DNA of 64,000 nucleotides from Seohaeicola saemankumensis (lineage in GTDB: Bacteria; Pseudomonadota; Alphaproteobacteria; Rhodobacterales; Rhodobacteraceae): the NCBI RefSeq assembly GCF_021021435.1, contig NZ_JAINWI010000014.1:186001-250000 (forward strand), written 5' to 3'. The position numbers and the translations under genes are program-made. The notes beneath the pieces were generated by a model. The model was not told where the DNA came from and ran no database searches. It worked only from the letters and a program-made list of their open reading frames with translations. Positions 1 to 64,000 of the stretch are shown here, piece after piece. How positions within the stretch are numbered: the first letter of the stretch is position 1; each line of letters begins with the position of its first letter.

Positions 1-321
1 GAGCTTGGCACCACCGATCAGGTCTTCAGCCCGCCCTATCATCCCTATACCGAGGCGCTATTGTCAGCGGTGCCCATCGCCGATACCCGCGTGACAAAAA
101 AGCATATTGTGCTGGAAGGCGATATCCCTTCAGCCATGAACCCGCCACCCGGTTGTCCGTTCCAGACGCGCTGCGGCTGGAAAACACGCGTGCCGGACGG
201 CTTGTGCGACCGCGAAGTGCCGCCGCAACGGACATTAGCCGAGGGGCACCAGATCAAATGCCATCTGCCCGACAAGGAACTGGCCACGATGGTGCCGGTC
301 ATCCAGATCGCCGCGGAATGA
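1..321 (+). CDS. Oligopeptide/dipeptide ABC transporter ATP-binding protein, C-terminal end (partial)
   Basis: The frame is open from base 1 and ends in TGA, so only the last ~106 residues are present. Visible are the post-ATPase motifs of the DppD/DppF/OppF group: VFSPPYHPYTEALLSAVP followed by LEGDIP and PPPGCPFQTRC, which is the oligo_HPY C-terminal extension with its Cys pair. The Walker and signature motifs lie left of the window. The family energises peptide uptake at the inner membrane. The substrate cannot be told from this fragment, and other OppF-like substrates such as nickel or glycosides are possible. Confidence 0.85.
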   Translation, partial: ELGTTDQVFSPPYHPYTEALLSAVPIADTRVTKKHIVLEGDIPSAMNPPPGCPFQTRCGWKTRVPDGLCDREVPPQRTLAEGHQIKCHLPDKELATMVPVIQIAAE

Positions 322-325
322 CCCT

Positions 326-676
326 GTGCCGGATTTCGCCCCCCTGCCAGCACTTCCCTATTTTGCGGTGATCTTCACCGCACAGCGGGCCGAGGGCGAT
401 CACGGCTATACCGCCATGGCCGACCGGATGAGCGATATGGCCCTGTCCAGTCCGGGATGTCTGGGGATGGAAAGCACCCGCCACGCAGGCGGCTTCGGAA
501 TCACCGTCAGCTACTGGCGTGACGAGGCGTCGATCCTTGCATGGAAGGCGGATGCGCAGCATCTGGTGGCGCAGCAATTAGGGCAGGATCGCTGGTATAC
601 GCATTACAACCTGCGGGTGGCACTTGTAGAGCGGCATTATAGCGGCCCAGAGGGGCGCGCACCCGTCAGGGATTAG
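326..676 (+). CDS. Antibiotic-biosynthesis-monooxygenase-like (ABM fold) small protein
   Basis: A 116-residue ORF starting at GTG, five bases after the transporter stop, so probably co-transcribed with it. The segment [16 protein letters not shown], then [12 protein letters not shown] and [16 protein letters not shown], matches the heme-degrading/ABM-like dimeric ferredoxin-fold pattern, where a Trp-containing helix follows the second strand. Such proteins are often monooxygenases or stress proteins; no specific substrate can be inferred. The start is uncertain, because a second GTG at 368 also begins in frame at the first core strand. The 3' end overlaps the convergent transglycosylase gene by 4 bp. 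Confidence 0.65.
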
Positions 677-1263
677 CCGCCCCAGATCACCTTGACGTAA
701 TTCTGGGTCTCGCGGTAGGGCGGCACGCCGCCATGTTTCTTTACCGCGCCCGGCCCCGCATTATAGGCCGCCAGCGCCAGCCGCCAGTTGCCGAAATCGC
801 GATATTGCTGCATCAGGTAGCGCGCCCCGCCATCAAGGTTTTCGTAAGGGTCATTCGGATCAACCCGCAACAGACGCGCTGTCTGCGGCATCAACTGCGC
901 CAGTCCCAGCGCGCCCTTGTGCGATACCGCCTTTGGGTTGAACCCCGATTCCTGCTGCACCAGTTTCAAAAACAGATCTTCGGGCACACCGTGGCGGCGC
1001 GCGGCATCGCGGGCCATCGCCAGATAGGGCCCCTTGTAGCGCCCGTTATAGGCAGGCCCGCCTGATCCCCATTTCGTGGGTGTCATCACGCTGGGCGGTT
1101 GCAGCCTGACCGAGTTGTTGTATTGCGACTTGGCCCGTGTATCGAGTATCTTGGTCTGCGAAGCGAAGAGCTTGACCCGCGACTGGGTCGATATCGTATC
1201 GGCCTGCACAGCCCCGGTAAGGCCAATTGCCACAATGGCCGCCCCTGCGACTCCTCTGATCAT
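673..1263 (-). CDS. Lytic transglycosylase, SLT family
   Basis: A 196-residue periplasmic protein. Residues 1-21 form a signal peptide ending in a VQA-D type cleavage site. The soluble lytic transglycosylase domain covers about 82-196. Its catalytic glutamate is E105 in QQESGFNP, followed by [10 protein letters not shown] (117-126) and [10 protein letters not shown] (165-174), the substrate-groove motifs. The enzyme should cleave the MurNAc-GlcNAc bond of peptidoglycan to give 1,6-anhydro ends. At this size it is a minimal catalytic form without LysM or other binding domains. It is a single gene whose stop overlaps the end of the convergent small ORF. Confidence 0.88.
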
Positions 1264-1476
1264 GTCACACCGCCCCGTTTGTCATCGGGCAGGACTATAC
1301 CGCCTCTGACAGGTTTTTCCACCCTTTTGCAGCCTCGCAGCCACCGGTCGTATTGGCGCCCCAGTGCTTTTAGCGGTTGTTCCGATGTTAGGCGTGTTTT
1401 AACCATGTTGCATGACAACAAAGGGCGTGATCCACGGGTCACCCAAACCCAAACACAGATTCGACGGGAGAGATTC

Positions 1477-1980
1477 ATGGCCGGCTCGGTAAACAAGGTA
1501 ATTCTGATCGGCAATCTGGGGCGCGACCCCGAGGTGCGGACCTTCCAGAATGGCGGCAAGGTGTGCAACCTGCGGATCGCCACATCGGAACAGTGGAAAG
1601 ACAAGCAGTCGGGTGAACGCAAAGAGCGCACCGAATGGCACACCGTCGCAGTGTTTCAGGAAGGCCTCGTGCGCATCTGCGAGCAATTTCTGAAAAAAGG
1701 TTCAAAGGTTTATATCGAGGGCAAACTGCAAACCCGCAAATGGCAGGACCAGAGCGGCGCCGACCGCTATTCCACCGAAGTGGTGCTGCAAGGCTATGAC
1801 GGCACGCTGACCATGTTGGACGGCCCATCGGGGGGTGGTGGCGGTGGTGGCAACCAGTCCTCTGGCGGCGGCGGTGGCCATGATTACCCGGGCGATTACG
1901 GTGGCGGCTATGACAGCGGCCCCTCGCAGGGCGGCGGCCGCGCGCCCTCGCGCGATATCGACGATGAAATCCCGTTCTGA
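1477..1980 (+). CDS. ssb: Single-stranded DNA-binding protein (chromosomal)
   Basis: A 167-residue protein. The N-terminal OB fold (about 1-110) opens with [16 protein letters not shown] and contains [10 protein letters not shown] glycine-rich linker follows, and the acidic tip ends DDEIPF, the standard partner-binding tail. I chose ATG 1477 over the in-frame upstream extension because family homology begins there and GGGAGAG lies just upstream. It coats ssDNA in replication, repair and recombination. A second, unrelated SSB is encoded in the phage-like region at 58527-58928. Confidence 0.95.
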
Positions 1981-1991
1981 TGACTGTATCC

Positions 1992-2015
1992 AAGGGCCTG
2001 CAATAGCGGGCCCTT
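1992..2015 (+). terminator. Hairpin downstream of ssb
   Basis: Arms AAGGGCC (1992-1998) and GGCCCTT (2009-2015) enclose a 10-nt loop twelve bases after the ssb stop. Only a short T-run follows, so termination would be weak, or the hairpin may only stabilise the 3' end. Confidence 0.5.
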
Positions 2016-2069
2016 TGCGCATCACGACCAGACGTGTACAGATAATGGAACTGAACCGAGGAAGCTGAA

Positions 2070-3158
2070 ATGCCGTGGTCCTTTCCCATCGCAAGATTGT
2101 TCGGTTCAGAGTTACGCGTGCATGCGACTTTCTTTCTGATCCTGATCTGGATCGGATGGATCGGCTATAATCAGGGCGGCGCGCCTGCTGCGGTCGAGAA
2201 TCTTCTGTTTATCCTCGCGCTCTTTGCCTGCGTCGTGGCCCATGAATACGGCCATGCCCTGATGGCGCGCCGCTATGGAATCCGCACGCCCGATATCACG
2301 CTATTGCCCATCGGCGGGTTGGCGCGGCTGGAACGCATGCCGGAAAAGCCAGCACAGGAAATCGCCGTGGCGCTGGCGGGGCCTGCGGTGAATATCGTGA
2401 TCTGGGCCGTGCTGATGCTGGCGCTGGGCGGACAAGCCGCTCCGATGGACGGGGTCCTGAGTTCCGAAGGCAGCCTGAGCGGGTTTCTGGCACGACTTGC
2501 AGGGTTGAACCTGTTTCTGGCCGTATTCAACATGTTGCCAGCCTTTCCGATGGATGGCGGGCGCGTCTTGCGCGCGGCCTTGGCCACCCGGATGGGACGG
2601 GTCCGCGCGACGGAATTGGCCGCGATGGCGGGGCGCACCCTTGCCTTTGGCCTGGGGTTTCTGGGGCTGATGTCCGGCAATCCGGTGCTGATCCTGATTG
2701 CAGTCTTTATCTTCATCGCCGCAGGGGCCGAAGCGCAGGATGTGTCGATGCGCGCCCTGTCGAAACGGTTTTCGGCACGCGACGCGATGATCACATCCTA
2801 TGAATTCCTTGGCCCCGACGACACGCTGCATTCTGCGGGGCAAGCGTTGATCCGCACGACACAGCATGAATTTCCGGTGCTGGACACAAGCGGGCGCCCG
2901 ATGGGCTTGCTGACCCGCCAAAGCATTCTGGCCAGTGTCGGTGATCCCGCCGCCACCATGACACGGATGAGCGCGCTGGAACTGGCCCCGCTGCCCTGCA
3001 TCCCCTTGAAGGCACCGCTTGTCGATCTGCTGGACCTGATGCACCAGAAAAACGCCGCAGCCGTTGCCGTCTGCGCGCCGGACCAGCGGGTGCTGGGCTA
3101 TGTCACGCGCGAAAATCTGGGCGAGTTGATGATTCTGCACAGCCGCGATACAGTCTGA
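2070..3158 (+). CDS. Site-2 protease family zinc metalloprotease with CBS domains (M50B)
   Basis: A 362-residue inner-membrane protein. Several hydrophobic helices carry the zinc site HEYGH (58-62) in VVAHEYGHALMARRYG and the third ligand in NMLPAFPMDGGRV (Asn154, Asp162). After about residue 235 there is a cytosolic tandem-CBS module, which in this family senses adenine nucleotides. The usual role is intramembrane cleavage of membrane-bound regulators; the target is unknown. The gene follows ssb by ~90 bp and has its own terminator-like hairpin downstream. Start ATG 2070 follows GAGGAAG. Confidence 0.9.
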   Translation: MPWSFPIARLFGSELRVHATFFLILIWIGWIGYNQGGAPAAVENLLFILALFACVVAHEYGHALMARRYGIRTPDITLLPIGGLARLERMPEKPAQEIAVALAGPAVNIVIWAVLMLALGGQAAPMDGVLSSEGSLSGFLARLAGLNLFLAVFNMLPAFPMDGGRVLRAALATRMGRVRATELAAMAGRTLAFGLGFLGLMSGNPVLILIAVFIFIAAGAEAQDVSMRALSKRFSARDAMITSYEFLGPDDTLHSAGQALIRTTQHEFPVLDTSGRPMGLLTRQSILASVGDPAATMTRMSALELAPLPCIPLKAPLVDLLDLMHQKNAAAVAVCAPDQRVLGYVTRENLGELMILHSRDTV

Positions 3159-3197
3159 CGCAACAGAGTCGCGCTGCATCGCAGAAAAAAGTTGCTC

Positions 3198-3235
3198 CAA
3201 AGGGCGGTAGCGCCCTTTGAGGCTGGCCTTTTTTT
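3198..3235 (+). terminator. Terminator-like hairpin between the M50 gene and typA
   Basis: A perfect 9-bp stem, CAAAGGGCG (3198-3206) with CGCCCTTTG (3211-3219) and a GTAG loop, is followed after nine bases by a run of seven T (3229-3235). It lies after the M50 stop and before typA. Confidence 0.6.
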
Positions 3236-3281
3236 CAAATGCGGTATACCTCGCGGCCAAACATCCCCCAAAGGACAGACA

Positions 3282-5102
3282 ATGGACCTGCGAAATATCG
3301 CCATTATCGCGCATGTGGACCACGGCAAAACGACGCTTGTGGACGAACTGCTCAAACAATCCGGTACTTACCGGGAGAACCAGGCGACAACCGAACGCGC
3401 CATGGACAGCAACGATCTGGAACGTGAACGCGGCATTACCATTCTGGCCAAGAATACGTCGGTCGAATGGAAAGGCACACGGATCAATATCGTCGACACC
3501 CCCGGTCACGCCGATTTCGGTGGCGAGGTCGAGCGTATCCTGTCGATGGTCGATGGTGTCTGCCTGCTGGTCGATGCAGCCGAAGGGCCGATGCCGCAGA
3601 CAAAATTCGTGACGGCCAAGGCGCTGGCACTGGGTCTGCGCCCCATCGTGATCCTGAACAAGGTCGACAAGCCCGACGCCGAACCCGACCGCGCGCTGGA
3701 TGAATGTTTCGACCTTTTCGCCAATCTTGGTGCCAATGACGACCAACTGGATTTCCCGCATCTTTACGCCTCGGGCCGCTCGGGTTGGGCTGACGCGACA
3801 CTTGACGGTCCCCGCAAGGATCTGTCGGCGCTGTTCAAACTGGTTGTGAACCACGTCCCGGCCCCCAAGCAGCAGAAACACACGGACGAACCGTTCCGCA
3901 TGCTGGCCACCACGCTTGGCTCTGACCCGTTTGTCGGTCGCATCCTGACAGGTCGCGTCGAATCAGGCCGACTCAAGGTTGGGGCGACGGTGCAGGCGCT
4001 CTCACGCATCGGTCAGAAAATCGAACAGTTCCGCGTCACCCGCGTGCAGGCCTTCCGCGGCCTCGGCCAGCAGGATATCGACGAGGCCGTGGCTGGCGAC
4101 ATCGTGAGCCTTGCAGGTATGACCAAAGCGACCGTGGCCGATACAATCTGCGCTCTGGCGGTGGATGTGCCCCTGCCCGCCCAGCCGATTGATCCGCCCA
4201 CCATCACCGTGACCTTCGGCATCAATGACAGCCCGCTGGCGGGTCGTGACGGCAAAAAGGTTCAGTCCCGCGTCATCCGCGAGCGTCTGATGAAAGAAGC
4301 CGAATCGAACGTGGCCATCAAGATCACCGACACACCGGGCGGCGAAGCTTTCGAGGTTGCCGGCCGCGGCGAACTCCAGATGGGCGTTCTGATCGAGAAC
4401 ATGCGCCGCGAAGGTTTCGAGTTGAGTATTTCGCGCCCGCAGGTTCTGTTCAAGGATGGTCCGAACGGCGAAAGGCTGGAACCGGTTGAAGAAGTGACCA
4501 TCGACGTGGATGACGAATATTCCGGCGCCGTGATCGAGAAAATCACCGGCGTGCGCAAAGGCGAACTGGTCGAAATGAAACCGGCAGGTGTGGGCAAGAC
4601 GCGTATCATCGCGCTGGTCCCCTCGCGCGGTTTGATCGGCTATCATGGTGAATTCCTGACCGACACGCGCGGCACAGGCGTTCTGAACCGCGTGTTCCAT
4701 GACTGGGCACCCCATAAGGGCGCGATCCCCGGTCGTCGTGCCGGTGTTCTGATCTCGATGGAGAACGGCACCTCGGTCGCTTACGCGCTGTGGAACCTTG
4801 AAGAGCGTGGTCGCATGTTCATCGGCGCACAGGCCGACGTCTATACCGGCATGATCATTGGCGAGCATAGCCGCGACAACGATCTGGAAGTAAACCCGCT
4901 GAAAGGCAAGAAGCTGACCAACGTGCGCGCCTCTGGCACAGACGAAGCCGTCCGCCTGACCACGCCGATCACGATGACGCTGGAACAGGCCATCGCCTAT
5001 ATCGACGACGACGAACTTGTCGAGGTCACGCCGAACTCGATCCGTCTGCGTAAACGCTATCTGGACCCGCATGAGCGCAAGCGCATGTCGCGGTCTTCCT
5101 GA
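3282..5102 (+). CDS. typA: Translational GTPase TypA/BipA
   Basis: A 606-residue ribosome-binding GTPase of normal length. The G1 motif [10 protein letters not shown] is at residues 10-19, the RGITI switch-I segment and [14 protein letters not shown] (G3) follow, and NKVD is G4. EF-G-like domains II, III and V come next, then the TypA-specific C-terminal domain with [19 protein letters not shown]. It is needed for ribosome assembly and growth under stress such as cold. ATG 3282 gives the canonical N terminus and follows AAAGGACAG; the longer in-frame ORF lacks homology. Confidence 0.96.
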
Positions 5103-5108
5103 ACGATC

Positions 5109-5139
5109 TGTCAGGGCGCGATTGTGACGCGCCCTGACA
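5109..5139. terminator. 12-bp hairpin shared by convergent typA and phosphatase genes
   Basis: TGTCAGGGCGCG (5109-5120) pairs perfectly with CGCGCCCTGACA (5128-5139) across a 7-nt loop. It starts seven bases after the typA stop and lies inside the last codons of the convergent phosphatase gene, so one element may end both transcripts. There is no long U-tract on either side. Confidence 0.6.
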
Positions 5140-5662
5140 CTTCCAGCCCGCCATCCTTGCGGTGCTGGACCACGACAATCGCGCCCGAGGGCAGCGTTTC
5201 CCCCGTCAAGGCAGTGATATTGACCTGATGGGTCACCAGCAGCACCCGCGCATCCCTCGGCAGGCCCGCAAGCGCGCCAAGCGCGTCCTGTGTCTGCGCT
5301 TGAGGATTCCCCCGTCCAGCGAAGAACGAATGCAGGAATGGCCGTATCTCGACCGGTCCCATGTCCAGCAGCGCCGCAGTGTCATAGGCGCGGCACCAGC
5401 CGCTTGACCATATGTAATCAAATTCAATGTCTTGCGCGCGCAACGCCTCTCCGATCCGGCGCGCCTGAACGCGGCCTGTATCATCCAGGTTGCGTTGCGT
5501 AGAACAATCATCCAGGCGGAAACCCGCTGGATCACCTGTGCCGGGGGCCAGGGCATGCCGCATCAAAGCAACACTACCCGACTGTCTCAGCGCATCCCAA
5601 TCCTGCGCGGCAAGGCTTGCGGGAAAAAGTCCGGTCAAGAGGGCAAGGACGCGCAACAGCAT
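5111..5662 (-). CDS. Secreted histidine phosphatase family protein
   Basis: A 183-residue protein with a signal peptide (about 1-20, SLAAQ-DW). The histidine-phosphatase signature is degenerate at the RHG motif: LMRHALAPG has Arg35-His36 followed by Ala instead of Gly. Supporting motifs are the downstream SSGWCRAYDTA segment and VTHQVNITALTG with the second catalytic His. It probably hydrolyses phosphate esters in the periplasm; the substrate is unknown. The gene is monocistronic and convergent with typA. Confidence 0.75.
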   Translation of the reverse strand: MLLRVLALLTGLFPASLAAQDWDALRQSGSVALMRHALAPGTGDPAGFRLDDCSTQRNLDDTGRVQARRIGEALRAQDIEFDYIWSSGWCRAYDTAALLDMGPVEIRPFLHSFFAGRGNPQAQTQDALGALAGLPRDARVLLVTHQVNITALTGETLPSGAIVVVQHRKDGGLEVSGRVTIAP

Positions 5663-5740
5663 AGTGAGCCTTTCGGAAACGGTTTTCCGAAAGCTAGGCC
5701 AGAGCTTGCGCCGGTCCAGTCACAAGAGCGGCGACACAGT

Positions 5741-6028
5741 CTATTCGGTGATTTCGACGATCACTAACTCGCGCTCGGACGCGCCGCGCGCATGGCTCAA
5801 CGCCTCCTGATACTCGGGCGAGTGATAGCAGGCCTCGGCCGCCTCGACCGACGGAAAGCGCGCGACGACATTGCGGGGACGCTCCTTGCCCTCAAGCTGC
5901 ACGAAACGGCCACCGCGCGCGATAAAGGCACCGCCATGTTTGGCAATCGCAGGGCCTGCCAAAGCTGCGTAGCGGCCATAGGCGTCTGTATCAGTGACAG
6001 TGACATGGGCGATCCAGAGTGCGCTCAT
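5741..6028 (-). CDS. DUF1330 family protein (first of a pair)
   Basis: A 95-residue dimeric ferredoxin-like protein: MSALWIAHVTVTDTDAYGRYA, then GGAFIARGG, then ARFPSVEAAEACYHSPEYQEAL. This order (strand-helix, GG-x-FLARGG, FPS..A..WY.SPEYQ) defines DUF1330. No biochemical activity is established for the family. It lies 22 bp downstream of a second DUF1330 gene in the same direction, behind alaS. The paralogues differ enough to be an old duplication. Confidence 0.85.
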   Translation of the reverse strand: MSALWIAHVTVTDTDAYGRYAALAGPAIAKHGGAFIARGGRFVQLEGKERPRNVVARFPSVEAAEACYHSPEYQEALSHARGASERELVIVEITE

Positions 6029-6050
6029 TTTTCAGTTCCTTTCGGGATTT

Positions 6051-6335
6051 TCAAACGCCGTCCACGATCACCAGATCGCGGCGACTGCTCCGCAGGGCTA
6101 TCGGCAGGATCGCCTGATATTCCGGCGAATGATACCAGTCCAGCGCCTGCTGGCGTGTGGGAAAGCTGATCAGCACATGACGGTCAGGGCCACTGCCCTC
6201 GACCTGCGTCATCGCACCGCCTTTGGCCAGAAAAGTACCGCCCGCCTTTTCAGCCAGCGCCACGGTCTGGCTGGCGTAGAGTTTGTAATCTTCGAGGTCG
6301 GTCACGTCGATCCGCGCGATGATATAGGCCGTCAT
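6051..6335 (-). CDS. DUF1330 family protein (second of a pair)
   Basis: A 94-residue protein beginning MTAYIIARIDVTDLEDY at ATG 6335, with GGTFLAKGG and SFPTRQQALDWYHSPEYQ. I chose the start because GAGGAGAAG lies 4-12 bases upstream and homology begins here; the longer frame runs into alaS. The gap to the alaS stop is 13 bp, so alaS and the two DUF1330 genes are probably one transcript. Confidence 0.87.
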   Translation of the reverse strand: MTAYIIARIDVTDLEDYKLYASQTVALAEKAGGTFLAKGGAMTQVEGSGPDRHVLISFPTRQQALDWYHSPEYQAILPIALRSSRRDLVIVDGV

Positions 6336-6348
6336 TTCCGTCTTCTCC

Positions 6349-9009
6349 TCAAGCACCCAGTAGCTTTTCAACAGCAGCCACAGCCGCAGCAGCATTCGCG
6401 GCATCAGCCCCGCCGCCCTGTGCCAAATCGGGACGACCACCACCGCCTTTGCCGCCCAATTCGGCCACAGCCACGCGCACCATATCGACCGCCGACACGC
6501 CGGCTGTCAGATCGGAGGTCACACCAGCCGCCACCGCCGCTTTGCCATCAGCATCCGCGATCAGAAGCACGGCGCCACTACCAAGGCGTTGCTTGTAATC
6601 ATCAACAAGCGCTGGCAAATCCTTGCCCGATACGCCTGACATCACCTGAGAAACAAACCGCACGCCGTTGATTTCTTTTACATCTTGTGCTCCGCCCTGT
6701 CCGGCACCGCCCGACATCGCCAACTCGCGACGCAGTTGCGCCACCTCATTCGACAGGGCTCGCCTTTCGTCCAGAAGTGCGCGCAAACGCTCCGCCAGAT
6801 CGGCAGGCTGCGCCTTCAAAGTTTCGCTGACCTGCGCCAATCGCTGCTGATCGGCGCGAATATGGGCCACCGCCGCCTCGCCGGTCAATGCCTCGATCCG
6901 GCGCACACCAGCACTTGAGGCGCTGTCCCCAAGGATCACACAAACGCCGATATCGCCGGTGCGCGCCACATGGGTGCCGCCGCAAAGCTCGATCGACCAG
7001 GTCTTGCCGTCATGGCCCTTGCCGGTATCGGCACGTCCCATGGACACGACACGCACCTCGTCGCCATATTTCTCTCCGAACAGGGCCTGCGCCCCGATCG
7101 CGCGGGCATCATCCGGCGTCATGATACGGGTTTCGACCGGACTGTTCTGCCGGATGAACGCGTTGACCTGTGTGCCGACATGGGCCAGTTCCTCGGCGCT
7201 CAACGCCTTGGAGTGGCTGAAATCGAAGCGTAACCTGTCCGGCGCATTCAGCGATCCGCGCTGTGCTACGTGATCGCCCAATGTTTCGCGCAGCGCTTCG
7301 TGCAGCAGATGGGTCGCGGAATGATGCGCGCGGATCGCCGCGCGGCGCGCATGGTCCACCTCAAGCACACCATGCCCGCCAACGGCAATCTCGCCTTCGA
7401 CCACTTCGCCGAAATGAATGAAAACCCCTGCCGATTTACGCGTATCTGTGATCCTGACCAGCGTGCCGTTGCCACGCAGGTAACCGGTATCGCCGACCTG
7501 TCCGCCGCTTTCGGCATAAAAGGGCGTCTGGTTCATCACGATCTGGACGCTTTCGCCCGCTTTGGCCGACGCGACAGACGCTCCGTCGCGCACCAGCGCC
7601 ATGATCTGGCCCTCGGCGGTTTCGGTATCATAGCCCAGAAAATCCGTGGCACCGTGCGTATCGGCCAGATCGAACCAGATCGTGGCATCCGCGGCCTCGC
7701 CGCTGCCCGACCATGCCGCGCGCGCCTTGGCCTTTTGGGCCTGCATTGCGGATTCGAATCCAGCCGTATCGACAGAGCGACCCTTTTCGCGCAATGCATC
7801 CTGCGTCAGGTCCAGCGGAAACCCGAATGTGTCGTAAAGCTTGAACGCCGCCTCACCGGGCAGGGCCGCATCTTCGGGCAGACCGGCCAGTTCATCATCC
7901 AGCAGGCGCAGGCCACGATCCAGCGTCTGCTTGAAACGTGTCTCTTCAAGGCGCAATGTCTCTTCGATCAGCGCCTGAGCGCGGCCTAATTCTGGATAAG
8001 CCGCACCCATCTGCCGCACCAAGGCTGGCACCAGTTGGTGCATGACAGGGTCCTTGGCCCCCAGCAAATGCGCATGACGCATCGCGCGCCGCATGATCCG
8101 GCGCAGCACATAGCCGCGCCCGTCATTCGACGGCATCACACCATCCGCGATCAGGAAAGAGGTTGACCGCAAATGATCCGCAATCACGCGGTGATGCGTC
8201 TTGCCCGGCCCGTCAGGATCGGTCGAAGTGGCATTGGCGCTGGCTTCGATCAAGCTGCGGATCAGATCGGTCGCGTAGTTGTCATTGGTGCCCTGCAGCA
8301 GCGCGGCGACCCGTTCGATCCCCATGCCGGTGTCGATGGACTGCGCCGCCAGTTCGCGGCGGCTGCCATCCTCGAACTGCTCGTATTGCATGAAAACAAG
8401 GTTCCATATCTCGACAAAACGGTCGCCATCCTCATCCGGACTCCCCGGAGGGCCGCCCCAGATATGGTCGCCATGATCAAAGAAAATCTCGGTACAAGGA
8501 CCGCAAGGACCGGTCGGCCCCATCATCCAGAAATTGTCATTCGTGGGAATGCGGATGATCCGGTCATCCGTCAGCCCTGCGACCTTCTTCCAGATCGCCG
8601 CCGCCTCGTCATCGGTGTGATAGACCGTGACCAGCAACCGGTCCTTGGGAATGTCGAATTCCTTTGTCAGCAATTCCCACGCAAAAGGGATCGCTTCGGT
8701 CTTGAAATAATCACCAAAGCTGAAATTGCCCAGCATCTCGAAAAACGTATGGTGACGCGCTGTATAGCCGACATTGTCCAGATCGTTATGCTTGCCGCCC
8801 GCGCGCACGCATTTCTGTGCGGAGGTCGCGCGCTTGTAGTCGCGATGCTCGACGCCTGTGAACAGGTTCTTGAATTGCACCATGCCCGAATTGGCAAACA
8901 TCAGCGTCGGATCGTTGCGCGGCACAAGCGGGCTTGAGGGGACAACCTCATGCCCCTGTTTGGCGAAATAGGACAGAAAAGTTGAGCGGATATCGTTCAG
9001 CGTAGGCAT
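6349..9009 (-). CDS. alaS: Alanine--tRNA ligase
   Basis: An 886-residue class II synthetase. The N-terminal catalytic domain begins [20 protein letters not shown] and includes motif 1-3 segments such as [13 protein letters not shown]. The editing domain has zinc-binding [13 protein letters not shown] and ELCGGTHV. The C-terminal part ends in the glycine-rich DHHA1 region ([16 protein letters not shown]). It charges tRNA-Ala and deacylates Ser/Gly mischarged tRNA. I prefer ATG 9009; a TTG at 9033 would add eight residues with no family support. Confidence 0.96.
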
Positions 9010-9103
9010 GAGTGGACTTTCCGGCGGGTTCAAGGGTTTGCGCTGATGTAACGGTCAGGCGCGCCCCTGTCCACAGGTGCATCATGTCGCGCGGTCCACA
9101 AAT

Positions 9104-9133
9104 GCAAAAGGCCCGTCCTTTCGGGCGGGCCTT
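9104..9133 (-). terminator. Rho-independent terminator of recA
   Basis: On the minus strand AAGGCCCG pairs with CGGGCCTT, extended by further GC pairs around a small loop, and is followed by TTTTGCATTT. It lies 37 bp past the recA stop and ahead of alaS. Confidence 0.8.
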
Positions 9134-9169
9134 GCAATCTCATACGATCCGGTCAAGGCGCAGAACGGA

Positions 9170-10246
9170 TCAGGCTTCCAGAACCTCTGGATCGTCGCCA
9201 CCATCCGCGCCCATCGCAAATTCCAGACCATGCGAGGCGCGGATCTTGTCCTCGATCTCAAGCGCGATCTTGGGATTGTCCTTGAGGAACTGTTTGGAAT
9301 TCTCCCGTCCCTGCCCCATCCGCTCGTCACCATAGCTGAACCATGCGCCCGATTTCTCGACAACACCGGCCTTCACGCCAAGGTCCAGCAACTCGCCGGT
9401 TTTCGAGATGCCTTCGCCATACATGATGTCGAATTCCACCTGCTTGAAGGGCGGTGCCACCTTGTTTTTAACGACCTTGACGCGCGTGGCGTTCCCCACA
9501 ACCTCGTCGCGGTCCTTGATCGCGCCGATGCGGCGGATATCCAGACGCACGGAGCTGTAGAATTTGAGCGCGTTCCCGCCCGTCGTGGTTTCGGGACTGC
9601 CGAACATCACGCCGATCTTCATCCGGATCTGGTTGATGAAGATCACCATGCAGTTGGAGCGGCTGATCGAGCCTGTCAGTTTCCGCATCGCCTGGCTCAT
9701 CAGGCGGGCCTGCACACCGACATTGCTGTCGCCCATATCCCCCTCAAGCTCGCTTTTGGGGGTCAGGGCCGCAACACTGTCGACAACCACCATGCTGACC
9801 GCACCCGAGCGCACCAGCGTATCGACAATCTCAAGCGCCTGTTCGCCCGTATCGGGTTGGCTGATCAGCAGCTCTTCCAGATTGACGCCAAGTTTCTTGG
9901 CATATTGCGGATCAAGCGCGTGTTCGGCATCGACAAAGGCGCAGATACCGCCCTTTTTCTGTTCCTCGGCCACGCAATGCAGGGTCAGCGTCGTCTTGCC
10001 CGAACTTTCGGGGCCATAAATCTCGATGATGCGGCCCTTGGGCAGGCCACCGATTCCCAATGCGATATCCAGCCCCAGTGATCCGGTCGATGTCGCCTCG
10101 ATGTCGCGCATGACGTTTGCACCGCCAAGCTTCATGATCGAGCCTTTGCCGAACTGCCGTTCGATCTGGGCCAGGGCGCTGTCCAGCGCCTTCTGCTTGT
10201 CTGCGTTTTTCTTGTTATCCATTGAAAGAAGATCTGCCGTTGCCAT
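9170..10246 (-). CDS. recA: Recombinase RecA
   Basis: A 358-residue DNA recombinase of standard length. Walker A is GPESSGKTT at 78-86. The MAW segment, the L1 loop around [16 protein letters not shown], Walker B VVDS, and L2 around [22 protein letters not shown] are all intact, followed by an acidic C terminus. It forms filaments on ssDNA, carries out strand exchange and drives SOS autocleavage. A strong terminator follows. I did not find a convincing LexA box in the short upstream region. Confidence 0.97.
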
Positions 10247-10399
10247 TGTTCTGACCCCTTATTCCACACCCGGTCCCGGGCGGCAATGATTGCCTGTGTT
10301 CGCGCCTTGTTCTTCTTTGCTTTATGAGATCAAAACAAGAACATTTCAAGTTGTTTCTTTCTGACACCACTCTTGCCTATTCGGGTTAAGGAGGTGTTT

Positions 10400-11050
10400 A
10401 TGGGTGCTGGAAATGTGCGGTTACCCAAGAGGCAAGGTGAAATGCTGGTATTCTGGAAGCAACGTCTGGTTTTTCTTTCGGTGCCCAAGACCGGCACAAC
10501 CGCATGGGAAGAGGCGCTGGCCCCGCATGCCGCGATTGCGGTGCTGGACCCCCCGGAGCTGAAACATGCGCCGCTTTACCGCTATAACCGCTTCTTCCGC
10601 CCGATGTTCGAGAAGGCCTGCAAGACGGACGATATGGAAACTTTGGCTGTCATGCGCGAACCGGTCAGTTGGCTGGGCAGTTGGTACCGTTTCAGGCGCC
10701 GTCCCTTCATGCAGGGCAAGCCAAACGCGACATTCGATGTGAGCTTTGACCAATTTGTCTCCGCCTATCTTGACGACAACCCGCCGGGTTTCGCCAATGT
10801 CGGCAGTCAGGCCACCTTTCTGGAGCCCCGCCCCAACGGCACGGCGGTAGATCATCTTTTCCGCTACGAGAATCAGGATGCCCTGCTGCGGTTTCTTGAA
10901 GAACGGCTGGAAACGAAAATCACTTTGCCACGCAGCAATGTCTCGCCCGAGATGTCGCTGACGCTGTCGCCCGATATTGCACGCCGCCTGCGCAAGAAGC
11001 GCGCCGCGGAATTCACCCTGTATGAGGCCATCCCTGCGCACGGGGTGTAG
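10400..11050 (+). CDS. Sulfotransferase-family-like protein
   Basis: A 216-residue soluble protein. Residues 23-40 hold VFLSVPKTGTTAWEEAL, the 5'-phosphosulfate-binding loop (PKTGTT, 29-34) typical of PAPS sulfotransferases. MREPVSWLGSWYRFR around residue 100 matches the 3'-phosphate-binding R-(D/E)P segment. The acceptor is unknown; in Rhodobacteraceae such genes are often called hypothetical. Start ATG 10400 sits behind a perfect AAGGAGGTG at 10388-10396, which rules out the longer upstream frame. Confidence 0.75.
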   Translation: MGAGNVRLPKRQGEMLVFWKQRLVFLSVPKTGTTAWEEALAPHAAIAVLDPPELKHAPLYRYNRFFRPMFEKACKTDDMETLAVMREPVSWLGSWYRFRRRPFMQGKPNATFDVSFDQFVSAYLDDNPPGFANVGSQATFLEPRPNGTAVDHLFRYENQDALLRFLEERLETKITLPRSNVSPEMSLTLSPDIARRLRKKRAAEFTLYEAIPAHGV

Positions 11051-11070
11051 ATCCCTACCGGACCGGCGGA

Positions 11071-13404
11071 TCAGTGCAGTTGTCCCTTGACGGTTTCGGT
11101 CAGATCATTGAGCGAGAATGGCTTGGGCAGAAAGACGGAATTGGGTATGCGCGCCTGCGCGTCACTGAACGATTCCTCCGCATAGCCCGAAACAAAAACC
11201 ACCCGCACCCCCGGCCGCTGCTTGAGCGCCTCGCGGACCCAACTGGGACCGTCCATGCCGGGCATGATCACATCGGTGACAAAAATATCAATGTTCAGAT
11301 CGGGATCTTCCAATGTCCTGAGCGCCTGCTCGGCCGAATCCGCTTCGATCACGGTATAACCGCGCAGCCGGAGCGCGCGCGAGGCAAAGGCGCGCACGGG
11401 CGCCTCATCCTCGACCAGAAGGACTACCCCGTCCCCGTGGCGGGGCGCACCGACCGGCGGGGAGAGGACGGCAGGTTCTGACAGCGGCAGATTGACCGGA
11501 TCAAGGCCCGGAAACAGAAGTGTAAAGCAGGTTCCCTGCCCAACGACGCTATCGACAAAAATGTATCCGCCGCTTTGCTTGACGATCCCGTAGGCGGTGG
11601 ACAGGCCCAATCCTGTCCCCTCGCCCGTGCGTTTGGTGGTATAGAATGGCTCGAACACCTTTTGCAGCTTGTCCGCTGGTATCCCGTGACCATGATCCGA
11701 CACCTTGACCGAGACATAGGCCCCCTGCGGCAGGGTCACGCGGTCCCGCTCGAGCGGTTCGCGCAGCAACAAGCCCTCGGTCTCGATCCGGATCTTACCA
11801 CCTTGGGGCATGGCATCGCGCGCATTGACCACAAGGTTCATCAAGACCTGTTCAAGCTGGCGTTTGTCGGCGCGAATGGCCTGCTGCACTGGCGCATGAG
11901 TCAATGTGAGGGTGATCTTCTCGCCTACAAGCCGGTTCAGCAGATGAGTCAGGTCCGATAATGTGTCGCGCAGATCCAGAACCTCGGGGCGCAGGGTCTG
12001 CTTGCGCGAGAAGGCCAGAAGCTGGCCGACAAGCGCCGCCGCCCTGTTGGCGTTCTGGTGGATCTGCACCAGATCCCCGAAATCCGGATCGCCTTGGTCA
12101 TGTCGCAATAACAAAAGATCGCAATGCCCTGAAATTGCGGTTAAAAGATTGTTGAAGTCATGCGCCACCCCACCTGCAAGCTCGCCAATGGCCTGCATTT
12201 TCTGGCTTTGAACAAACTGGGCCTCAAGGGTTTTCAGTTCCGTCGCATCGCTGAGCACTGCAACAAGCGCAGGCTGTCCAAGGTCATGTACCTTGTTCAG
12301 CGTCACCTGCACGAAAACCTCGCTATCCGTGCGGCTGAGGCGCAGAAACTCGGAATGCGGCGTGGCGCGCCCTGCGGCGGCTTCGGCCAGCCAATCGCTG
12401 ATCGAACGGCCCAGACCTTCCATCAGATCGGACAACCTGCGCGGTGCAGAATCGTGGATACCCAACAATTCGCGTGCTGGTAGATTCGACGAAAGCACGC
12501 CCCCAGACGGGTCGAGCTTGAGCAGGGGAACCGGCAGCGCGTCAAAGAACCGCCAACCTTCGCTGAGGTCGGTAGAGGCACCGCTTTGCTGGTAGGCCGA
12601 TTGGGACATGGGGAGAAGATAGACCTCGCGCCGACCGGCAAAGGGTTCAGATTCAATCACAAGGCAGGGGGTCTGCCCCTTGGCTGTCCTGATGCGGTGG
12701 ATCTGCCCCTGCCGCAAAGGTAGATCGGCACAAAGCCGATCCAGCGACTTGATGCGCGAACCGATCAGGCGGCTGGCCGCGTCATTCATGGACAGAATGG
12801 CCCCACCCCGCCCTACGGTCAGCATCGACAGATCCATGCCCAGTGCGGTTCGGCCGCAATCGGGGCGCGCGGTGATATCTTCGATCCGCCAGAGAAATCC
12901 TTGCCCGTCCAGCCCTATCACGGCCACCCGCAGATGGCCCATCCGCGTCACCACGTCTTCTGTCGCGGCACCCACGGTGGCGGCCTTTGATTGCAGACGC
13001 TGCACCAGCGATGCGGGATTAGCCAATGTCCAGCGCAGCAAGCCGCAAACCGTCTGCCCGTCACCGGACCCGAACCGCCCTAAGGCGGCCGCGTTCCACG
13101 AACGCACCTCACCTTCAGGGTCGGTGATGAACGATGCGACCGGATCAAGCGCCACAAGGTCGCGGATCACCGACTGTCTTTGTCTGGCGGTCAGTGCTGC
13201 CAGCAGACAGGCTGGCGCGTAAACCAACAGTGCTGCGGCAAGAACGGATGCAGCCGCGGCACAGGCGGCCGACAGGCGCGGGTCAGGCACCAGAAACGCG
13301 GCACTTCCTGCAAGCACAGCGACAATTGCCAGCACCCAAGCGCGGCGCGCTACCCGTCCTGACACCCGCGCGAATGAGCCGCCTACAACCAAAGAACACA
13401 ACAC
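11071..13404 (-). CDS. cckA: Hybrid sensor histidine kinase CckA
   Basis: About 777 residues: two N-terminal membrane helices (about 20-75), PAS-like segments (about 85-180 and 285-390), then the DHp helix with phospho-acceptor His415 in ELAGGVAHDFNNLLTAISGH. An HATPase domain (N/G boxes, 515-635) is followed by a receiver domain with phospho-acceptor Asp711 in FVTDVIMPGMDG. The architecture and the exact H-box are those of CckA, which feeds ChpT and CtrA and in Rhodobacterales controls motility and gene-transfer agents. The start codon is probably GTG or TTG near 13404 and is not certain. Confidence 0.9.
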   Translation of the reverse strand: MLCSLVVGGSFARVSGRVARRAWVLAIVAVLAGSAAFLVPDPRLSAACAAAASVLAAALLVYAPACLLAALTARQRQSVIRDLVALDPVASFITDPEGEVRSWNAAALGRFGSGDGQTVCGLLRWTLANPASLVQRLQSKAATVGAATEDVVTRMGHLRVAVIGLDGQGFLWRIEDITARPDCGRTALGMDLSMLTVGRGGAILSMNDAASRLIGSRIKSLDRLCADLPLRQGQIHRIRTAKGQTPCLVIESEPFAGRREVYLLPMSQSAYQQSGASTDLSEGWRFFDALPVPLLKLDPSGGVLSSNLPARELLGIHDSAPRRLSDLMEGLGRSISDWLAEAAAGRATPHSEFLRLSRTDSEVFVQVTLNKVHDLGQPALVAVLSDATELKTLEAQFVQSQKMQAIGELAGGVAHDFNNLLTAISGHCDLLLLRHDQGDPDFGDLVQIHQNANRAAALVGQLLAFSRKQTLRPEVLDLRDTLSDLTHLLNRLVGEKITLTLTHAPVQQAIRADKRQLEQVLMNLVVNARDAMPQGGKIRIETEGLLLREPLERDRVTLPQGAYVSVKVSDHGHGIPADKLQKVFEPFYTTKRTGEGTGLGLSTAYGIVKQSGGYIFVDSVVGQGTCFTLLFPGLDPVNLPLSEPAVLSPPVGAPRHGDGVVLLVEDEAPVRAFASRALRLRGYTVIEADSAEQALRTLEDPDLNIDIFVTDVIMPGMDGPSWVREALKQRPGVRVVFVSGYAEESFSDAQARIPNSVFLPKPFSLNDLTETVKGQLH

Positions 13405-13570
13405 ACCGGAACCCGTCCTGCGATTCGCCTATGTTCAGGATGGCAGATGAAATCTTAACCGCTGCTTAAAAAACCTTCGGGCCTTCCCAAGAAAACGCAA
13501 ATAGCCAAGGGATACCGGCTGCCGTGAACAGAACCTGAATGCATCAACTTATCAATGCAGGCTTCTGTAT

Positions 13571-14752
13571 TCAAAAGATAGAAATCCCATGCCGCCGGAA
13601 TTGGGCGAGAAAAAATCCATCCCCCGAAAGACCAGGCTCCCAACGCCGAGCAGCAATGCATTCCCATTCGGGAAGGCGCGCCAGAAAGGCCGCCTGCCGC
13701 GCCTCGTTCTCGGCCTCAAGCACAGAGCAGGTCGCATAGGCAAGACAGCCATTCGCAGTCACAAGCGCCGCCGCCTGATCCAAAATAGCGTCCTGAATCC
13801 GGGTCAGTTCCGCCAAACGCTCCGCGGTCAAAGCCCATTTCGCCTCGGGCGCGCGCCGCCATGCGCCCGATCCGCTGCAGGGCGCGTCGCATAGCACCAG
13901 GTCGAAAGGGGCATGATCCGCAAGCTCGGTCGGATCCAATATACCGATCTGCACGCCAGCCCGTTCAGCCCGTGCAGGAAGATCCTTCATACGTGATGCT
14001 TGCAGGTCATGCGCCCAGATCCGCGCCTTGCTGCGCGCGGCCATTGCCAACGCCTTGCCACCACCGCCCGCACAGAAATCCAATATATTTCCGTGCTCTG
14101 GCAGACCAAGCTCATCCATCACAGCCTGACTGGCGCCATCCTGCAACTCGACAAGGCCGGTCAGATAGGCCTGCGTCTGCGCCAGCTTGCGCGCCCCCGT
14201 CCGCACATGCAACGAGGTACTGGAAATCGGGTCGGGTTCCGCCACGACCCCCTCGTCAGCAAGCGCCCTTTGCGCTGTGGCAAGGCTCGCCTTGCGCAGA
14301 TTGACGCGCAACATCGCCGGTCCGCGCGCCTGCAGGGTACGGGCGACGTCCTCGGCCATTTCCCCCAGACTGGCGCGAAACTGCGGCCAGAGCCAGTCGG
14401 GCATATCGCAAGCTTCGGCCCCCGCGTCGGGCATCCGCACCGCCGACAACTCGTCAGGATCAAGCGCCGCGGGCGCGTGGCCCTGTCCGGTAAAGACTGC
14501 ATCAGCGTCGGCCCCTTCGGCACGCAGCAGGCCCAGCATCAAGCCGCGCCCAGTCATGGCCCCGCCCATGGCCGCAGCAGAGCGTTTGCGCCGCAAGGCA
14601 TCGAACACAAGATCGCGCAGTGCCGCACGGTCACCTGACCCGGCAAAACGGCTGCGCCGCGCCCAGCCTGTCAGTGCCTTTTCTGCGGGCGTCCCTTCAA
14701 GGATCTGATCCAGAACCTCGATCGCGGCGGCCACGCGCGCGGCGGGCGTCAC
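13571..14752 (-). CDS. rsmB: RsmB/NOP family 16S rRNA m5C methyltransferase
   Basis: A 393-residue protein. An N-terminal NusB-like helical region (about 1-75, with ALTGWARRSRFAGSGDRAALRDL) is joined to a SAM-dependent core with ILDFCAGGGGKALAMA (SAM binding), VLCDAPCSGSGAWRR (motif IV) and AYATCSVLEAENE carrying the nucleophilic Cys of the C5-cytosine methyltransferases. RsmB methylates C967 in the E. coli 16S rRNA. The paralogues RsmF and NSUN-like proteins are the main alternatives. It lies just downstream of cobF with a small gap. Confidence 0.8.
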   Translation of the reverse strand: MTPAARVAAAIEVLDQILEGTPAEKALTGWARRSRFAGSGDRAALRDLVFDALRRKRSAAAMGGAMTGRGLMLGLLRAEGADADAVFTGQGHAPAALDPDELSAVRMPDAGAEACDMPDWLWPQFRASLGEMAEDVARTLQARGPAMLRVNLRKASLATAQRALADEGVVAEPDPISSTSLHVRTGARKLAQTQAYLTGLVELQDGASQAVMDELGLPEHGNILDFCAGGGGKALAMAARSKARIWAHDLQASRMKDLPARAERAGVQIGILDPTELADHAPFDLVLCDAPCSGSGAWRRAPEAKWALTAERLAELTRIQDAILDQAAALVTANGCLAYATCSVLEAENEARQAAFLARLPEWECIAARRWEPGLSGDGFFLAQFRRHGISIF

Positions 14753-14767
14753 GGGGTCACCGCCGGA

Positions 14768-15556
14768 TTACGGATGATGCGCGGCATTGTCGCCCTCCTT
14801 GATCCTGCGGAGCAGGTAGATATCCATGATCCAGCCGTGTTCGGCCTTGGCACGGGCGCGGGTCTCCTGAATCCGGGCCGCAACTTCAGCCAGCGGACCA
14901 CAGATCAGGATCTGGTTCTGCATCCCGACATAGCCGCCCCACCAGATATGATAGTGGGCCATGTTGAGCGTTGCAAAGGCGCCGCCGCTGTCCAGCATCA
15001 CCACGACAGTATCCGCCGCTGCAGGCCAGCCTGCGTCACGCAACTGCCGTCCTGTCGTGATCACCACAGGCGCGCCCAGATCATTGAGTGGAATCGCATG
15101 CGCGGCACAGAGCACCTGAATCGAGGTCAGACCCGGAATGACATCCAGCGATAGCGGCAGATCGCGCCGCACACGCGCCGCGATCCGCAATGTGCTGTCA
15201 TAGAGCGAGGGATCACCCCAGACCAGAAGTGCGACATGCGGCCCGCCACCCTGATTCAGATGTGCCGCGATCCGGTCGCGCCAGACGTCCGCAATCGCAT
15301 CGTGCCAGTCATTCACACGGGTCAGATAGTCGGGCGTGGCAAGGTCGCGCACGGGCAGGTCGAACCCTTCGATCCGTGTCGCGGGATTGGTGACGCAGCT
15401 TTCGCAGATCGCCTGCCGCAGCCCTGCAAGATCCGACTTGTTATCGCCTTTGAGCGGAATGAGGATCAGATCGGCCATGTTCATGGCTTGCGCTGCTTGT
15501 GCGGTGACGTGATCGGGATTGCCGGTGCCGATACCAATCAGGGATAGCGTGATCAT
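14768..15556 (-). CDS. cobF: Precorrin-6A synthase (deacetylating) CobF
   Basis: A 262-residue member of the tetrapyrrole methylase fold. The SAM site begins LIGIGTGNPDHVT and LLVWGDPSLYDSTLR marks the second conserved loop. CobF methylates C1 of precorrin-5 with loss of the acetate unit and is specific to the aerobic pathway. It is separated from the main cob run by the riboswitch-controlled permease gene and by a strong terminator at 15579-15604, so it probably has its own promoter in the 70-bp gap. It is the one visible corrin-ring enzyme outside the long operon. Confidence 0.92.
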   Translation of the reverse strand: MITLSLIGIGTGNPDHVTAQAAQAMNMADLILIPLKGDNKSDLAGLRQAICESCVTNPATRIEGFDLPVRDLATPDYLTRVNDWHDAIADVWRDRIAAHLNQGGGPHVALLVWGDPSLYDSTLRIAARVRRDLPLSLDVIPGLTSIQVLCAAHAIPLNDLGAPVVITTGRQLRDAGWPAAADTVVVMLDSGGAFATLNMAHYHIWWGGYVGMQNQILICGPLAEVAARIQETRARAKAEHGWIMDIYLLRRIKEGDNAAHHP

Positions 15557-15578
15557 CGTCGCCTCGTCGCAAAGAAAA

Positions 15579-15604
15579 GGCGCGATCCCCTCGGGGACCG
15601 CGCC
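15579..15604 (-). terminator. Rho-independent terminator after the CbiM-like gene
   Basis: On the minus strand a 12-base arm (15593-15604) pairs almost perfectly with 15579-15590 and is followed by TTTTCTTT. It lies 22 bp after the permease stop and before cobF. Confidence 0.8.
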
Positions 15605-15625
15605 ATGTCTGTCAGACTTGTCTGG

Positions 15626-16297
15626 TCAGGACGCGCTGTAAAGGCGCGGTGTGACCAATGCGGGCGGTGTCTTGCCGCGCAGGGCTTTCGCACCTGCAAG
15701 CACGGCCAGATCGGCCAGCGGCTCGAGGATGATGACAGCCATATAAGCAAACGCGAAAGTGCCAACGGGTGCCAGCGCCTCGGTGCCCATGCCGTAGATC
15801 GCCCAGAACGCCACCCAAGCGACAACGCCGCCCTGATAGCAGGCCGACAGCGCCAGAACCTGGCTGTATTTCAGGTCAACATAGGCGGTGTTCGGTGCGA
15901 TGATGCGGCGTGCCATTGCAGTCAGCGCGAAAAGCGGCACCAGCAGCGTGGTCATGTTCATCGCGAATTGCGGCAGGTCGGAAGGCGAGAAGAACATGCC
16001 CTGAATCAGCAGGCCGAGGACCAGACCGATGGCTGATGGCCCCGCGCCGAGAATCAGGAAAAGGGTCGAGCCAAGGATGAAATGCACCTCGGATACGCCA
16101 ACTGGGAAGGTCGGAAGGACCTCGAAAAAGAAGAAGGTCAAAACGGCGGCAAGCACGCTGCGGATCGCCAGCGAAACAGTGCCTCGCTCCATGATAGCGT
16201 GGCGCGCGTACCAAAGGCCAGTGGCACCAGCGGCAGCGGCGGTTGCGTAGCTGAGAGAGATTTTTGCCCCGTCAACGAGGCCCGGTTCGATATGCAT
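15626..16297 (-). CDS. CbiM-like energy-coupling-factor cobalt transporter permease
   Basis: A 223-residue, highly hydrophobic protein with about six membrane segments. The N terminus MHIEPGLVDGAKISLSYATA carries the Met-His-Ile start that in CbiM/NikM ligates the metal, and EVHFILGSTLFLILGAGPSAIG is the conserved central loop. It should import Co2+ for corrin synthesis. No CbiQ/CbiO partner is adjacent; CbtC-type single-component uptake or a distant ECF module is possible. A cobalamin riboswitch directly upstream argues for cobalt over nickel. Confidence 0.8.
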   Translation of the reverse strand: MHIEPGLVDGAKISLSYATAAAAGATGLWYARHAIMERGTVSLAIRSVLAAVLTFFFFEVLPTFPVGVSEVHFILGSTLFLILGAGPSAIGLVLGLLIQGMFFSPSDLPQFAMNMTTLLVPLFALTAMARRIIAPNTAYVDLKYSQVLALSACYQGGVVAWVAFWAIYGMGTEALAPVGTFAFAYMAVIILEPLADLAVLAGAKALRGKTPPALVTPRLYSAS

Positions 16298-16339
16298 AGT
16301 CGTCTCCTTGCCGTCACACCCGACGGCGGATGGGTTACA

Positions 16340-16545
16340 TTTGGCAAGGCCGGTCTCCTGGCTTGCGGGTCGACGCGACCATCCACCTTCCCGGCCCGGT
16401 GAGAGACCAGTGGCATTTCGGATGGCCGCTCTCCGCTGACAGTCGCGGGGGCGGCTGGGGTGGGGGCGCCGCGATTTGGTCCGCCCTTCCCCATTCCCGT
16501 TTCAGCCCCTCGCCTTTCCGGTTCGGAGCACCTTTGCATCTATTC
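16340..16545 (-). promoter_or_regulatory. Cobalamin riboswitch upstream of the CbiM-like gene
   Basis: Reading the minus strand, the order is that of the B12 aptamer. A G+C-rich 5' segment is followed by the GCCACTGG core, then GGGAAGG, and finally the B12 box AGCCAGGAGACCGGCC at 16349-16364. The 3' edge lies about 45 bases from the permease start. Binding of adenosylcobalamin should lower expression of the cobalt permease. Boundaries are approximate to about 15 bases. Confidence 0.9.
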
Positions 16546-16613
16546 TTGTGCGCCTAACTGATCCAGCGGTCAAGCCTGCTTGCGACACATCGACGCCGGA
16601 AAATACCCTGCGG

Positions 16614-17333
16614 TCAGAATTCGGCGAGCGGGCCGTAAAGGATCAGTGCGGGATGATCGCTGCGCGCTTCTGCAAGGCTCGCGGCCAGATCCGCAATCGT
16701 GCTTCGCTGCAGGCGTTGATGCGGATGACCGACCGCTTCGGCCAGCAGTGCAGGCGTCGATGCGGGCAGACCATGGACCACCAGATCGGCGACCAGCGCC
16801 GGAAAGGTCCGTTTGCCCATGAAAACCACGGTTGTCGCCAGCGGATCGGCCAGTGCCGCCCAGTTCAACCCTTCGGGAAGTTGACCGGTCACATCTGCGC
16901 CGGTGATGAACTGCACCCGCCGCGCGGTCAGACGCCGCGTCAAGGGGATACCGGCCGCTGCTGCCGCTGCACAGGCCGAGGGCACGCCAGGAATGATCTC
17001 GTAGGGGATGCCTGCAGCGATCAGGGCGGCGATCTCTTCCTCGAGCCGTCCGAATATACCGCTGTCGCCCGATTTCAACCGCACCACCTTTGCGCCTGTC
17101 ATGGCGTGATCCACCAGCAGGCGACTGACATGGTCCTGCTTGGGCGACGGCCGGCCTGCCCGTTTGCCGACCGCGATCAGATCGGATTGCGGGCCCGCAT
17201 GGGTCAGGATCGGCCCCGAGGACAGGTCATCGAACAGAATGATATCGGCCCCGCCCAGACGGTTTACCGCCTTGAGGGTCAAAAGCTCCGGATCGCCCGG
17301 ACCAGAGGAGACGAAAGAGACAAAGCCGGTCAT
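16614..17333 (-). CDS. cobA: Uroporphyrinogen-III C-methyltransferase CobA
   Basis: A 239-residue SUMT. The N terminus VSFVSSGPGDPELLTLKA is the SAM-binding start, followed by VVRLKSGDSGIFGRLEEE and the PGVPSACAAAAAAGIPLTRR loop. It makes precorrin-2 from uroporphyrinogen III, the entry to cobalamin. The start at ATG 17333 overlaps the cobB stop as ATGA; the longer frame to 17396 is cobB read out of frame. It is the last gene of the long cob run. Confidence 0.93.
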   Translation of the reverse strand: MTGFVSFVSSGPGDPELLTLKAVNRLGGADIILFDDLSSGPILTHAGPQSDLIAVGKRAGRPSPKQDHVSRLLVDHAMTGAKVVRLKSGDSGIFGRLEEEIAALIAAGIPYEIIPGVPSACAAAAAAGIPLTRRLTARRVQFITGADVTGQLPEGLNWAALADPLATTVVFMGKRTFPALVADLVVHGLPASTPALLAEAVGHPHQRLQRSTIADLAASLAEARSDHPALILYGPLAEF

Positions 17334-18676
17334 GCTTGGGGCCCATCCAAAAGGCTTGATTCCGCAATCAGGTGAAAAAACGTGCCGCTGATGCACCCGC
17401 CATCCGCGCCATCGCGGTAAGACCCTGTTTCGGCAACCTCTTGCCCGTTCGCATCGGTCACATGGGCCAAGGGGGTGTCAGGCTGTGACAGGATCGTGGC
17501 ATAGTGGAATTCATGCCCGCGCAAGCCGCGCGCCTGTTCCATCCCCGGCAACGGGCGATGGGGCCGCGCCAGACGGTAGCCCAGATGCATACGCCGCTTG
17601 GCGAAACTGGTTTCCAGCCCCAGAAGCCCCGCCATGCGGTGATGCGTGCCATCGGCAGCGATCAGCCCCTGCCCCAGCGCCATGTAGCCCCCGCATTCCC
17701 CGTGCACCGGCCGCGTCTGCGCGAAGGCGGCCAGCCCTTCGCGGAACCCCGCGCGAGCAGACAGTTGCCCCGCATGCAATTCGGGATAACCTCCCGGCAG
17801 CCAGCAGACGGTGGCCGATGGGTCGGGCGCTTCATCCGCCAGCGGCGAGAATGGCAGAATCGTCGCCCCCTGTGCGCGCCAGTCGGCCAAAAGATGCGGA
17901 TAGATAAAGGAAAACGCTTGGTCCCGCGCCAGTGCGATTCGTTCACCCGGTGCGGGTGTTGCTGTGACCTGCCCCGCTTGACCTTCGGTCATGGAGGCAA
18001 CCGCGCGTATCGCCTCAAGATCGCAATGCGCGGTCACGAAAGCCGCCGCCTCGGTCAGAATAGCCTCTAGCCGTGGCAATTCCTCGGCCTGAACAAGCCC
18101 AAGATGCCGCTCGGGAAGGGTAATCTCGGCCTTGCGCGGCAGCGCACCCAGCACCGTCAGGCCCGCCGCTTCCATGCCGACGCGGATCAGCGCTTCATGA
18201 CGCGGCGATGCAACCTTGTTCAGGATCACGCCCGCCACGTTCAGCCCCTTGCGGAACTGTGCCATGCCATAGGCAACCGCCGCCGCTGTCTGCGCCTGAC
18301 CGGACACATCCAGAACCACAATCACCGGCCAGCCCATCATCGCCGCCACATCGGCGCTGGCACCATTGCCCGCTTCCCCGGCTTGCGCAACCCCGTCGAA
18401 CAGCCCCATAGAGCCTTCCGCGATGACCAGATCGGCGCCGTGCGCTTGCAAGGCAAGATTTTGCAGACGCGCAGCACTCATGGCCCAGCTATCCAGATTG
18501 ACCGATACCCGCCCCGCCGCTGCCGCATGAAACGCTGGATCAATGTAATCCGGCCCGCTTTTGAAGGGTTGCACAATCAGCCCCTGCGCGCGAAAGGCGG
18601 CCAGCAGACCCAGCGTCACCGTCGTCTTGCCGGTGCCCGAGGCGGGCGCGGAAATGAGGATGCCGGGGGGGATCAT
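17330..18676 (-). CDS. cobB: Hydrogenobyrinic acid a,c-diamide synthase CobB
   Basis: A 448-residue glutamine amidotransferase. The N-terminal dethiobiotin-synthetase-like ATPase has [14 protein letters not shown], and [13 protein letters not shown] follows. The C-terminal class I amidotransferase domain has [12 protein letters not shown] with its nucleophilic Cys. It amidates the a and c side chains before cobalt insertion by CobN/CobST. Overlaps: ATGA with cobM upstream and ATGA with cobA downstream, implying translational coupling. Confidence 0.95.
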
Positions 18677-19452
18677 ACGCTATCCGGAAAACGCGGATTG
18701 GTGCCGACAGGGCGATAGCGGCGATCGTAATCGCCAGCATAGAGCCGGCTCTCGTCAAAATCCTCGGACCCGATAGCATGGCCGACAAGAATCAGCGCTG
18801 TCCGCTCGCCCACACCGATGGCAGGGTCCAGCGTGGCCAGTGTCGCGCGGATCACCCGCTGGTCGGGCCAGCTTGCGCGGAACACCACGGCAACGGGGCA
18901 ATCCGCGCCGTAATAGGGGCTTAACCGCGCGGTCACTTCCTCCAGCAGATGCACCGACAGGTGCAGGGCCAGTGTCGCACCCGTGCGGGCAAAATTCTCG
19001 AGGCTCTCGCCCTCCGGCATCGCTGTGGCCCGGCCCGATGTGCGCGTCAGGATCACCGATTGCGCCACGCCGGGCAGAGTCAGCTCTGCGCCCAGCACCG
19101 CCGCTGCTGCCGCAAAGGATGGCACACCCGGCGTCACGTCATAGGCAATTCCCAGCGCGCGCAGGCGCCGCAACTGTTCGCCCATCGCGGACCAGACCGA
19201 CAGATCACCCGAGTGCAATCGCGCCACATCATGGCCCGCTGTGTCGGCGGCCGCGATCTCGTCCATGATCTCGTCCAGTGACATCGAGGCTGTGTTCACC
19301 ACCCGTGCACCGTCCGGACAATGCGACAGCAGCGCGTCAGGCACCAGACTGCCCGCGTAAAGGCAGACGGGACAGGCCGCGATCAGATCGCGCCCGCGCA
19401 GGGTAATCAGATCCGGTGCGCCGGGGCCTGCGCCGATGAAATGAACCGTCAT
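18673..19452 (-). CDS. cobM: Precorrin-4 C11-methyltransferase CobM
   Basis: A 259-residue tetrapyrrole methylase: [18 protein letters not shown] at the N terminus, [15 protein letters not shown] in the middle, and [29 protein letters not shown], the CobM/CbiF-specific stretch. It methylates C11 of precorrin-4. The start at 19452 overlaps the cobE stop by ATGA. Confidence 0.95.
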
Positions 19453-19817
19453 TCTGCCTCTCCTTCACCAATTGCCACAGCGCAAGTCGCCATACCATCC
19501 GCTGATGCCACCCGCGCCACTACAAGACGCGCGCCGGTTCCCGCCCCGGCCAGCGCCGCCGCTTCTGCCACCGACCCCGTCCCATGCAGCGCCATGATCC
19601 GCGCCGATTGCGTGGGCGTCGCCACCCCATGCACCGTAACAGCCTGCACAGGCAAGCCGCGTTCCGCCGCCAGCGCCCGCAATGCAGGGGCGCAGGCCTT
19701 GGCAGGCAATGTCGCAAGCACCGCAACCGGCCCGCTTTGACCCTCGATCTGCGCCAGCAGGTCACGCAGGCTTTCTATCGTGGCACCTTCACGAAACCCA
19801 AGACCCGCAACTTTCAC
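19449..19817 (-). CDS. cobE: CobE (CbiG C-terminal-domain protein)
   Basis: A small protein of about 122 residues starting [11 protein letters not shown], with [26 protein letters not shown], the CobE/CbiG_C core. In aerobic producers CobE is needed for efficient cobalamin synthesis, but its exact step is unsettled. I chose GTG 19817: it overlaps the cobL stop as GTGA and has GGAG nine bases upstream. ATG 19832, five codons upstream in the same frame, is the alternative. Confidence 0.85.
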
Positions 19818-20992
19818 TTTACCACACTCCATTGCACCACGGGACGCGCGGCAGTCCAGCCGCGAAACCCGCCCAAGGCAGTCGCTTCGGCCAGATCGGC
19901 ACGCAACAGATGCCCGCCGTATCGCGCATGGCAAGCGGCCAGTTGCGCCTCGGTCTCAAGCGTGACCCCGTTGGCGACAAGACGGGATCCCTCCGGCAGA
20001 AGCGGCCAGAGCGCTTCATAAAGCGCCGCATCGCCACCGCCGCCCACGAAAACCGCATCCGGTGCAGGCAGGTCGCGCAGGGATTCGGGCGCACGGCCTT
20101 CGACCACCTGCATCCGCTGCGCCACACCGAACGCATCCGCATTGGCGCGGATATTGGCAACCCGCGCGGGCTTGGCCTCGATCGTGCAGGCCCGCCCCCC
20201 CGCCAGACACCATTCGACCGAGACCGAGCCCGATCCGCCACCGATATCCCAAAGCACCAATCCGGGACGCGGGGCCAACGCAGACAGGGTTAGCGCCCGC
20301 ACGGGCCGTTTGGTGATCTGCCCGTCATGCGCGAAAAGATCATCCGGTAAACCCGATGCGCGCGGCAGGCCTGCGTCGCGCGGCAGATCGGCCCCGTCCA
20401 GCGCCACGGCGACGGGGACCGTGATATCATCCCACTTTGAACCTTCGCGTATCCGCTCGCGCGGGCCGCCCAAAGCCTCGCAAATTGTCATCCGTGTTGC
20501 CGCAAGGCCGTTGTCGCGCAGCCAGTTGTGCAACTCGGCCACCGCTGACGCGTCGCGCAGGGTGCAGATCACCCGCACATCGCGCGCCAGCACAGGCCGC
20601 AGCCGTGTCAAGGGTGCGGCATGCAGACCAAGACAGATCACATCCTCAAGCCGCCAACCCAACCGCCCCGCCACCAGCGAGAATGTCCCCGCCACCGGAA
20701 AGCTGCGCCATTCGTCAGGGGACAGATGCGCCGCAACCGAGCCGCCCGCGCCGAACCAGAACGGATCGCCCGATACCAGCATGGCGACTGCGCGCCCGCG
20801 CAAAGCCAGCAAAGGTGCCAGATCGAAAGGCACCTTCCATGCTTTCCCCTTGGCCCCGACCTGCGCCAGTTCCAGATGTCGTGGCCCGCCAAAGACGATT
20901 TCCGCATGCTCCAGCGCGGCACGGCTTGCACCTGACACCCCCGCTAGTCCATCCTCGCCCAGACCGATGATCGACAACCAGGGCTCAGACAT
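19814..20992 (-). CDS. cobL: Precorrin-6B methyltransferase/decarboxylase CobL
   Basis: A 392-residue two-domain enzyme. The CbiE-like tetrapyrrole methylase half (about 1-200: LSIIGLGEDG, VSGDPFWFG) is fused to a CbiT-like class I SAM methyltransferase half (LVLWDIGGGSGSVSVEWCL, FVGGGGDAALYEALWPLL). It methylates C5 and C15 and decarboxylates the C12 acetate. Start ATG 20992 has AAGGA about 13 bases upstream. The start codon shares two bases with the start codon of cobK on the other strand. Confidence 0.94.
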   Translation of the reverse strand: MSEPWLSIIGLGEDGLAGVSGASRAALEHAEIVFGGPRHLELAQVGAKGKAWKVPFDLAPLLALRGRAVAMLVSGDPFWFGAGGSVAAHLSPDEWRSFPVAGTFSLVAGRLGWRLEDVICLGLHAAPLTRLRPVLARDVRVICTLRDASAVAELHNWLRDNGLAATRMTICEALGGPRERIREGSKWDDITVPVAVALDGADLPRDAGLPRASGLPDDLFAHDGQITKRPVRALTLSALAPRPGLVLWDIGGGSGSVSVEWCLAGGRACTIEAKPARVANIRANADAFGVAQRMQVVEGRAPESLRDLPAPDAVFVGGGGDAALYEALWPLLPEGSRLVANGVTLETEAQLAACHARYGGHLLRADLAEATALGGFRGWTAARPVVQWSVVK

Positions 20993-21749
20993 GACACGCA
21001 TCCTTTTGCTTGGCGGCACGACCGAGGCCAGCGCCCTGGCGCAACGTCTGGCTGACACCGGCGCGGATGCGGTATTTTCCTATGCGGGGCGCACCGATGC
21101 GCCCCTGTCGCAGCCCCTGCCCACGCGGATCGGCGGCTTTGGCGGGGTCGAGGGCCTGACGCACTATCTGCGTGACCAATCCATCACCCATGTCGTCGAC
21201 GCCACCCACCCTTTCGCCGCAGAAATGAGCGGCAACACCGTGCAGGCCTGCGGCCTGACCCACACCGCACTGATCGCACTGGAGCGTCCGGCATGGCAGG
21301 CGCAAAGCGGTGATAACTGGACTTGCGTGCCCGATATCGCAGCGGCAGTGGATGCCCTGCCCGACCAACCCGCCCGCGTGTTTCTGGCTATCGGCAAACA
21401 GAACCTTGCCGCTTTCGCCCGCAGGCCACAGCATCACTACCTGTTGCGCCTTGTCGATGCCGGACCCGTGCCGCTGCCACAGGCCAGCACGATCATCGCG
21501 CGCGGTCCCTTTGATGTGGCGGGCGATACAGCCGTGATGCGGGATCATGCGATCACCCATATCGTCGCCAAGAATGCCGGCGGCGCGGGCGCTGCGGCCA
21601 AGCTGGGTGCTGCGCGCGCGCTTCATCTGCCGGTCATCATGATCGACCGGCCCGCCTTGCCCCCGCGCCAACTGGCGGGCAGCGTGGACGAGGTTCTGGC
21701 GTGGCTTGATCATTCCGGCACCGGATCGGACACGGAGCGCGGCGTATAA
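20991..21749 (+). CDS. cobK: Precorrin-6A reductase CobK, inverted inside the cob operon
   Basis: A 252-residue NADPH-dependent reductase: MTRILLLGGTTEASALAQ dinucleotide-binding start, THVVDATHPFAAEMS and the KNAGGAGAAAKLGAAR loop near the C terminus. It reduces precorrin-6A to 6B. It occupies exactly the ~720-bp gap between cobJ and cobL but runs opposite to them. Its ATG overlaps the cobL ATG (CATG) and its 3' end overlaps cobJ by 40 bp. An AGGG seven bases before the ATG lies inside cobL. Its promoter must therefore sit inside cobL or further away. Confidence 0.94.
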   Translation: MTRILLLGGTTEASALAQRLADTGADAVFSYAGRTDAPLSQPLPTRIGGFGGVEGLTHYLRDQSITHVVDATHPFAAEMSGNTVQACGLTHTALIALERPAWQAQSGDNWTCVPDIAAAVDALPDQPARVFLAIGKQNLAAFARRPQHHYLLRLVDAGPVPLPQASTIIARGPFDVAGDTAVMRDHAITHIVAKNAGGAGAAAKLGAARALHLPVIMIDRPALPPRQLAGSVDEVLAWLDHSGTGSDTERGV

Positions 21750-22459
21750 AGCCAGCGCCCGACCTGCCGCGTGGCCGCATTGCCCACGATCACAACGGTC
21801 CGCATATCCGCCATCTCCGGCGTGGCCTCGGCCAGTGTCACGGTGTTCAAATCCTCGTCCGCCGTGCTCACCGCACGGGCAAACAGGATCAGCCGCGCCG
21901 GTTCGCATTCCTCGCGCAGAATCTCCAGCACGCGGTTAAACTGGTGCGGGCGCGACTTCGAACGCGGGTTATAAAACGCCATCGCAAAGCCGCCTTGCGC
22001 CGCGTGACGCAATCGCCGCTCGACCTCGGCAAAGGGTTTGAGGTTGTCGCTCAGATTGATCGCGCAGAAATCATGGCCCAAGGGTGCACCCGCCCGCGCC
22101 GCAGCCGCCAGCATCGCGGTAATGCCGGGCATGATACGGATATCTGTTGCGTGATAGTCCGGCCTGCCCTCCAAAGCCTCGAACAAGGCAGAGGCCATAG
22201 CAAAGACACCCGGATCACCGGAAGAGACTATCACCACCCGCCGCCCCTCGGCCGCCAGCCGCAGCGCCAGCCCCGCGCGGTCAAGCTCTACACGGTTGTC
22301 GGACGGATGCAGCGTCAGCCCGTCGCGCGGGGCCACCCGTGCGACATAGGGAATATAGCCGACGATATCCGTCGCCGCGGCCAGCGCCGCTGTCACCTCG
22401 GGCGTGACCAATACGTCAGAACCCGGTCCAAGACCCGCAACTGTGACCCAGCCCGTCAT
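21710..22459 (-). CDS. cobJ: Precorrin-3B C17-methyltransferase CobJ
   Basis: A 249-residue tetrapyrrole methylase: VTVAGLGPGSDVLVTPEV N terminus, VIVSSGDPGVFAMASA, then GHDFCAINLSDNLKP, the CobJ-specific segment, and AFYNPRSKSRPHQ. It performs ring contraction and C17 methylation. The start at 22459 overlaps the cobI stop (ATGA). Its last 40 bp overlap the end of convergent cobK. Confidence 0.95.
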   Translation of the reverse strand: MTGWVTVAGLGPGSDVLVTPEVTAALAAATDIVGYIPYVARVAPRDGLTLHPSDNRVELDRAGLALRLAAEGRRVVIVSSGDPGVFAMASALFEALEGRPDYHATDIRIMPGITAMLAAAARAGAPLGHDFCAINLSDNLKPFAEVERRLRHAAQGGFAMAFYNPRSKSRPHQFNRVLEILREECEPARLILFARAVSTADEDLNTVTLAEATPEMADMRTVVIVGNAATRQVGRWLYTPRSVSDPVPE

Positions 22460-23226
22460 TCCGGCGCGCCAATCTCGGGCCGCCGCCCTTGTCCGTGGAC
22501 CAGCACGATCGCGAAATAGGGGCAATCGGCGTCATCCACCTCGGCCAGACGCGCAATCCGCTGGTTCGTCATCGTGCCCCGCTCGATCAGCCATGCATCC
22601 GCAAGCCGTCCGGCTGTCGCCAACGCGCGGCGCACCCGTGGCAGATTGCGCCCTGTCTTCATGATCGCCAGCGCATCTGCCGCCTGCATATGCCGGACCA
22701 GATCACCCTCGGGCAGCGTGCCCATCAGCACGGTCAGCACATCGTCGCCCCAAGTGATGGGCTGGCCCGTCGCATTCCAGCAGCCGACCATGCCGGGGAT
22801 GGCAGGGATCACATCCACCGGCACATGATCTTTCAGCCGTGTATAAAGATGCATGAATGAGCCATAGAAAAATGGATCACCCTCGCAGAGCACCACCACT
22901 TCGGCCCCCTGTGTCACCAGCGTTTTCAGGCGCTGCGCCCAGTCGTCATAGAAAGCGGCCAGAAGACGGATGTATTCGGGGTTGTCAAAGGGCAGTTCTG
23001 TCGTGACAGGATATTCCATCGGATATTCAACAGCATCCGCCGCCAGCATCCCCTCGACGATCCGGCGCGCCTGTCCGGGACGTCCGGCTTTGCGAAAAAA
23101 GGCGATATGATGCGCCGCGCGAATTGCGCGGTCGGCCCGTACCGACATGAGGTCGGGATCGCCGGGGCCAAGCCCTGCACAAATAATGCGGCCTCCGGTT
23201 TTGCCCGTCATGGTGTCCATAGTCAT
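22456..23226 (-). CDS. cobI: Precorrin-2 C20-methyltransferase CobI
   Basis: A 256-residue tetrapyrrole methylase. RIICAGLGPGDPDLMSVRADRAI, VVLCEGDPFFYGSFMHLY and IPAIPGMVGCWNATGQPITWGDD are the CobI/CbiL landmarks. It methylates C20 of precorrin-2 and so commits the intermediate to corrins. Start ATG 23226 overlaps the cobH stop. The much longer open frame upstream is cobH out of frame. Confidence 0.95.
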   Translation of the reverse strand: MTMDTMTGKTGGRIICAGLGPGDPDLMSVRADRAIRAAHHIAFFRKAGRPGQARRIVEGMLAADAVEYPMEYPVTTELPFDNPEYIRLLAAFYDDWAQRLKTLVTQGAEVVVLCEGDPFFYGSFMHLYTRLKDHVPVDVIPAIPGMVGCWNATGQPITWGDDVLTVLMGTLPEGDLVRHMQAADALAIMKTGRNLPRVRRALATAGRLADAWLIERGTMTNQRIARLAEVDDADCPYFAIVLVHGQGRRPEIGAPE

Positions 23227-23852
23227 TCCTTGCGGCTGGCCAGCGCATTGACAGCGGCCACCGTAATGGCCGAACCGCCCAGACGCCCCGCGACGATAAC
23301 CGACGGCACCGGCGGCGCCGCCATCAGCGCCTCTTTCGATTCCATCGCGCCGACAAATCCGACCGGACAGCCGATGATCGCCGCAGGGCGCGGGCAATCG
23401 GGGTCTTCCAGCATGTTGAGCAGATGGAACAGGGCGGTCGGCGCGTTCCCGATAGCCACCACCGCGCCTGCCAGATGCGGCCGCCACAATTCCAGCGCGG
23501 CAGCCGAGCGTGTATTGCCCATCTTGGCCGCGAGCGTTGGCACGGAGGGATCGCGCAGCGTGCAGATGACCTGATTGGCTGCAGGCAAGCGCGTGCGCGT
23601 GATCCCTTCGCTGACCATATGCGCGTCGCACAGGATCGGCGCGCCCGCCTCGAGTGCGGCGCGTGCGGCAATCGCCATACCGGGGGTAAAGCGCACATGC
23701 GCCTCCAGCCCGACCATGCCAGCGGCATGGATCATCCGCACGACTACGATCTCTTCTTCCGGCGTGAAGCGCGCCAGATCAGCCTCGGCGCGGATCGTGG
23801 CAAAGGATTGCAGATAAATCGCGGCCCCGTCGGTTTCATAGAGATGCGGCAT
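23223..23852 (-). CDS. cobH: Precorrin-8X methylmutase CobH
   Basis: A 209-residue protein, standard length. The catalytic proton donor is His42 in RMIHAAGMVGLE; ILCDAHMVSEGITR and GCPVGFVGAMESKEAL line the active site of this family. It moves the C11 methyl to C12, giving hydrogenobyrinic acid. It starts one base into the cobG stop (TGATG). Confidence 0.96.
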   Translation of the reverse strand: MPHLYETDGAAIYLQSFATIRAEADLARFTPEEEIVVVRMIHAAGMVGLEAHVRFTPGMAIAARAALEAGAPILCDAHMVSEGITRTRLPAANQVICTLRDPSVPTLAAKMGNTRSAAALELWRPHLAGAVVAIGNAPTALFHLLNMLEDPDCPRPAAIIGCPVGFVGAMESKEALMAAPPVPSVIVAGRLGGSAITVAAVNALASRKE

Positions 23853-24991
23853 CAGAACGGACCTTTCGCAATGATAGCGGTTTCGCTGAGGTCTTTGACC
23901 TCAGGCGCATCCTGCGCGCAACCCCCTTGGATCAGGTCAAAGCCCTGCGCGGTGCCCACCAGCGTTACATCAGCCCGCGACGGATGGGCGCAGCCCTTGG
24001 CGCAGCCCGAGACATGCAGCAAACGCCCTTGTGGTACTTGCACGGCCAAACGGCGGGCCAGATCGCGCACAGGTTGTTGCGCCTGCAAACAGCCCGGCTT
24101 GCCGGTGCAAGCCACGACACGGCGCAACGGATCATCGGGCGTCACAATCAGATCAGGCATGTCAGGCAGCAAGGTCAGCCCCTCGACCAGCAGCATCCGC
24201 CACGGCGACACCCGCAGATCGCCGAAAACCGCAAGGGCGGCCAACGTGTCCGCCTGCATCTGTCCAAAGGCAAAACCGACCAGCGCGCCCTGTGGCACCA
24301 ATCCCGGTGCGGGGGGGGCCATGGCTTGGGCAGGCTGCACGGTTCCTTCCAAGCTGCCCATTGGCAAAACCCCGCGCCGGACCATTGCGGCCATGCGTCC
24401 ACGCCCGTCCGTCACGCCGCCTGCATCCACGAACCACTGTGCCAAGGCCACTGCCCGCGCCGGAGCCTCCTGCGCGGTCACCCGCGCACCCAGATCGGCG
24501 CCGTCGCAGCGCAGGATCAAGCCGCCATCCGCAGCCCGTTCCAGCCGGATATCGGCAGCAATGTCCCGTAGCACAGGGGCTGTGCCGCTATCGACCGCAA
24601 AGCCGAACTTCCCCGGAAGGTCGGGTGCATGGGTCAGAGCCTGGCCCAGACTTGCGGCCAGATCATCTGTCGCGGCATCGGCAAAAGGTGTTACCAGCAC
24701 ATTGCGCCGCGCCTCGGCCTGTGCGTCGGCATCTATCAGGTCCAACGCGCGCAGATCGTCGATCAACGGGCCATGCGTTGCCGCAGACACACCGCGCAGT
24801 TGCACATTACCCCGCGATGACAGATCAATCAGCCCGTTGCCATGCGCCGCCGCTGCCGCAGCGATTCCTGCCCCCTGCGTCGCTGTCAGCCGCCCGCCGC
24901 GTGGCCGCACGCGAACCACCAACCCGTCACCCGACAGCATCGGCCGCAGGGCACCGGGGCACCAGCCCATCACGGCAAAGGCCCTGGCCAT
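23852..24991 (-). CDS. cobG: Precorrin-3B synthase CobG
   Basis: A 379-residue sulfite/nitrite-reductase-like oxygenase. Half-domains repeat LSGDGLVVRVRPRGGRLTATQ and LIDLSSRGNVQLRG. The 4Fe-4S/siroheme-type cysteines appear in ACTGKPGCLQA and LHVSGCAKGCAHPSRAD. It uses O2 to hydroxylate C20, which marks the aerobic pathway. I trimmed the start to ATG 24991, one base into the cobN stop (TGATG); extra upstream residues are cobN out of frame. Confidence 0.94.
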   Translation of the reverse strand: MARAFAVMGWCPGALRPMLSGDGLVVRVRPRGGRLTATQGAGIAAAAAAHGNGLIDLSSRGNVQLRGVSAATHGPLIDDLRALDLIDADAQAEARRNVLVTPFADAATDDLAASLGQALTHAPDLPGKFGFAVDSGTAPVLRDIAADIRLERAADGGLILRCDGADLGARVTAQEAPARAVALAQWFVDAGGVTDGRGRMAAMVRRGVLPMGSLEGTVQPAQAMAPPAPGLVPQGALVGFAFGQMQADTLAALAVFGDLRVSPWRMLLVEGLTLLPDMPDLIVTPDDPLRRVVACTGKPGCLQAQQPVRDLARRLAVQVPQGRLLHVSGCAKGCAHPSRADVTLVGTAQGFDLIQGGCAQDAPEVKDLSETAIIAKGPF

Positions 24992-27900
24992 CACGCGCCC
25001 GCCTCCAGAGCGGCAGCAATCGAGTTGCGCCGCGTCACCCACAGACCCGCATCGCGCAGGCGCTGGAACATATCGCGCAGCGCCGCAAGCGCCGCAGGGT
25101 TTTCGGCCTGCATGAAGTCCACGAGATCGTCGCGGCCAAGCGTCGCCTCGTGATAGGCGTCAAACAGATGCGGCGGCACGACACCTGCCAGATGCGCGAA
25201 AGCCGCCATGTTTTCCAGTGTCGCGGTGATTTCGGCGGCACCGCGGAAACCATGCGCCATCATCCCGTCCGCCCAAGCGGGGTTGCTGGCGCGGGCGCGC
25301 ACAACGCGGGCGATCTCTTCGGTCAGGCCGCGCGCGCGCGGGCGGTCGGGTTGGGTCGCGTCCAGATGGTAAAGCGCAGGTGCGGCTGCCCCGATCCGCG
25401 CCATCGCAGCGGCAAAGCCCGCCTCATGCGCGGCATAATCGCCGGCCAGCAGCAGATCGCTTTCGGGCAGATCCTGCGCATGCACGAAACTGTCGGCCCC
25501 GTGCAACCGCGCCTCAAGCCCTGCACGGTCATCGCGCGATTGCCCGTCGGCGCCGATAGCCCAGCTTGACGCGGCAAGCCATGCCTCGCCCGCAGCCGCG
25601 CGCGCCTCGTCGGTGAAATCATCCATCACAGCGCCCATGCCCAGACCGTACTGGCCGGGTTTGGGGCCGAACACACGGGCGGCCTTGGCGCGGTAGGGGT
25701 TAAAATCATCCGCCTCGTCCCGCTCGGCCAAAGCGGCTGCACCTGTCTCGAACAAGGTCGCCAGACCGGGGAACACATCGCGGAACAGGCCCGACACCCG
25801 CAAGGTCACGTCGATACGCGGGCGGTCCAGTAGCGCCAGCGGCACGACCTCGACCCCCGACACCCGCGCCGATCCCGCATCCCAGACTGGGACGAGTCCC
25901 GCCAGATGCAGCGCCATCGCGAACTCCTCGCCCGCTGTGCGCATCGTGGCACTGCCCCACAGGTCGATGACCAGACCGCGCGGCCAGTCGCCGTGATCCT
26001 GCAAATGCTTGCGCAACACCTCTTCGGCCAGCTTGACGCCTTGGGCATGGGCGGCGCGCGAGGGCACGGCGCGCGGATCGACCGCATAAAGATTACGCCC
26101 TGTCGGCAGCACGTCCGAGCGCCCTCTTGCGGGCGATCCTGACGGCCCTGCCGCCACGCGTTTGCCCGCAAGTGCACGGAGCAGCCCGTCCCGTTCCGCA
26201 TCGCCGCAAGCACCGCGCCCCAGAACATGCAGCCCGTCGCCATACTGGCTTTCCTTGATATCACAAACAAAACGATCCAGCCGCGTCAGCGCCTCGGCAG
26301 GGCTAGCATCTGCGGGCAGAGCCAGATCAGCCTCGACCCCCGAAGCGCGGGCCTCGCCCAGAATATCGCCGATCAGACGGTCACGCCGCGCAGGGTCCAG
26401 CCCGTCAGCAGTGGAAAACTCGTCCAGAAGGCGTTCCAGCCGCTGCATGCCCGCTGGAATCTCGGCCTGCACCAAGGGCGGCGGCAGATGGCCCAGCGTC
26501 AGCGCGCCGATGCGCCGCTTGGCCTGCGCTGCTTCGCCCGGATCGTTCACGATGAACGGATAGATCACCGGCAAAGTGCCGATCAGCGCCTCTGGCCAGC
26601 AATCCTCGGACAGGGCCACGGATTTGCCCGGAAGCCATTCCAGCGTGCCATGCGCGCCCATATGGATCAGCGCATGCGGCGCCTGCGCCCGCAGCCAAAG
26701 ATAAAACGCCACATAGCCGTGGCGCGGTGTGCGGGACAGGTCGTGATAGTCATCATCGCGCTGCACGACACTGCCGCGCTCGGGTTGCAGTGCCACCAGC
26801 GCGCTGCCCCGTTGCAGCGCCGCAAACCGGAACACGGCCCCGTTGCAAGCCGGATCATCCGCCGGATCGCCCCATGCCGCTGATAGATCGTCGCGCAAGC
26901 TTTGCGGCAAAGCCTCCAACCCGGCCAGATAATCGTCCAGCGGCCAGTCCAGCCGCGCCTCCATCAATGCGGCGCCCAGCCCGTCGCCCGCCGCCACATC
27001 ATAACCAGCAGTTGCCAGATCAGCCAGCAGCGCCTCGGTCGAGGCCAGCGCATCCATCCCCACCGCATGCGCCAGTTGATGCGCTCGCCCCGGATAGGTG
27101 GACAGCACCAACGCCAGTTTCCGCGTGTCCGCCGCCGCAACCGCCAGTTCATGCCACGCCTTGATCTTGCCCACGACAGACGCCACACGCGCCGCATCCG
27201 CCCGATGCGCGAAGCGCGAGAATTGCAGATCGGGATCGCGCTTGCCGGGTGATTTGAACGATACAAGCCCGGCGAACATGCGCCCGTCCACTTCGGGCAA
27301 GACGACATGCATCGCAAGATCCGCAGGCGACAGCCCGCGATCGGACATAGCCCAGTCACGCCGGCGCGCCGTGGAAAGCGCCACCTGGAACACCGGACAA
27401 TCGGCACTGTCGAAGGGTGTCGTCCCATCCTCGCCCCGCGCCGAAAACGCCGTCGCATTCACAATCGCCACAGGCGGCACCTGATCCAGCCAAGGGCGCA
27501 GCCAATCCGACAATCCGGCCGCCTTGAGCGAGGGCGCGAACACCCCGCAAGCCGCGAAACCTGCATCACGCAGCGCGCGGATCAAAGCATCCACCGGCGA
27601 TGTATCCGCCGCTGTCAGATAGGAGCGGTAGAAGCTGACCAGCACAAAGGGCTGCCCCTCGGGTGGTGCTGCGATCACGCCCTGTTCGGGATCGTAGAAA
27701 CCCATATCTGGCACGCGTTTGTTGCCGGGCACAGGCCCCGCATAAAGCCCCGCCGCGATACAGAGCTGCGCCAAAGCCGCCTGTGCCGCAACCGCGCCAC
27801 CTGCCTCGCACAGCTCGGTCAGGCGCCGCAGGGTCGAGACCGGCAGCGTCGACAGCGCATCGAGCGCCGGATCGGGCCGCCCGTCCGCCGGCAGCACCGC

Positions 27901-28233
27901 CAAAGCGATACCTTGCCGCCGCGCGAGATCCTGAATCGAGGCCAGACCGTAGGGCCAATAGGCCTCGCCCCCGATCAGGCGGATCAGGATTGCCTTGGCT
28001 CCCGACAGCGTATTCTCGATATAGGTATCAACCGAAACAGGGTGCTTCAGCGCCACGATGTTTTGCAGGCGCAGGGATGGCAAAGCCCCCGCCGCCCGAT
28101 GCCAGCCCGCCGCGAAAGCCCCCAGATCGCTGTCGGAAAAGGACATCACCACCAGATCGGCCGGATCTTGTCCGGGATCGAACGGGGTTTCAGCCTCCTC
28201 CAGACCGTGGGATTCGCGGAAGACGACGTGCAT
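24991..28233 (-). CDS. cobN: Cobaltochelatase large subunit CobN
   Basis: A 1080-residue magnesium-chelatase-H-like subunit that holds hydrogenobyrinic acid a,c-diamide and Co2+ while CobS/CobT (not in this window) supply ATPase power. The N terminus MHVVFRESHGLEEAE and the IENTLSGAKAILIRLIGGEAYWPYG region, then PLDDYLAGLEALP, HGTLEWLPGKSVALSEDCWPEALIGTLPVIYPFIVNDPGEAAQAKRR in the core, and LVIDLWGSATMRTAGEEFAMAL are all intact. It is ten bases from cobW and overlaps cobG, so it is mid-operon. Confidence 0.96.
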   Translation of the reverse strand: MHVVFRESHGLEEAETPFDPGQDPADLVVMSFSDSDLGAFAAGWHRAAGALPSLRLQNIVALKHPVSVDTYIENTLSGAKAILIRLIGGEAYWPYGLASIQDLARRQGIALAVLPADGRPDPALDALSTLPVSTLRRLTELCEAGGAVAAQAALAQLCIAAGLYAGPVPGNKRVPDMGFYDPEQGVIAAPPEGQPFVLVSFYRSYLTAADTSPVDALIRALRDAGFAACGVFAPSLKAAGLSDWLRPWLDQVPPVAIVNATAFSARGEDGTTPFDSADCPVFQVALSTARRRDWAMSDRGLSPADLAMHVVLPEVDGRMFAGLVSFKSPGKRDPDLQFSRFAHRADAARVASVVGKIKAWHELAVAAADTRKLALVLSTYPGRAHQLAHAVGMDALASTEALLADLATAGYDVAAGDGLGAALMEARLDWPLDDYLAGLEALPQSLRDDLSAAWGDPADDPACNGAVFRFAALQRGSALVALQPERGSVVQRDDDYHDLSRTPRHGYVAFYLWLRAQAPHALIHMGAHGTLEWLPGKSVALSEDCWPEALIGTLPVIYPFIVNDPGEAAQAKRRIGALTLGHLPPPLVQAEIPAGMQRLERLLDEFSTADGLDPARRDRLIGDILGEARASGVEADLALPADASPAEALTRLDRFVCDIKESQYGDGLHVLGRGACGDAERDGLLRALAGKRVAAGPSGSPARGRSDVLPTGRNLYAVDPRAVPSRAAHAQGVKLAEEVLRKHLQDHGDWPRGLVIDLWGSATMRTAGEEFAMALHLAGLVPVWDAGSARVSGVEVVPLALLDRPRIDVTLRVSGLFRDVFPGLATLFETGAAALAERDEADDFNPYRAKAARVFGPKPGQYGLGMGAVMDDFTDEARAAAGEAWLAASSWAIGADGQSRDDRAGLEARLHGADSFVHAQDLPESDLLLAGDYAAHEAGFAAAMARIGAAAPALYHLDATQPDRPRARGLTEEIARVVRARASNPAWADGMMAHGFRGAAEITATLENMAAFAHLAGVVPPHLFDAYHEATLGRDDLVDFMQAENPAALAALRDMFQRLRDAGLWVTRRNSIAAALEAGA

Positions 28234-28242
28234 AGCGGTGAC

Positions 28243-29277
28243 TTAGCCCCTCAGAACACTATGGATCGCGGCAGGATCGATATTGTCATGTTCCGCAATC
28301 ACCACAAGACGCGACTGGCGCGGGCTGTCGCCCCAAGGACGGTCGAACTGGTGGCGCACGCGTTCCCCCACGGCTTGCAACAGCAGGCGCATCGGCTTGC
28401 CTGCGACGGCAATATAGCCTTTCACGCGCAGGATATCCTGCTCGCGGGCAAGGCGCTGCACACGGGCGACCAGTTCGTCGATATCCGCGACCTCGTCCAG
28501 TTCAATCACGACCGAGTCGAAATCCTCGTGCTCGTGATCGTCATGCCCGTCATGGTGGCTGGGGCGCGCGTCCAGATCATCCTCGGCCGCCGCATTCAGA
28601 CCAAGGATCACGCGCGGGTCAATCACTCCGTCCGTCATGGCGATGATCGGCAGCTTGCGCGGGGTTTCCGCCTCGATCACCTTGCGGGCCGCAGCCAGAC
28701 CCGCCTCGCCCGCCAGATCCGCCTTGGACATCAGCACCACATCGGCGCAGGCGATCTGGTCCTCGAACACCTCGGACAGGGGTGTCTCGTGATCCAGACT
28801 GTCATCCGCCAGACGCTGTGCATCGACCGCCGCCACATCGGGGGCAAAACGGCCTGCCGCAACAGCCTCGGCGTCGGCCAGTGCAACAACGCCGTCCACT
28901 GTGATTTTCGAGCGGATCGCAGGCCAGTCGAAGGCCTTGAGCAAGGGCTTTGGCAGCGCCAGACCCGATGTTTCAATCAGTATATGGTCAGGTCGCTGGG
29001 GCATGGCCAGAAGTGCCTCGATCGTGGGGATGAAATCGTCGGCCACGGTGCAGCAGATGCACCCGTTGGCCAGTTCCACGATATTCTCGACAGGGCAGTT
29101 GTCATCCGCGCAGGATTTCAGGATATCGCCATCCACCCCCACCGTGCCGAACTCGTTCACCAGAATAGCCAGACGCTTGCCCTGCGGGTTCATCATCAGA
29201 TGCCGGATCAGCGTGGTCTTGCCCGATCCCAGGAATCCGGTGATCACGGTAACGGGTATTTTCGTCAGGTCGGACAT
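28243..29277 (-). CDS. cobW: Cobalamin biosynthesis GTPase CobW (COG0523 metallochaperone)
   Basis: A 344-residue GTPase: Walker A GFLGSGKTTL (14-23), metal-binding C-x-C-C in NGCICCTVADD, and a histidine/aspartate-rich loop SHHDGHDDHEHED about residue 240 that probably gathers Co2+. The C-terminal CobW_C domain follows. It most likely delivers cobalt to CobN, which is next in the operon. Start ATG 29277 lies one base from the end of the upstream DUF1636 gene; the longer frame lacks homology. Confidence 0.94.
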   Translation of the reverse strand: MSDLTKIPVTVITGFLGSGKTTLIRHLMMNPQGKRLAILVNEFGTVGVDGDILKSCADDNCPVENIVELANGCICCTVADDFIPTIEALLAMPQRPDHILIETSGLALPKPLLKAFDWPAIRSKITVDGVVALADAEAVAAGRFAPDVAAVDAQRLADDSLDHETPLSEVFEDQIACADVVLMSKADLAGEAGLAAARKVIEAETPRKLPIIAMTDGVIDPRVILGLNAAAEDDLDARPSHHDGHDDHEHEDFDSVVIELDEVADIDELVARVQRLAREQDILRVKGYIAVAGKPMRLLLQAVGERVRHQFDRPWGDSPRQSRLVVIAEHDNIDPAAIHSVLRG

Positions 29278-29278
29278 G

Positions 29279-29635
29279 TCAGGGCTCCAGTTTGGGAATA
29301 CGGGCAAGGCTTTGCTTGCGGAAAATCACGGGCCGGTCGCGCCATGGCACAAGCCCGTCCTCGGTTTGGGCGTAAAGCCCCGCACCGCGCAGGATCTCGG
29401 GCGCATCATCCGGCGTCATGCGGCCATAGACGTAAGACCAGCCGTCAGACCGCGCCAGCGCCACGCTGCAGCCATGGTCACAGGCAGACAGACAATCGAC
29501 AGGCCTGATCGTCACGCCATCGGGAATCGGTTCGGCCATTAGCGCGTCATAGAGCCTCGTGCCGGGACGCACCTCATCCTCGGGCACGGGCTGACCCGCG
29601 CGGCAGGTCATGCAGACATAAAGGACAGCGCCCAT
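29279..29635 (-). CDS. DUF1636 family thioredoxin-like ferredoxin-type protein
   Basis: A 118-residue protein with VLYVCMTCRAG and RPVDCLSACDHGCSVALARSDGWSYVYG, giving four or more conserved Cys, as in 2Fe-2S thioredoxin-like folds. DUF1636 is repeatedly found in cobalamin-regulated operons; its step is unknown, and electron supply to CobG or a metal-relay role are guesses. ATG 29635 has GAGGTG eight bases upstream. It is the first gene behind the riboswitch at 29738-29945. Confidence 0.85.
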   Translation of the reverse strand: MGAVLYVCMTCRAGQPVPEDEVRPGTRLYDALMAEPIPDGVTIRPVDCLSACDHGCSVALARSDGWSYVYGRMTPDDAPEILRGAGLYAQTEDGLVPWRDRPVIFRKQSLARIPKLEP

Positions 29636-29737
29636 CAATTCACCTCGTTGCGGCGGCAGAGGCATAGGCCGACGGGTCAGGCGCAAGAACGCCATTATCC
29701 GAAGGTCACGGAACACCCCGTCCGCGCGTTTCAGTCA

Positions 29738-29945
29738 TCTGCGCTGGCAGGTCTCCCGGCTTGCGGATATCGGGACATCCTTGCGGATCATCCCGGCGGT
29801 GCGCCCCCCTTCCCGAACCTTGCGGCCAGTGGCATGGGCAGACCTTTCCGGTCACGGTCGCGGGGGCGGCTGCGCTTCGGTTCCTTGCCCCTGAGGGTCG
29901 CAAAACCTGTCGCATTCCCTTTTGGCCTGCCATAAGACAGGCACC
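29738..29945 (-). promoter_or_regulatory. Cobalamin riboswitch heading the long cob operon
   Basis: The minus strand shows, in order, a GCCACTGG core, GGGAAGG, and the B12 box AGCCGGGAGACCTGCC ending near 29745, 110 bases before the DUF1636 start. It should repress the whole DUF1636-cobW-cobN...cobA run when adenosylcobalamin is abundant. Limits are approximate. Confidence 0.9.
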
Positions 29946-29965
29946 AGCGCTCAATCCCCCCTCAT

Positions 29966-29990
29966 TTGACAGAAGGGGGCGGAGTGTCAA
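29966..29990. promoter_or_regulatory. Inverted TTGACA pair between the riboswitch and cobO
   Basis: TTGACA (29966-29971) and TGTCAA (29985-29990) form an inverted pair separated by 13 bp. Each could be a -35 hexamer, one toward cobO (+) and one toward the riboswitch (-), but I see no good -10 at 17 bp on either side. It could equally be a regulator half-site pair. Confidence 0.35.
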
Positions 29991-30006
29991 GAAAAAGGAC
30001 AAGCCG

Positions 30007-30660
30007 ATGTCAGATATCTCGAACACCCCTCCGCAAAATCCGGACGCGCCAGCAAAAGATGATCTGGCGCGCCATGCGTCGAAAATGGCCAAGAAGAAGG
30101 CCGCGCGCGACCGCATGATGGCCGCCAAGGAAGGCGAGAAGGGCCTGATCATCGTCCATACCGGCGCGGGTAAGGGCAAATCCTCGTCCGGATTCGGGAT
30201 GATCCTGCGGTCTATCGCGCATGGCATGCCCTGCGCTGTGGTGCAGTTTATCAAAGGCGCGTGGGACACCGGCGAGCGCCGCCTGATCGAGGGGAATTTT
30301 GCCGAACTGTGCCAGTTCCACGCGATGGGCGAAGGCTTCACATGGGAAACGCAGGACAAGGCGCGCGACATCGCTGCGGCACAGGCCGGATGGGAAAAAG
30401 CCAAATCCCTGATCCGCGACCCGGAAATCCGTTTCGTGTTGCTGGACGAGATCAATATCGCGCTGCGCTATGATTATCTGGATATCGACGAAGTGCTAAC
30501 TTTTCTGGCCGAGGAAAAGCCGCCTTTGACGCATGTTTGCCTGACAGGGCGCAACGCGAAGGAGGCGCTGATCGAAGCCGCCGATCTGGTGACCGAGATG
30601 ACGCTGATCAAGCATCCCTTCCGTTCGGGTATCAAGGCCCAGCCCGGCGTGGAGTTCTGA
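30007..30660 (+). CDS. cobO: Cob(I)yrinic acid a,c-diamide adenosyltransferase CobO
   Basis: A 217-residue BtuR/CobA-family enzyme. The P-loop [18 protein letters not shown] is followed by [15 protein letters not shown] and [16 protein letters not shown]. It adds the 5'-deoxyadenosyl group from ATP to the cobalt. The ~38-residue Ala/Lys-rich N-terminal extension is normal for alphaproteobacterial CobO. Start ATG 30007 follows AAGGACAAG. cobQ begins eight bases after its stop. Confidence 0.95.
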
Positions 30661-30667
30661 CACCCCC

Positions 30668-32113
30668 ATGCCCGCGATCATGATCCAGGGCTGCGGCTCG
30701 AATGTCGGCAAGTCGATGCTGGTGGCGGGGCTGTGCCGTGTAGCGATGCGGCGCGGCCTGTCGGTGGCCCCCTTCAAGCCGCAGAACATGTCCAACAACG
30801 CCGCTGTCACCGCCGACGGGGGTGAGATCGGGCGCGCGCAGGCCTTGCAGGCTTTGGCCTGTGGGCTGGAGCCGGTCACGGATATGAATCCCGTGCTACT
30901 GAAACCCGAAAGCGAGGTCGGCGCGCAGGTAATCGTGCAGGGCAAGCGTCTGACCACGGCGCGGGCACGTGATTATGCAGCGTTGAAACCCACGCTCATG
31001 GCCTCGGTGCTGGACAGTTTCGAGCGCCTGCGCGCCACCCATGATCTGGTGATCGTCGAAGGTGCGGGCAGCCCCGCCGAGGTTAATTTGCGCGCGGGCG
31101 ATATCGCCAATATGGGCTTTGCCCGCGCCGCCGATGTGCCGGTGATCCTGACCGGCGATATCGACCGTGGCGGGGTCATCGCGCAAGTCGTGGGCACGCA
31201 GGCGGTGATTGATTCGGCAGATGCCGCGATGGTAAAGGGTTTTATTATCAACAAGTTTCGCGGCGATCCTCGTCTATTCGACGATGGGTATGCGATGATC
31301 GAACAGATCACCGGCTGGCGCGGTTTCGGCGTGGTGCCGTGGTTCGCGCAGGCCCATCTTCTGCCAGCCGAGGATGCGCTTGATCTGGCCTCCGGGCCGG
31401 TCGGTGATGGCGTGACCATCGCCTGCCTGACCCTGTCGCGTATTGCCAATTTCGACGACCTTGATCCGCTCAAGGCCGAATCCGGTGTCAATCTGGTCAT
31501 GGTGCGCGCTGGCCAGCCGATTCCGGGCGATGCGCGTCTGGTGATCATTCCGGGATCAAAATCGACACGCGGCGATCTGGCATTCCTGCGCGCGCAGGGC
31601 TGGAACATTGATCTGGCCGCCCATATCCGGCGCGGCGGGCATGTCTTGGGTATTTGCGGCGGCTACCAGATGCTGGGCCATAGCGTGAACGACCCCGACG
31701 GGATCGAAGGGCCAGCAGGCGAGACAGAGGGCCTTGGTCTGCTGGATATCCGCACCGTCATGACACAGGATAAGCGGCTGGCGCGCGTCACGGCCACCCA
31801 TGCCGCCAGCGGGTTGGATGTCGCGGGCTATGAAATCCATATCGGGCGCAGCGAAGGCCCCGACACGGCACGCCCCTTTGCCCATGTGGATGGACGGGCC
31901 GAGGGGGCCACCAGCCCTGATGGTAGGATCACCGGCAGCTATCTGCACGGCCTGTTTGCCGCCGATGATTTCCGCAGGGCCTATCTGCAAGGGCTGAACA
32001 TCACGACAGGCACGCAAAACCACAGCGCCCTGATCGAGACCACGATTGACCAGTTGGCCGACCATATCGAGGCACATCTGGATGTTGCTGGCCTTCTGGC
32101 GCTGGCGCGGTGA
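30668..32113 (+). CDS. cobQ: Cobyric acid synthase CobQ
   Basis: A 481-residue amidotransferase: [22 protein letters not shown] loop, [29 protein letters not shown], and in the C-terminal half [13 protein letters not shown] with the nucleophilic Cys of class I glutamine amidotransferases and a late SYLHGLF His. It amidates side chains b, d, e and g. It forms a two-gene plus-strand unit with cobO, divergent from the main operon. Confidence 0.96.
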
Positions 32114-32132
32114 ATAGCGCCCGCCTTGCGCC

Positions 32133-33644
32133 TCAGGCCACCTTATCCGCGCTGATACCGGAAATGGCCTGAACCAACGTATCCTCGGTCACTTCCTCGG
32201 ATGTGAATTCCCGCATCACGCGGCCCGAGAACATCGCGATGATCCGGTCCGACACATGCAGAACCTCTGGCATCTCGGAACTGATGACGATGACCGCATA
32301 TCCCTGCGCCGCCAGTTCGCGGATCAGGTTGTGGATCTCGGATTTCGAGCCGACATCAATCCCCCGCGTAGGTTCGTCCACGATCAGCACCTTCGGGCGC
32401 ATCGACAGCCATTTGCCGATCACGATCTTCTGCTGGTTGCCGCCTGACAGGTTTCCGGCAATCTGGCGCCAACCCGGTGTGCGGATATCCAGCTTGTCGC
32501 GGTACTGGTCAAAGATCGCAATTTCCGCACCATCGCTGACAAACGGCCCGGCGGTCAGATCACCGACCTGCGGCAAGGTCATGTTGTCGCGGCAGTTCAT
32601 CCCCAGCACCAGCCCCTGGTTCTTGCGATCCTCAGGCACAAGCGAAATCCCGTGACGGATCGCATCAATGGGCGAGTTGATCTGCACCTCCTGACCCTCC
32701 AGCAGGATTTTTCCTGCCGAGGGTGTCCGCAGCCCGAAAAGCGTTTCGGCAATCTCGGTCCGGCCGGCGCCGACCAGACCATAAAACCCCAATACCTCGC
32801 CCTTGCGCACCGCAAAGGTCACATCCGTGAACATCTTGCCACAGGTCAGCCCGCGCACCTCAAGCGCGACATCGCCCATCTCGTGGTGGCTGACATTGCG
32901 CGACAGATCAAGGCTGCGCCCGATCATCAGCTGCGTCACCTCGTCCTCGTTGGTTTCGGCGGTGTTCAGCGTCCCGCGATACTGGCCATCACGCAACACG
33001 GTAATCCGATCGGTAATCTTGAAAATCTCTTCCATCCGGTGCGAGATATAGATGATCCCGACACCCTTGGCCTGCAGGTCGGCGATCACTTTGAACAGCA
33101 CGACCTTTTCCGCATCGGTGAGCGAGGCTGTCGGCTCGTCGAAAATCACCGCGCGCGGGTCGACCGTCAGGGCACGACCGATCTCGACCATCTGCTGGTT
33201 GGCAATCGACAGATCGCCCACCAATGTGCGGGCATTGAACCCGACATTCAGCGTTTTCAGGATCGCATCGGTATCGTCATACAGCGTCTTCCAGTCGACG
33301 CGCCCGAAACTCTTGAGGGGCAATTCGCCCAGAAAGATATTCTCGGCCACGCTCAACTCGTCGGCAAGGCTCAACTCCTGGTGGATGAACACGACACCCC
33401 TGGCCTTGGCATGCTGCGGAGAGGTCATCACCGAAGGTTCCTCGGCGATCAGGATGCGACCTGAATCCGGCGCATGGATACCGCCCAGAACCTTCATCAA
33501 GGTGGATTTTCCCGCGCCATTCTCACCCATCAGGGCATGGACCTCGCCGGGCAGGACAGACAGGGAAACATCATCCAGCGCCCGCACACCGGGGAAGGTC
33601 TTGACGATGTTTTCAAGACGCAGAACGGGGATGCTCTCGCTCAT
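32133..33644 (-). CDS. Sugar-type ABC transporter ATP-binding protein (RbsA/XylG-like)
   Basis: A 503-residue duplicated ATPase. The N half has GENGAGKSTLMKVLGG, a regular signature region and DEPTAS. The C half has a divergent Walker A (GLVGAGRTEIAETLFG) and an LSGGNQQKIVIGKWLS signature followed by DEPTRGIDVGSKSEIH. This asymmetry is normal for the CUT2/monosaccharide class. Start ATG 33644 overlaps the permease stop (ATGA). It is the last gene of the five-gene transport operon that begins at 37490. Confidence 0.92.
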   Translation of the reverse strand: MSESIPVLRLENIVKTFPGVRALDDVSLSVLPGEVHALMGENGAGKSTLMKVLGGIHAPDSGRILIAEEPSVMTSPQHAKARGVVFIHQELSLADELSVAENIFLGELPLKSFGRVDWKTLYDDTDAILKTLNVGFNARTLVGDLSIANQQMVEIGRALTVDPRAVIFDEPTASLTDAEKVVLFKVIADLQAKGVGIIYISHRMEEIFKITDRITVLRDGQYRGTLNTAETNEDEVTQLMIGRSLDLSRNVSHHEMGDVALEVRGLTCGKMFTDVTFAVRKGEVLGFYGLVGAGRTEIAETLFGLRTPSAGKILLEGQEVQINSPIDAIRHGISLVPEDRKNQGLVLGMNCRDNMTLPQVGDLTAGPFVSDGAEIAIFDQYRDKLDIRTPGWRQIAGNLSGGNQQKIVIGKWLSMRPKVLIVDEPTRGIDVGSKSEIHNLIRELAAQGYAVIVISSEMPEVLHVSDRIIAMFSGRVMREFTSEEVTEDTLVQAISGISADKVA

Positions 33645-34642
33645 ATCTTCAACTCCTGCTTGCCTTTGAGGTTCAACTGGCGGTCCAGCAACAGCACCGC
33701 AATCAGGATCAGACCGATCACCAGATTGACTGTCTCGGTCGCGGCCCCGATATGGCCCAGACCCTTGCGGAGCAACTGGATCGCAATCACGCCGCCCAGG
33801 GTCGAGATGATCGATCCGTAGCCCCCGGTCAGCTTGGTGCCCCCCAGAACAACCGCCGTGATCGCCCAAAGTTCGAACAGCATCCCGTCATTGGGATTGA
33901 CCGATCCGCTTTCGGAATAGAACACCACGGCAGACAGGGCCGCAAGAAAGCCGATCAGAACAAAGTTCCACATCATATGCGGACCGACCCTGATCCCCGC
34001 ATTCACCGCCGCCTCGCGGTTGTTGCCGATGGCATAGGCGTTGCGGCCATGTACCGTTCTGGTCATCATCAACCACAAAACCAGCGCCGCGGTCAGCAGA
34101 AACCAAGACGCTGTATGCAGCCCCAGAAACTGCGCCTCGGCGAAATCCACCAGAGTCCAGTTCAGATGGCTTGTCGGTTGTTCGCCATTGATCATGAAGA
34201 CCAGACCGCGATAGCCCAGCATCGAGCCCAGCGTGACGATGAAGGCATCAACACCGGTTTTCCAGACGATCAACCCGTTGATCGCCCCCAGAATCGCCCC
34301 CGTCAGAAGCGCCAGCCCCCATGCAAGCGGAATGGCCCAGTCGCCCATGGCCTGCAGCGCTGGCCACGTCATGCTGTCCAGTAGCACGATGGCCGACAGC
34401 GCATAGGTTGCCCCCACACTCAGGTCGATATTGCCGTTGATCATGATGATCGTCATGCCCAGAGCGATGATCCCGATCGGGGCCGATTGCTTGAGCAGCA
34501 AAAGCATGTTGTCGAAATCCATGAAGGCTTTATCCGAAACGGACAAATACTCGCCCGCGATGGAGAAGAAGGTCAGTTCCACCAGAATGAAAGCCCAGAT
34601 CGCCCCGTGTTTCAGGATATCCCTGTAACGATTGCTTGTCAT
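33641..34642 (-). CDS. Sugar-type ABC transporter permease 1 (RbsC-like)
   Basis: A 333-residue integral membrane protein with about 8-10 helices and the BPD_transp_2 pattern: LGMTIIMINGNIDLSVGATYALS and later ELWAITAVVLGGTKLTGGYGSIISTLGGV, the permease-ATPase coupling region. It overlaps the ATPase gene by ATGA and follows the second permease by 13 bp. The two permeases differ clearly, so a heterodimeric channel is likely. Confidence 0.92.
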   Translation of the reverse strand: MTSNRYRDILKHGAIWAFILVELTFFSIAGEYLSVSDKAFMDFDNMLLLLKQSAPIGIIALGMTIIMINGNIDLSVGATYALSAIVLLDSMTWPALQAMGDWAIPLAWGLALLTGAILGAINGLIVWKTGVDAFIVTLGSMLGYRGLVFMINGEQPTSHLNWTLVDFAEAQFLGLHTASWFLLTAALVLWLMMTRTVHGRNAYAIGNNREAAVNAGIRVGPHMMWNFVLIGFLAALSAVVFYSESGSVNPNDGMLFELWAITAVVLGGTKLTGGYGSIISTLGGVIAIQLLRKGLGHIGAATETVNLVIGLILIAVLLLDRQLNLKGKQELKI

Positions 34643-34655
34643 ATCCTGCGCTCCT

Positions 34656-35630
34656 TCACGCGGTGGGGGACCACAGGCGGCCCCGCTTCGCTGCGACGTC
34701 CAGCCAGACAGCCAGAATGATGATGCCCCAAGTCACGACATACTGGACATAGAAGGCCAGCCCCATCAGCAGCAGTCCATTCTGGATAAATCCGAGGATC
34801 AGCACACCGATTACCGTTTTGAATATCGTACCGGACCCGCCCATCAGCGAGGCACCGCCCAGAATGACCGCCGCCAGAACCTGCAACTCCATCCCCTGCC
34901 CGACCGTATTCTGGCTGCCAAGGCTTCGGCTGGCCTGCAGAAGACCCGCAGTCGCCACGCAAAAAGCCGAGATCACATAGGTCAGGAACACGATCCGGGC
35001 CCGCGGAATACCCGAAAAGGTCGCGGCCTGCCCGTTGCCGCCCACCGCATAGACCTTTCGTCCGAAGGGCGTTTTCATCAGAACGACAGTGAAAAAAATC
35101 GCCAGCCCCGCAAAGATCAGGATGGGCACCGGCACCCCCAGAATGCGGCCCTGCCCGAAGACCGAGAACCACGTTCCCGCCTTATCAGCGATATCCATGT
35201 TCTTTCCGCCCGACCATGTCAGGGTCAAACCGTGGATTGCCGACAGCATACCCAAGGTCACGATCAGTGAATTGAGCTTCATATATCCTACCAGAAAGCC
35301 GATAAAGGCCCCCAGCGCCATGGTCAGCCCAAACATCGCCGGTATCGCCAGCGCGGGGCCAAGCTTGTCATGCAGATCCAGCACCACGATGGTGGAGAAT
35401 GACATCATGGAGCCGACCGACAGATCGAAATTTCCACCGATCACCACGAATGTCACACCCAGCGCCATCACGCCCAGAATGGCCGAAGACCGGATCACAC
35501 CCGAGATATTGTCGATGGCGATAAAGCGCTGGTTGGCGATCGCGAAACCGATCATAAAAACCGCAAAGGCAATCAGGATACCCTGTTTTGCCAGGATATT
35601 GCCTATCCTCTGTTTCGTCATTCCTGTCAT
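34656..35630 (-). CDS. Sugar-type ABC transporter permease 2 (RbsC-like)
   Basis: A 324-residue membrane protein: LGVTFVVIGGNFDLSVGSMMSFS, then GMELQVLAAVILGGASLMGGSGTIFKTVIGVLILG, the conserved cytosolic coupling loop. Eight or more hydrophobic helices. The start at 35630 lies a few bases after GAGGGGGAGGAAGAC; an internal ATG at 35621 is possible. Confidence 0.92.
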   Translation of the reverse strand: MTGMTKQRIGNILAKQGILIAFAVFMIGFAIANQRFIAIDNISGVIRSSAILGVMALGVTFVVIGGNFDLSVGSMMSFSTIVVLDLHDKLGPALAIPAMFGLTMALGAFIGFLVGYMKLNSLIVTLGMLSAIHGLTLTWSGGKNMDIADKAGTWFSVFGQGRILGVPVPILIFAGLAIFFTVVLMKTPFGRKVYAVGGNGQAATFSGIPRARIVFLTYVISAFCVATAGLLQASRSLGSQNTVGQGMELQVLAAVILGGASLMGGSGTIFKTVIGVLILGFIQNGLLLMGLAFYVQYVVTWGIIILAVWLDVAAKRGRLWSPTA

Positions 35631-35662
35631 GTCTTCCTCCCCCTCGGCGTCGGCAGAAGCCG

Positions 35663-36460
35663 CTAAACCAGAGTCATTCCCCCGTCGATCATAATGATCT
35701 GCCCGGTCATGTAGTCACTGTCCCGCGAGGCAAGGAATGTCGTCGTGCCGGTGATATCGGCAGGCTTTGCAACACGTCCACGCAGGATCTGCGCCGAAAA
35801 CTCCTCCATCGCCTGACCGGGCCGCTCGGCGGCGCCGATACCCATCAGATCCTGATCGACCTGCTCCCACATCTCGGTGGCGACGACGCCGGGCGCGAAG
35901 CCTGTAACGGTGATATCGTGCTTGGCCAGATCCCGCGCGCCCGACTGGGTCAGCGAGACCACGGCCCATTTGCTGGCGCAATAGGGGGCCACGTTGTCAA
36001 ACCCCTGACGGCTGGCAACGCTGGCCGTGTTGATGATCTTGCCGCCGCCACCTTGGGCGATCATTTGCCCTGCCGCCTCCTGCATGCCGATCATGCACCC
36101 GAGACCGTTGATTCCCATAATAAAATTCCAGTTGTCTTCGGTCACATCGAGAAAGTTCATCGGCTTGTTGACGCCCGCATTGTTGAACATCACATCCAGC
36201 CTGCCGAAGCTTTCAACAGTATGTCCGATCATGGCCCGCACCTGCGCGCGGTCGGTGACATCAACGGCGGCATGGGTGACCTGCCCCCCGCTGGCCGCGC
36301 CGCGCGCTGCGTTGGCGGCGGCCACTTTTGCCACTTTCGCGGCGTTGATATCGGCAAAACAGACATGCGCGCCCTCGTCCAGCAACGCCTCTCCTATTGC
36401 GCGGCCTATCCCCTGGGCAGCGCCTGTCACTATACAGCAACGTCCCGCAACACGTGACAT
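35663..36460 (-). CDS. SDR family oxidoreductase (transport-operon member)
   Basis: A 265-residue classical short-chain dehydrogenase: cofactor motif TGAAQGIGRAIG (12-23), NNAGVNKPM, and YCASKWAVVSL with catalytic Tyr and Lys. The C terminus ends SDYMTGQIIMIDGGMTLV. It sits between the solute-binding protein and permease genes, so it probably oxidises the imported polyol or sugar. It shares the unusual N-K-P-x(2)-F context with the second SDR at 39552, which suggests the two act on related substrates. Confidence 0.9.
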   Translation of the reverse strand: MSRVAGRCCIVTGAAQGIGRAIGEALLDEGAHVCFADINAAKVAKVAAANAARGAASGGQVTHAAVDVTDRAQVRAMIGHTVESFGRLDVMFNNAGVNKPMNFLDVTEDNWNFIMGINGLGCMIGMQEAAGQMIAQGGGGKIINTASVASRQGFDNVAPYCASKWAVVSLTQSGARDLAKHDITVTGFAPGVVATEMWEQVDQDLMGIGAAERPGQAMEEFSAQILRGRVAKPADITGTTTFLASRDSDYMTGQIIMIDGGMTLV

Positions 36461-36539
36461 CCTGCTCCTCCGTTTAGGTTGGAATTGTGTGGAAGTGAAA
36501 CGCGCGGGGCAATGCCGCCCCACGCATTCCAGGAGGAGA

Positions 36540-37490
36540 TCAGAAGACGGGTTTGGTAAACTCGTCCATGTTGTCCTGCGTGATCTTAGGCGTATCGAAG
36601 TAGTTGAGGAAGGGAAGATCCTCGCCATTCAGGATGTCGATTGCGGTCTTGAGGGCGGCCTCGGCATCATCGACGGGCGACTGGTAGATGGACCCCCAAT
36701 AATCGCCTGCGGCCATCGCGTCATAACCGACAGCGAAATTGGTTGCGCCAACAAAGATGATACCTTCGCGGCCGGCGGCCTTGGCGGCGTTCAACGCACC
36801 TGCGCCCATGTTGTCATCGCCGGCATAGACGCCGTCAATATCGTCATATTTGACAAGGAATGCTTCCATGACCTGCTGCGACTTCTCGCGGTTCCAGTCG
36901 CCGGGCTGCGTTTCCACAAGGGTCACGTTCGGGCAGACTTCGGGCAGACGCTCGTCAAAGCCCTGCTGGCGCTCGATCGCGGTGGTATAGCCGGGCTGAC
37001 CCGAAATTTGCACCACGCGGGCCTCGTCCTCGATTCCCATATCCTTAAACTTGTCGCACATGATCTCGGCAGACCGCGCGCCTTGCGTGATGTTGTCCGG
37101 GCCCGAGAAAGACGCGACGAAATCGAAACCCTGCTCCGCGATGTTCGAATTGGTCACGATCACAGGGATTCCGGCGCTATGAGCCTTACGGACTGCGGGA
37201 ATAACGGCTTCGCCGTTTGTCGGCCAGATAATGATAGCATCGACTTCCTGCTGGATCAGGTCTTCCATCTGCGCGATCTGGCGGGCTACGTCGCCGCCAG
37301 CATCCAGAACTACCGCGTTGACGTTCGGGTTTGCCTCTGCAGCGGCGATGAACGCTTGCTCGTATGTCGTCTGATAGCTGTCAACACCCACGTTGTTCTG
37401 CGTGATACCGATGGTCATGGTCTCGGCAGCGGCTGCGGTTGCAAACATGGCTGTGGTGCAGGTCAAGGCGACCTTCAGTGATCTGTTCAT
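36540..37490 (-). CDS. Periplasmic sugar-binding protein of the ABC system
   Basis: A 316-residue substrate-binding protein of the ribose/galactose class (Peripla_BP_4). Signal peptide about 1-22 (AAAAE), then ITQNNVGVDSYQTTYEQAF, IIIWPTNGEAVIPAVRKAHSAGIPVIVTNSN, QISGQPGYTTAIERQQGF and VYAGDDNMGAGALNAAKAAGREG. It is first in the operon with the strong GGAGGA before its ATG. The ligand could be an aldose or polyol; nothing in the sequence fixes it. Confidence 0.92.
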   Translation of the reverse strand: MNRSLKVALTCTTAMFATAAAAETMTIGITQNNVGVDSYQTTYEQAFIAAAEANPNVNAVVLDAGGDVARQIAQMEDLIQQEVDAIIIWPTNGEAVIPAVRKAHSAGIPVIVTNSNIAEQGFDFVASFSGPDNITQGARSAEIMCDKFKDMGIEDEARVVQISGQPGYTTAIERQQGFDERLPEVCPNVTLVETQPGDWNREKSQQVMEAFLVKYDDIDGVYAGDDNMGAGALNAAKAAGREGIIFVGATNFAVGYDAMAAGDYWGSIYQSPVDDAEAALKTAIDILNGEDLPFLNYFDTPKITQDNMDEFTKPVF

Positions 37491-37606
37491 TATTGGATCC
37501 TCCCAACGATTGTTGTGTCACGTTTGCAGGCGACCTCCCAGCCTCCGGTGATCAGCACCGATGCAAACGTCCCCCTATCCAGCGCGATTTTACCAACCCT
37601 GAACGC

Positions 37607-37691
37607 TCCATTTTTATCCATTATGGACTTATTGATATCCATTTTGGATTTTTTAGCGATATTTGGCGGATATCAAATTGGTCATTTTGGA
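37607..37691. promoter_or_regulatory. Palindromic operator cluster between the ABC operon and its divergent regulator
   Basis: Two perfect dyads with TCCA/TGGA arms, TCCATTATGGA (37617-37627) and TCCATTTTGGA (37638-37648), are 21 bp apart centre to centre, about two helical turns. A half-site (TCCATTTTTA, 37607) and a partial copy (TCATTTTGGA, 37682-37691) flank them. A second inverted pair, TTGATATCC (37632-37640) and GGATATCAA (37668-37676), overlaps. The AT-rich block lies just before the regulator start, suggesting autoregulation. Confidence 0.6.
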
Positions 37692-37702
37692 AAGGGAACA
37701 GA

Positions 37703-39532
37703 ATGAACGGCAAAGTACGTGGCCCGAGTGCGCCCCTCAATGCCCCAGTCCGGTTAGGCAATATGCAACACGGCATGATAGGAAATGATCGTTTTGGACA
37801 ATTCGCGCCCTTAGGGTCCGCGAGCCAGCCAGCGATCATTGCCAGCCCTGAGCTGGAGCGCATCGTGCAATTCCTGATGGACCTGTCGGTCGAACTGGAC
37901 AGCACCATCGGCCCGAACACGCCGAATCCCCATTTGAACATGATACTGCATTTGCTGCGCAATCATGCCGATGGCCGGATGGTGTCGCCGTCAGCGATGG
38001 TATCGGCCGCAGGTGTTCCCTATGCGACCGCGACGCGCAAATTGGCCGAGATACAGGACGCCGGACTGGTCGAGCGCCGCCCCCGCACCCGCAGCGGCAA
38101 ATCCTATTCGCTGCATCCCAGTCAGGCCCTGCTGGAAAGCTTCAACCAAATGGCCGACCGGATCGACAGGTTGATCCGCACTTCCTTTGGCGGGGTCGAG
38201 ACAAGCTCGGAATCGACGGATTACTATTACGGTGGCTCCTATCAGCCGGGACAGGCCACGATTGCCCCGCCAAGCGCCCTGCCCCAGCCGCTGAAACTGT
38301 CGGGCGGTCTGCGTATCCTGGTGCATGGCGATCCGACCTTCATGGTCATGGAAGGGTTAAAGCGTCAGTTCGAGCAGATGGTCGGCACGGATATCCACCA
38401 GCGCGCCTTTTCCATCGACCGCCTGTATGAAGAAGCGCTGCGTAACGCCGAGCGTCCTAAAAGCCGCTATGATCTGATCGCGGTCGATCTGCCTTGGGTC
38501 GGCGAATTCGCTGACAAGGGTGTGATCCGTCCGCTGGACGAAATCATGGATGTCGCGCGTCTTGATCCGGCAGATTTCCACACTGCCGGTTGGCGGGCTG
38601 CACATTGGGGCGGCAGACCGTTTGGCGTGCCAAGCCAGACAACGCCCGAACTGATGTTCTACCGCAAGGATCTGTTCGCTGCCGAGGGGCTGGAGCCTCC
38701 GACAACGACAGAGGCGGTCATCTCCGCGGCACGGCATTTCCACAATCCGCGGCGCGGGCGCTACGGCGTGGCATGGAATGCCGCGCGCGGCACAGCGCTT
38801 GGGCATACTTTCATGATGACCTGCGCGGCCTTCGGCCAGCCGATCATCGACATTCCCGAAATCGCGGGCGGCTATGATGCCGACCGTCTGGCCGGTCAGA
38901 CCTTCCAGCCGATGCTGAATTCCGACCGCGCCCATGCGGCAGCGGATTACCTGATGGAACTGCTGAAATACTCTCCCCCCGACATCCTGTCGATGTCGTG
39001 GTTCGAACGGATCAGACCCTATGGCGCGGGACAGGTGGCCATGGCCTATGGCTATACCCTGTTGGCCCCCTATTTCGAACTGGACGAAAGCTGCCCCGCC
39101 CATGGCAATACCGGCTATCTGCCGCATCCCCACGGACCGCAGGGTGCGCCGATCGCGCCAGTGGGCGGCTATGTGCTGTGCGTCCCGTCCAATCTGGCCG
39201 AGGACCGGCTGGCCGATGCGGTCGAGGCGCTGGTCGCCTTCACCTCACCCGGCGCGCAGAAGCTTTATGCGCAAAATGGCAGCCGCACCGCACCACGCTA
39301 TTCCGTTGGGGCCGATCCCGAGGTGCGCCGCCTGTCGCCGATCTTCGAACTGGTCGACCAGATGTCGTGGCGGGACGAACTGCAATTCTGGCCGCGGCCG
39401 CCAGTTCCGCAGATCTCCGAGATCATCCGCATTTGCGGGCTGGAATTGCACGACATGTTGCGCGGGATCGTCACGCCGCGCGCGGCACTGGCGCAGGTAC
39501 AGGCGCGCGCTGAAGACATTTTAAGACATTAG
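37703..39532 (+). CDS. Fused regulator: winged-helix domain plus extracellular-solute-binding-protein fold, no signal peptide
   Basis: A 609-residue protein. Residues about 75-140 look like a winged helix (NMILHLLRNHADGRMVSPSAM, then AGVPYATATRKLAEIQDAGLVERR, then RTRSGKSYSLHPS). Residues about 200-600 match solute-binding family 1 proteins of CUT1 sugar importers: LRILVHGDPTF, YDLIAVDLPWVGEFADKGVIRPLDE, FYRKDLFAAEGL, VAFTSPGAQKLYAQNGSRTAPR. There is no N-terminal signal or membrane helix, so the binding domain should be cytoplasmic and serve as the ligand sensor. Start ATG 37703 follows AAGGGAACAG; upstream in-frame codons carry the operator instead. Divergent from the ABC operon. Confidence 0.85.
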   Translation: MNGKVRGPSAPLNAPVRLGNMQHGMIGNDRFGQFAPLGSASQPAIIASPELERIVQFLMDLSVELDSTIGPNTPNPHLNMILHLLRNHADGRMVSPSAMVSAAGVPYATATRKLAEIQDAGLVERRPRTRSGKSYSLHPSQALLESFNQMADRIDRLIRTSFGGVETSSESTDYYYGGSYQPGQATIAPPSALPQPLKLSGGLRILVHGDPTFMVMEGLKRQFEQMVGTDIHQRAFSIDRLYEEALRNAERPKSRYDLIAVDLPWVGEFADKGVIRPLDEIMDVARLDPADFHTAGWRAAHWGGRPFGVPSQTTPELMFYRKDLFAAEGLEPPTTTEAVISAARHFHNPRRGRYGVAWNAARGTALGHTFMMTCAAFGQPIIDIPEIAGGYDADRLAGQTFQPMLNSDRAHAAADYLMELLKYSPPDILSMSWFERIRPYGAGQVAMAYGYTLLAPYFELDESCPAHGNTGYLPHPHGPQGAPIAPVGGYVLCVPSNLAEDRLADAVEALVAFTSPGAQKLYAQNGSRTAPRYSVGADPEVRRLSPIFELVDQMSWRDELQFWPRPPVPQISEIIRICGLELHDMLRGIVTPRAALAQVQARAEDILRH

Positions 39533-39551
39533 GTCACTTAGGGAGGACACC

Positions 39552-40361
39552 ATGGACCCGAACCGCCTCAAAGGTAAGAACATCCTGATCACAGGGGCCG
39601 CGCGCGGCATGGGTGCGGCAAATGCCGAAAGCTTTGCCAGTCAGGGCGCCAATGTTTGCATCGGCGATCTGGATCTGGAAGAGGCAAAGGCCGTGGCCGC
39701 GCGGATCAATGCCGCAGGCAATGGCCGCGCGATTGCCGTGCATATGGATGTGACCAAACGCGCCGACAATGCCGCCGCAGTTGCCGCCACGGTCGAGGCA
39801 TTCGGGTCGATCAATGTGGGCCTGTTCAACGCCGGCCTGAACAAACCCCGTTTCTTCATGGATATAGATGAGGACAACTGGGACATGATCATGAATGTCA
39901 ACACCAAGGCGATGTGGCTGGGCATGCAGGAAACCGCCCGCCAGATGATCGCGCAGGGACCGATGGAGGGGCATCCCTACAAGCTGATCAATGTGGGCTC
40001 GATCGCGTCGCGCAAACCGCTGGTGGATGTGACCGTCTATTGTACCTCGAAATACGGCTGTCTGGCGCTGACCCATTGCGGAGCCATCGGGCTGGCCGAA
40101 CATAACATCACCGTCAACGGCTATGCGCCGGGTGTCGTCGTCACCCCGCTCTGGGAGCAGTTGGACAAGGATCTGGTCGAGATCGGGTTCAAGGAACGCG
40201 AAGGTCAAGCTTATGACGATATCGTGCGGGATGCGTTGCAGATCAAACGCGTGTCCTATCCCCGCGACATTGTGGGCACCGCATCGTTCCTGGCTAGTGA
40301 CGACAGCGACTACATGACCGGCCAGATGATCCACATAGATGGCGGCTGGTGCATCCAGTAG
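39552..40361 (+). CDS. SDR family oxidoreductase
   Basis: A 269-residue short-chain dehydrogenase: ILITGAARGMGAANAESF cofactor loop, FNAGLNKPRFFMDIDEDNWD, VYCTSKYGCLALTHCGAIGLAEHNITVNGYAPGVVVTPLWEQ, and SDYMTGQMIHIDGGW at the end. It lies 19 bp behind the regulator in the same direction. Sequence layout is very close to the SDR at 35663, so the two are likely paralogues; a two-step polyol/keto-sugar oxidation is a reasonable inference. Confidence 0.9.
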   Translation: MDPNRLKGKNILITGAARGMGAANAESFASQGANVCIGDLDLEEAKAVAARINAAGNGRAIAVHMDVTKRADNAAAVAATVEAFGSINVGLFNAGLNKPRFFMDIDEDNWDMIMNVNTKAMWLGMQETARQMIAQGPMEGHPYKLINVGSIASRKPLVDVTVYCTSKYGCLALTHCGAIGLAEHNITVNGYAPGVVVTPLWEQLDKDLVEIGFKEREGQAYDDIVRDALQIKRVSYPRDIVGTASFLASDDSDYMTGQMIHIDGGWCIQ

Positions 40362-40425
40362 CCCGTTAAACTCTTGACAAAACAACTGAAAAAGGTGCGG
40401 CCCCCCGCATCTGGAGGAGATATAC

Positions 40426-41724
40426 ATGTCACGCGCCCTGATGCCGAACCTTTTGACCCCGCAGGATCTGGAGCCCAACTGGGAATGGCGGGAACGCCTG
40501 CCCGCTTGGGGCCACACCACGGTGGATTTCGAACGCCGCATTGATCACGACCGCTTGCGCCGCTACCGGCTGGCACGGACGCGGCAGGCGTTGCAGGCCT
40601 CGAACGCGGGCACGCTGCTGCTGTTTGATGTGAACAACATCCGCTATGTCAGCGCCACCAAGATCGGCGAATGGGAGCGGGACAAGATGTGCCGTTTCTG
40701 TCTGCTGACGGGCGATGACAGCCCCTATGTCTGGGATTTCGGCTCGGCCGCGATGCATCACAAGCGGCATGCCGACTGGCTGGAGCCCGATCATTGCCTG
40801 GCCGGTGTGGTGGGTATGCGCGGCACGATCCCGCCCGAGTTCGGCTTGATGCAGAAATACGCCAAGCAGATCGCGGGCCTGATCCGCGATGCGGGCATGG
40901 GCGATATGCCGGTGGGTGTGGATTACGCCGAAACCGCGATGTTCCACGCCCTCCGCGAGGAAGGGATCAATGTCGTCGACGGACAGCAGATCATGCTGGC
41001 CGCGCGCGAGATCAAGAACTGGGACGAGATCCAGCTTCTGACGCAGGCCGCCGCCATGGTCGATGGCGTCTATCACATGATCTATGAGGAGTTGAAGCCG
41101 GGCGTGCGTGAGAACGATATCGTCGCACTGTCCAACAAGATGCTCTACGAGATGGGGTCGGACGATGTCGAGGCGATCAACGCCATTTCCGGCGAGCGCT
41201 GCAATCCGCATCCGCATAACTTCACCGACCGGCTGATCCGGCCCGGCGATCAGGCCTTCTTCGATATCCTGCAAAGCTATCAGGGCTACCGGACCTGCTA
41301 TTACCGCACCTTCAACGTGGGCCGCGCGACGCCCTCGCAGACCGATGCCTATACCAAGGCCCGCGAATGGATCGACGCCTCGATCGCGATGATCAAACCG
41401 GGTGTGACGACGGACAAGGTCGCCGCCGTCTGGCCGACTGCCGAAAGCCTTGGCTTTGCGAACGAGGATCAGGCCTTTGGTCTGCAATTCGGGCATGGTC
41501 TGGGTCTTGCGCTGCATGAACGCCCCATCATCAGCCGCGCGATCAGCATGGACCACCCGATGGAGATCAAGACCGGCATGGTCTTTGCGCTGGAAACCTA
41601 TTGCCCCGCATCCGACGGCTATTCCGCAGCAAGGATCGAGGAAGAGGTGGTCGTGACCGAAACCGGCTGCGAGGTGATCAGCCTTTTCCCCGCCGAAGAA
41701 CTGCCGATCGCCAACCGCTACTGA
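40426..41724 (+). CDS. M24 (creatinase/aminopeptidase P-fold) protein with an altered metal site
   Basis: A 432-residue pita-bread-fold protein with an N-terminal creatinase-like domain (about 40-185) and the M24 domain (about 195-432). Metal ligands expected in aminopeptidase P align to Asp280 (FFDILQ), Cys291 in place of the second Asp (TCYYRTF), His357 (FGHGLG), Glu390 (LETYCP) and Glu405/406 (ARIEEEVVV). The D-to-C change suggests lost or altered dinuclear-metal chemistry. DMSP lyase DddP has the same fold but a different D-x-D motif. A strong GGAGGAG precedes ATG 40426. Confidence 0.8.
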   Translation: MSRALMPNLLTPQDLEPNWEWRERLPAWGHTTVDFERRIDHDRLRRYRLARTRQALQASNAGTLLLFDVNNIRYVSATKIGEWERDKMCRFCLLTGDDSPYVWDFGSAAMHHKRHADWLEPDHCLAGVVGMRGTIPPEFGLMQKYAKQIAGLIRDAGMGDMPVGVDYAETAMFHALREEGINVVDGQQIMLAAREIKNWDEIQLLTQAAAMVDGVYHMIYEELKPGVRENDIVALSNKMLYEMGSDDVEAINAISGERCNPHPHNFTDRLIRPGDQAFFDILQSYQGYRTCYYRTFNVGRATPSQTDAYTKAREWIDASIAMIKPGVTTDKVAAVWPTAESLGFANEDQAFGLQFGHGLGLALHERPIISRAISMDHPMEIKTGMVFALETYCPASDGYSAARIEEEVVVTETGCEVISLFPAEELPIANRY

Positions 41725-41734
41725 CAGGACCGGG

Positions 41735-41755
41735 CCCGGCGCGAGCTGCGCCGGG
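41735..41755 (+). promoter_or_regulatory. Intercistronic GC-rich hairpin
   Basis: CCCGGCGC (41735-41742) pairs with GCGCCGGG (41748-41755) across GAGCT, between the M24 gene and the E1-alpha gene. No T-run follows, so a processing or stability element is more likely than full termination. Confidence 0.45.
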
Positions 41756-41779
41756 TCACTTCCCGCAAAGGACAAAGCC

Positions 41780-42760
41780 ATGAGCCCCGCCAAAAAGACC
41801 AATTCCGCAGATTACCTGCGCATGTACCGCCAGATGGTCCGTATCCGCACCTTCGAGGATAATGCGAACCAGCTTTACCTGTCGGCCAAGATGCCCGGCC
41901 TCACGCATATGTATTCCGGCGAGGAAGCCGTGGCGGTGGGGATCTGCGAGGCGCTGACCGATGACGACCGCATCACCTCGACCCATCGCGGGCACGGGCA
42001 TTGCGTGGCCAAAGGGGCCGACTTCAAACAGATGTTCTGCGAGCTTCTGGGCAAGGAAGAAGGCTATTGCCGTGGCAAGGGCGGGTCGATGCATATTGCC
42101 GACCAGAGCCACGGCAATCTGGGGGCCAATGCCATCGTCGGCGGCTCGATGGGCATTGCCACCGGATCGGCCCTGCGCGCCAAGCTGATGGGGCAGGATG
42201 ATGTGACCGTCTGTTTCTTTGGCGACGGGGCCACGGCGCAGGGACTGCTGTACGAGGTAATGAACATGGCCGCGCTATGGAAGCTGCCCGTGATCTATGC
42301 CTGCGAGAATAACGGCTATTCCGAATACACCAAGACCGCGGAAATCGCCGCAGGCTCCATCACCGCGCGGGCCGAGGCTTTCGGGATCGAGGCATTCAAG
42401 GTCGACGGTCAGGATGTGCTGGCCGTGAACGAGTTGACCCAGAAACTGGTGGCGCGGTGCCGCAAGGGCGAAGGCCCGTTCTTTATCGAACTGGAGACCT
42501 ACCGCTATCACGGCCACCATGTCGGCGACATCAACCGCGCCTATTACCGCTCCAAGGACGAAGAGAAAGAGTGGAAAGAGAATCGCGATCCGATCATCCG
42601 CTTCCGCGCATGGCTGGTCGAACAAGGCATCGCCACCGAGGAGGAGATCGAGGCGATGAATGCGGAAGTTGAGAAGGATGCCGCCGCGGCCGTCGCCTAT
42701 GCCGAGGCCGCCCGTTACCCCGATGTGTCCGAAGTGGACATGCATGTTTACGCGGACTGA
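41780..42760 (+). CDS. Thiamine-dependent 2-oxoacid/acetoin dehydrogenase E1, alpha subunit
   Basis: A 326-residue E1-alpha: YRQMVRIRTFEDNANQLY, THRGHGHCVAKGAD, GSMHIAD, and the ThDP/Mg motif FGDGATAQGLLYEVMNMAALWKLPVIYACENNGYSEYT. Length and sequence resemble AcoA and the PdhA short class. It begins the complex operon with AAAGGACAAAG before ATG 41780. Acetoin, pyruvate or branched-chain substrates cannot be separated by sequence alone; the neighbourhood (polyol transport, SDRs) points to a diol or hydroxyketone rather than pyruvate. Confidence 0.9.
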   Translation: MSPAKKTNSADYLRMYRQMVRIRTFEDNANQLYLSAKMPGLTHMYSGEEAVAVGICEALTDDDRITSTHRGHGHCVAKGADFKQMFCELLGKEEGYCRGKGGSMHIADQSHGNLGANAIVGGSMGIATGSALRAKLMGQDDVTVCFFGDGATAQGLLYEVMNMAALWKLPVIYACENNGYSEYTKTAEIAAGSITARAEAFGIEAFKVDGQDVLAVNELTQKLVARCRKGEGPFFIELETYRYHGHHVGDINRAYYRSKDEEKEWKENRDPIIRFRAWLVEQGIATEEEIEAMNAEVEKDAAAAVAYAEAARYPDVSEVDMHVYAD

Positions 42761-42772
42761 GGAGAGAAGTTC

Positions 42773-43771
42773 ATGAGAGAGATCACCCTGTCCCAAGCCG
42801 TAAACGAGGCCATCGCCGAGGAAATGCGCCGCGACCCGACGGTCTTCCTGCTGGGCGAGGATGTGGCCGAGGCGGGAACGCCTTTCAAGGTGTTGTCCGG
42901 TCTGGTCGAGGAATTCGGCACCGAGCGCGTCATCGACACGCCCATCTCGGAACCCGGCTTCATGGGTCTGGCGGTCGGCGCCGCCATGACCGGCGCGCGG
43001 CCTATCGTCGATCTGATGTTCGGCGACTTCATCTTCCTGATCATGGATCAGCTGTGCAATCAGGCAGCCAAGATCCATTACATGTCCGGCGGCAAACTGA
43101 ATGTGCCGCTTGTGCTCCGGACCAATATGGGTGCCACCCGCCGTTCCGCCGCACAGCACTCGCAGTCCTTGCAGGCGTTGGTCGCGCATATTCCGGGGCT
43201 GAAGGTTGCCATGCCGTCTTCGGCCTATGAGGCCAAGGGCCTGATGAAAACCGCGATCCGCGACAATAACCCGGTCGTGATCTTCGAAGACAAGCTGATG
43301 TATCAGGACAAGGCCCCCGTGCCGGAGGAGGAATATCTGATCCCCTTCGGCGTGGCCAATATCAAGCGCGAGGGCAAGGATATCACGCTGATCGCCACAT
43401 CCTCGATGGTGCAGGTCGCCGAGAAAGCCGCCGAACTGCTGGCAGCCGAGGGGATCAGCGCCGAGGTGATCGACCCGCGCACCATCGTGCCGCTGGACGA
43501 GGCGACGCTGCTCAAAAGTGTGCGCAAGACCAGCCGCGCCATCGTCATCGACGAGGGGCATCAAAGCTATGGCATCACCGCCGAGATCGCGAGCCGCCTG
43601 AACGAGAAAGCCTTCTACCATCTGGATGCGCCGGTCCTGCGGATGGGCGCGATGGATGTGCCGATCCCCTTCTCGCCCGCGCTTGAAGATATCACCGTGC
43701 CCACACCCGAAGGTGTCGCGGCCAATGCACGCCGCCTTTGCGCGGGGGAGATGATCCATGCCGCGGAATGA
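42773..43771 (+). CDS. 2-oxoacid/acetoin dehydrogenase E1, beta subunit
   Basis: A 332-residue transketolase-like beta subunit: REITLSQAVNEAIAEEMRRDPTVFLLGEDVAEAGTPFKV, DTPISEPGFMGLAVGAAMTG, GGKLNVPLVLRTNMGATRRSAAQHSQSLQALVAHIPGLKVAMPSS, and a C-terminal domain with VIDPRTIVPLDEATLLKSV. It pairs with the alpha gene 12 bp upstream. Its end overlaps the E2-like ORF by 14 bp, implying coupled translation. Confidence 0.92.
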   Translation: MREITLSQAVNEAIAEEMRRDPTVFLLGEDVAEAGTPFKVLSGLVEEFGTERVIDTPISEPGFMGLAVGAAMTGARPIVDLMFGDFIFLIMDQLCNQAAKIHYMSGGKLNVPLVLRTNMGATRRSAAQHSQSLQALVAHIPGLKVAMPSSAYEAKGLMKTAIRDNNPVVIFEDKLMYQDKAPVPEEEYLIPFGVANIKREGKDITLIATSSMVQVAEKAAELLAAEGISAEVIDPRTIVPLDEATLLKSVRKTSRAIVIDEGHQSYGITAEIASRLNEKAFYHLDAPVLRMGAMDVPIPFSPALEDITVPTPEGVAANARRLCAGEMIHAAE

Positions 43772-45086
43772 TGGACCCCATGACGTGACAATGCCCCAGC
43801 TTGGCATGGCACAGGATGCGGGCAAGATCGTGGCCTGGCTCAAGGCGGCGGGCGATCCCGTGGCCAAGGGCGATGCGCTGTTTGAAGTCGAGACCGACAA
43901 GGCCACGATGGAGGTGGAAGCGCAGGCCGACGGCTACCTGACCGGCATCACCGCCGCCGAGGGCGAGGATGTGCCGGTGGGGGCCGTGATTGCGCGGATC
44001 TCGGACAGTGCCGAGGATGATGCGCCGGCACCTGCGTCGCAACCCAAGGCTGCAACAGCACCGTCCGGCAAGGCTGCTGATGCGGGGCAAGACCTGCCCG
44101 AAGGAACATCCGTCACCATGCCGCAGCTTGGGATGGCGCAGGATACCGGCCTGCTGGTCAGTTGGCAGAAGGCGCTTGGCGATGCGGTCTCAGCCGATGA
44201 TGTGCTGTTCGAGGTCGAAACCGACAAAAGCACGATGGAGGTTCCGGCAGGCCATGACGGTTATCTTGCCGCAACACTGGCGGAGGAAGGCGACGAGGTG
44301 CCGGTCGGCGCGCCGGTGGCGATCATCAGCAAGGACAAGCCTGATGCTCCGGTCGCCCGCAGCGCCAAGGCCACGCCACCGGAAACGGTGCAGCCCGCCG
44401 AAACACCCGCAGCGATGCCGCCCGAACGGGCGAAAGAGCGTCCCGTTGCCCCCCCACCGGTGCCAACCACTGGCGACCGTATCCTCGCCTCGCCCAAGGC
44501 GCGCAGGGTGGCGATGGAACGCGGACTGGATCTGCAACGGCTGGTCACGGAAGGCTATGCGCAGCCCTTCCACATGTCCGATCTCGACACGCTGGCCGCC
44601 CTGCCCGTTAAAACACCCGCCGGTGCCGCGGCCAATGCGGGCGCGGCCTCCATCCGGCTGACCGCCGAGATTGCCACGGACGGCTTTGCCGCATTCGCGG
44701 CATGGGCCGCAGCGGTGCATGGTCTGACGGATGCCGATGCCCTGTTGTCCGGTCTGGCCGGTGCAAGCCTTGACGCGCCTGCCGTGGTCGAGATCACGCG
44801 TCACGGACATACGCGCCGCTTTGCCGTGCCCGCAGGCAGGGCGCTGTCGGCCATCATCCGGACCGAGGACAGCCCCGATCTGATCTTGCGCGATCTGCGC
44901 GGCACGGCGCTGCGCTCGGTCGTGATGGGGGCGGAGGACAGGCCGGTTCTGACACTGGTGCCAGCCGCCGCAGGTCTGGGGATCACGCTGGAATGCAGCG
45001 CCGACCAGATCGCAGCACCCGACGCCATCACCCTTCTTTCCGCATTCGCAGGCCGGATGGAGCAACCGCTCCGCCACCTGCTCTGA
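43758..45086 (+). CDS. E2-like protein with two lipoyl domains and a degenerate catalytic domain
   Basis: A 442-residue protein. Two lipoyl domains carry the target lysines Lys48 (ETDKATMEV) and Lys157 (ETDKSTMEV). An Ala/Pro-rich hinge leads to a peripheral-subunit-binding domain (241-276, ILASPKARRVAMERGLDL). The C-terminal region (about 290-442) is acyltransferase-sized but has no His-x3-Asp-Gly active site. The true catalytic part is likely the separate gene at 46539. It should act as the swinging-arm subunit of this complex. Confidence 0.85.
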   Translation: MPRNDGPHDVTMPQLGMAQDAGKIVAWLKAAGDPVAKGDALFEVETDKATMEVEAQADGYLTGITAAEGEDVPVGAVIARISDSAEDDAPAPASQPKAATAPSGKAADAGQDLPEGTSVTMPQLGMAQDTGLLVSWQKALGDAVSADDVLFEVETDKSTMEVPAGHDGYLAATLAEEGDEVPVGAPVAIISKDKPDAPVARSAKATPPETVQPAETPAAMPPERAKERPVAPPPVPTTGDRILASPKARRVAMERGLDLQRLVTEGYAQPFHMSDLDTLAALPVKTPAGAAANAGAASIRLTAEIATDGFAAFAAWAAAVHGLTDADALLSGLAGASLDAPAVVEITRHGHTRRFAVPAGRALSAIIRTEDSPDLILRDLRGTALRSVVMGAEDRPVLTLVPAAAGLGITLECSADQIAAPDAITLLSAFAGRMEQPLRHLL

Positions 45087-45102
45087 TCCATAGGGGACCG
45101 AC

Positions 45103-46527
45103 ATGGACTTCACCGATCTCTATATCAACGGCGCATGGCACAAGACGCCCCAGCGCTTCGACGTCATCAATCCCGCCACCGAGGAGGTCATCGCCTCGGT
45201 CGCCTCGGCCGAAATCGCCGATGCGGATGCAGCACTGGATGCCGCCGAGGCCGCGATGAAGGACTGGGCCGCCCAAACACCGCGCCACCGGTCCGAGGTG
45301 TTGCGCCGCGCATGGGAGTTGATGACCGAAAGGCTGGACTATTTTGCCCATCTGATCACGCTGGAGAACGGCAAGGCCGGCACGGATGCGAAGGGCGAGG
45401 CGACCTATGCCGCCGAGTTCTTCCGCTGGTTCGCCGAAGAGGCCGTGCGCGCCGACGGGATGATCACCCATGCCCCCGCCTCGGGTGCGCGGATCATGGT
45501 GCAGCACAAGCCCGCCGGTCTGGCCGTGCTGGTGACACCCTGGAACTATCCCGCCGCGATGGGCACCCGCAAGATCGCACCCGCATTGGCGGCAGGCTGC
45601 GGCGTGATCATCAAGCCCGCATCGGAAACGCCGCTGACCATGCTGGCCCTGATGCCCCTGCTGGAAGAGGCCGGTGTGCCGCCCGGACTGGTCAATGTCC
45701 TGCCCTCGCGCAACACAGGCGCGCTGGTCGATCACATGCTGCATGATCCGCGCGTGCGTGTCGTCAGCTTTACCGGCTCGACAGGCGTGGGGCGCAAGCT
45801 TCTGAAATCCGCCGCAGATCAGGTGCTGAAACCGGCCATGGAACTGGGCGGCAACGCCCCCGTTCTGGTGTTCGAGGATGCCGATATGGACACCGCCATC
45901 GAAGGCACGATGCTGGCCAAGATGCGGAACCTGGGCGAGGCCTGCACGGCTGCCAACCGCATCTATGTGCATGAAAGCATCGCCGCCGCGTTCACCAAGC
46001 GCCTGACCGCGCGCATGGCCGCGCTCAAGGTGGGCGATGGCACCGATCCATCCGTCGATGTGGGCCCCTTGGTCAATGCCGATACCCGCGACAAGGTGGC
46101 GGCCTTCGTGGCCGATGCCGTGGCCAAAGGCGCGCGTGTCGAATGCGGTGGCACCACACCGGAGGGCACGGGCTATTTCTATCCGCCCACGGTGTTGTCC
46201 AACGTCTCCGAAGATGCCGATTGCGTGCATGACGAGATTTTCGGCCCCGTCGCCGCGATCCAGACCTTCACCGATCAGGAGGATGCCATCAGGCGCGCCA
46301 ATGCCACAGAATACGGGCTGGTCGCCTATGTCTTCTCGGGCGATTTCAAACGTGCGCTGCAAGTCTGCGAGCGTCTGGATTACGGCATGGTCGGCCTGAA
46401 CCGTGGCTTGGTCAGCGATCCGGCCGCCCCCTTCGGTGGCACCAAGCAATCCGGCCTTGGCCGTGAGGGCGGGCATGAGGGCATGCTCGAATTCATGGAA
46501 ACGCAATATATCTCGGCCAGTTGGTAA
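45103..46527 (+). CDS. NAD(P)-dependent aldehyde dehydrogenase (succinate-semialdehyde-dehydrogenase-like)
   Basis: A 474-residue ALDH with VTPWNYPAAMGTRKIAPALAAGC, the active-site glutamate in MELGGNAPVLVFEDAD, the catalytic Cys in GEACTAANRIYVH and C-terminal FGGTKQSGLGREGG. It sits between the two halves of the split E2, 16 bp after the first, so it is probably part of the same pathway; an aldehyde released by the E1/E2 system or by an SDR is a likely substrate. GabD-like sequence does not prove succinate semialdehyde. Confidence 0.9.
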   Translation: MDFTDLYINGAWHKTPQRFDVINPATEEVIASVASAEIADADAALDAAEAAMKDWAAQTPRHRSEVLRRAWELMTERLDYFAHLITLENGKAGTDAKGEATYAAEFFRWFAEEAVRADGMITHAPASGARIMVQHKPAGLAVLVTPWNYPAAMGTRKIAPALAAGCGVIIKPASETPLTMLALMPLLEEAGVPPGLVNVLPSRNTGALVDHMLHDPRVRVVSFTGSTGVGRKLLKSAADQVLKPAMELGGNAPVLVFEDADMDTAIEGTMLAKMRNLGEACTAANRIYVHESIAAAFTKRLTARMAALKVGDGTDPSVDVGPLVNADTRDKVAAFVADAVAKGARVECGGTTPEGTGYFYPPTVLSNVSEDADCVHDEIFGPVAAIQTFTDQEDAIRRANATEYGLVAYVFSGDFKRALQVCERLDYGMVGLNRGLVSDPAAPFGGTKQSGLGREGGHEGMLEFMETQYISASW

Positions 46528-46538
46528 AGGGGACAGAC

Positions 46539-47411
46539 ATGACCGACATCATCGCAAGTCCCTCGACCCGCCGCCTTGCACGGGAAAAGGATGTCGATAT
46601 CGACGCGCTGGCCAAGCGTCTTGGCCGCACGACCATCGCCCCTGAGGATCTGGACAGAACGCCAAGCGCCTCTTCAGGCGACACCGCGTTCTGGGACGTG
46701 GATCACGCCGCATTCGGTGCCGTATCCGAAGAACCGATGAGCCGATTTGCCCAAGTGGCCGCGCGCAATATGGCTGCGGCGCAGGCGCTGATCCCTGCTG
46801 TCACCCATCACGACAGCGCGGATGTATCGGCACTGGACGCGTTCCGGCAGGGCCTCAAGGCCGAGGCACAGGCCCGCGGGGTCAAACTGACCGCGCTGGC
46901 CTTCCATGTCGCCGCACTGGCGCGCTGCCTGCGCCGGCATCCGCGTTTCAATGCTTCGCTGTCGTCGGACGCACAGCGGCTGATCCTGAAGGATTACGTC
47001 CATATCGGGATCGCGGTCGATACCCCGCACGGGTTGATGGTGCCCGTGATCCGCAATGTTGATCACAAAGGTCTGTGGCAGATCGCTGCGGAGATCGAGG
47101 ATCTGGCCGCCCGCGCACAGGCGCGCAAGATCAAACCCGACGAGATGGGTGGCGCATCCATGACAATCACCAATCTGGGCGGCATCGGCGGCACCGCCTT
47201 CAGCCCGATCGTCAATCCGCCCGAAGTGGCGATCCTTGGCATCACCCGCACCCAGACCGCGACTGTCTGGGACGGCGACACCCCCCGCCCCGTGCCGATG
47301 GTGCCGCTGGACCTGTCCTATGACCACCGCGTCATCAACGGCGCCGACGCCGCACGCTTCATGACCCAGTACTGCCAAATGATCGCCGACCCGCGCAATA
47401 TGATGGTGTGA
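46539..47411 (+). CDS. E2 acyltransferase catalytic subunit without lipoyl domains
   Basis: A 290-residue protein. A subunit-binding domain (1-40, IIASPSTRRLAREKDVDIDALA) precedes a chloramphenicol-acetyltransferase-like core (about 65-290) with DTPHGLMVPVIRNVD, SMTITNLGGIGGTAFSPIVNPPEVAILGI and the active site YDHRVINGADAARF, in which Asn replaces the usual Asp as in some E2p enzymes. It lacks the N-terminal lipoyl domain, so the arm must come from 43758. ATG 46539 follows AAGGGGACAG. No E3 gene is nearby. Confidence 0.88.
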   Translation: MTDIIASPSTRRLAREKDVDIDALAKRLGRTTIAPEDLDRTPSASSGDTAFWDVDHAAFGAVSEEPMSRFAQVAARNMAAAQALIPAVTHHDSADVSALDAFRQGLKAEAQARGVKLTALAFHVAALARCLRRHPRFNASLSSDAQRLILKDYVHIGIAVDTPHGLMVPVIRNVDHKGLWQIAAEIEDLAARAQARKIKPDEMGGASMTITNLGGIGGTAFSPIVNPPEVAILGITRTQTATVWDGDTPRPVPMVPLDLSYDHRVINGADAARFMTQYCQMIADPRNMMV

Positions 47412-47511
47412 AAACGGGAAGGTGTTTCAACCGACCCAACCGACCCAACCGGCCTGCCGGTGATCGGCGTAACTGAAAGTGCAATCGCCCGAAGGCTTGA
47501 GGTGCCGCCAT

Positions 47512-49700
<2,189 letters not shown>

Positions 49701-49735
49701 TTAGACGGCATGGACCCAAAGGAAGACCCATCCAG

Positions 49736-51820
49736 ATGAGCAGCACCATCCAAGAGCCTCGCCAGTCAGCCGCGCAAGATCCGCTTGTGGTCTTTACCCC
49801 CTCGGGCAAGCGGGGCCGCTTTGCCATCGGAACGCCAATCCTGACTGCGGCGCGGCAACTGGGTGTGGATCTCGACAGCGTCTGTGGCGGGCGGGGGATC
49901 TGTTCGAAATGCCAGATCACGCCGTCTTATGGCGAGTTCTCGAAATTCGGTGTTGTGTCGGAATCCACAGCCCTGTCCGACTGGAACAGCGTCGAGCAGC
50001 GCTACAAGGACAAGCGCGGTCTGATCGACGGGCGGCGTCTGGGCTGTCAGGCCACCGTGCAGGGCGATATCGTGATCGACGTGCCCCCCGAAAGTCAGGT
50101 CCATAAGCAGGTGGTCCGCAAGGCCGCCACCGCCCGCGCGATCATCATGGACCCCGCAACGCGGCTTTATTTCGTCGAGGTCGACCAACCCGACATGCAC
50201 GAGCCGACAGGCGATCTGGAACGGCTGGCGCGCGCGCTGCGCGCGCAATGGCAGATCGAGGACATCAAGGCCGACCTGTCGGTGCTGACCAAGCTGCAAC
50301 CGGTCCTGCGCAAGGGCAACTGGCAGGTCACCGTGGCGCTGTACCGCGACCACCATGCCGCCCCTGCCCGCCTGCTGGATATCTGGCCCGGCCTTTACGA
50401 AGACGGGCTTTACGGATTGGCCATTGATCTGGGATCGACCACCATCGCCGCGCATCTGTGCGATCTGGTGACAGGCAAGGTGCTGTGCTCCTCCGGTGTG
50501 ATGAACCCGCAAATCCGCTTTGGCGAGGATCTGATGAGCCGTGTCTCCTATGCGATGATGAATCCGGGCGGCGACAAGGATATGACCCGCGTGGTCCGCA
50601 CCTCGATCAACGCGCTGGCGCAGAACCTCAGCACCGATGCGGGTATTGATCCCGCCAGCATTTTCGAGGCCGTGATCGTGTGCAATCCGGTCATGCACCA
50701 CCTGTTGCTGGGCATTGATCCGGTGGAACTGGGTCAGGCCCCCTTCGCACTGGCCACCTCGTCCTCACTTGCGCTGCGGGCCTCGGATCTGGGCTTTGAT
50801 ACGTTGAACAACCGCGCGCAGGTCTATCTTCTGCCTTGCATCGCAGGCCATGTCGGTGCCGATGCCGCTGCTGTGGCTTTGTCCGAGGAACCGGGCAAGT
50901 CCAAGGATCTTGTGCTGGTCGTGGATGTGGGCACCAATGCCGAGATCCTTCTGGGCAACACCACCCGCGTGCTGGCCTGTTCCTCGCCCACCGGCCCCGC
51001 ATTCGAGGGCGCGCAGATCAGCGCGGGCCAGCGCGCCGCCCCCGGTGCCATCGAACGGGTCGAGATCGACCCCGTCACCAAGGAACCGCGCTTCCGCATC
51101 ATCGGCACCGAGCTGTGGTCCGACGAGGCAGGCTTTGACGAGGCCGCCGCCGCATCCGGTATCACCGGCATCTGCGGGTCCGGCATTATCGAGGCTGTGG
51201 CCGAGATGCGAATGGCGGGGCTTCTGGATGGCTCGGGACTGATCGGATCGGCCGAACAGACCGGCACGGCGCGTTGCGTGTTGGAGGGGCGCACCCATGC
51301 CTATGTGATCCATGACGCCACCGCGACAGGCGGTCCTCTGATCAGCGTGACGCAGGGCGATATTCGCGCGATCCAACTGGCGAAATCGGCGCTTTATGCC
51401 GGTGCGCGCCTGCTGATGGACGAGATGGGCGTCGACAAGGTGGACCGCGTGGTGCTGGCAGGGGCTTTCGGCGCTCATATCAGCCCCAAACACGCGATGG
51501 TGCTGGGCATGATCCCCGATGTACCGCTGGACAAGGTGTTCAGCGCAGGCAATGCCGCAGGCACTGGCGCGCGTATCGCCCTGTGCAACATCGCCAGCCG
51601 TGCCGAAATCGAAACAGTCGTGGGCCAGATTACCAAGATCGAGACCGCGATCGAGCCGAAATTTCAGGAACATTTCGTGGCCGCAAACGCGATCCCGCAC
51701 AAGACTGACCCTTTCCCCGAACTGGGCAAGATCATGACCCTGCCCGATAACAGCTTCAACACACGCGGCGAGGGCGGCACGGGCGACGATGGCGGCCGAC
51801 GCCGGCGCAGAAGGGCTTGA
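49736..51820 (+). CDS. ASKHA-domain corrinoid activation/regeneration protein (RACo/RamA-like, DUF4445)
   Basis: A 694-residue protein. An N-terminal plant-type [2Fe-2S] domain has Cys50, Cys56, Cys59 and Cys104 (CGGRGICSKCQ ... RLGCQ). A linker is followed by the ASKHA ATPase/actin-like domain starting LYGLAIDLGSTTIAAHL (about 225) with VVDVGTNAEILLG, GICGSGIIEAVAEM and VVLAGAFGAHISPK. The family reductively reactivates Co(II) corrinoid proteins in methyltransferase systems. No corrinoid protein or methyltransferase is adjacent. The C terminus ends in a run of arginines. It diverges from guaB. Confidence 0.88.
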   Translation: MSSTIQEPRQSAAQDPLVVFTPSGKRGRFAIGTPILTAARQLGVDLDSVCGGRGICSKCQITPSYGEFSKFGVVSESTALSDWNSVEQRYKDKRGLIDGRRLGCQATVQGDIVIDVPPESQVHKQVVRKAATARAIIMDPATRLYFVEVDQPDMHEPTGDLERLARALRAQWQIEDIKADLSVLTKLQPVLRKGNWQVTVALYRDHHAAPARLLDIWPGLYEDGLYGLAIDLGSTTIAAHLCDLVTGKVLCSSGVMNPQIRFGEDLMSRVSYAMMNPGGDKDMTRVVRTSINALAQNLSTDAGIDPASIFEAVIVCNPVMHHLLLGIDPVELGQAPFALATSSSLALRASDLGFDTLNNRAQVYLLPCIAGHVGADAAAVALSEEPGKSKDLVLVVDVGTNAEILLGNTTRVLACSSPTGPAFEGAQISAGQRAAPGAIERVEIDPVTKEPRFRIIGTELWSDEAGFDEAAAASGITGICGSGIIEAVAEMRMAGLLDGSGLIGSAEQTGTARCVLEGRTHAYVIHDATATGGPLISVTQGDIRAIQLAKSALYAGARLLMDEMGVDKVDRVVLAGAFGAHISPKHAMVLGMIPDVPLDKVFSAGNAAGTGARIALCNIASRAEIETVVGQITKIETAIEPKFQEHFVAANAIPHKTDPFPELGKIMTLPDNSFNTRGEGGTGDDGGRRRRRRA

Positions 51821-51855
51821 CGGGTCGGTTGGCCTGACTTACCTGTCTGCCGCAT

Positions 51856-51929
51856 GCGGGTGTAGCTCAATGGTAGAGCAGCAGCTTCCCAAGCTGAATA
51901 CGAGGGTTCGATTCCCTTCACCCGCTCCA
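51856..51929 (+). tRNA. tRNA-Gly (anticodon CCC)
   Basis: A 74-nt cloverleaf: acceptor GCGGGTG pairs with CACCCGC, D arm GCTC/GAGC, anticodon loop TTCCCAA giving CCC, T loop TTCGATT, and an encoded 3' CCA. It is the last clear feature of the host chromosome. Everything to its right has different composition and phage-type genes, and tRNA 3' ends are common integration sites. Confidence 0.92.
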
Positions 51930-52083
51930 ATACTTAGCAGATTCCCCTCACATTTTTTGGCACGGATTTGGACCGGATTTTCGGGGTCACTTCGAAAGAG
52001 CTTGCTTAAGCTGCTGGCGAACGGGCAAAGAAAGGCACCCTCCGGGGGGTGGTCGTTCTTACCTACTGCGTTGGAGAAATTTC

Positions 52084-52392
52084 ATGTCCCAGAACGAAGA
52101 ATATACAGGGTACTACATCGGATGCACTGCCGATGGTACAATACGCAAATTCAGTGAATACCGAACGCGAGAAGGAACGAAGCTATCATTCATGAACTTA
52201 AATGATGATTATTCTTCGTATACATTGGAAAATGGGCGCACCTCAACAGGCGAAATTGCGACAGTCTTTGAAACATACGACGTGGAATTCGTCTCTCGCT
52301 CATTGGAAGGTGGAGCACTTGAGAAACAAATAATTGAGAAGATCAAAGCAAAAAGCAATGATAGAAAAATGAAGCACGATAAGAAAACATAG
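52084..52392 (+). CDS. Hypothetical small protein
   Basis: A 102-residue soluble protein, YTGYYIGCTADGTIRKFSEY N-terminal strands and a Lys-rich C terminus (KIKAKSNDRKMKHDKK). GGAG lies nine bases before ATG 52084. I do not recognise a family. Codon use is more AT-rich than the host genes to its left, fitting the phage-like segment. Confidence 0.55.
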   Translation: MSQNEEYTGYYIGCTADGTIRKFSEYRTREGTKLSFMNLNDDYSSYTLENGRTSTGEIATVFETYDVEFVSRSLEGGALEKQIIEKIKAKSNDRKMKHDKKT

Positions 52393-52417
52393 CATATGAT
52401 GGAAACTTCCACCCACT

Positions 52418-52705
52418 CTATTGATTGCTGTTTCGCACCTTACAGCTCCACCACACAAAAGCAGTGTAGTTTCTAATGGTTGGGTCCCCTTTTTTTCGCA
52501 GCAGCGCGTGTAGATCCATAGCTGTCCACTTCCCGGTGTTGGCAGTGACAGCAAGGGCGCGAGCTAGTTGGCGATCTTCTCCGGGCCTTAAGATGCACTG
52601 AGCAACAATCTGCTCGATTAGGTCTTCTCGCTGGGTGCGAGGGGTAGCTTGAAAAGCATCTGAGGCGGGCTGGAGGTCAATGTGGTTGAATGAGATATTT
52701 TTCAT
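52418..52705 (-). CDS. Hypothetical small protein
   Basis: A 95-residue mostly helical protein, with PRTQREDLIEQIVAQCILRPGEDRQLARALAV and DLHALLRKKGDPTIRNYTAFVWW. It has no Shine-Dalgarno sequence before ATG 52705. Convergent with the gene at 52084. I cannot assign a function; the aromatic C terminus (FVWWSCKVRN) is distinctive enough for a profile search. Confidence 0.5.
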   Translation of the reverse strand: MKNISFNHIDLQPASDAFQATPRTQREDLIEQIVAQCILRPGEDRQLARALAVTANTGKWTAMDLHALLRKKGDPTIRNYTAFVWWSCKVRNSNQ

Positions 52706-53126
52706 GTGCGTTGTTTAATTTAATACACCTTCCCCCTCTCGAAACAAAGCTCTACCAGGGTTCGTCTATGTTCATCACCAGAGTGGAGCTCAGAGTGTAA
52801 GTAGTAGTACAAGAGCCACCTCGCCTACCTTTTCCGTTCTCAATGAAGCCTAAGATTAATTAAATCGACGGCGACACGTTTTATGCGGTCTCAACTTACA
52901 AACATCTATCCACTCATCAGCTCCATATCGAGAGACGCTATTCCTAGCGCCCAGGGATTTGGAGCCGATGCGAGTTGATGTGCCGGTGTGTGGGTCACTG
53001 CAGAGATTGCTACACTCCTAGCCTTTTTGGATTACTCGGTCCGTAAGGAGCGACATACCCAGTGAGGTTAACTGGGTGCAGATTTTACAGTTATTCCCAC
53101 ACATCAACACACCAACTTTGTTGCTT

Positions 53127-53346
53127 TGATGATTGGCTCGCTGGGAAGTGCGAGGTAGCAGGCACCCTCACCCCTCGCATCAAGTCACATATTGTAAGGT
53201 ATTCCGCTTATTTCCTTACCGGCTTCCTGAGGTAGTTTCAGACTGACAACACAGAGGCCATCTTGCGTCGTTCTAAACCTGTCATGTCGGCGAGCTGTAC
53301 ACACTCGATATCCGACTGCATAACTTCCCAGTGAACCAACCATCTA
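53127..53346. repeat. Inverted-repeat pair A (outer stem, ~22 bp)
   Basis: Copy 1 (about 53128-53149) and the reverse complement of copy 2 (53323-53344) agree at 19 of 22 positions. Both arms carry CTGGGAAGT at the inner end. The three differences become two G-U pairs and one mismatch in the minus-strand RNA, but one G-U and two mismatches in the plus-strand RNA. The enclosed 173 nt contain three further hairpins. Confidence 0.7.
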
Positions 53347-53397
53347 TATTTTTCGTCCAGGCGCAAGAGCCCGCGACGTGGTGATGTGAATGTACTG

Positions 53398-53517
53398 TGA
53401 TGATTGGCTCGTGGGGAAGCTAGTCAGATATAGGCAGTGTCGTTTATAGCTACGAATGCCGCACCTTTCACTGGTCTAACACTAGACAGTAGTGCTCCCC
53501 CATGAACCAACCATCAA
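53398..53517. repeat. Inverted-repeat pair B (outer stem, ~22 bp)
   Basis: Copy 3 (about 53399-53420) and the reverse complement of copy 4 (53494-53515) agree at 18 of 22 positions. Relative to pair A, positions 14-15 are TG instead of CT and position 22 is C instead of T on both arms, so pairing is kept. Left and right copies differ from each other in the same way as in pair A at positions 5, 10 and 13. Confidence 0.7.
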
Positions 53518-53567
53518 ATACGCAAAAAGCCCAAGGCGGTTGAGGCCATGAGCTTTGTACGGTTGTG

Positions 53568-53730
53568 TGCAACCACTAACAGGGAAATAGTAACATGGAT
53601 TGCTCCAGTTACGAACTCACCGCATGTGACTAGTGGTTGCATATCAAAATATTACACTACCTTTGATTTTTGTGCAAAATGCTTGTGGACAACAGGAGCC
53701 ACACGTACTTTGCAACCACTTTCGGAGGTG
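53568..53730 (+). promoter_or_regulatory. Leader of the AbiTii gene with three copies of one 10-11-nt element
   Basis: TGCAACCACTA (53568-53578), its exact inverse TAGTGGTTGCA (53631-53641) and TGCAACCACT (53711-53720). The middle copy can pair with either neighbour: an 11-bp stem upstream, or a 10-bp stem ending three bases before the GGAGGTG ribosome-binding site (53724-53730). As RNA this is a two-state switch; as DNA it is three operator sites. Confidence 0.5.
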
Positions 53731-53733
53731 TAG

Positions 53734-54663
53734 ATGGCTCTGTTGCATGAAATCCAAGCGTCGCTCCTCGACGACAAAGTTCCGCTCGGCCCTATTCTTC
53801 TGAAGATCAAGTTCCTTGCTGCCAAGCTAGGTAACCACACCCTTGCGGATTGGGTGAAACACGAAACTGAAGGATACCCGGACGAGGTGCCGGTGCCTGA
53901 ATATCGCGTGGCGGGCATCACATATCAGGGCAACTTCACTAACGGCATAATGGTTACGAATGGGTCTCCCGTTCCTGGTGTGATTGTCAAGCAGCACGCC
54001 GGGGAGCAGTGGCTGAGGTACAGTCTTCGCGAGCCGATTGCGGTCATTGACAGCTACGTTGAAAAGAACGCAGAAGGGGACGGGAGCGGTCGCTATTCCA
54101 TTGGGACCGGTAATCTTATGGCTCTGATTGGTGACAAGATTTTCAAAGGTTTTGGCTGCACGCACTTGGAGGGATTCTTCAGCGCAGGAGCGTTTGTACA
54201 AGTTGTAGCAGTTGTCCGAGCAAGGCTCTTGGACCTAGTACTAGAGCTTGAATCCAAGGTACCAGAGGCCGCCGCTGTTGAAGTAGGAACCACTGTAGTT
54301 GGGACAGTTAACCAAGCCGCTGTTACGAACATCACTAACACCACCATCTACGGTAACGTGAGTAATGTCTCGAACACTGGTGCGGGTGCTCAAATTGCAT
54401 TGAAAGTTCTTCAGGGTGACAGTGAAAGCTTGAAGCAAGGACTGATAGCTGCCGGTCTGACGACTAAAGAAGCCCAAGAACTTACTGCACTTGCAGAAGC
54501 GGAAAAGCCTGCTGGTGATATGGAACCGTTCGGAAAACGAGCAAAAGCATGGATAGTCAAACGTCTCGAAGCTGGCGCTGATGGTGTGATGAAAATTGGG
54601 GGGAAAGTTGCAGAGGACGAGATCGCAGAGCTCTTCCAAAAGTTTTATGACTGGCTTGGATGA
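53734..54663 (+). CDS. AbiTii-domain abortive-infection-type protein
   Basis: A 309-residue soluble protein. Residues about 1-185 match the AbiTii domain: MALLHEIQASLLDDKVPLGP, then LAAKLGNHTLADWVKHETEGYP and VPEYRVAGI. Residues 195-225 are a Thr/Asn-rich beta segment (VTNITNTTIYGNVSNVSN), and a helical C terminus (240-309) follows. AbiT of Lactococcus is a two-gene phage-exclusion system; the mechanism of AbiTii is not settled. It is the only plus-strand gene within the minus-strand phage block after 52.4 kb, has its own strong ribosome-binding site and long leader, and overlaps the RusA-like gene tail to tail by 19 bp. This fits a phage-borne accessory (moron) defence gene. Confidence 0.75.
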   Translation: MALLHEIQASLLDDKVPLGPILLKIKFLAAKLGNHTLADWVKHETEGYPDEVPVPEYRVAGITYQGNFTNGIMVTNGSPVPGVIVKQHAGEQWLRYSLREPIAVIDSYVEKNAEGDGSGRYSIGTGNLMALIGDKIFKGFGCTHLEGFFSAGAFVQVVAVVRARLLDLVLELESKVPEAAAVEVGTTVVGTVNQAAVTNITNTTIYGNVSNVSNTGAGAQIALKVLQGDSESLKQGLIAAGLTTKEAQELTALAEAEKPAGDMEPFGKRAKAWIVKRLEAGADGVMKIGGKVAEDEIAELFQKFYDWLG

Positions 54664-55013
54664 AGTGTAACCTCAACCTCGTTCGCACCAGCCTTGTCTA
54701 TCTTCTCCCCAGACACGCTATAGCTGCCTACGTACTTTGGCTCATCCCCTGGCAAAACGCCACAGTGAACAAGGCCGTCCTCCACCATCTTGAGCATGTA
54801 GGCGTGGTTACTCATATCGAGCCGAGAACCGGCCAATCTAAAGTGATAGTGGATGTGAACGGGGTACGGGCCTGGAAACGGCTCAGGACGCGGTTTTGCG
54901 GCTCTAACGGCCATCTGGTAGTTGGCCTTATGGGCGGACCGCTGCGAAAAATGCACCCCGGCATAGATCTTGTTCAGGGATACCTTCTCAGGGATCGGGA
55001 CAGTGTACTTCAC
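54645..55013 (-). CDS. RusA-like Holliday-junction resolvase
   Basis: A 122-residue protein starting at GTG 55013 directly behind a stop in the same frame. Motifs: VSLNKIYAGVHFSQRSAHK N terminus, YHFRLAGSRLDMSNHAYMLKMVEDGLV with the acidic Asp-x-x-Asn core of RusA, and VLPGDEPKYV. The family resolves branched DNA, typical of phage recombination modules that also carry ERF and SSB, both present here. The last acidic pair is DE rather than DD. Confidence 0.7.
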   Translation of the reverse strand: MKYTVPIPEKVSLNKIYAGVHFSQRSAHKANYQMAVRAAKPRPEPFPGPYPVHIHYHFRLAGSRLDMSNHAYMLKMVEDGLVHCGVLPGDEPKYVGSYSVSGEKIDKAGANEVEVTLHPSQS

Positions 55014-55044
55014 CCCCTAATCATATCACCCCGGACAATACAAA

Positions 55045-55070
55045 AAGCTGCCGGGTAGCTAGCAGCTTTC
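55045..55070 (-). terminator. Terminator-like hairpin before the RusA-like gene
   Basis: On the minus strand AAAGCTGC pairs with GCAGCTTT (8 bp, 10-nt loop), followed by TTTGTATTG. It separates the secreted-protein gene (ends 55192) from the RusA-like gene (starts 55013). Confidence 0.6.
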
Positions 55071-55191
55071 TGTTCCACCTGACTAACTGCACACCACCAA
55101 ACCAGGCAGTCTCCACGGCAGTCAGCGCTCACTACAGTCTACCACCTTAAGTGAGCGAGGATGCGCAGCGTTTTGCCTCTAAAGCCAAGTG

Positions 55192-55512
55192 TCAGTTAAA
55201 GAAAGCTGAGAGATTTGCTTTCGTGGTGTTGCAAAAGCTGCGTCGTCCGCTTGATGTAGCAGTCAGTCCCTGCACTCGCGATATGTTCTTTTGTATTTCT
55301 GGCCAATGCTTACCACCAGGCGATACACTCGCTGGATCGCCAAACAAGGAAACCACAGCGATTTCCAGAATTTGTTGGTTGACTGTGAAGCCACAGATTT
55401 GCTCACCAGCCATGACAGCTGTTAGGTTTTCAAGGTGATCAGATTGGCTTTGAGCACTTGCTACTGCTCCATACAACAAAGCCACCATTGCGGTGGCAAA
55501 GAAAAATCTCAT
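55192..55512 (-). CDS. Small secreted protein of unknown function
   Basis: A 106-residue protein with a clear signal peptide (MRFFFATAMVALLYGAVASA-Q). Mature part about 85 residues with LTAVMAGEQICGFTVNQQILE and two cysteines. AGGAGA lies seven bases before ATG 55512. Not recognised; secreted small proteins with a similar opening occur in alphaproteobacteria. The opposite-strand ORF at 55151 lacks such signals and is a shadow. Confidence 0.6.
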   Translation of the reverse strand: MRFFFATAMVALLYGAVASAQSQSDHLENLTAVMAGEQICGFTVNQQILEIAVVSLFGDPASVSPGGKHWPEIQKNISRVQGLTATSSGRRSFCNTTKANLSAFFN

Positions 55513-55819
55513 GGAAATCTCCTATTTGAGAAGGTTATGTCGCTATGAGCGACACCACTCCAAGTGGTGTGCCGTTCACCTGAAGCATTTGCCTAGCATT
55601 ACGTGATATGCAAGTATTTTCTGACACTTAACGACAATATTTCAAGTCCTCAAACTGAAACCTCAACGTACCAGGAAAGAAAAGAACCGCACAAAGTACG
55701 GCTCTAGGTTTTGGTCGGTGGTCGTCTCGCCACCTGTCTCGATTGGATCACCACCTCTCTACTTCCTGACGGGTTTACGTTTGATGACTTTCTGGTCACG
55801 TGAGCGCTTCATGGCACCC
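55513..55819. other. 307-bp stretch with a terminator-like hairpin and one tiny ORF
   Basis: Apart from the tandem leader hairpins it holds a minus-strand hairpin AGAGCCG/CGGTTCT (55683-55705, one G-U) followed by TTTTCTTTC, a likely terminator for the small genes to its right. A 17-codon basic minus-strand ORF (55759-55812, MKRSRDQKVIKRK) follows the 38-residue gene by seven bases, but is too short to call. Confidence 0.5.
55539..55570 (-). promoter_or_regulatory. Tandem hairpins in the leader of the secreted-protein gene
   Basis: Two adjacent perfect stems: GTCGCT/AGCGAC (55539-55553, 3-nt loop) and ACACCACT/AGTGGTGT (55552-55570, 3-nt loop). They end about 15 bases before the ribosome-binding site of the gene at 55512, a position for translational or transcript-stability control. 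Confidence 0.45.
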
Positions 55820-55936
55820 TCACTTGATCCCGAAAAAAAGTCGGTAGTGGCCACCGCTGCAAAAGTAGTGACCGCTGATGAACATGATCCGGCGTGGCGA
55901 CCGGACACAGTGACACCACTCGCATCTGCAAGACAT
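55820..55936 (-). CDS. 38-residue Cys/His-rich miniprotein
   Basis: MSCRCEWCHCVRSPRR then SGHYFCSGGHY: five Cys and three His suggest one zinc site. CGGAGG sits eight bases before ATG 55936, an excellent ribosome-binding site, which is the main reason for the call. Function unknown; small zinc-binding proteins are common in phage early regions. Confidence 0.5.
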   Translation of the reverse strand: MSCRCEWCHCVRSPRRIMFISGHYFCSGGHYRLFFGIK

Positions 55937-55964
55937 TTTAGTTCCTCCGTTGTTTGGTTGGGGT

Positions 55965-56168
55965 TTAGTCCTGGTCTTCAAGCCAGAGCTTCAGATCGGT
56001 CTGAGTTGTCCCGTCTGAAATGTTTTGGTTGTTGAAGGTTTCTTCAAACATCTGCAGCGCCATGTGGCACTTCATGCAGCAGCACGGTTGCTGATTGTGG
56101 CGGTTCGCCACTCCTGGCCCCTTGAGTTTGTAAATTCTCAAGCAATAGGCACAGATCACTTTCGCCAT
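55965..56168 (-). CDS. Small zinc-finger-like protein
   Basis: A 67-residue protein: MAKVICAYCLRIYKLKG, then NRHNQQPCCCMKCHMALQMFEE, forming a CxxC...CxxC-type site with extra Cys. An AAAGGAGG precedes ATG 56168. It lies downstream of a hairpin (56210-56238) and of a palindrome (56288-56302). Function unknown. Confidence 0.65.
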   Translation of the reverse strand: MAKVICAYCLRIYKLKGPGVANRHNQQPCCCMKCHMALQMFEETFNNQNISDGTTQTDLKLWLEDQD

Positions 56169-56209
56169 CGGTGCCTCCTTTTTGAATGATCATCTGTACA
56201 CATAATACA

Positions 56210-56238
56210 ACAAGCCACCGCGTGCGGCGGCAGCTTGT
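56210..56238 (-). terminator. Hairpin upstream of the 67-residue zinc-finger gene
   Basis: ACAAGC (56210-56215) pairs with GCTTGT (56233-56238), with an inner CCG/CGG; on the minus strand it is followed by TGTATTATG. It would end transcripts coming from the 56.3-64 kb block. Confidence 0.45.
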
Positions 56239-56287
56239 GTGTGTAACAACGTAGAGCAGATATGAGGACGAGCGGATAAGGCTCGTC

Positions 56288-56302
56288 AGTACTAATAGTA
56301 CT
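56288..56302. promoter_or_regulatory. Perfect 15-bp palindrome (operator candidate)
   Basis: AGTACTAATAGTACT has two exact 7-bp arms around one base. It lies about 120 bp upstream of the 67-residue gene and just after the broken ORF at 56341. The short arms and spacing fit a dimeric repressor site. Confidence 0.45.
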
Positions 56303-56340
56303 ACAGCGAAGCGGATTTGTTTCAAGCTGTCCCCAGAGGT

Positions 56341-56607
56341 TTACCGTCCCCTAGCACGCCGGATTAGTTCGGCAGTTTCCGGACTTACTTTTTCCAGAAG
56401 GCGCTCTTGATTGATGAGATCAAACATAGCTACGATATACCAAGCGTTATCTCTAATGTTTTGACAGCTTTAAACTATCCGGATTTTACTGCTTGCATAG
56501 CCGTGTGTGTCGTCATAACCGGTCCAAATCTCAATTGCGGCAGCTTTAATTTCCTCAAACACATGATCGGCGGGAGGTGTGTAATACTCCTCCATAGTCA
56601 TTTCCAT
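56341..56607 (-). pseudogene. 89-codon phage ORF interrupted by one in-frame TAA
   Basis: Read from ATG 56607 the frame gives MEMTMEEYYTPPADHVFEEI and AIEIWTGYDDTHGYASSK, meets TAA at 56470-56472 (codon 46), and continues cleanly as NIRDNAWYIVAMFDLINQ to TAA 56341. Coding character is good on both sides: AIEIW..YDD.HGYA..K and the DNAWYIVAMFD half look like one phage protein. Either a nonsense mutation or two mini-ORFs. The start carries the TAGCCTATG motif. Confidence 0.55.
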
Positions 56608-56610
56608 AGG

Positions 56611-56973
56611 CTAGCTTTTTACCTCACTACTAATCTCCTCCCAATACTCCACCGCCTTGCCATCTACGATCTTCACCCGGCGTACCCGCTTACTGGCTGG
56701 CGGCTCGTAAGTATAAAAGCAATGCCCATCCTTGAGTTCTCGTCGGATCTTGGCCCCACCCAGCAGCTCCCTGGCCTTTGTGTGCTCCGGTGTGTCTGAC
56801 AGGGTGCTGGGCCACTCTGATACTTCATGCAGGACACGTAGGCGGCGTCCGACACTTTCCCCGGTCACTCCCATTGCGTCTTCGGCTCGACGGCAGATGT
56901 CACCTTTGGCGAGCTGGCGGTTTGGGTTCTTCTCGAAGTACTGGACCAGGCGTTGCTGAAGGGTGGTTTTCAT
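56611..56973 (-). CDS. Putative winged-helix phage protein
   Basis: A 120-residue protein: TLQQRLVQYFEKNPNRQLAKGDICRRAEDAMG then GESVGRRLRVLHEVSEW, resembling an HTH with recognition helix, then a beta wing with CFYTYEPPASKRVRRVKIV. DNA binding is likely but unproven. ATG 56973 is preceded by TTTTAGCCT, with no Shine-Dalgarno; here TAG is not the upstream gene's stop. Its own stop TAG is part of the next TAGCCTATG. Confidence 0.65.
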   Translation of the reverse strand: MKTTLQQRLVQYFEKNPNRQLAKGDICRRAEDAMGVTGESVGRRLRVLHEVSEWPSTLSDTPEHTKARELLGGAKIRRELKDGHCFYTYEPPASKRVRRVKIVDGKAVEYWEEISSEVKS

Positions 56974-56999
56974 AGGCTAAAAGTTTAAGACGAGTTTTT

Positions 57000-57320
57000 T
57001 TATGTGCACATGCACTTTACTTTTAATCGGCGGGCTTTTTTAATATCGATCAAACGCGCCCCTGATTTATGCGATCCGACGCTTTCATAACGCACTGCAG
57101 CGGGATATTTTGGTTCATATCTCATTCCCAACATACTACTAAGCTCCGCCTCTACGCGTTTTACTGCATCCCAGTAAAACTGGCCCCTTCTTGGTCCGTC
57201 CGATCCAACGTCGTGTGCTCCACGCAGTGCAGATGCTGTACTTTTGCTTATTTCAATGAAACCACTCCTAAACGTGTCAGCATAAAAGTTGACGTGTACG
57301 AGTTCTGTTTGGTTTTCCAT
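57000..57320 (-). CDS. Hypothetical phage protein
   Basis: A 106-residue basic protein, VNFYADTFRSGFIEISKSTASALRG, ending in a Lys/Arg/Cys-rich tail (RLKVKCMCT). No recognised domain. Begins four bases after the stop of the membrane protein at 57325 (TAGGGGTATG). Part of the compact early block. Confidence 0.5.
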   Translation of the reverse strand: MENQTELVHVNFYADTFRSGFIEISKSTASALRGAHDVGSDGPRRGQFYWDAVKRVEAELSSMLGMRYEPKYPAAVRYESVGSHKSGARLIDIKKARRLKVKCMCT

Positions 57321-57324
57321 ACCC

Positions 57325-57639
57325 CTACCGCATTACGCCCGCAGCCTGGCAATCCACATCCTCGACCCGCTTCCACTGTGCATACTTGGCCTCGTCTCCG
57401 GCCTGCAGGTAGCCCTCGGCCACTAGCCCTGCCCGGACGCATCTATCGACCATGGTGCCGTGGAGGCTGGCGCTCTGGTACTGGCGCTCGAAGTCGGCGG
57501 CGACATCGGTCTTAATTTCCGTCAGCCCCTGATCGATCTGCTCCTCGGTCGGCATGGCAAATGAGCCAAGGATAACGAGGACAAAGATCACTGCGATTGT
57601 GATTAGAACACCCTTCACTACTGATTTAATGAAATTCAT
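57325..57639 (-). CDS. Small membrane-anchored phage protein
   Basis: A 104-residue protein with one N-terminal membrane helix (about 8-28, GVLITIAVIFVLVILGSF) and an acidic soluble part with two cysteines (DRCVRAG, VEDVDCQ). No known family. Follows the zinc-finger ORF at 57643 with TAATCTATG at the join. Confidence 0.6.
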   Translation of the reverse strand: MNFIKSVVKGVLITIAVIFVLVILGSFAMPTEEQIDQGLTEIKTDVAADFERQYQSASLHGTMVDRCVRAGLVAEGYLQAGDEAKYAQWKRVEDVDCQAAGVMR

Positions 57640-57642
57640 AGA

Positions 57643-57795
57643 TTAATTTTTATCGTTTAATTGCTTCACCTTATACTTCGCAACGTACTCCTGATGCAGC
57701 TGCCCGCATCTCTCTGAGCAGTACTGCCTCGCCTCTAGACTGTGAATGTCGTGGCATTTTCTGCCACAGAAGGCGCATAGTGGCTTTCGGCTCAT
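57643..57795 (-). CDS. 50-residue zinc-ribbon-like protein
   Basis: MSRKPLCAFCGRKCHDIH then RQYCSERCGQLHQEY: two CxxC knuckles plus CxxxC, the pattern of a treble-clef zinc finger seen in many small phage proteins. Its ATG overlaps the stop of the preceding 40-residue ORF (ATGA), and it ends three bases before the next start. The tight fit to both neighbours supports it as real. Confidence 0.6.
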   Translation of the reverse strand: MSRKPLCAFCGRKCHDIHSLEARQYCSERCGQLHQEYVAKYKVKQLNDKN

Positions 57796-57914
57796 GAGCG
57801 TGAGATGAGCAGGAACACCAGTGTCACTAGCACTAAGGCCGCGATAGTCGCTCGGTGGCTGTGTGGCTGAGCTGCCTTTCGGCGGCGTGGGCCTTTGATG
57901 TTTAATAGGTTCAT
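57792..57914 (-). CDS. 40-residue single-helix membrane miniprotein
   Basis: MNLLNIKGPRRRKAAQPHS is a basic N terminus, followed by a hydrophobic helix ALVLVTLVFLLIS. Start ATG 57914 is part of a TAGCCTATG motif whose TAG ends the HTH ORF upstream. Overlaps the next ORF by ATGA. Function unknown. Confidence 0.55.
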   Translation of the reverse strand: MNLLNIKGPRRRKAAQPHSHRATIAALVLVTLVFLLISRS

Positions 57915-57917
57915 AGG

Positions 57918-58523
57918 CTAGCTGATTGGCCGGAGTTCCCGGTAAATGCTGTTAATCTTCGTGAGTTCGACCGATGGAAACATCATCTCAAGTTCCGAGA
58001 CAGATAGCCCCTGCGCGACCATCATTCGGATCTCTTGCTCGATGTCCGTCTCCTCTGGCTCTTGCTGCGCTCGTTCGCGTTGACGCTTGGCGTAGGCTGT
58101 CTCGCCACCAAACCCTTCTGGTAGCTTTACGGCTTCCGGTTCGCTGTCTTCATCCTCTGAGAGGAACCGATGCTTGACGTTGTAGACAGTCTACTTAGTC
58201 ACCTTGTGCTTGGCGGCAATCTCAGCCACCGGCATGTTGGCCCTTAGGTCAGCAACGATGGCGTCCTTGTCATAGCTGAGTGGTTTGCTTGCCTTCTTAG
58301 TTGCTTTGGCCTTCTTCGGGGGTGCTGTGGGCTCATCCTTTGGAACCTGTTCGGGTTCTTCCTGCTCCTCCTCCACGGCATCTTCTTTCTCGCTATCTGA
58401 GAAGTTCCGCTGGATGTGCAGAAGTAGGTCGATGGCTTGGTCGGCGGTGACGTTGCGGGCGACTAGCTCATTGCTGACGCGGTCAACTGTTCGCTCGACC
58501 GTTACGGTGTATTGGTAAGTCAT
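57918..58523 (-). pseudogene. 201-residue HTH protein split by one in-frame TAG
   Basis: From ATG 58523 the frame encodes an N-terminal domain (about 1-50), an acidic/Lys-Pro-rich linker and DAIVADLRANMPVAEIAAKHKVTK, then TAG at 58191-58193 (codon 111), then without a frame change TVYNVKHRFLSEDEDSEPE and on to EIRMMVAQGLSVSELEMM and TAG 57918. The stop falls inside a helix-turn-helix (AEIAAKHKVTK-x-TVYNVKHRF), where Gln or Ser would be expected. A single C-to-T change of CAG would explain it. Confidence 0.65.
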
Positions 58524-58526
58524 AGG

Positions 58527-58928
58527 CTAAAAAGGAATATCTTCCGGGTTAATTTCTTCTTCAGGATACTCCGGCACAGTAACTGCTGCAGGGCCGTCAG
58601 AAGCTGGTTTTGGGCCGAACAGGACCTTGTCTCCAAGCACCTCAGTCCGATAATGCTTCACACCGTCTTTCTCCCAGGACCGGGTTTGCAAGCGCCCCTC
58701 TACGAGTGCTAACTGTCCTTTCAATAAGTACTTAGCGCTGTTCTCTGCAGACGGTCCAAACACTACAATGCTGTGGTACTCGGTTGTCTCGATGGTCTTA
58801 CCATCACGGTCTTTGTACGTGCTGCTTGTAGCCAAAGAGAAGTTGCAGATGTTCTTGCCGCTCGGCAGCGCCTTCAGTTCCGGATCGCGGGTCAGTCGAC
58901 CAGCGATCATTACTTTGTTCAAATTCAT
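58527..58928 (-). CDS. ssb: Phage single-stranded DNA-binding protein
   Basis: A 133-residue SSB: NKVMIAGRLTRDPELKALPSG, ETTEYHSIVVFG, GQLALVEGRLQTRSWEKDG, then an acidic tail ending NPEDIPF. It is shorter and clearly different from the host SSB at 1477. It lies directly downstream of the ERF recombinase gene, forming the usual phage annealing module. Its stop TAG is the first base triplet of a TAGCCTATG motif. Confidence 0.9.
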   Translation of the reverse strand: MNLNKVMIAGRLTRDPELKALPSGKNICNFSLATSSTYKDRDGKTIETTEYHSIVVFGPSAENSAKYLLKGQLALVEGRLQTRSWEKDGVKHYRTEVLGDKVLFGPKPASDGPAAVTVPEYPEEEINPEDIPF

Positions 58929-58932
58929 ATGC

Positions 58933-59517
58933 TTATATTTCTTGAGCGTTGATAATCTCCTCCTTCACCTCCTTCGCCATCGCGATCACTTCCTCGTCTT
59001 TTCTCAATTCAATAGGGAACGACTTGAAGGTTGCAGTGAGGTCTTCAACGCTGATTGATGCCTTGAGCTTTCTGCAAGCCTGATCAAGTGTCAGGTCTGG
59101 TGCAGCTTTCTTAGCTGGTGCCGCTGTCGCGGTCTTCTCAACAGCCTTAGTCCCATCATCATCGTCGTCCTCCAACCCTAGCAAGGTTACCAGTGAGTAG
59201 CGACGAAGGTAGGTAAGATTTGAGCCTAGCTTTTGCGCGTCAGTGGCTCCGATGTATGGAAGGAAGCCGGTAACACAGGTGTCTCCCTCAGCGTCCTGGA
59301 GTATGGTTGTCAGGCCAGCTTCACCAGGTAATTGAATGAGGACGATACCAACTTGGTTGAGTGCCGGTCGCACCTTGCTGATTATCTCGGAGAGGTCAGC
59401 GTATTTGTTCTTAAAGTGTGGGTTCTCTTTGCTCTTCTTGATAGAGATATTGAGCTTTTGAAACTCAAGCAGCTTTGAATGAATTGTCGGCGCTGCTTTG
59501 GTCTTTGCGTCTGCCAT
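58933..59517 (-). CDS. ERF-family single-strand annealing recombinase
   Basis: A 194-residue protein with the Essential Recombination Function domain: KNPHFKNKYADLSEIISKVRPAL preceded by an N-terminal helix, and TDAQKLGSNLTYLRRYSLVTLLGLEDDDDDG, the family landmark. The C-terminal 60 residues are a variable helical tail. It anneals homologous ssDNA and works with SSB. AAGCCCAACTATATG precedes its start; no Shine-Dalgarno. Confidence 0.88.
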   Translation of the reverse strand: MADAKTKAAPTIHSKLLEFQKLNISIKKSKENPHFKNKYADLSEIISKVRPALNQVGIVLIQLPGEAGLTTILQDAEGDTCVTGFLPYIGATDAQKLGSNLTYLRRYSLVTLLGLEDDDDDGTKAVEKTATAAPAKKAAPDLTLDQACRKLKASISVEDLTATFKSFPIELRKDEEVIAMAKEVKEEIINAQEI

Positions 59518-59535
59518 ATAGTTGGGCTTAATCGG

Positions 59536-59745
59536 TTAATAATTCTTCAAGATCTCTTTGGCGTCCATCCGACCGGTACTGCACTGGTGTCTGGCGATGG
59601 TCGCAAGCATCACGTAGATGCGGGACCGGTAGACGTTGAGTGCGGCTGCAGTCTCTTGGATACCTTTGCGCCCCTCCATGTATTCGGCGAGCGCTTTCTT
59701 TTGCGTCTTCGTCAACTTGTATGGCGTCAACGATTGTATCGGCAT
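59536..59745 (-). CDS. Small helix-turn-helix protein
   Basis: A 69-residue protein: LTKTQKKALAEYMEGRKGIQETAAALNVYRSRIYVMLATIARHQ, an HTH resembling sigma-4/terminase-small types. It is the first gene after the lysis terminator and may regulate the ERF/SSB block. It ends 18 bp before the ERF start. Confidence 0.65.
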   Translation of the reverse strand: MPIQSLTPYKLTKTQKKALAEYMEGRKGIQETAAALNVYRSRIYVMLATIARHQCSTGRMDAKEILKNY

Positions 59746-59801
59746 AAATTGAATTGATTACTTGGCTCTAATAACTCGACCTTCTGTATAGAGTACTACA
59801 G

Positions 59802-59823
59802 GTGCACTTTTTCACAAGTGCAC
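59802..59823. promoter_or_regulatory. Perfect inverted repeat (operator candidate)
   Basis: GTGCACTT (59802-59809) and AAGTGCAC (59816-59823) with a 6-bp centre, about 60 bp upstream of the small HTH gene. It sits between a terminator and that gene, where a promoter and operator for the early block would be expected. Confidence 0.5.
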
Positions 59824-59835
59824 TATCCACAGGTC

Positions 59836-59862
59836 AACAAAAAGCTCCCGTATTAGGGGAGC
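59836..59862 (-). terminator. Rho-independent terminator after the lysis genes
   Basis: On the minus strand GCTCCC(C) pairs with GGGAGC around TAATAC and is followed by TTTTTGTTG. It ends the tail-lysis transcript 50 bp past the holin-like gene. Confidence 0.8.
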
Positions 59863-59911
59863 AATTTGCAAGCCAACTATATTCAGCAGCGAGGTTTCCC
59901 TCGCCTATTTA

Positions 59912-60097
59912 CTATACCGCTTTACGATTAAGATACTTGGAGATTTCCCCAGCTACCAAAGCCAGGATGCCTGTCACCGCTGGAGACAGATCCAGCAGCC
60001 CAGCGTTCGCAGCAACCCATTCAGTAGCAAAGACCAAGGTGGCCATGCTTAGCCGCCAAGCAAAGCTCTCTAGCCGCTTTCGTAGTTCTGATTTCAT
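59912..60097 (-). CDS. Small holin-like membrane protein
   Basis: A 61-residue protein with two hydrophobic stretches (about 17-33 and 38-54, LSPAVTGILALVAGEIS) and a Lys/Arg-rich start (MKSELRKRLESFAWRLS). It directly follows the endolysin gene by six bases, the normal place for a holin. Family not certain. Confidence 0.6.
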   Translation of the reverse strand: MKSELRKRLESFAWRLSMATLVFATEWVAANAGLLDLSPAVTGILALVAGEISKYLNRKAV

Positions 60098-60103
60098 ACG
60101 TGT

Positions 60104-61114
60104 TTATTGATATTTTGAGTAATCTACCTTGCCAGCCTGGAAGTCCTGGAGACTGTACCCCAGCAGCATCTCGAAGTGAGGCTTGTCCGGGAAAGTCTTC
60201 CAGCGCCCACCCCACTCGAAGCCAGCACTTTCACCAATCGACCCAAGCGTCTGCCACAATTCTTCGGGGGCATCGTAGCCCTCGTTCCTAAAAACGAAGT
60301 CAACGGCCACTCCGTAGTTGTGGGCGCTCTCACCTCCTCTGGCATTGGTTACTACAATGCCAGGAGTGGTCCGACCTTGAGCATATAGCTCGTCCTGGCG
60401 CTCGTTGGAGCGGAAGCCCTCGACGATACGGACCGGGTGTCCAAACATGGCCATCGTCTCGACTATGACGTCAGCTTGGCGCTGCACGAGCGGCTGCAGC
60501 CTCAAACGGCTGGAAAGGATGCGATCATACTCTGCAACCTGCTGCCAGAGGCCCAGAATACGCTCCAGAAGCGTCTTATCCTTCTTTAGGCCCATGCGTA
60601 CCGGCTGGTACTTTGCCATGTCGTAGGAGGCAAATATGCCCCTAATATCGGGATTGGCGACGTGGTACTCGTGCGTTAGATCCCGCACATCTGCCCCGTC
60701 ACAGTAGGCGTGGCTGATTTCATGCAAGCAGGTCTGAATGAACTGGTTGAGGCGTACACGGGTCGTGTTCTCGTCCGCCCAGAAGTACGCCATCATCTTC
60801 TCAGTCGATGCGACGTTTAGCTTCGCGCCGCGCAACGTCGGACTGATGCCCCAAGCTTTGCGCTGGGTGTCCTTCATGTGGATGATGATGAAGTCGTAGC
60901 CCTGGTGGTAGTATGGCTCTGCAAAGGTCTTAAACCAGGAGTGGGTGATGCGTCCGTTCGCCACCTCTGGCAAGAAAGTCTCATGCACCACATCGACGGT
61001 GAAGTCGGCGTTCTTCATGGTGTTGAGGGTGTTCTTTATGGCCCTCTTTTTAGCGTCTAGTGATTTCCACTTAAGCGTCCTCGCGTCTGCTGTGACGATG
61101 ATGACTTTGTGCAT
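60104..61114 (-). CDS. Two-domain endolysin: HExxH zincin plus M15 peptidase
   Basis: A 336-residue protein. The N-terminal half (1-180) carries HEISH at 131-135 with a possible third ligand around His148 (LTHEYH), a zincin signature. The C-terminal half (about 205-320) is a VanY/L-Ala-D-Glu-peptidase-type M15 domain: VEGFRSNERQDELYAQGR, SAHNYGVAVDF (263-273; His265, Asp272) and KPHFEM (His313). The C-terminal domain should cut peptidoglycan cross-peptides; the role of the N-terminal one is unknown. No signal peptide. ATG 61114 bears TAGCCTATG. Confidence 0.8.
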   Translation of the reverse strand: MHKVIIVTADARTLKWKSLDAKKRAIKNTLNTMKNADFTVDVVHETFLPEVANGRITHSWFKTFAEPYYHQGYDFIIIHMKDTQRKAWGISPTLRGAKLNVASTEKMMAYFWADENTTRVRLNQFIQTCLHEISHAYCDGADVRDLTHEYHVANPDIRGIFASYDMAKYQPVRMGLKKDKTLLERILGLWQQVAEYDRILSSRLRLQPLVQRQADVIVETMAMFGHPVRIVEGFRSNERQDELYAQGRTTPGIVVTNARGGESAHNYGVAVDFVFRNEGYDAPEELWQTLGSIGESAGFEWGGRWKTFPDKPHFEMLLGYSLQDFQAGKVDYSKYQ

Positions 61115-61117
61115 AGG

Positions 61118-61417
61118 CTAGTTTTTATCGAGAGCGTCTACTGCCCGCGCGATCACCCGTGAACTTTCATTCAAAGCGATGTTCGATTGGACGATGTGGT
61201 CAGTGAGGGTGATCCGCACTTCCCGCTCTAGTTCTCGTAAGGCTTTCTCCCGTTCCAACATCGCCTCCTCGTGGCGCATGGTTCGGTTGATAATCATTTC
61301 GGCGTGTTGCTTGCTCTGCTCGCGTAGCTCTTTGATGAATAGGTACGTGACGTAAACAAGGGCAATGACAGCAACGATACTGATTGAGGCTTCTTGAATA
61401 AGGGTCTGAAAATCCAT
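61118..61417 (-). CDS. Membrane-anchored coiled-coil lysis protein (holin- or spanin-like)
   Basis: A 99-residue protein: one N-terminal membrane helix (about 9-28, EASISIVAVIALVYVTYLFI), then a charged coiled coil (EEAMLEREKALRELEREV). It resembles BhlA/UviB-type holin-like peptides or i-spanins. Its TAG stop is the start of the TAGCCTATG before the endolysin, and the two genes are in the same frame. Confidence 0.6.
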   Translation of the reverse strand: MDFQTLIQEASISIVAVIALVYVTYLFIKELREQSKQHAEMIINRTMRHEEAMLEREKALRELEREVRITLTDHIVQSNIALNESSRVIARAVDALDKN

Positions 61418-61429
61418 GCGCTAAGTATA

Positions 61430-61885
61430 TCAGACGGCTGAATAGCTCAGCGTGTACCGGATAATGGTGTCCCGCCCCGCGACCTTTGTGTATGGGGTAG
61501 TGAACAGCGCCCGTGTGTATAGCGTAGCCCCTGCTCGTAGCCCCAGCTCGCGGTAGGTCCCGTCAGCTAACTCGGCGTCAACAATGAAAAATTCCAGAAC
61601 GACACTGAGAGCTGATGGAGTGTTTCGAGCGACAGGGATATCAGCCAAGACGAGGTTAGCTAATGCTGTGTCACCCGCAGTGACGGCAGTAGCGCCGTCG
61701 CCAATTTCGAGGCTGGTAATCTCAAGAGCGTTAGCAGCGTTGCCGATGTGGTGCTGGATAATCTGAGCCAGCCCTGCGTTGAGGATGCGGTTTGTAATAA
61801 CAGGGGACCGCCAAACCTCTTTGCCTTTTTCAAGACTTATGATTTCAAAGTGGCCACCGGCTTTTATTGTGTCTAGCTCGTTCAT
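61430..61885 (-). CDS. Phage tail-associated protein
   Basis: A 151-residue protein: RSPVITNRILNAGLAQIIQHHIG then ITSLEIGDGATAVTAGDTAL, GTYRELGLRAGATLYTRALF and a hydrophobic C terminus. This layout (VWKS..V.N-AGL..I, GTG..A.....L) occurs in tail-fibre or baseplate accessory proteins. Start overlaps the collar gene stop as TAATG. Confidence 0.6.
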   Translation of the reverse strand: MNELDTIKAGGHFEIISLEKGKEVWRSPVITNRILNAGLAQIIQHHIGNAANALEITSLEIGDGATAVTAGDTALANLVLADIPVARNTPSALSVVLEFFIVDAELADGTYRELGLRAGATLYTRALFTTPYTKVAGRDTIIRYTLSYSAV

Positions 61886-62367
61886 TATGTTTTTATGATG
61901 AAGTTTACGGTGGTGTATGGCTGGATGTTGTTGTGAGCCAGCCCACCTCCCGCTGGAGCTGTCGAGGCAGTGTTAGTAGGAGCAGAGGCGGGTCGTCCCT
62001 CTGGTGTGGAACCACTTGAGCTTGAATCGTTCCCCAGTCCGATATTGTGGCTGTGAGCAGGTATCTCGTCAGTGGTTAGGGTGTGGGTTTTTTCTCCCCC
62101 CTCCTTACCAAGAGCATCAAACTCAGTTTGTGCTGCATCGTACCCGACAGGTACACGGCCCTTTAAGTCTGGAACATTGAAGGTGGTGGAACCATCACCT
62201 GCGCCATACGCAGTTCCTATCAGGCTGAAAAGCCCAGCGTATGTTGTTCTTGAAACAGCAGCCCCGTCACATAACAAAAAGCCAGCAGGGGCTGCAGCCC
62301 CAGCATACGGAAATATCATCCCTCTAAAGTTTTCCGGTAGAATTGGATCTCCTGTAATTATTGGCAT
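61885..62367 (-). CDS. Tail-collar-domain protein
   Basis: A 160-residue protein with the phage tail collar domain: GMIFPYAGAAAPAGFLLCDGAAV, SLIGTAYGAGDGSTTFNVPDLKGRVPVGYD and HNNIQPYTTVNFIIKT at the C terminus. Short fibre or receptor-binding tip of a siphovirus-type tail. Its ATG is preceded by ATATACTGAGCCTGT, reminiscent of the motif at other starts. Confidence 0.85.
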   Translation of the reverse strand: MPIITGDPILPENFRGMIFPYAGAAAPAGFLLCDGAAVSRTTYAGLFSLIGTAYGAGDGSTTFNVPDLKGRVPVGYDAAQTEFDALGKEGGEKTHTLTTDEIPAHSHNIGLGNDSSSSGSTPEGRPASAPTNTASTAPAGGGLAHNNIQPYTTVNFIIKT

Positions 62368-62381
62368 ACAGGCTCAGTATA

Positions 62382-63788
62382 TCATTGCCACCTGGCAAAG
62401 CCCCAGTCGGCTGTCCCCCAGACATAGGGTGGCGTTGTGGTCTCCGGAGTATCGACGTCATCAGTGACTGAGGCACGGTCTGAAAAACGAAAGAACGCCA
62501 ACAGCACCTTCAGCTCGTCGTCCTCTAGCTTCTCGACGGCAAGGAGCTTCCTGAGAGCGTCTACGAGGCTCATGGTGGCCGTTGAAGCGAGCGTTACGGA
62601 CCAAATGCCGTCTAGCTCACTTCCGTTCGGATATGGGCGAAAATTGACGCTCTGAATGACATATTCAGCCGTCACCCCATGCAAGGTAGAGCTGATGGTG
62701 ATGAGCTGCCCGGACCGCAGCCCTGGCGTATACGTCTTAAAGCTCGCTTCGTTGATTTTTTCCGCGTAAGCCTCAAGCTCTGCCAACCCACGCGCGATAG
62801 TCTGGTCCTGCGACCGTAGCGTATTCTCAGTCACAGAAAACTCAAACTCACCAAACTCAGCGATACTACCCTCATCAGGGACCACTGCAATCAAGGGAAC
62901 GAGTGGCTGGCCAGTCAGCACGATGTTTGTGGTCCCAGACGCGGGGGCGGCAGGTATCGCCAAGTCATCGAAGCGCACATACTTTTCATTAAAGCTCCAG
63001 TAGCAGTCAAAGCTACCGGTATCGAGGTACTCAGTCCCGACTGTCTGAGCGACGCCGTCTACCGTTACAGTAGGCTTTTCAGCAAACTTGAAGTTAGTCG
63101 GAAACTCAGTTGTCTCGCCGTCACCAGCATGAAGCGTCGAACGGGCAGCGATTGGGACCTCACCTCCCTGTACTTCAATGATATTTCGAAGCTGTGACAG
63201 ATCAGACCGGATTTTCAGCGAGTTAAATATGAAGTTGTCGCTGGTATCACTGATATCAAAAGGCGCTGGCTCAGCGTTCCGGGCAAAGAAGTGGATGTCC
63301 TTGTTATAGTCCACGTACCAGTTGAAGTTATTGAGCTTGGCCAGCTTGTCGAGGCACTGCGAAACAGTCAGCCGGTTGAAGCTGATGCGGGCAACTGTGA
63401 AGGCGGCATTGACGTTTGTGATGGTGAAGTCTGAGGCGTAGTTGGTACGCAGGAAGGCGATGATTTCGTTACCGGTTTGGTTGATAAAGCGCTCTGTCAC
63501 GAGCCGCCTATCCAGCTGCCGGGTGAAGTCAACACACTCCACCGAGTACACCACTGTAGAAGCTCCCTCTACCGACGTTTCAAAGGACAGAATGGTTCCG
63601 CCAAAGATGCGGGTTCCATCCTTAGTGACAATGATTTCAGCGTTAAGCTCAGGCGCAAAGCCACCAGGCGTCTTCTCGATCACAAAGTCCAGGGTGTCCC
63701 GCGTACTGTTCCGCTCATCGGTAATGGCAAAGCTCTCGGTATCAATTTTGTCAGTGATATCCGTGCCATTGTGGGTGACTACGATCAT
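62382..63788 (-). CDS. Phage tail baseplate-hub-like protein
   Basis: A 468-residue protein: IVVTHNGTDITDKIDTESFAITDERNSTRDTLDFVIEK, later INQTGNEIIAFLRTNYASDFTI and LNNFNWYVDYNKDIHFFAR. This arrangement is that of siphophage tail proteins of the gp27/hub type downstream of the tape measure. The start overlaps the tape-measure stop as ATGA and reads CGCCTATG, another near match to the start motif. Confidence 0.75.
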   Translation of the reverse strand: MIVVTHNGTDITDKIDTESFAITDERNSTRDTLDFVIEKTPGGFAPELNAEIIVTKDGTRIFGGTILSFETSVEGASTVVYSVECVDFTRQLDRRLVTERFINQTGNEIIAFLRTNYASDFTITNVNAAFTVARISFNRLTVSQCLDKLAKLNNFNWYVDYNKDIHFFARNAEPAPFDISDTSDNFIFNSLKIRSDLSQLRNIIEVQGGEVPIAARSTLHAGDGETTEFPTNFKFAEKPTVTVDGVAQTVGTEYLDTGSFDCYWSFNEKYVRFDDLAIPAAPASGTTNIVLTGQPLVPLIAVVPDEGSIAEFGEFEFSVTENTLRSQDQTIARGLAELEAYAEKINEASFKTYTPGLRSGQLITISSTLHGVTAEYVIQSVNFRPYPNGSELDGIWSVTLASTATMSLVDALRKLLAVEKLEDDELKVLLAFFRFSDRASVTDDVDTPETTTPPYVWGTADWGFARWQ

Positions 63789-64000
63789 AGGCGCATTTGC
63801 TGCTTAAGGGTGCTCATAATCTCATCGCCCATGCGGCGAGCTGCAGCCCTGTCGTCCAAGAATGTGCCTGAGATGTTGATTGTAATACCACCACCAAGCG
63901 CACCAGCCTTTGATAGGGGAATGATAGCCTCGGGGCCTGCCTCACCGACCAGGCCAAGTGTCGGCTTGGTGACAATGCCGCCATTTGCAAACGGGGTCAC
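63785..64000 (-). CDS. Tail tape-measure protein, C-terminal end (partial)
   Basis: The last ~71 residues: NGGIVTKPTLGLVGEAGPEAIIPLSK, the very common tape-measure C-terminal repeat, then INISGTFLDDRAAARRMGDEIMSTLKQQMRL. The rest lies beyond the window. It fixes the polarity of the tail module (right to left). Confidence 0.88.
   Translation of the reverse strand: MTPFANGGIVTKPTLGLVGEAGPEAIIPLSKAGALGGGITINISGTFLDDRAAARRMGDEIMSTLKQQMRL

Follow-up and report, generated by a model that had tools for sequence, protein, structure and literature searches.

In the stretch of DNA analyzed here (64,000 nucleotides in all; hereafter, the window), four copies of one 22-nt element stand as two inverted pairs within phage DNA and close to a tRNA gene, which raises the question of whether these repeats belong to a structured RNA and, if so, what such an RNA might do. 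The copies are found at positions 53128 to 53149 (plus strand), 53323 to 53344 (minus strand), 53399 to 53420 (plus strand), and 53494 to 53515 (minus strand). When the window was scanned with a degenerate 22-mer, allowing up to 3 mismatches, these 4 matches and no other place in the 64 kb were returned, compared to a mean of 0.03 matches in 100 shuffled sequences, none of which reached 4. The four copies are not the product of chance. Read from the minus strand, they provide the arms of two 22-bp stems, designated P3. The domain 1 stem joins a 5' arm at 53494 to 53515 with a 3' arm at 53399 to 53420 and encloses an interior of 73 nt (53421 to 53493), and the domain 2 stem joins the 22-nt matches at 53323 to 53344 (5' arm) and 53128 to 53149 (3' arm) and encloses 173 nt (53150 to 53322); the linker between the domains (53345 to 53398) is predicted to form a hairpin. 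The two interiors show no above-chance similarity to each other. A preliminary description of this DNA had reported the four copies at these places, and sequence comparison and the shuffles bore out its account of them: positions 14, 15, and 22 are the same within each pair and differ between pairs, with pairing kept, and positions 5, 10, and 13 distinguish the two arm types in each pair. A further difference between arms, absent from that account, lies at position 19 of the 53399/53494 pair. Of the two arrangements offered there, nested or consecutive stems, only the consecutive one is correct.

The setting of these stems is a prophage. A tRNA-Gly gene lies at 51856 to 51929, and the left attachment core of the prophage (51884 to 51931, plus strand), which is the 3' part of this gene, consists of 48 bases that are repeated on another contig (C15) beside an integrase gene (PF00589; E = 2.5e-14) belonging to the window's minus strand. 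In five of six genomes of the same genus, the match to the window ran through the neighboring gene to the 3' end of the tRNA and stopped there; the sixth had no match. These comparisons indicate that the tRNA-Gly gene is the integration site of the prophage, and it is for this reason, and not as a companion gene, that the tRNA adjoins the putative RNA. A different 22-base direct repeat was found in both attachment flanks, at 51956 to 51977 and beside the C15 copy, and is likely to be the arm site of the integrase. Since this arm-type repeat is another 22-mer, the P3 arms are not integrase sites. C15 is presumably the other end of the same prophage. The window's own contig ends 3862 bases beyond the window, within phage genes, and part of the prophage is missing from it. 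The sequences at the ends of contigs C6 (L033 3862) and C15 (L046 10998) resemble each other (GACCTGCCCCCCGAA and then variants), and a repeat inside the prophage may be what broke the assembly there. In another genome of the same genus (L047, G006:C16:235514-246726), the end of tRNA-Gly recurs in part about 10.6 kb past the tRNA, suggesting a further insertion at this site. The recognized prophage genes, namely, tail and connector genes and those for an M15 peptidase, ERF, SSB, and a RusA-like resolvase, are on the minus strand.

A pattern scan of IMG/VR revealed one contig, 3300035003_000006 (L048), in which the arms occupy the same place relative to the genes, as GATGATTGGTTCG (4327, plus strand) and GATGGTTGGTTCA (4484, minus strand). 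This contig is collinear with the window prophage (SSB, 65% identity; RusA, 54%; ERF, 46%; other shared genes, about 29 to 66%) and has an integrase gene at its far end. The rusA-like gene (54645 to 55013, minus strand in the window) is the conserved neighbor on one side. Between it and the RNA, the window has a single gene, a divergent, plus-strand gene of the AbiTii abortive-infection type (53734 to 54663; PF18864, E = 3.1e-36; PADLOC AbiTii, E = 9.6e-35), and L048 has plus-strand genes identified by family match as those for a type II methyltransferase and a restriction enzyme. For the first ORF downstream of the RNA in the window, neither the L048 contig nor the phage records gave a match. 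Where the window has two P3 stems, L048 has one, with arms conserved at 4475 to 4496 and 4327 to 4348. As in the window, left and right arms are unlike at positions 5 and 13; positions 21 and 22 are unpaired in L048. Its interior was not similar beyond chance to either interior in the window. The P3 arms are nearly invariant between the two phages, their 13-nt outer parts included, and the left and right types stay distinct; because of this near invariance, P3 alone gives little covariation between phages. As a separate observation, the slot beside rusA held defense-type cargo, i.e., AbiTii in the window and the type II restriction-modification pair in L048 (L100 4748-6237); in a further locus (L034 7197-8285), the same slot held a DNA methylase gene (PF01555) preceded by a gene for a 308-aa protein with no Pfam match. 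Two HerA/TrwB-like ATPases, with weak TrwB matches, were encoded near the integrase of the related phage contig (L101 14276-17291), which seems unusual for a tailed phage.

The comparison with L048 also changed the extent of the element. The preliminary description had given it as 53127 to 53517, which does hold the four copies; similarity on the minus strand, however, continues 5' of the P3 stems, to about 53641 to 53645, through two helices, P1 and P2, that the description lacked, so that the order along the RNA is P1, P2, and then the 22-bp P3. P1 (53568 to 53641) consists of an 11-bp stem (53641-53631 with 53578-53568) and an inner hairpin with a GCAA loop and has nearly the same fold in L048. 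All 11 pairs are formed in both phages, with five compensatory double changes and none broken, and a Watson-Crick helix of 11 bp with at least three double changes arose in none of 3,000 column shuffles. P2 (53522 to 53560) is a hairpin, nearly identical in L048, whose 3' side enters a U-run (53528-53524). Conservation between the two phages is confined to P1, P2, and the P3 arms and does not include the interiors and flanks.

Over the 41 given pairs, in a structure that had been derived from one of the two phages, 96.3% of 82 cells were paired, compared to 37.5 to 46.3% when the partners were slid, and seven double changes were counted. In a letter-shuffle control, which is a weak one with two sequences, the seven double changes and the observed covariation score were reached in 7 of 500 shuffles and the observed paired percentage was reached in 4 of 500. 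Minimum-energy folds of P1-P2, computed separately for the window and for L048, nearly coincided and had GCAA and UUCG tetraloops. On the minus strand only, the inner loops read as GCAA and C(UUCG)G, both of them classic tetraloops of RNA. The RNAalifold consensus energy was -48.4 kcal/mol on the minus strand (z = -11.1) versus -29.7 kcal/mol on the plus strand (z = -6.9). Single-sequence folding gave a z score of -7.6 for the minus strand of 53100 to 53645 (546 nt) and, for 53100 to 53540, z scores of -6.4 (minus) and -3.3 (plus); 53516 to 53733, which holds P1 and P2, folded well on both strands (z = -5.7 and -4.8). The plus strand likewise folded better than expected by chance. The P3 interiors alone on the minus strand were no better than shuffles in domain 2 (z = -0.2) and slightly better in domain 1 (z = -1.7). 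In the minus-strand RNA, P3 positions 5, 10, and 19 form G-U pairs and position 13 is an A.C mismatch, which is present in all three pairs (two in the window and one in L048), and on the plus strand these are exchanged. The consensus folding, the polarity of the G-U pairs in P3, and the tetraloops of the inner loops lead us to favor the minus strand as the one that would encode the RNA. RNAalifold further matched the P3 5' arm to a conserved AACC that lies between P1 and P2, and competition between P3 and an extended P2 is therefore conceivable; the match is short and serves as a lead only. Together, these results support well the conclusion that the region specifies a structured RNA. The earlier suggestion of a duplicated, selected RNA structure was thus strengthened, with a collinear phage that keeps the arms and compensatory changes in the adjoining helix.

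Further members of this group were sought in several ways. Direct DNA comparison gave no homologue in phage records, plasmid records, or 100 relatives. One weak match of about 40 bases (MT835967.1, L111), aligned to the P2-P3 junction and scoring 17.8 bits with a model of the P1-P2 RNA (R1), was rejected as chance because it lies in an open coding frame and its best arm partner within 400 bases downstream (18 of 22) is unlike the P3 3' arm; a second (L112) falls in a gene annotated as capsid and was not matched by R1. The exact 21-nt arm pattern was found at 28 genome-contig loci, close to the roughly 30 that we estimate for chance, and at one viral locus; in 28 of these 29 loci, the best second arm within 400 bases paired at 15 to 18 of 22 positions, counting G-U. 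The remaining locus (L004), at 19 of 22, is coding sequence with many G-U pairs and was rejected. The 5'-arm pattern had five viral matches, one of them real (L048), with another (L049) reaching 18 of 22; among the 27 matches to the 3'-arm pattern and the 20 to the junction pattern, only L048 held, and a two-arm pattern at the domain 1 spacing had no match. Overlapping sets of 292 order, 385 class, and 394 family genomes were searched with R1, which recovered the genome of origin and two other matches (L109 and L110), terminator-like hairpins that we attribute to chance, the former directly after a gene. A strict pattern was present in 1 of the 394 family genomes, again the genome of origin. 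R1 was found in none of the five loci scored around RusA relatives in the last viral scan, the sixth (L104) being the L048 contig itself; one locus (L103) ends just past rusA and is uninformative. The closest RusA relative found (L034, 66 to 67%) carries different genes at the corresponding place and lacks the RNA. RusA had three weak relatives in the phage records, and AbiTii had none in the viral contigs. A literature search, judged from the search listings alone, returned nothing describing a P1-P2-P3 RNA. Since no further members were found, two sequences and the internal duplication are the whole basis of the covariation.

P2 resembles an intrinsic terminator, and a possible promoter, a weak match read by eye (TTGCAC, 17 nt, TAATAT; 53649 to 53677, minus strand), precedes P1, with TAGTAT at a similar distance before P1 in L048. 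A consensus promoter scan did not list the sequence before P1, and conservation between the window and L048 in the DNA upstream of P1 was not above chance. DnaA-box-like sequences were noted just upstream of P1 in the window (53671 to 53692, minus strand; TTTTGCACA and TTGTCCACA) and in L048 (4676, minus strand; TTATCCACA), the first of those in the window overlapping the possible promoter.

The reading that we prefer, tentatively and with somewhat less than even confidence, is that of a phage leader RNA, gated by P2, whose P3 rods would precede the left-end genes and whose role would probably be to control phage genes nearby. Beyond the folding evidence, we infer the following course of events. 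Leftward (minus-strand) transcription would start just upstream of 53641, at P1; P2 would end part of the transcripts to give a small RNA of about 120 nt, and the rest would read through, so that a long leader containing the P3 rods would come before the left-end genes. Because int is on the same strand, a transcript of the circular phage would cross attP into int, and once the phage had circularized, the P3 rods would stand ahead of int. The rods might control processing, stability, or further elongation of the leader transcript, and the inner 9 bp, which differ between the domains and match within each, might make each arm choose its own partner and not that of the copy. The terminator-like nature of the two other R1 matches counts for P2 as a terminator; the failure of the terminator scan to list P2 and the lack of the RNA in L034, despite its having the closest RusA, count against a leader RNA. 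If this reading is correct, a related arrangement is IsrK of prophage Gifsy-1 in Salmonella, where a promoter yields a terminated short RNA with read-through into phage genes (excerpt of PMC4825925). P2 is terminator-like, though unlisted by the terminator scan, within a longer putative transcript; in contrast to IsrK, no antiterminator or anti-repressor gene was recognized beside the window RNA, and that excerpt describes no P3-like rods for IsrK. A bolder proposal, which seems to us improbable, is a new class of leader RNA in which the duplicated P3 rods, with their orthogonal inner halves, sense or enforce whether the phage is integrated or circular. If true, it would mean a terminator-gated transcript that places sequence-fixed 22-bp rods ahead of int only after excision. 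Long structured phage RNAs are few. For the present one, the defined gene position, testable terminator, natural duplication whose inner halves have changed in compensation, and diverged homologue make structure and role directly testable in a lysogen, and it would also exemplify an RNA domain that duplicates and then evolves private pairing.

The strongest competitor to a P2-gated leader, in our view an unlikely one that still deserves weight, is a free-standing large structural RNA like ROOL or GOLLD, stable, abundant, and perhaps oligomeric, in which P2 would be structural and not a terminator. ROOL, GOLLD, and OLE form homo-oligomeric RNA-only particles by cryo-EM, and the function of ROOL and GOLLD is still unknown (excerpt of PMC12286853). 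Those RNAs are large, noncoding, and heavily folded and occur in phages and prophages; the present RNA would exceed 500 nt, folds heavily, and lies in a prophage. Moreover, the P2 U-run is partly paired within the predicted helix, and the terminator scan passed over P2. The Rfam scan (cmscan), however, gave no match at gathering score in this region and none at E values up to 5 in 52400 to 53740, nor was there any match up to an E value of 1 in the homologue region (L100 1-7000), and conservation of only P1, P2, and the P3 arms, with neither interiors nor flanks, speaks against an RNA of this type. Kinship with ROOL or GOLLD had been raised in the preliminary description partly from the position next to a tRNA, and with no Rfam match in the window region or the homologue and with that adjacency explained by the attachment site, it is not supported.

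We regard as improbable a cis-acting antitermination RNA like put of phage HK022, in which two stem-loops at the start of the transcript make polymerase ignore terminators. According to an excerpt of PMC9378689, putL lies just downstream of PL, put spans about 70 nt with two stem-loops, and it acts on RNA polymerase to suppress terminators independently of protein. Here, too, two stem-loops directly follow a presumed start in a temperate phage, a likeness in the number and placement of the stem-loops that depends on a putative promoter. On the other hand, P1 and P2 together take about 120 nt versus the shorter put, the layout differs, P2 itself looks like a terminator, and nothing resembling the P3 rods is described for put in that excerpt.

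The repeats might instead act as DNA, as binding sites for a phage protein, recombinase, or replication initiator or as the ends of a miniature mobile element, which we consider quite improbable. The nearly invariant 13-nt outer arms with their distinct left and right types fit such a role, as do the DnaA-box-like sequences upstream in both phages. Against it, the repeat that is likely to be the arm-type site of the integrase has another sequence, and the adjoining P1 keeps its pairing through double changes. Transposon ends, already doubted in the preliminary description, remain a poor fit, given the orthologous position in two diverged phages and the compensatory inner positions; as for a miniature inverted-repeat element, the repeat was found in one place only in its own genome, with a single homologue at the orthologous position.

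An antisense immunity RNA of the P4/C4 type, in which one arm would base-pair in trans with a complementary part of a leader and thereby terminate transcription, is very improbable. The arm order in the window, A-B-A'-B', is in its favor, and P1, P7, N15, and P4 are known to have regulatory RNAs complementary to leaders (excerpt of PMC7567579). No third copy of the 13-nt arm core was found, however, in the sequenced part of the window prophage at up to 2 mismatches or in the L048 contig at up to 1 mismatch (at 2 mismatches, the latter had nine sites versus four to five in five shuffles), L048 has a single pair, and no Rfam family matched in this region. The transcript between the inverted repeats of PLE, a Vibrio cholerae satellite, is also a phage-related noncoding RNA with inverted repeats; it differs in that the PLE transcript is flanked by the repeats and matches leaders in antisense, as given in the same excerpt, whereas in the window the repeats are the stems themselves and the search for a close trans target found none. 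Other candidates that were considered and set aside are two-arm inversion sites, integron attC sites, and retron RNA. Elsewhere in the window, far from the prophage, two cobalamin riboswitches were found, at 16331 to 16550 and 29729 to 29963, both on the minus strand.
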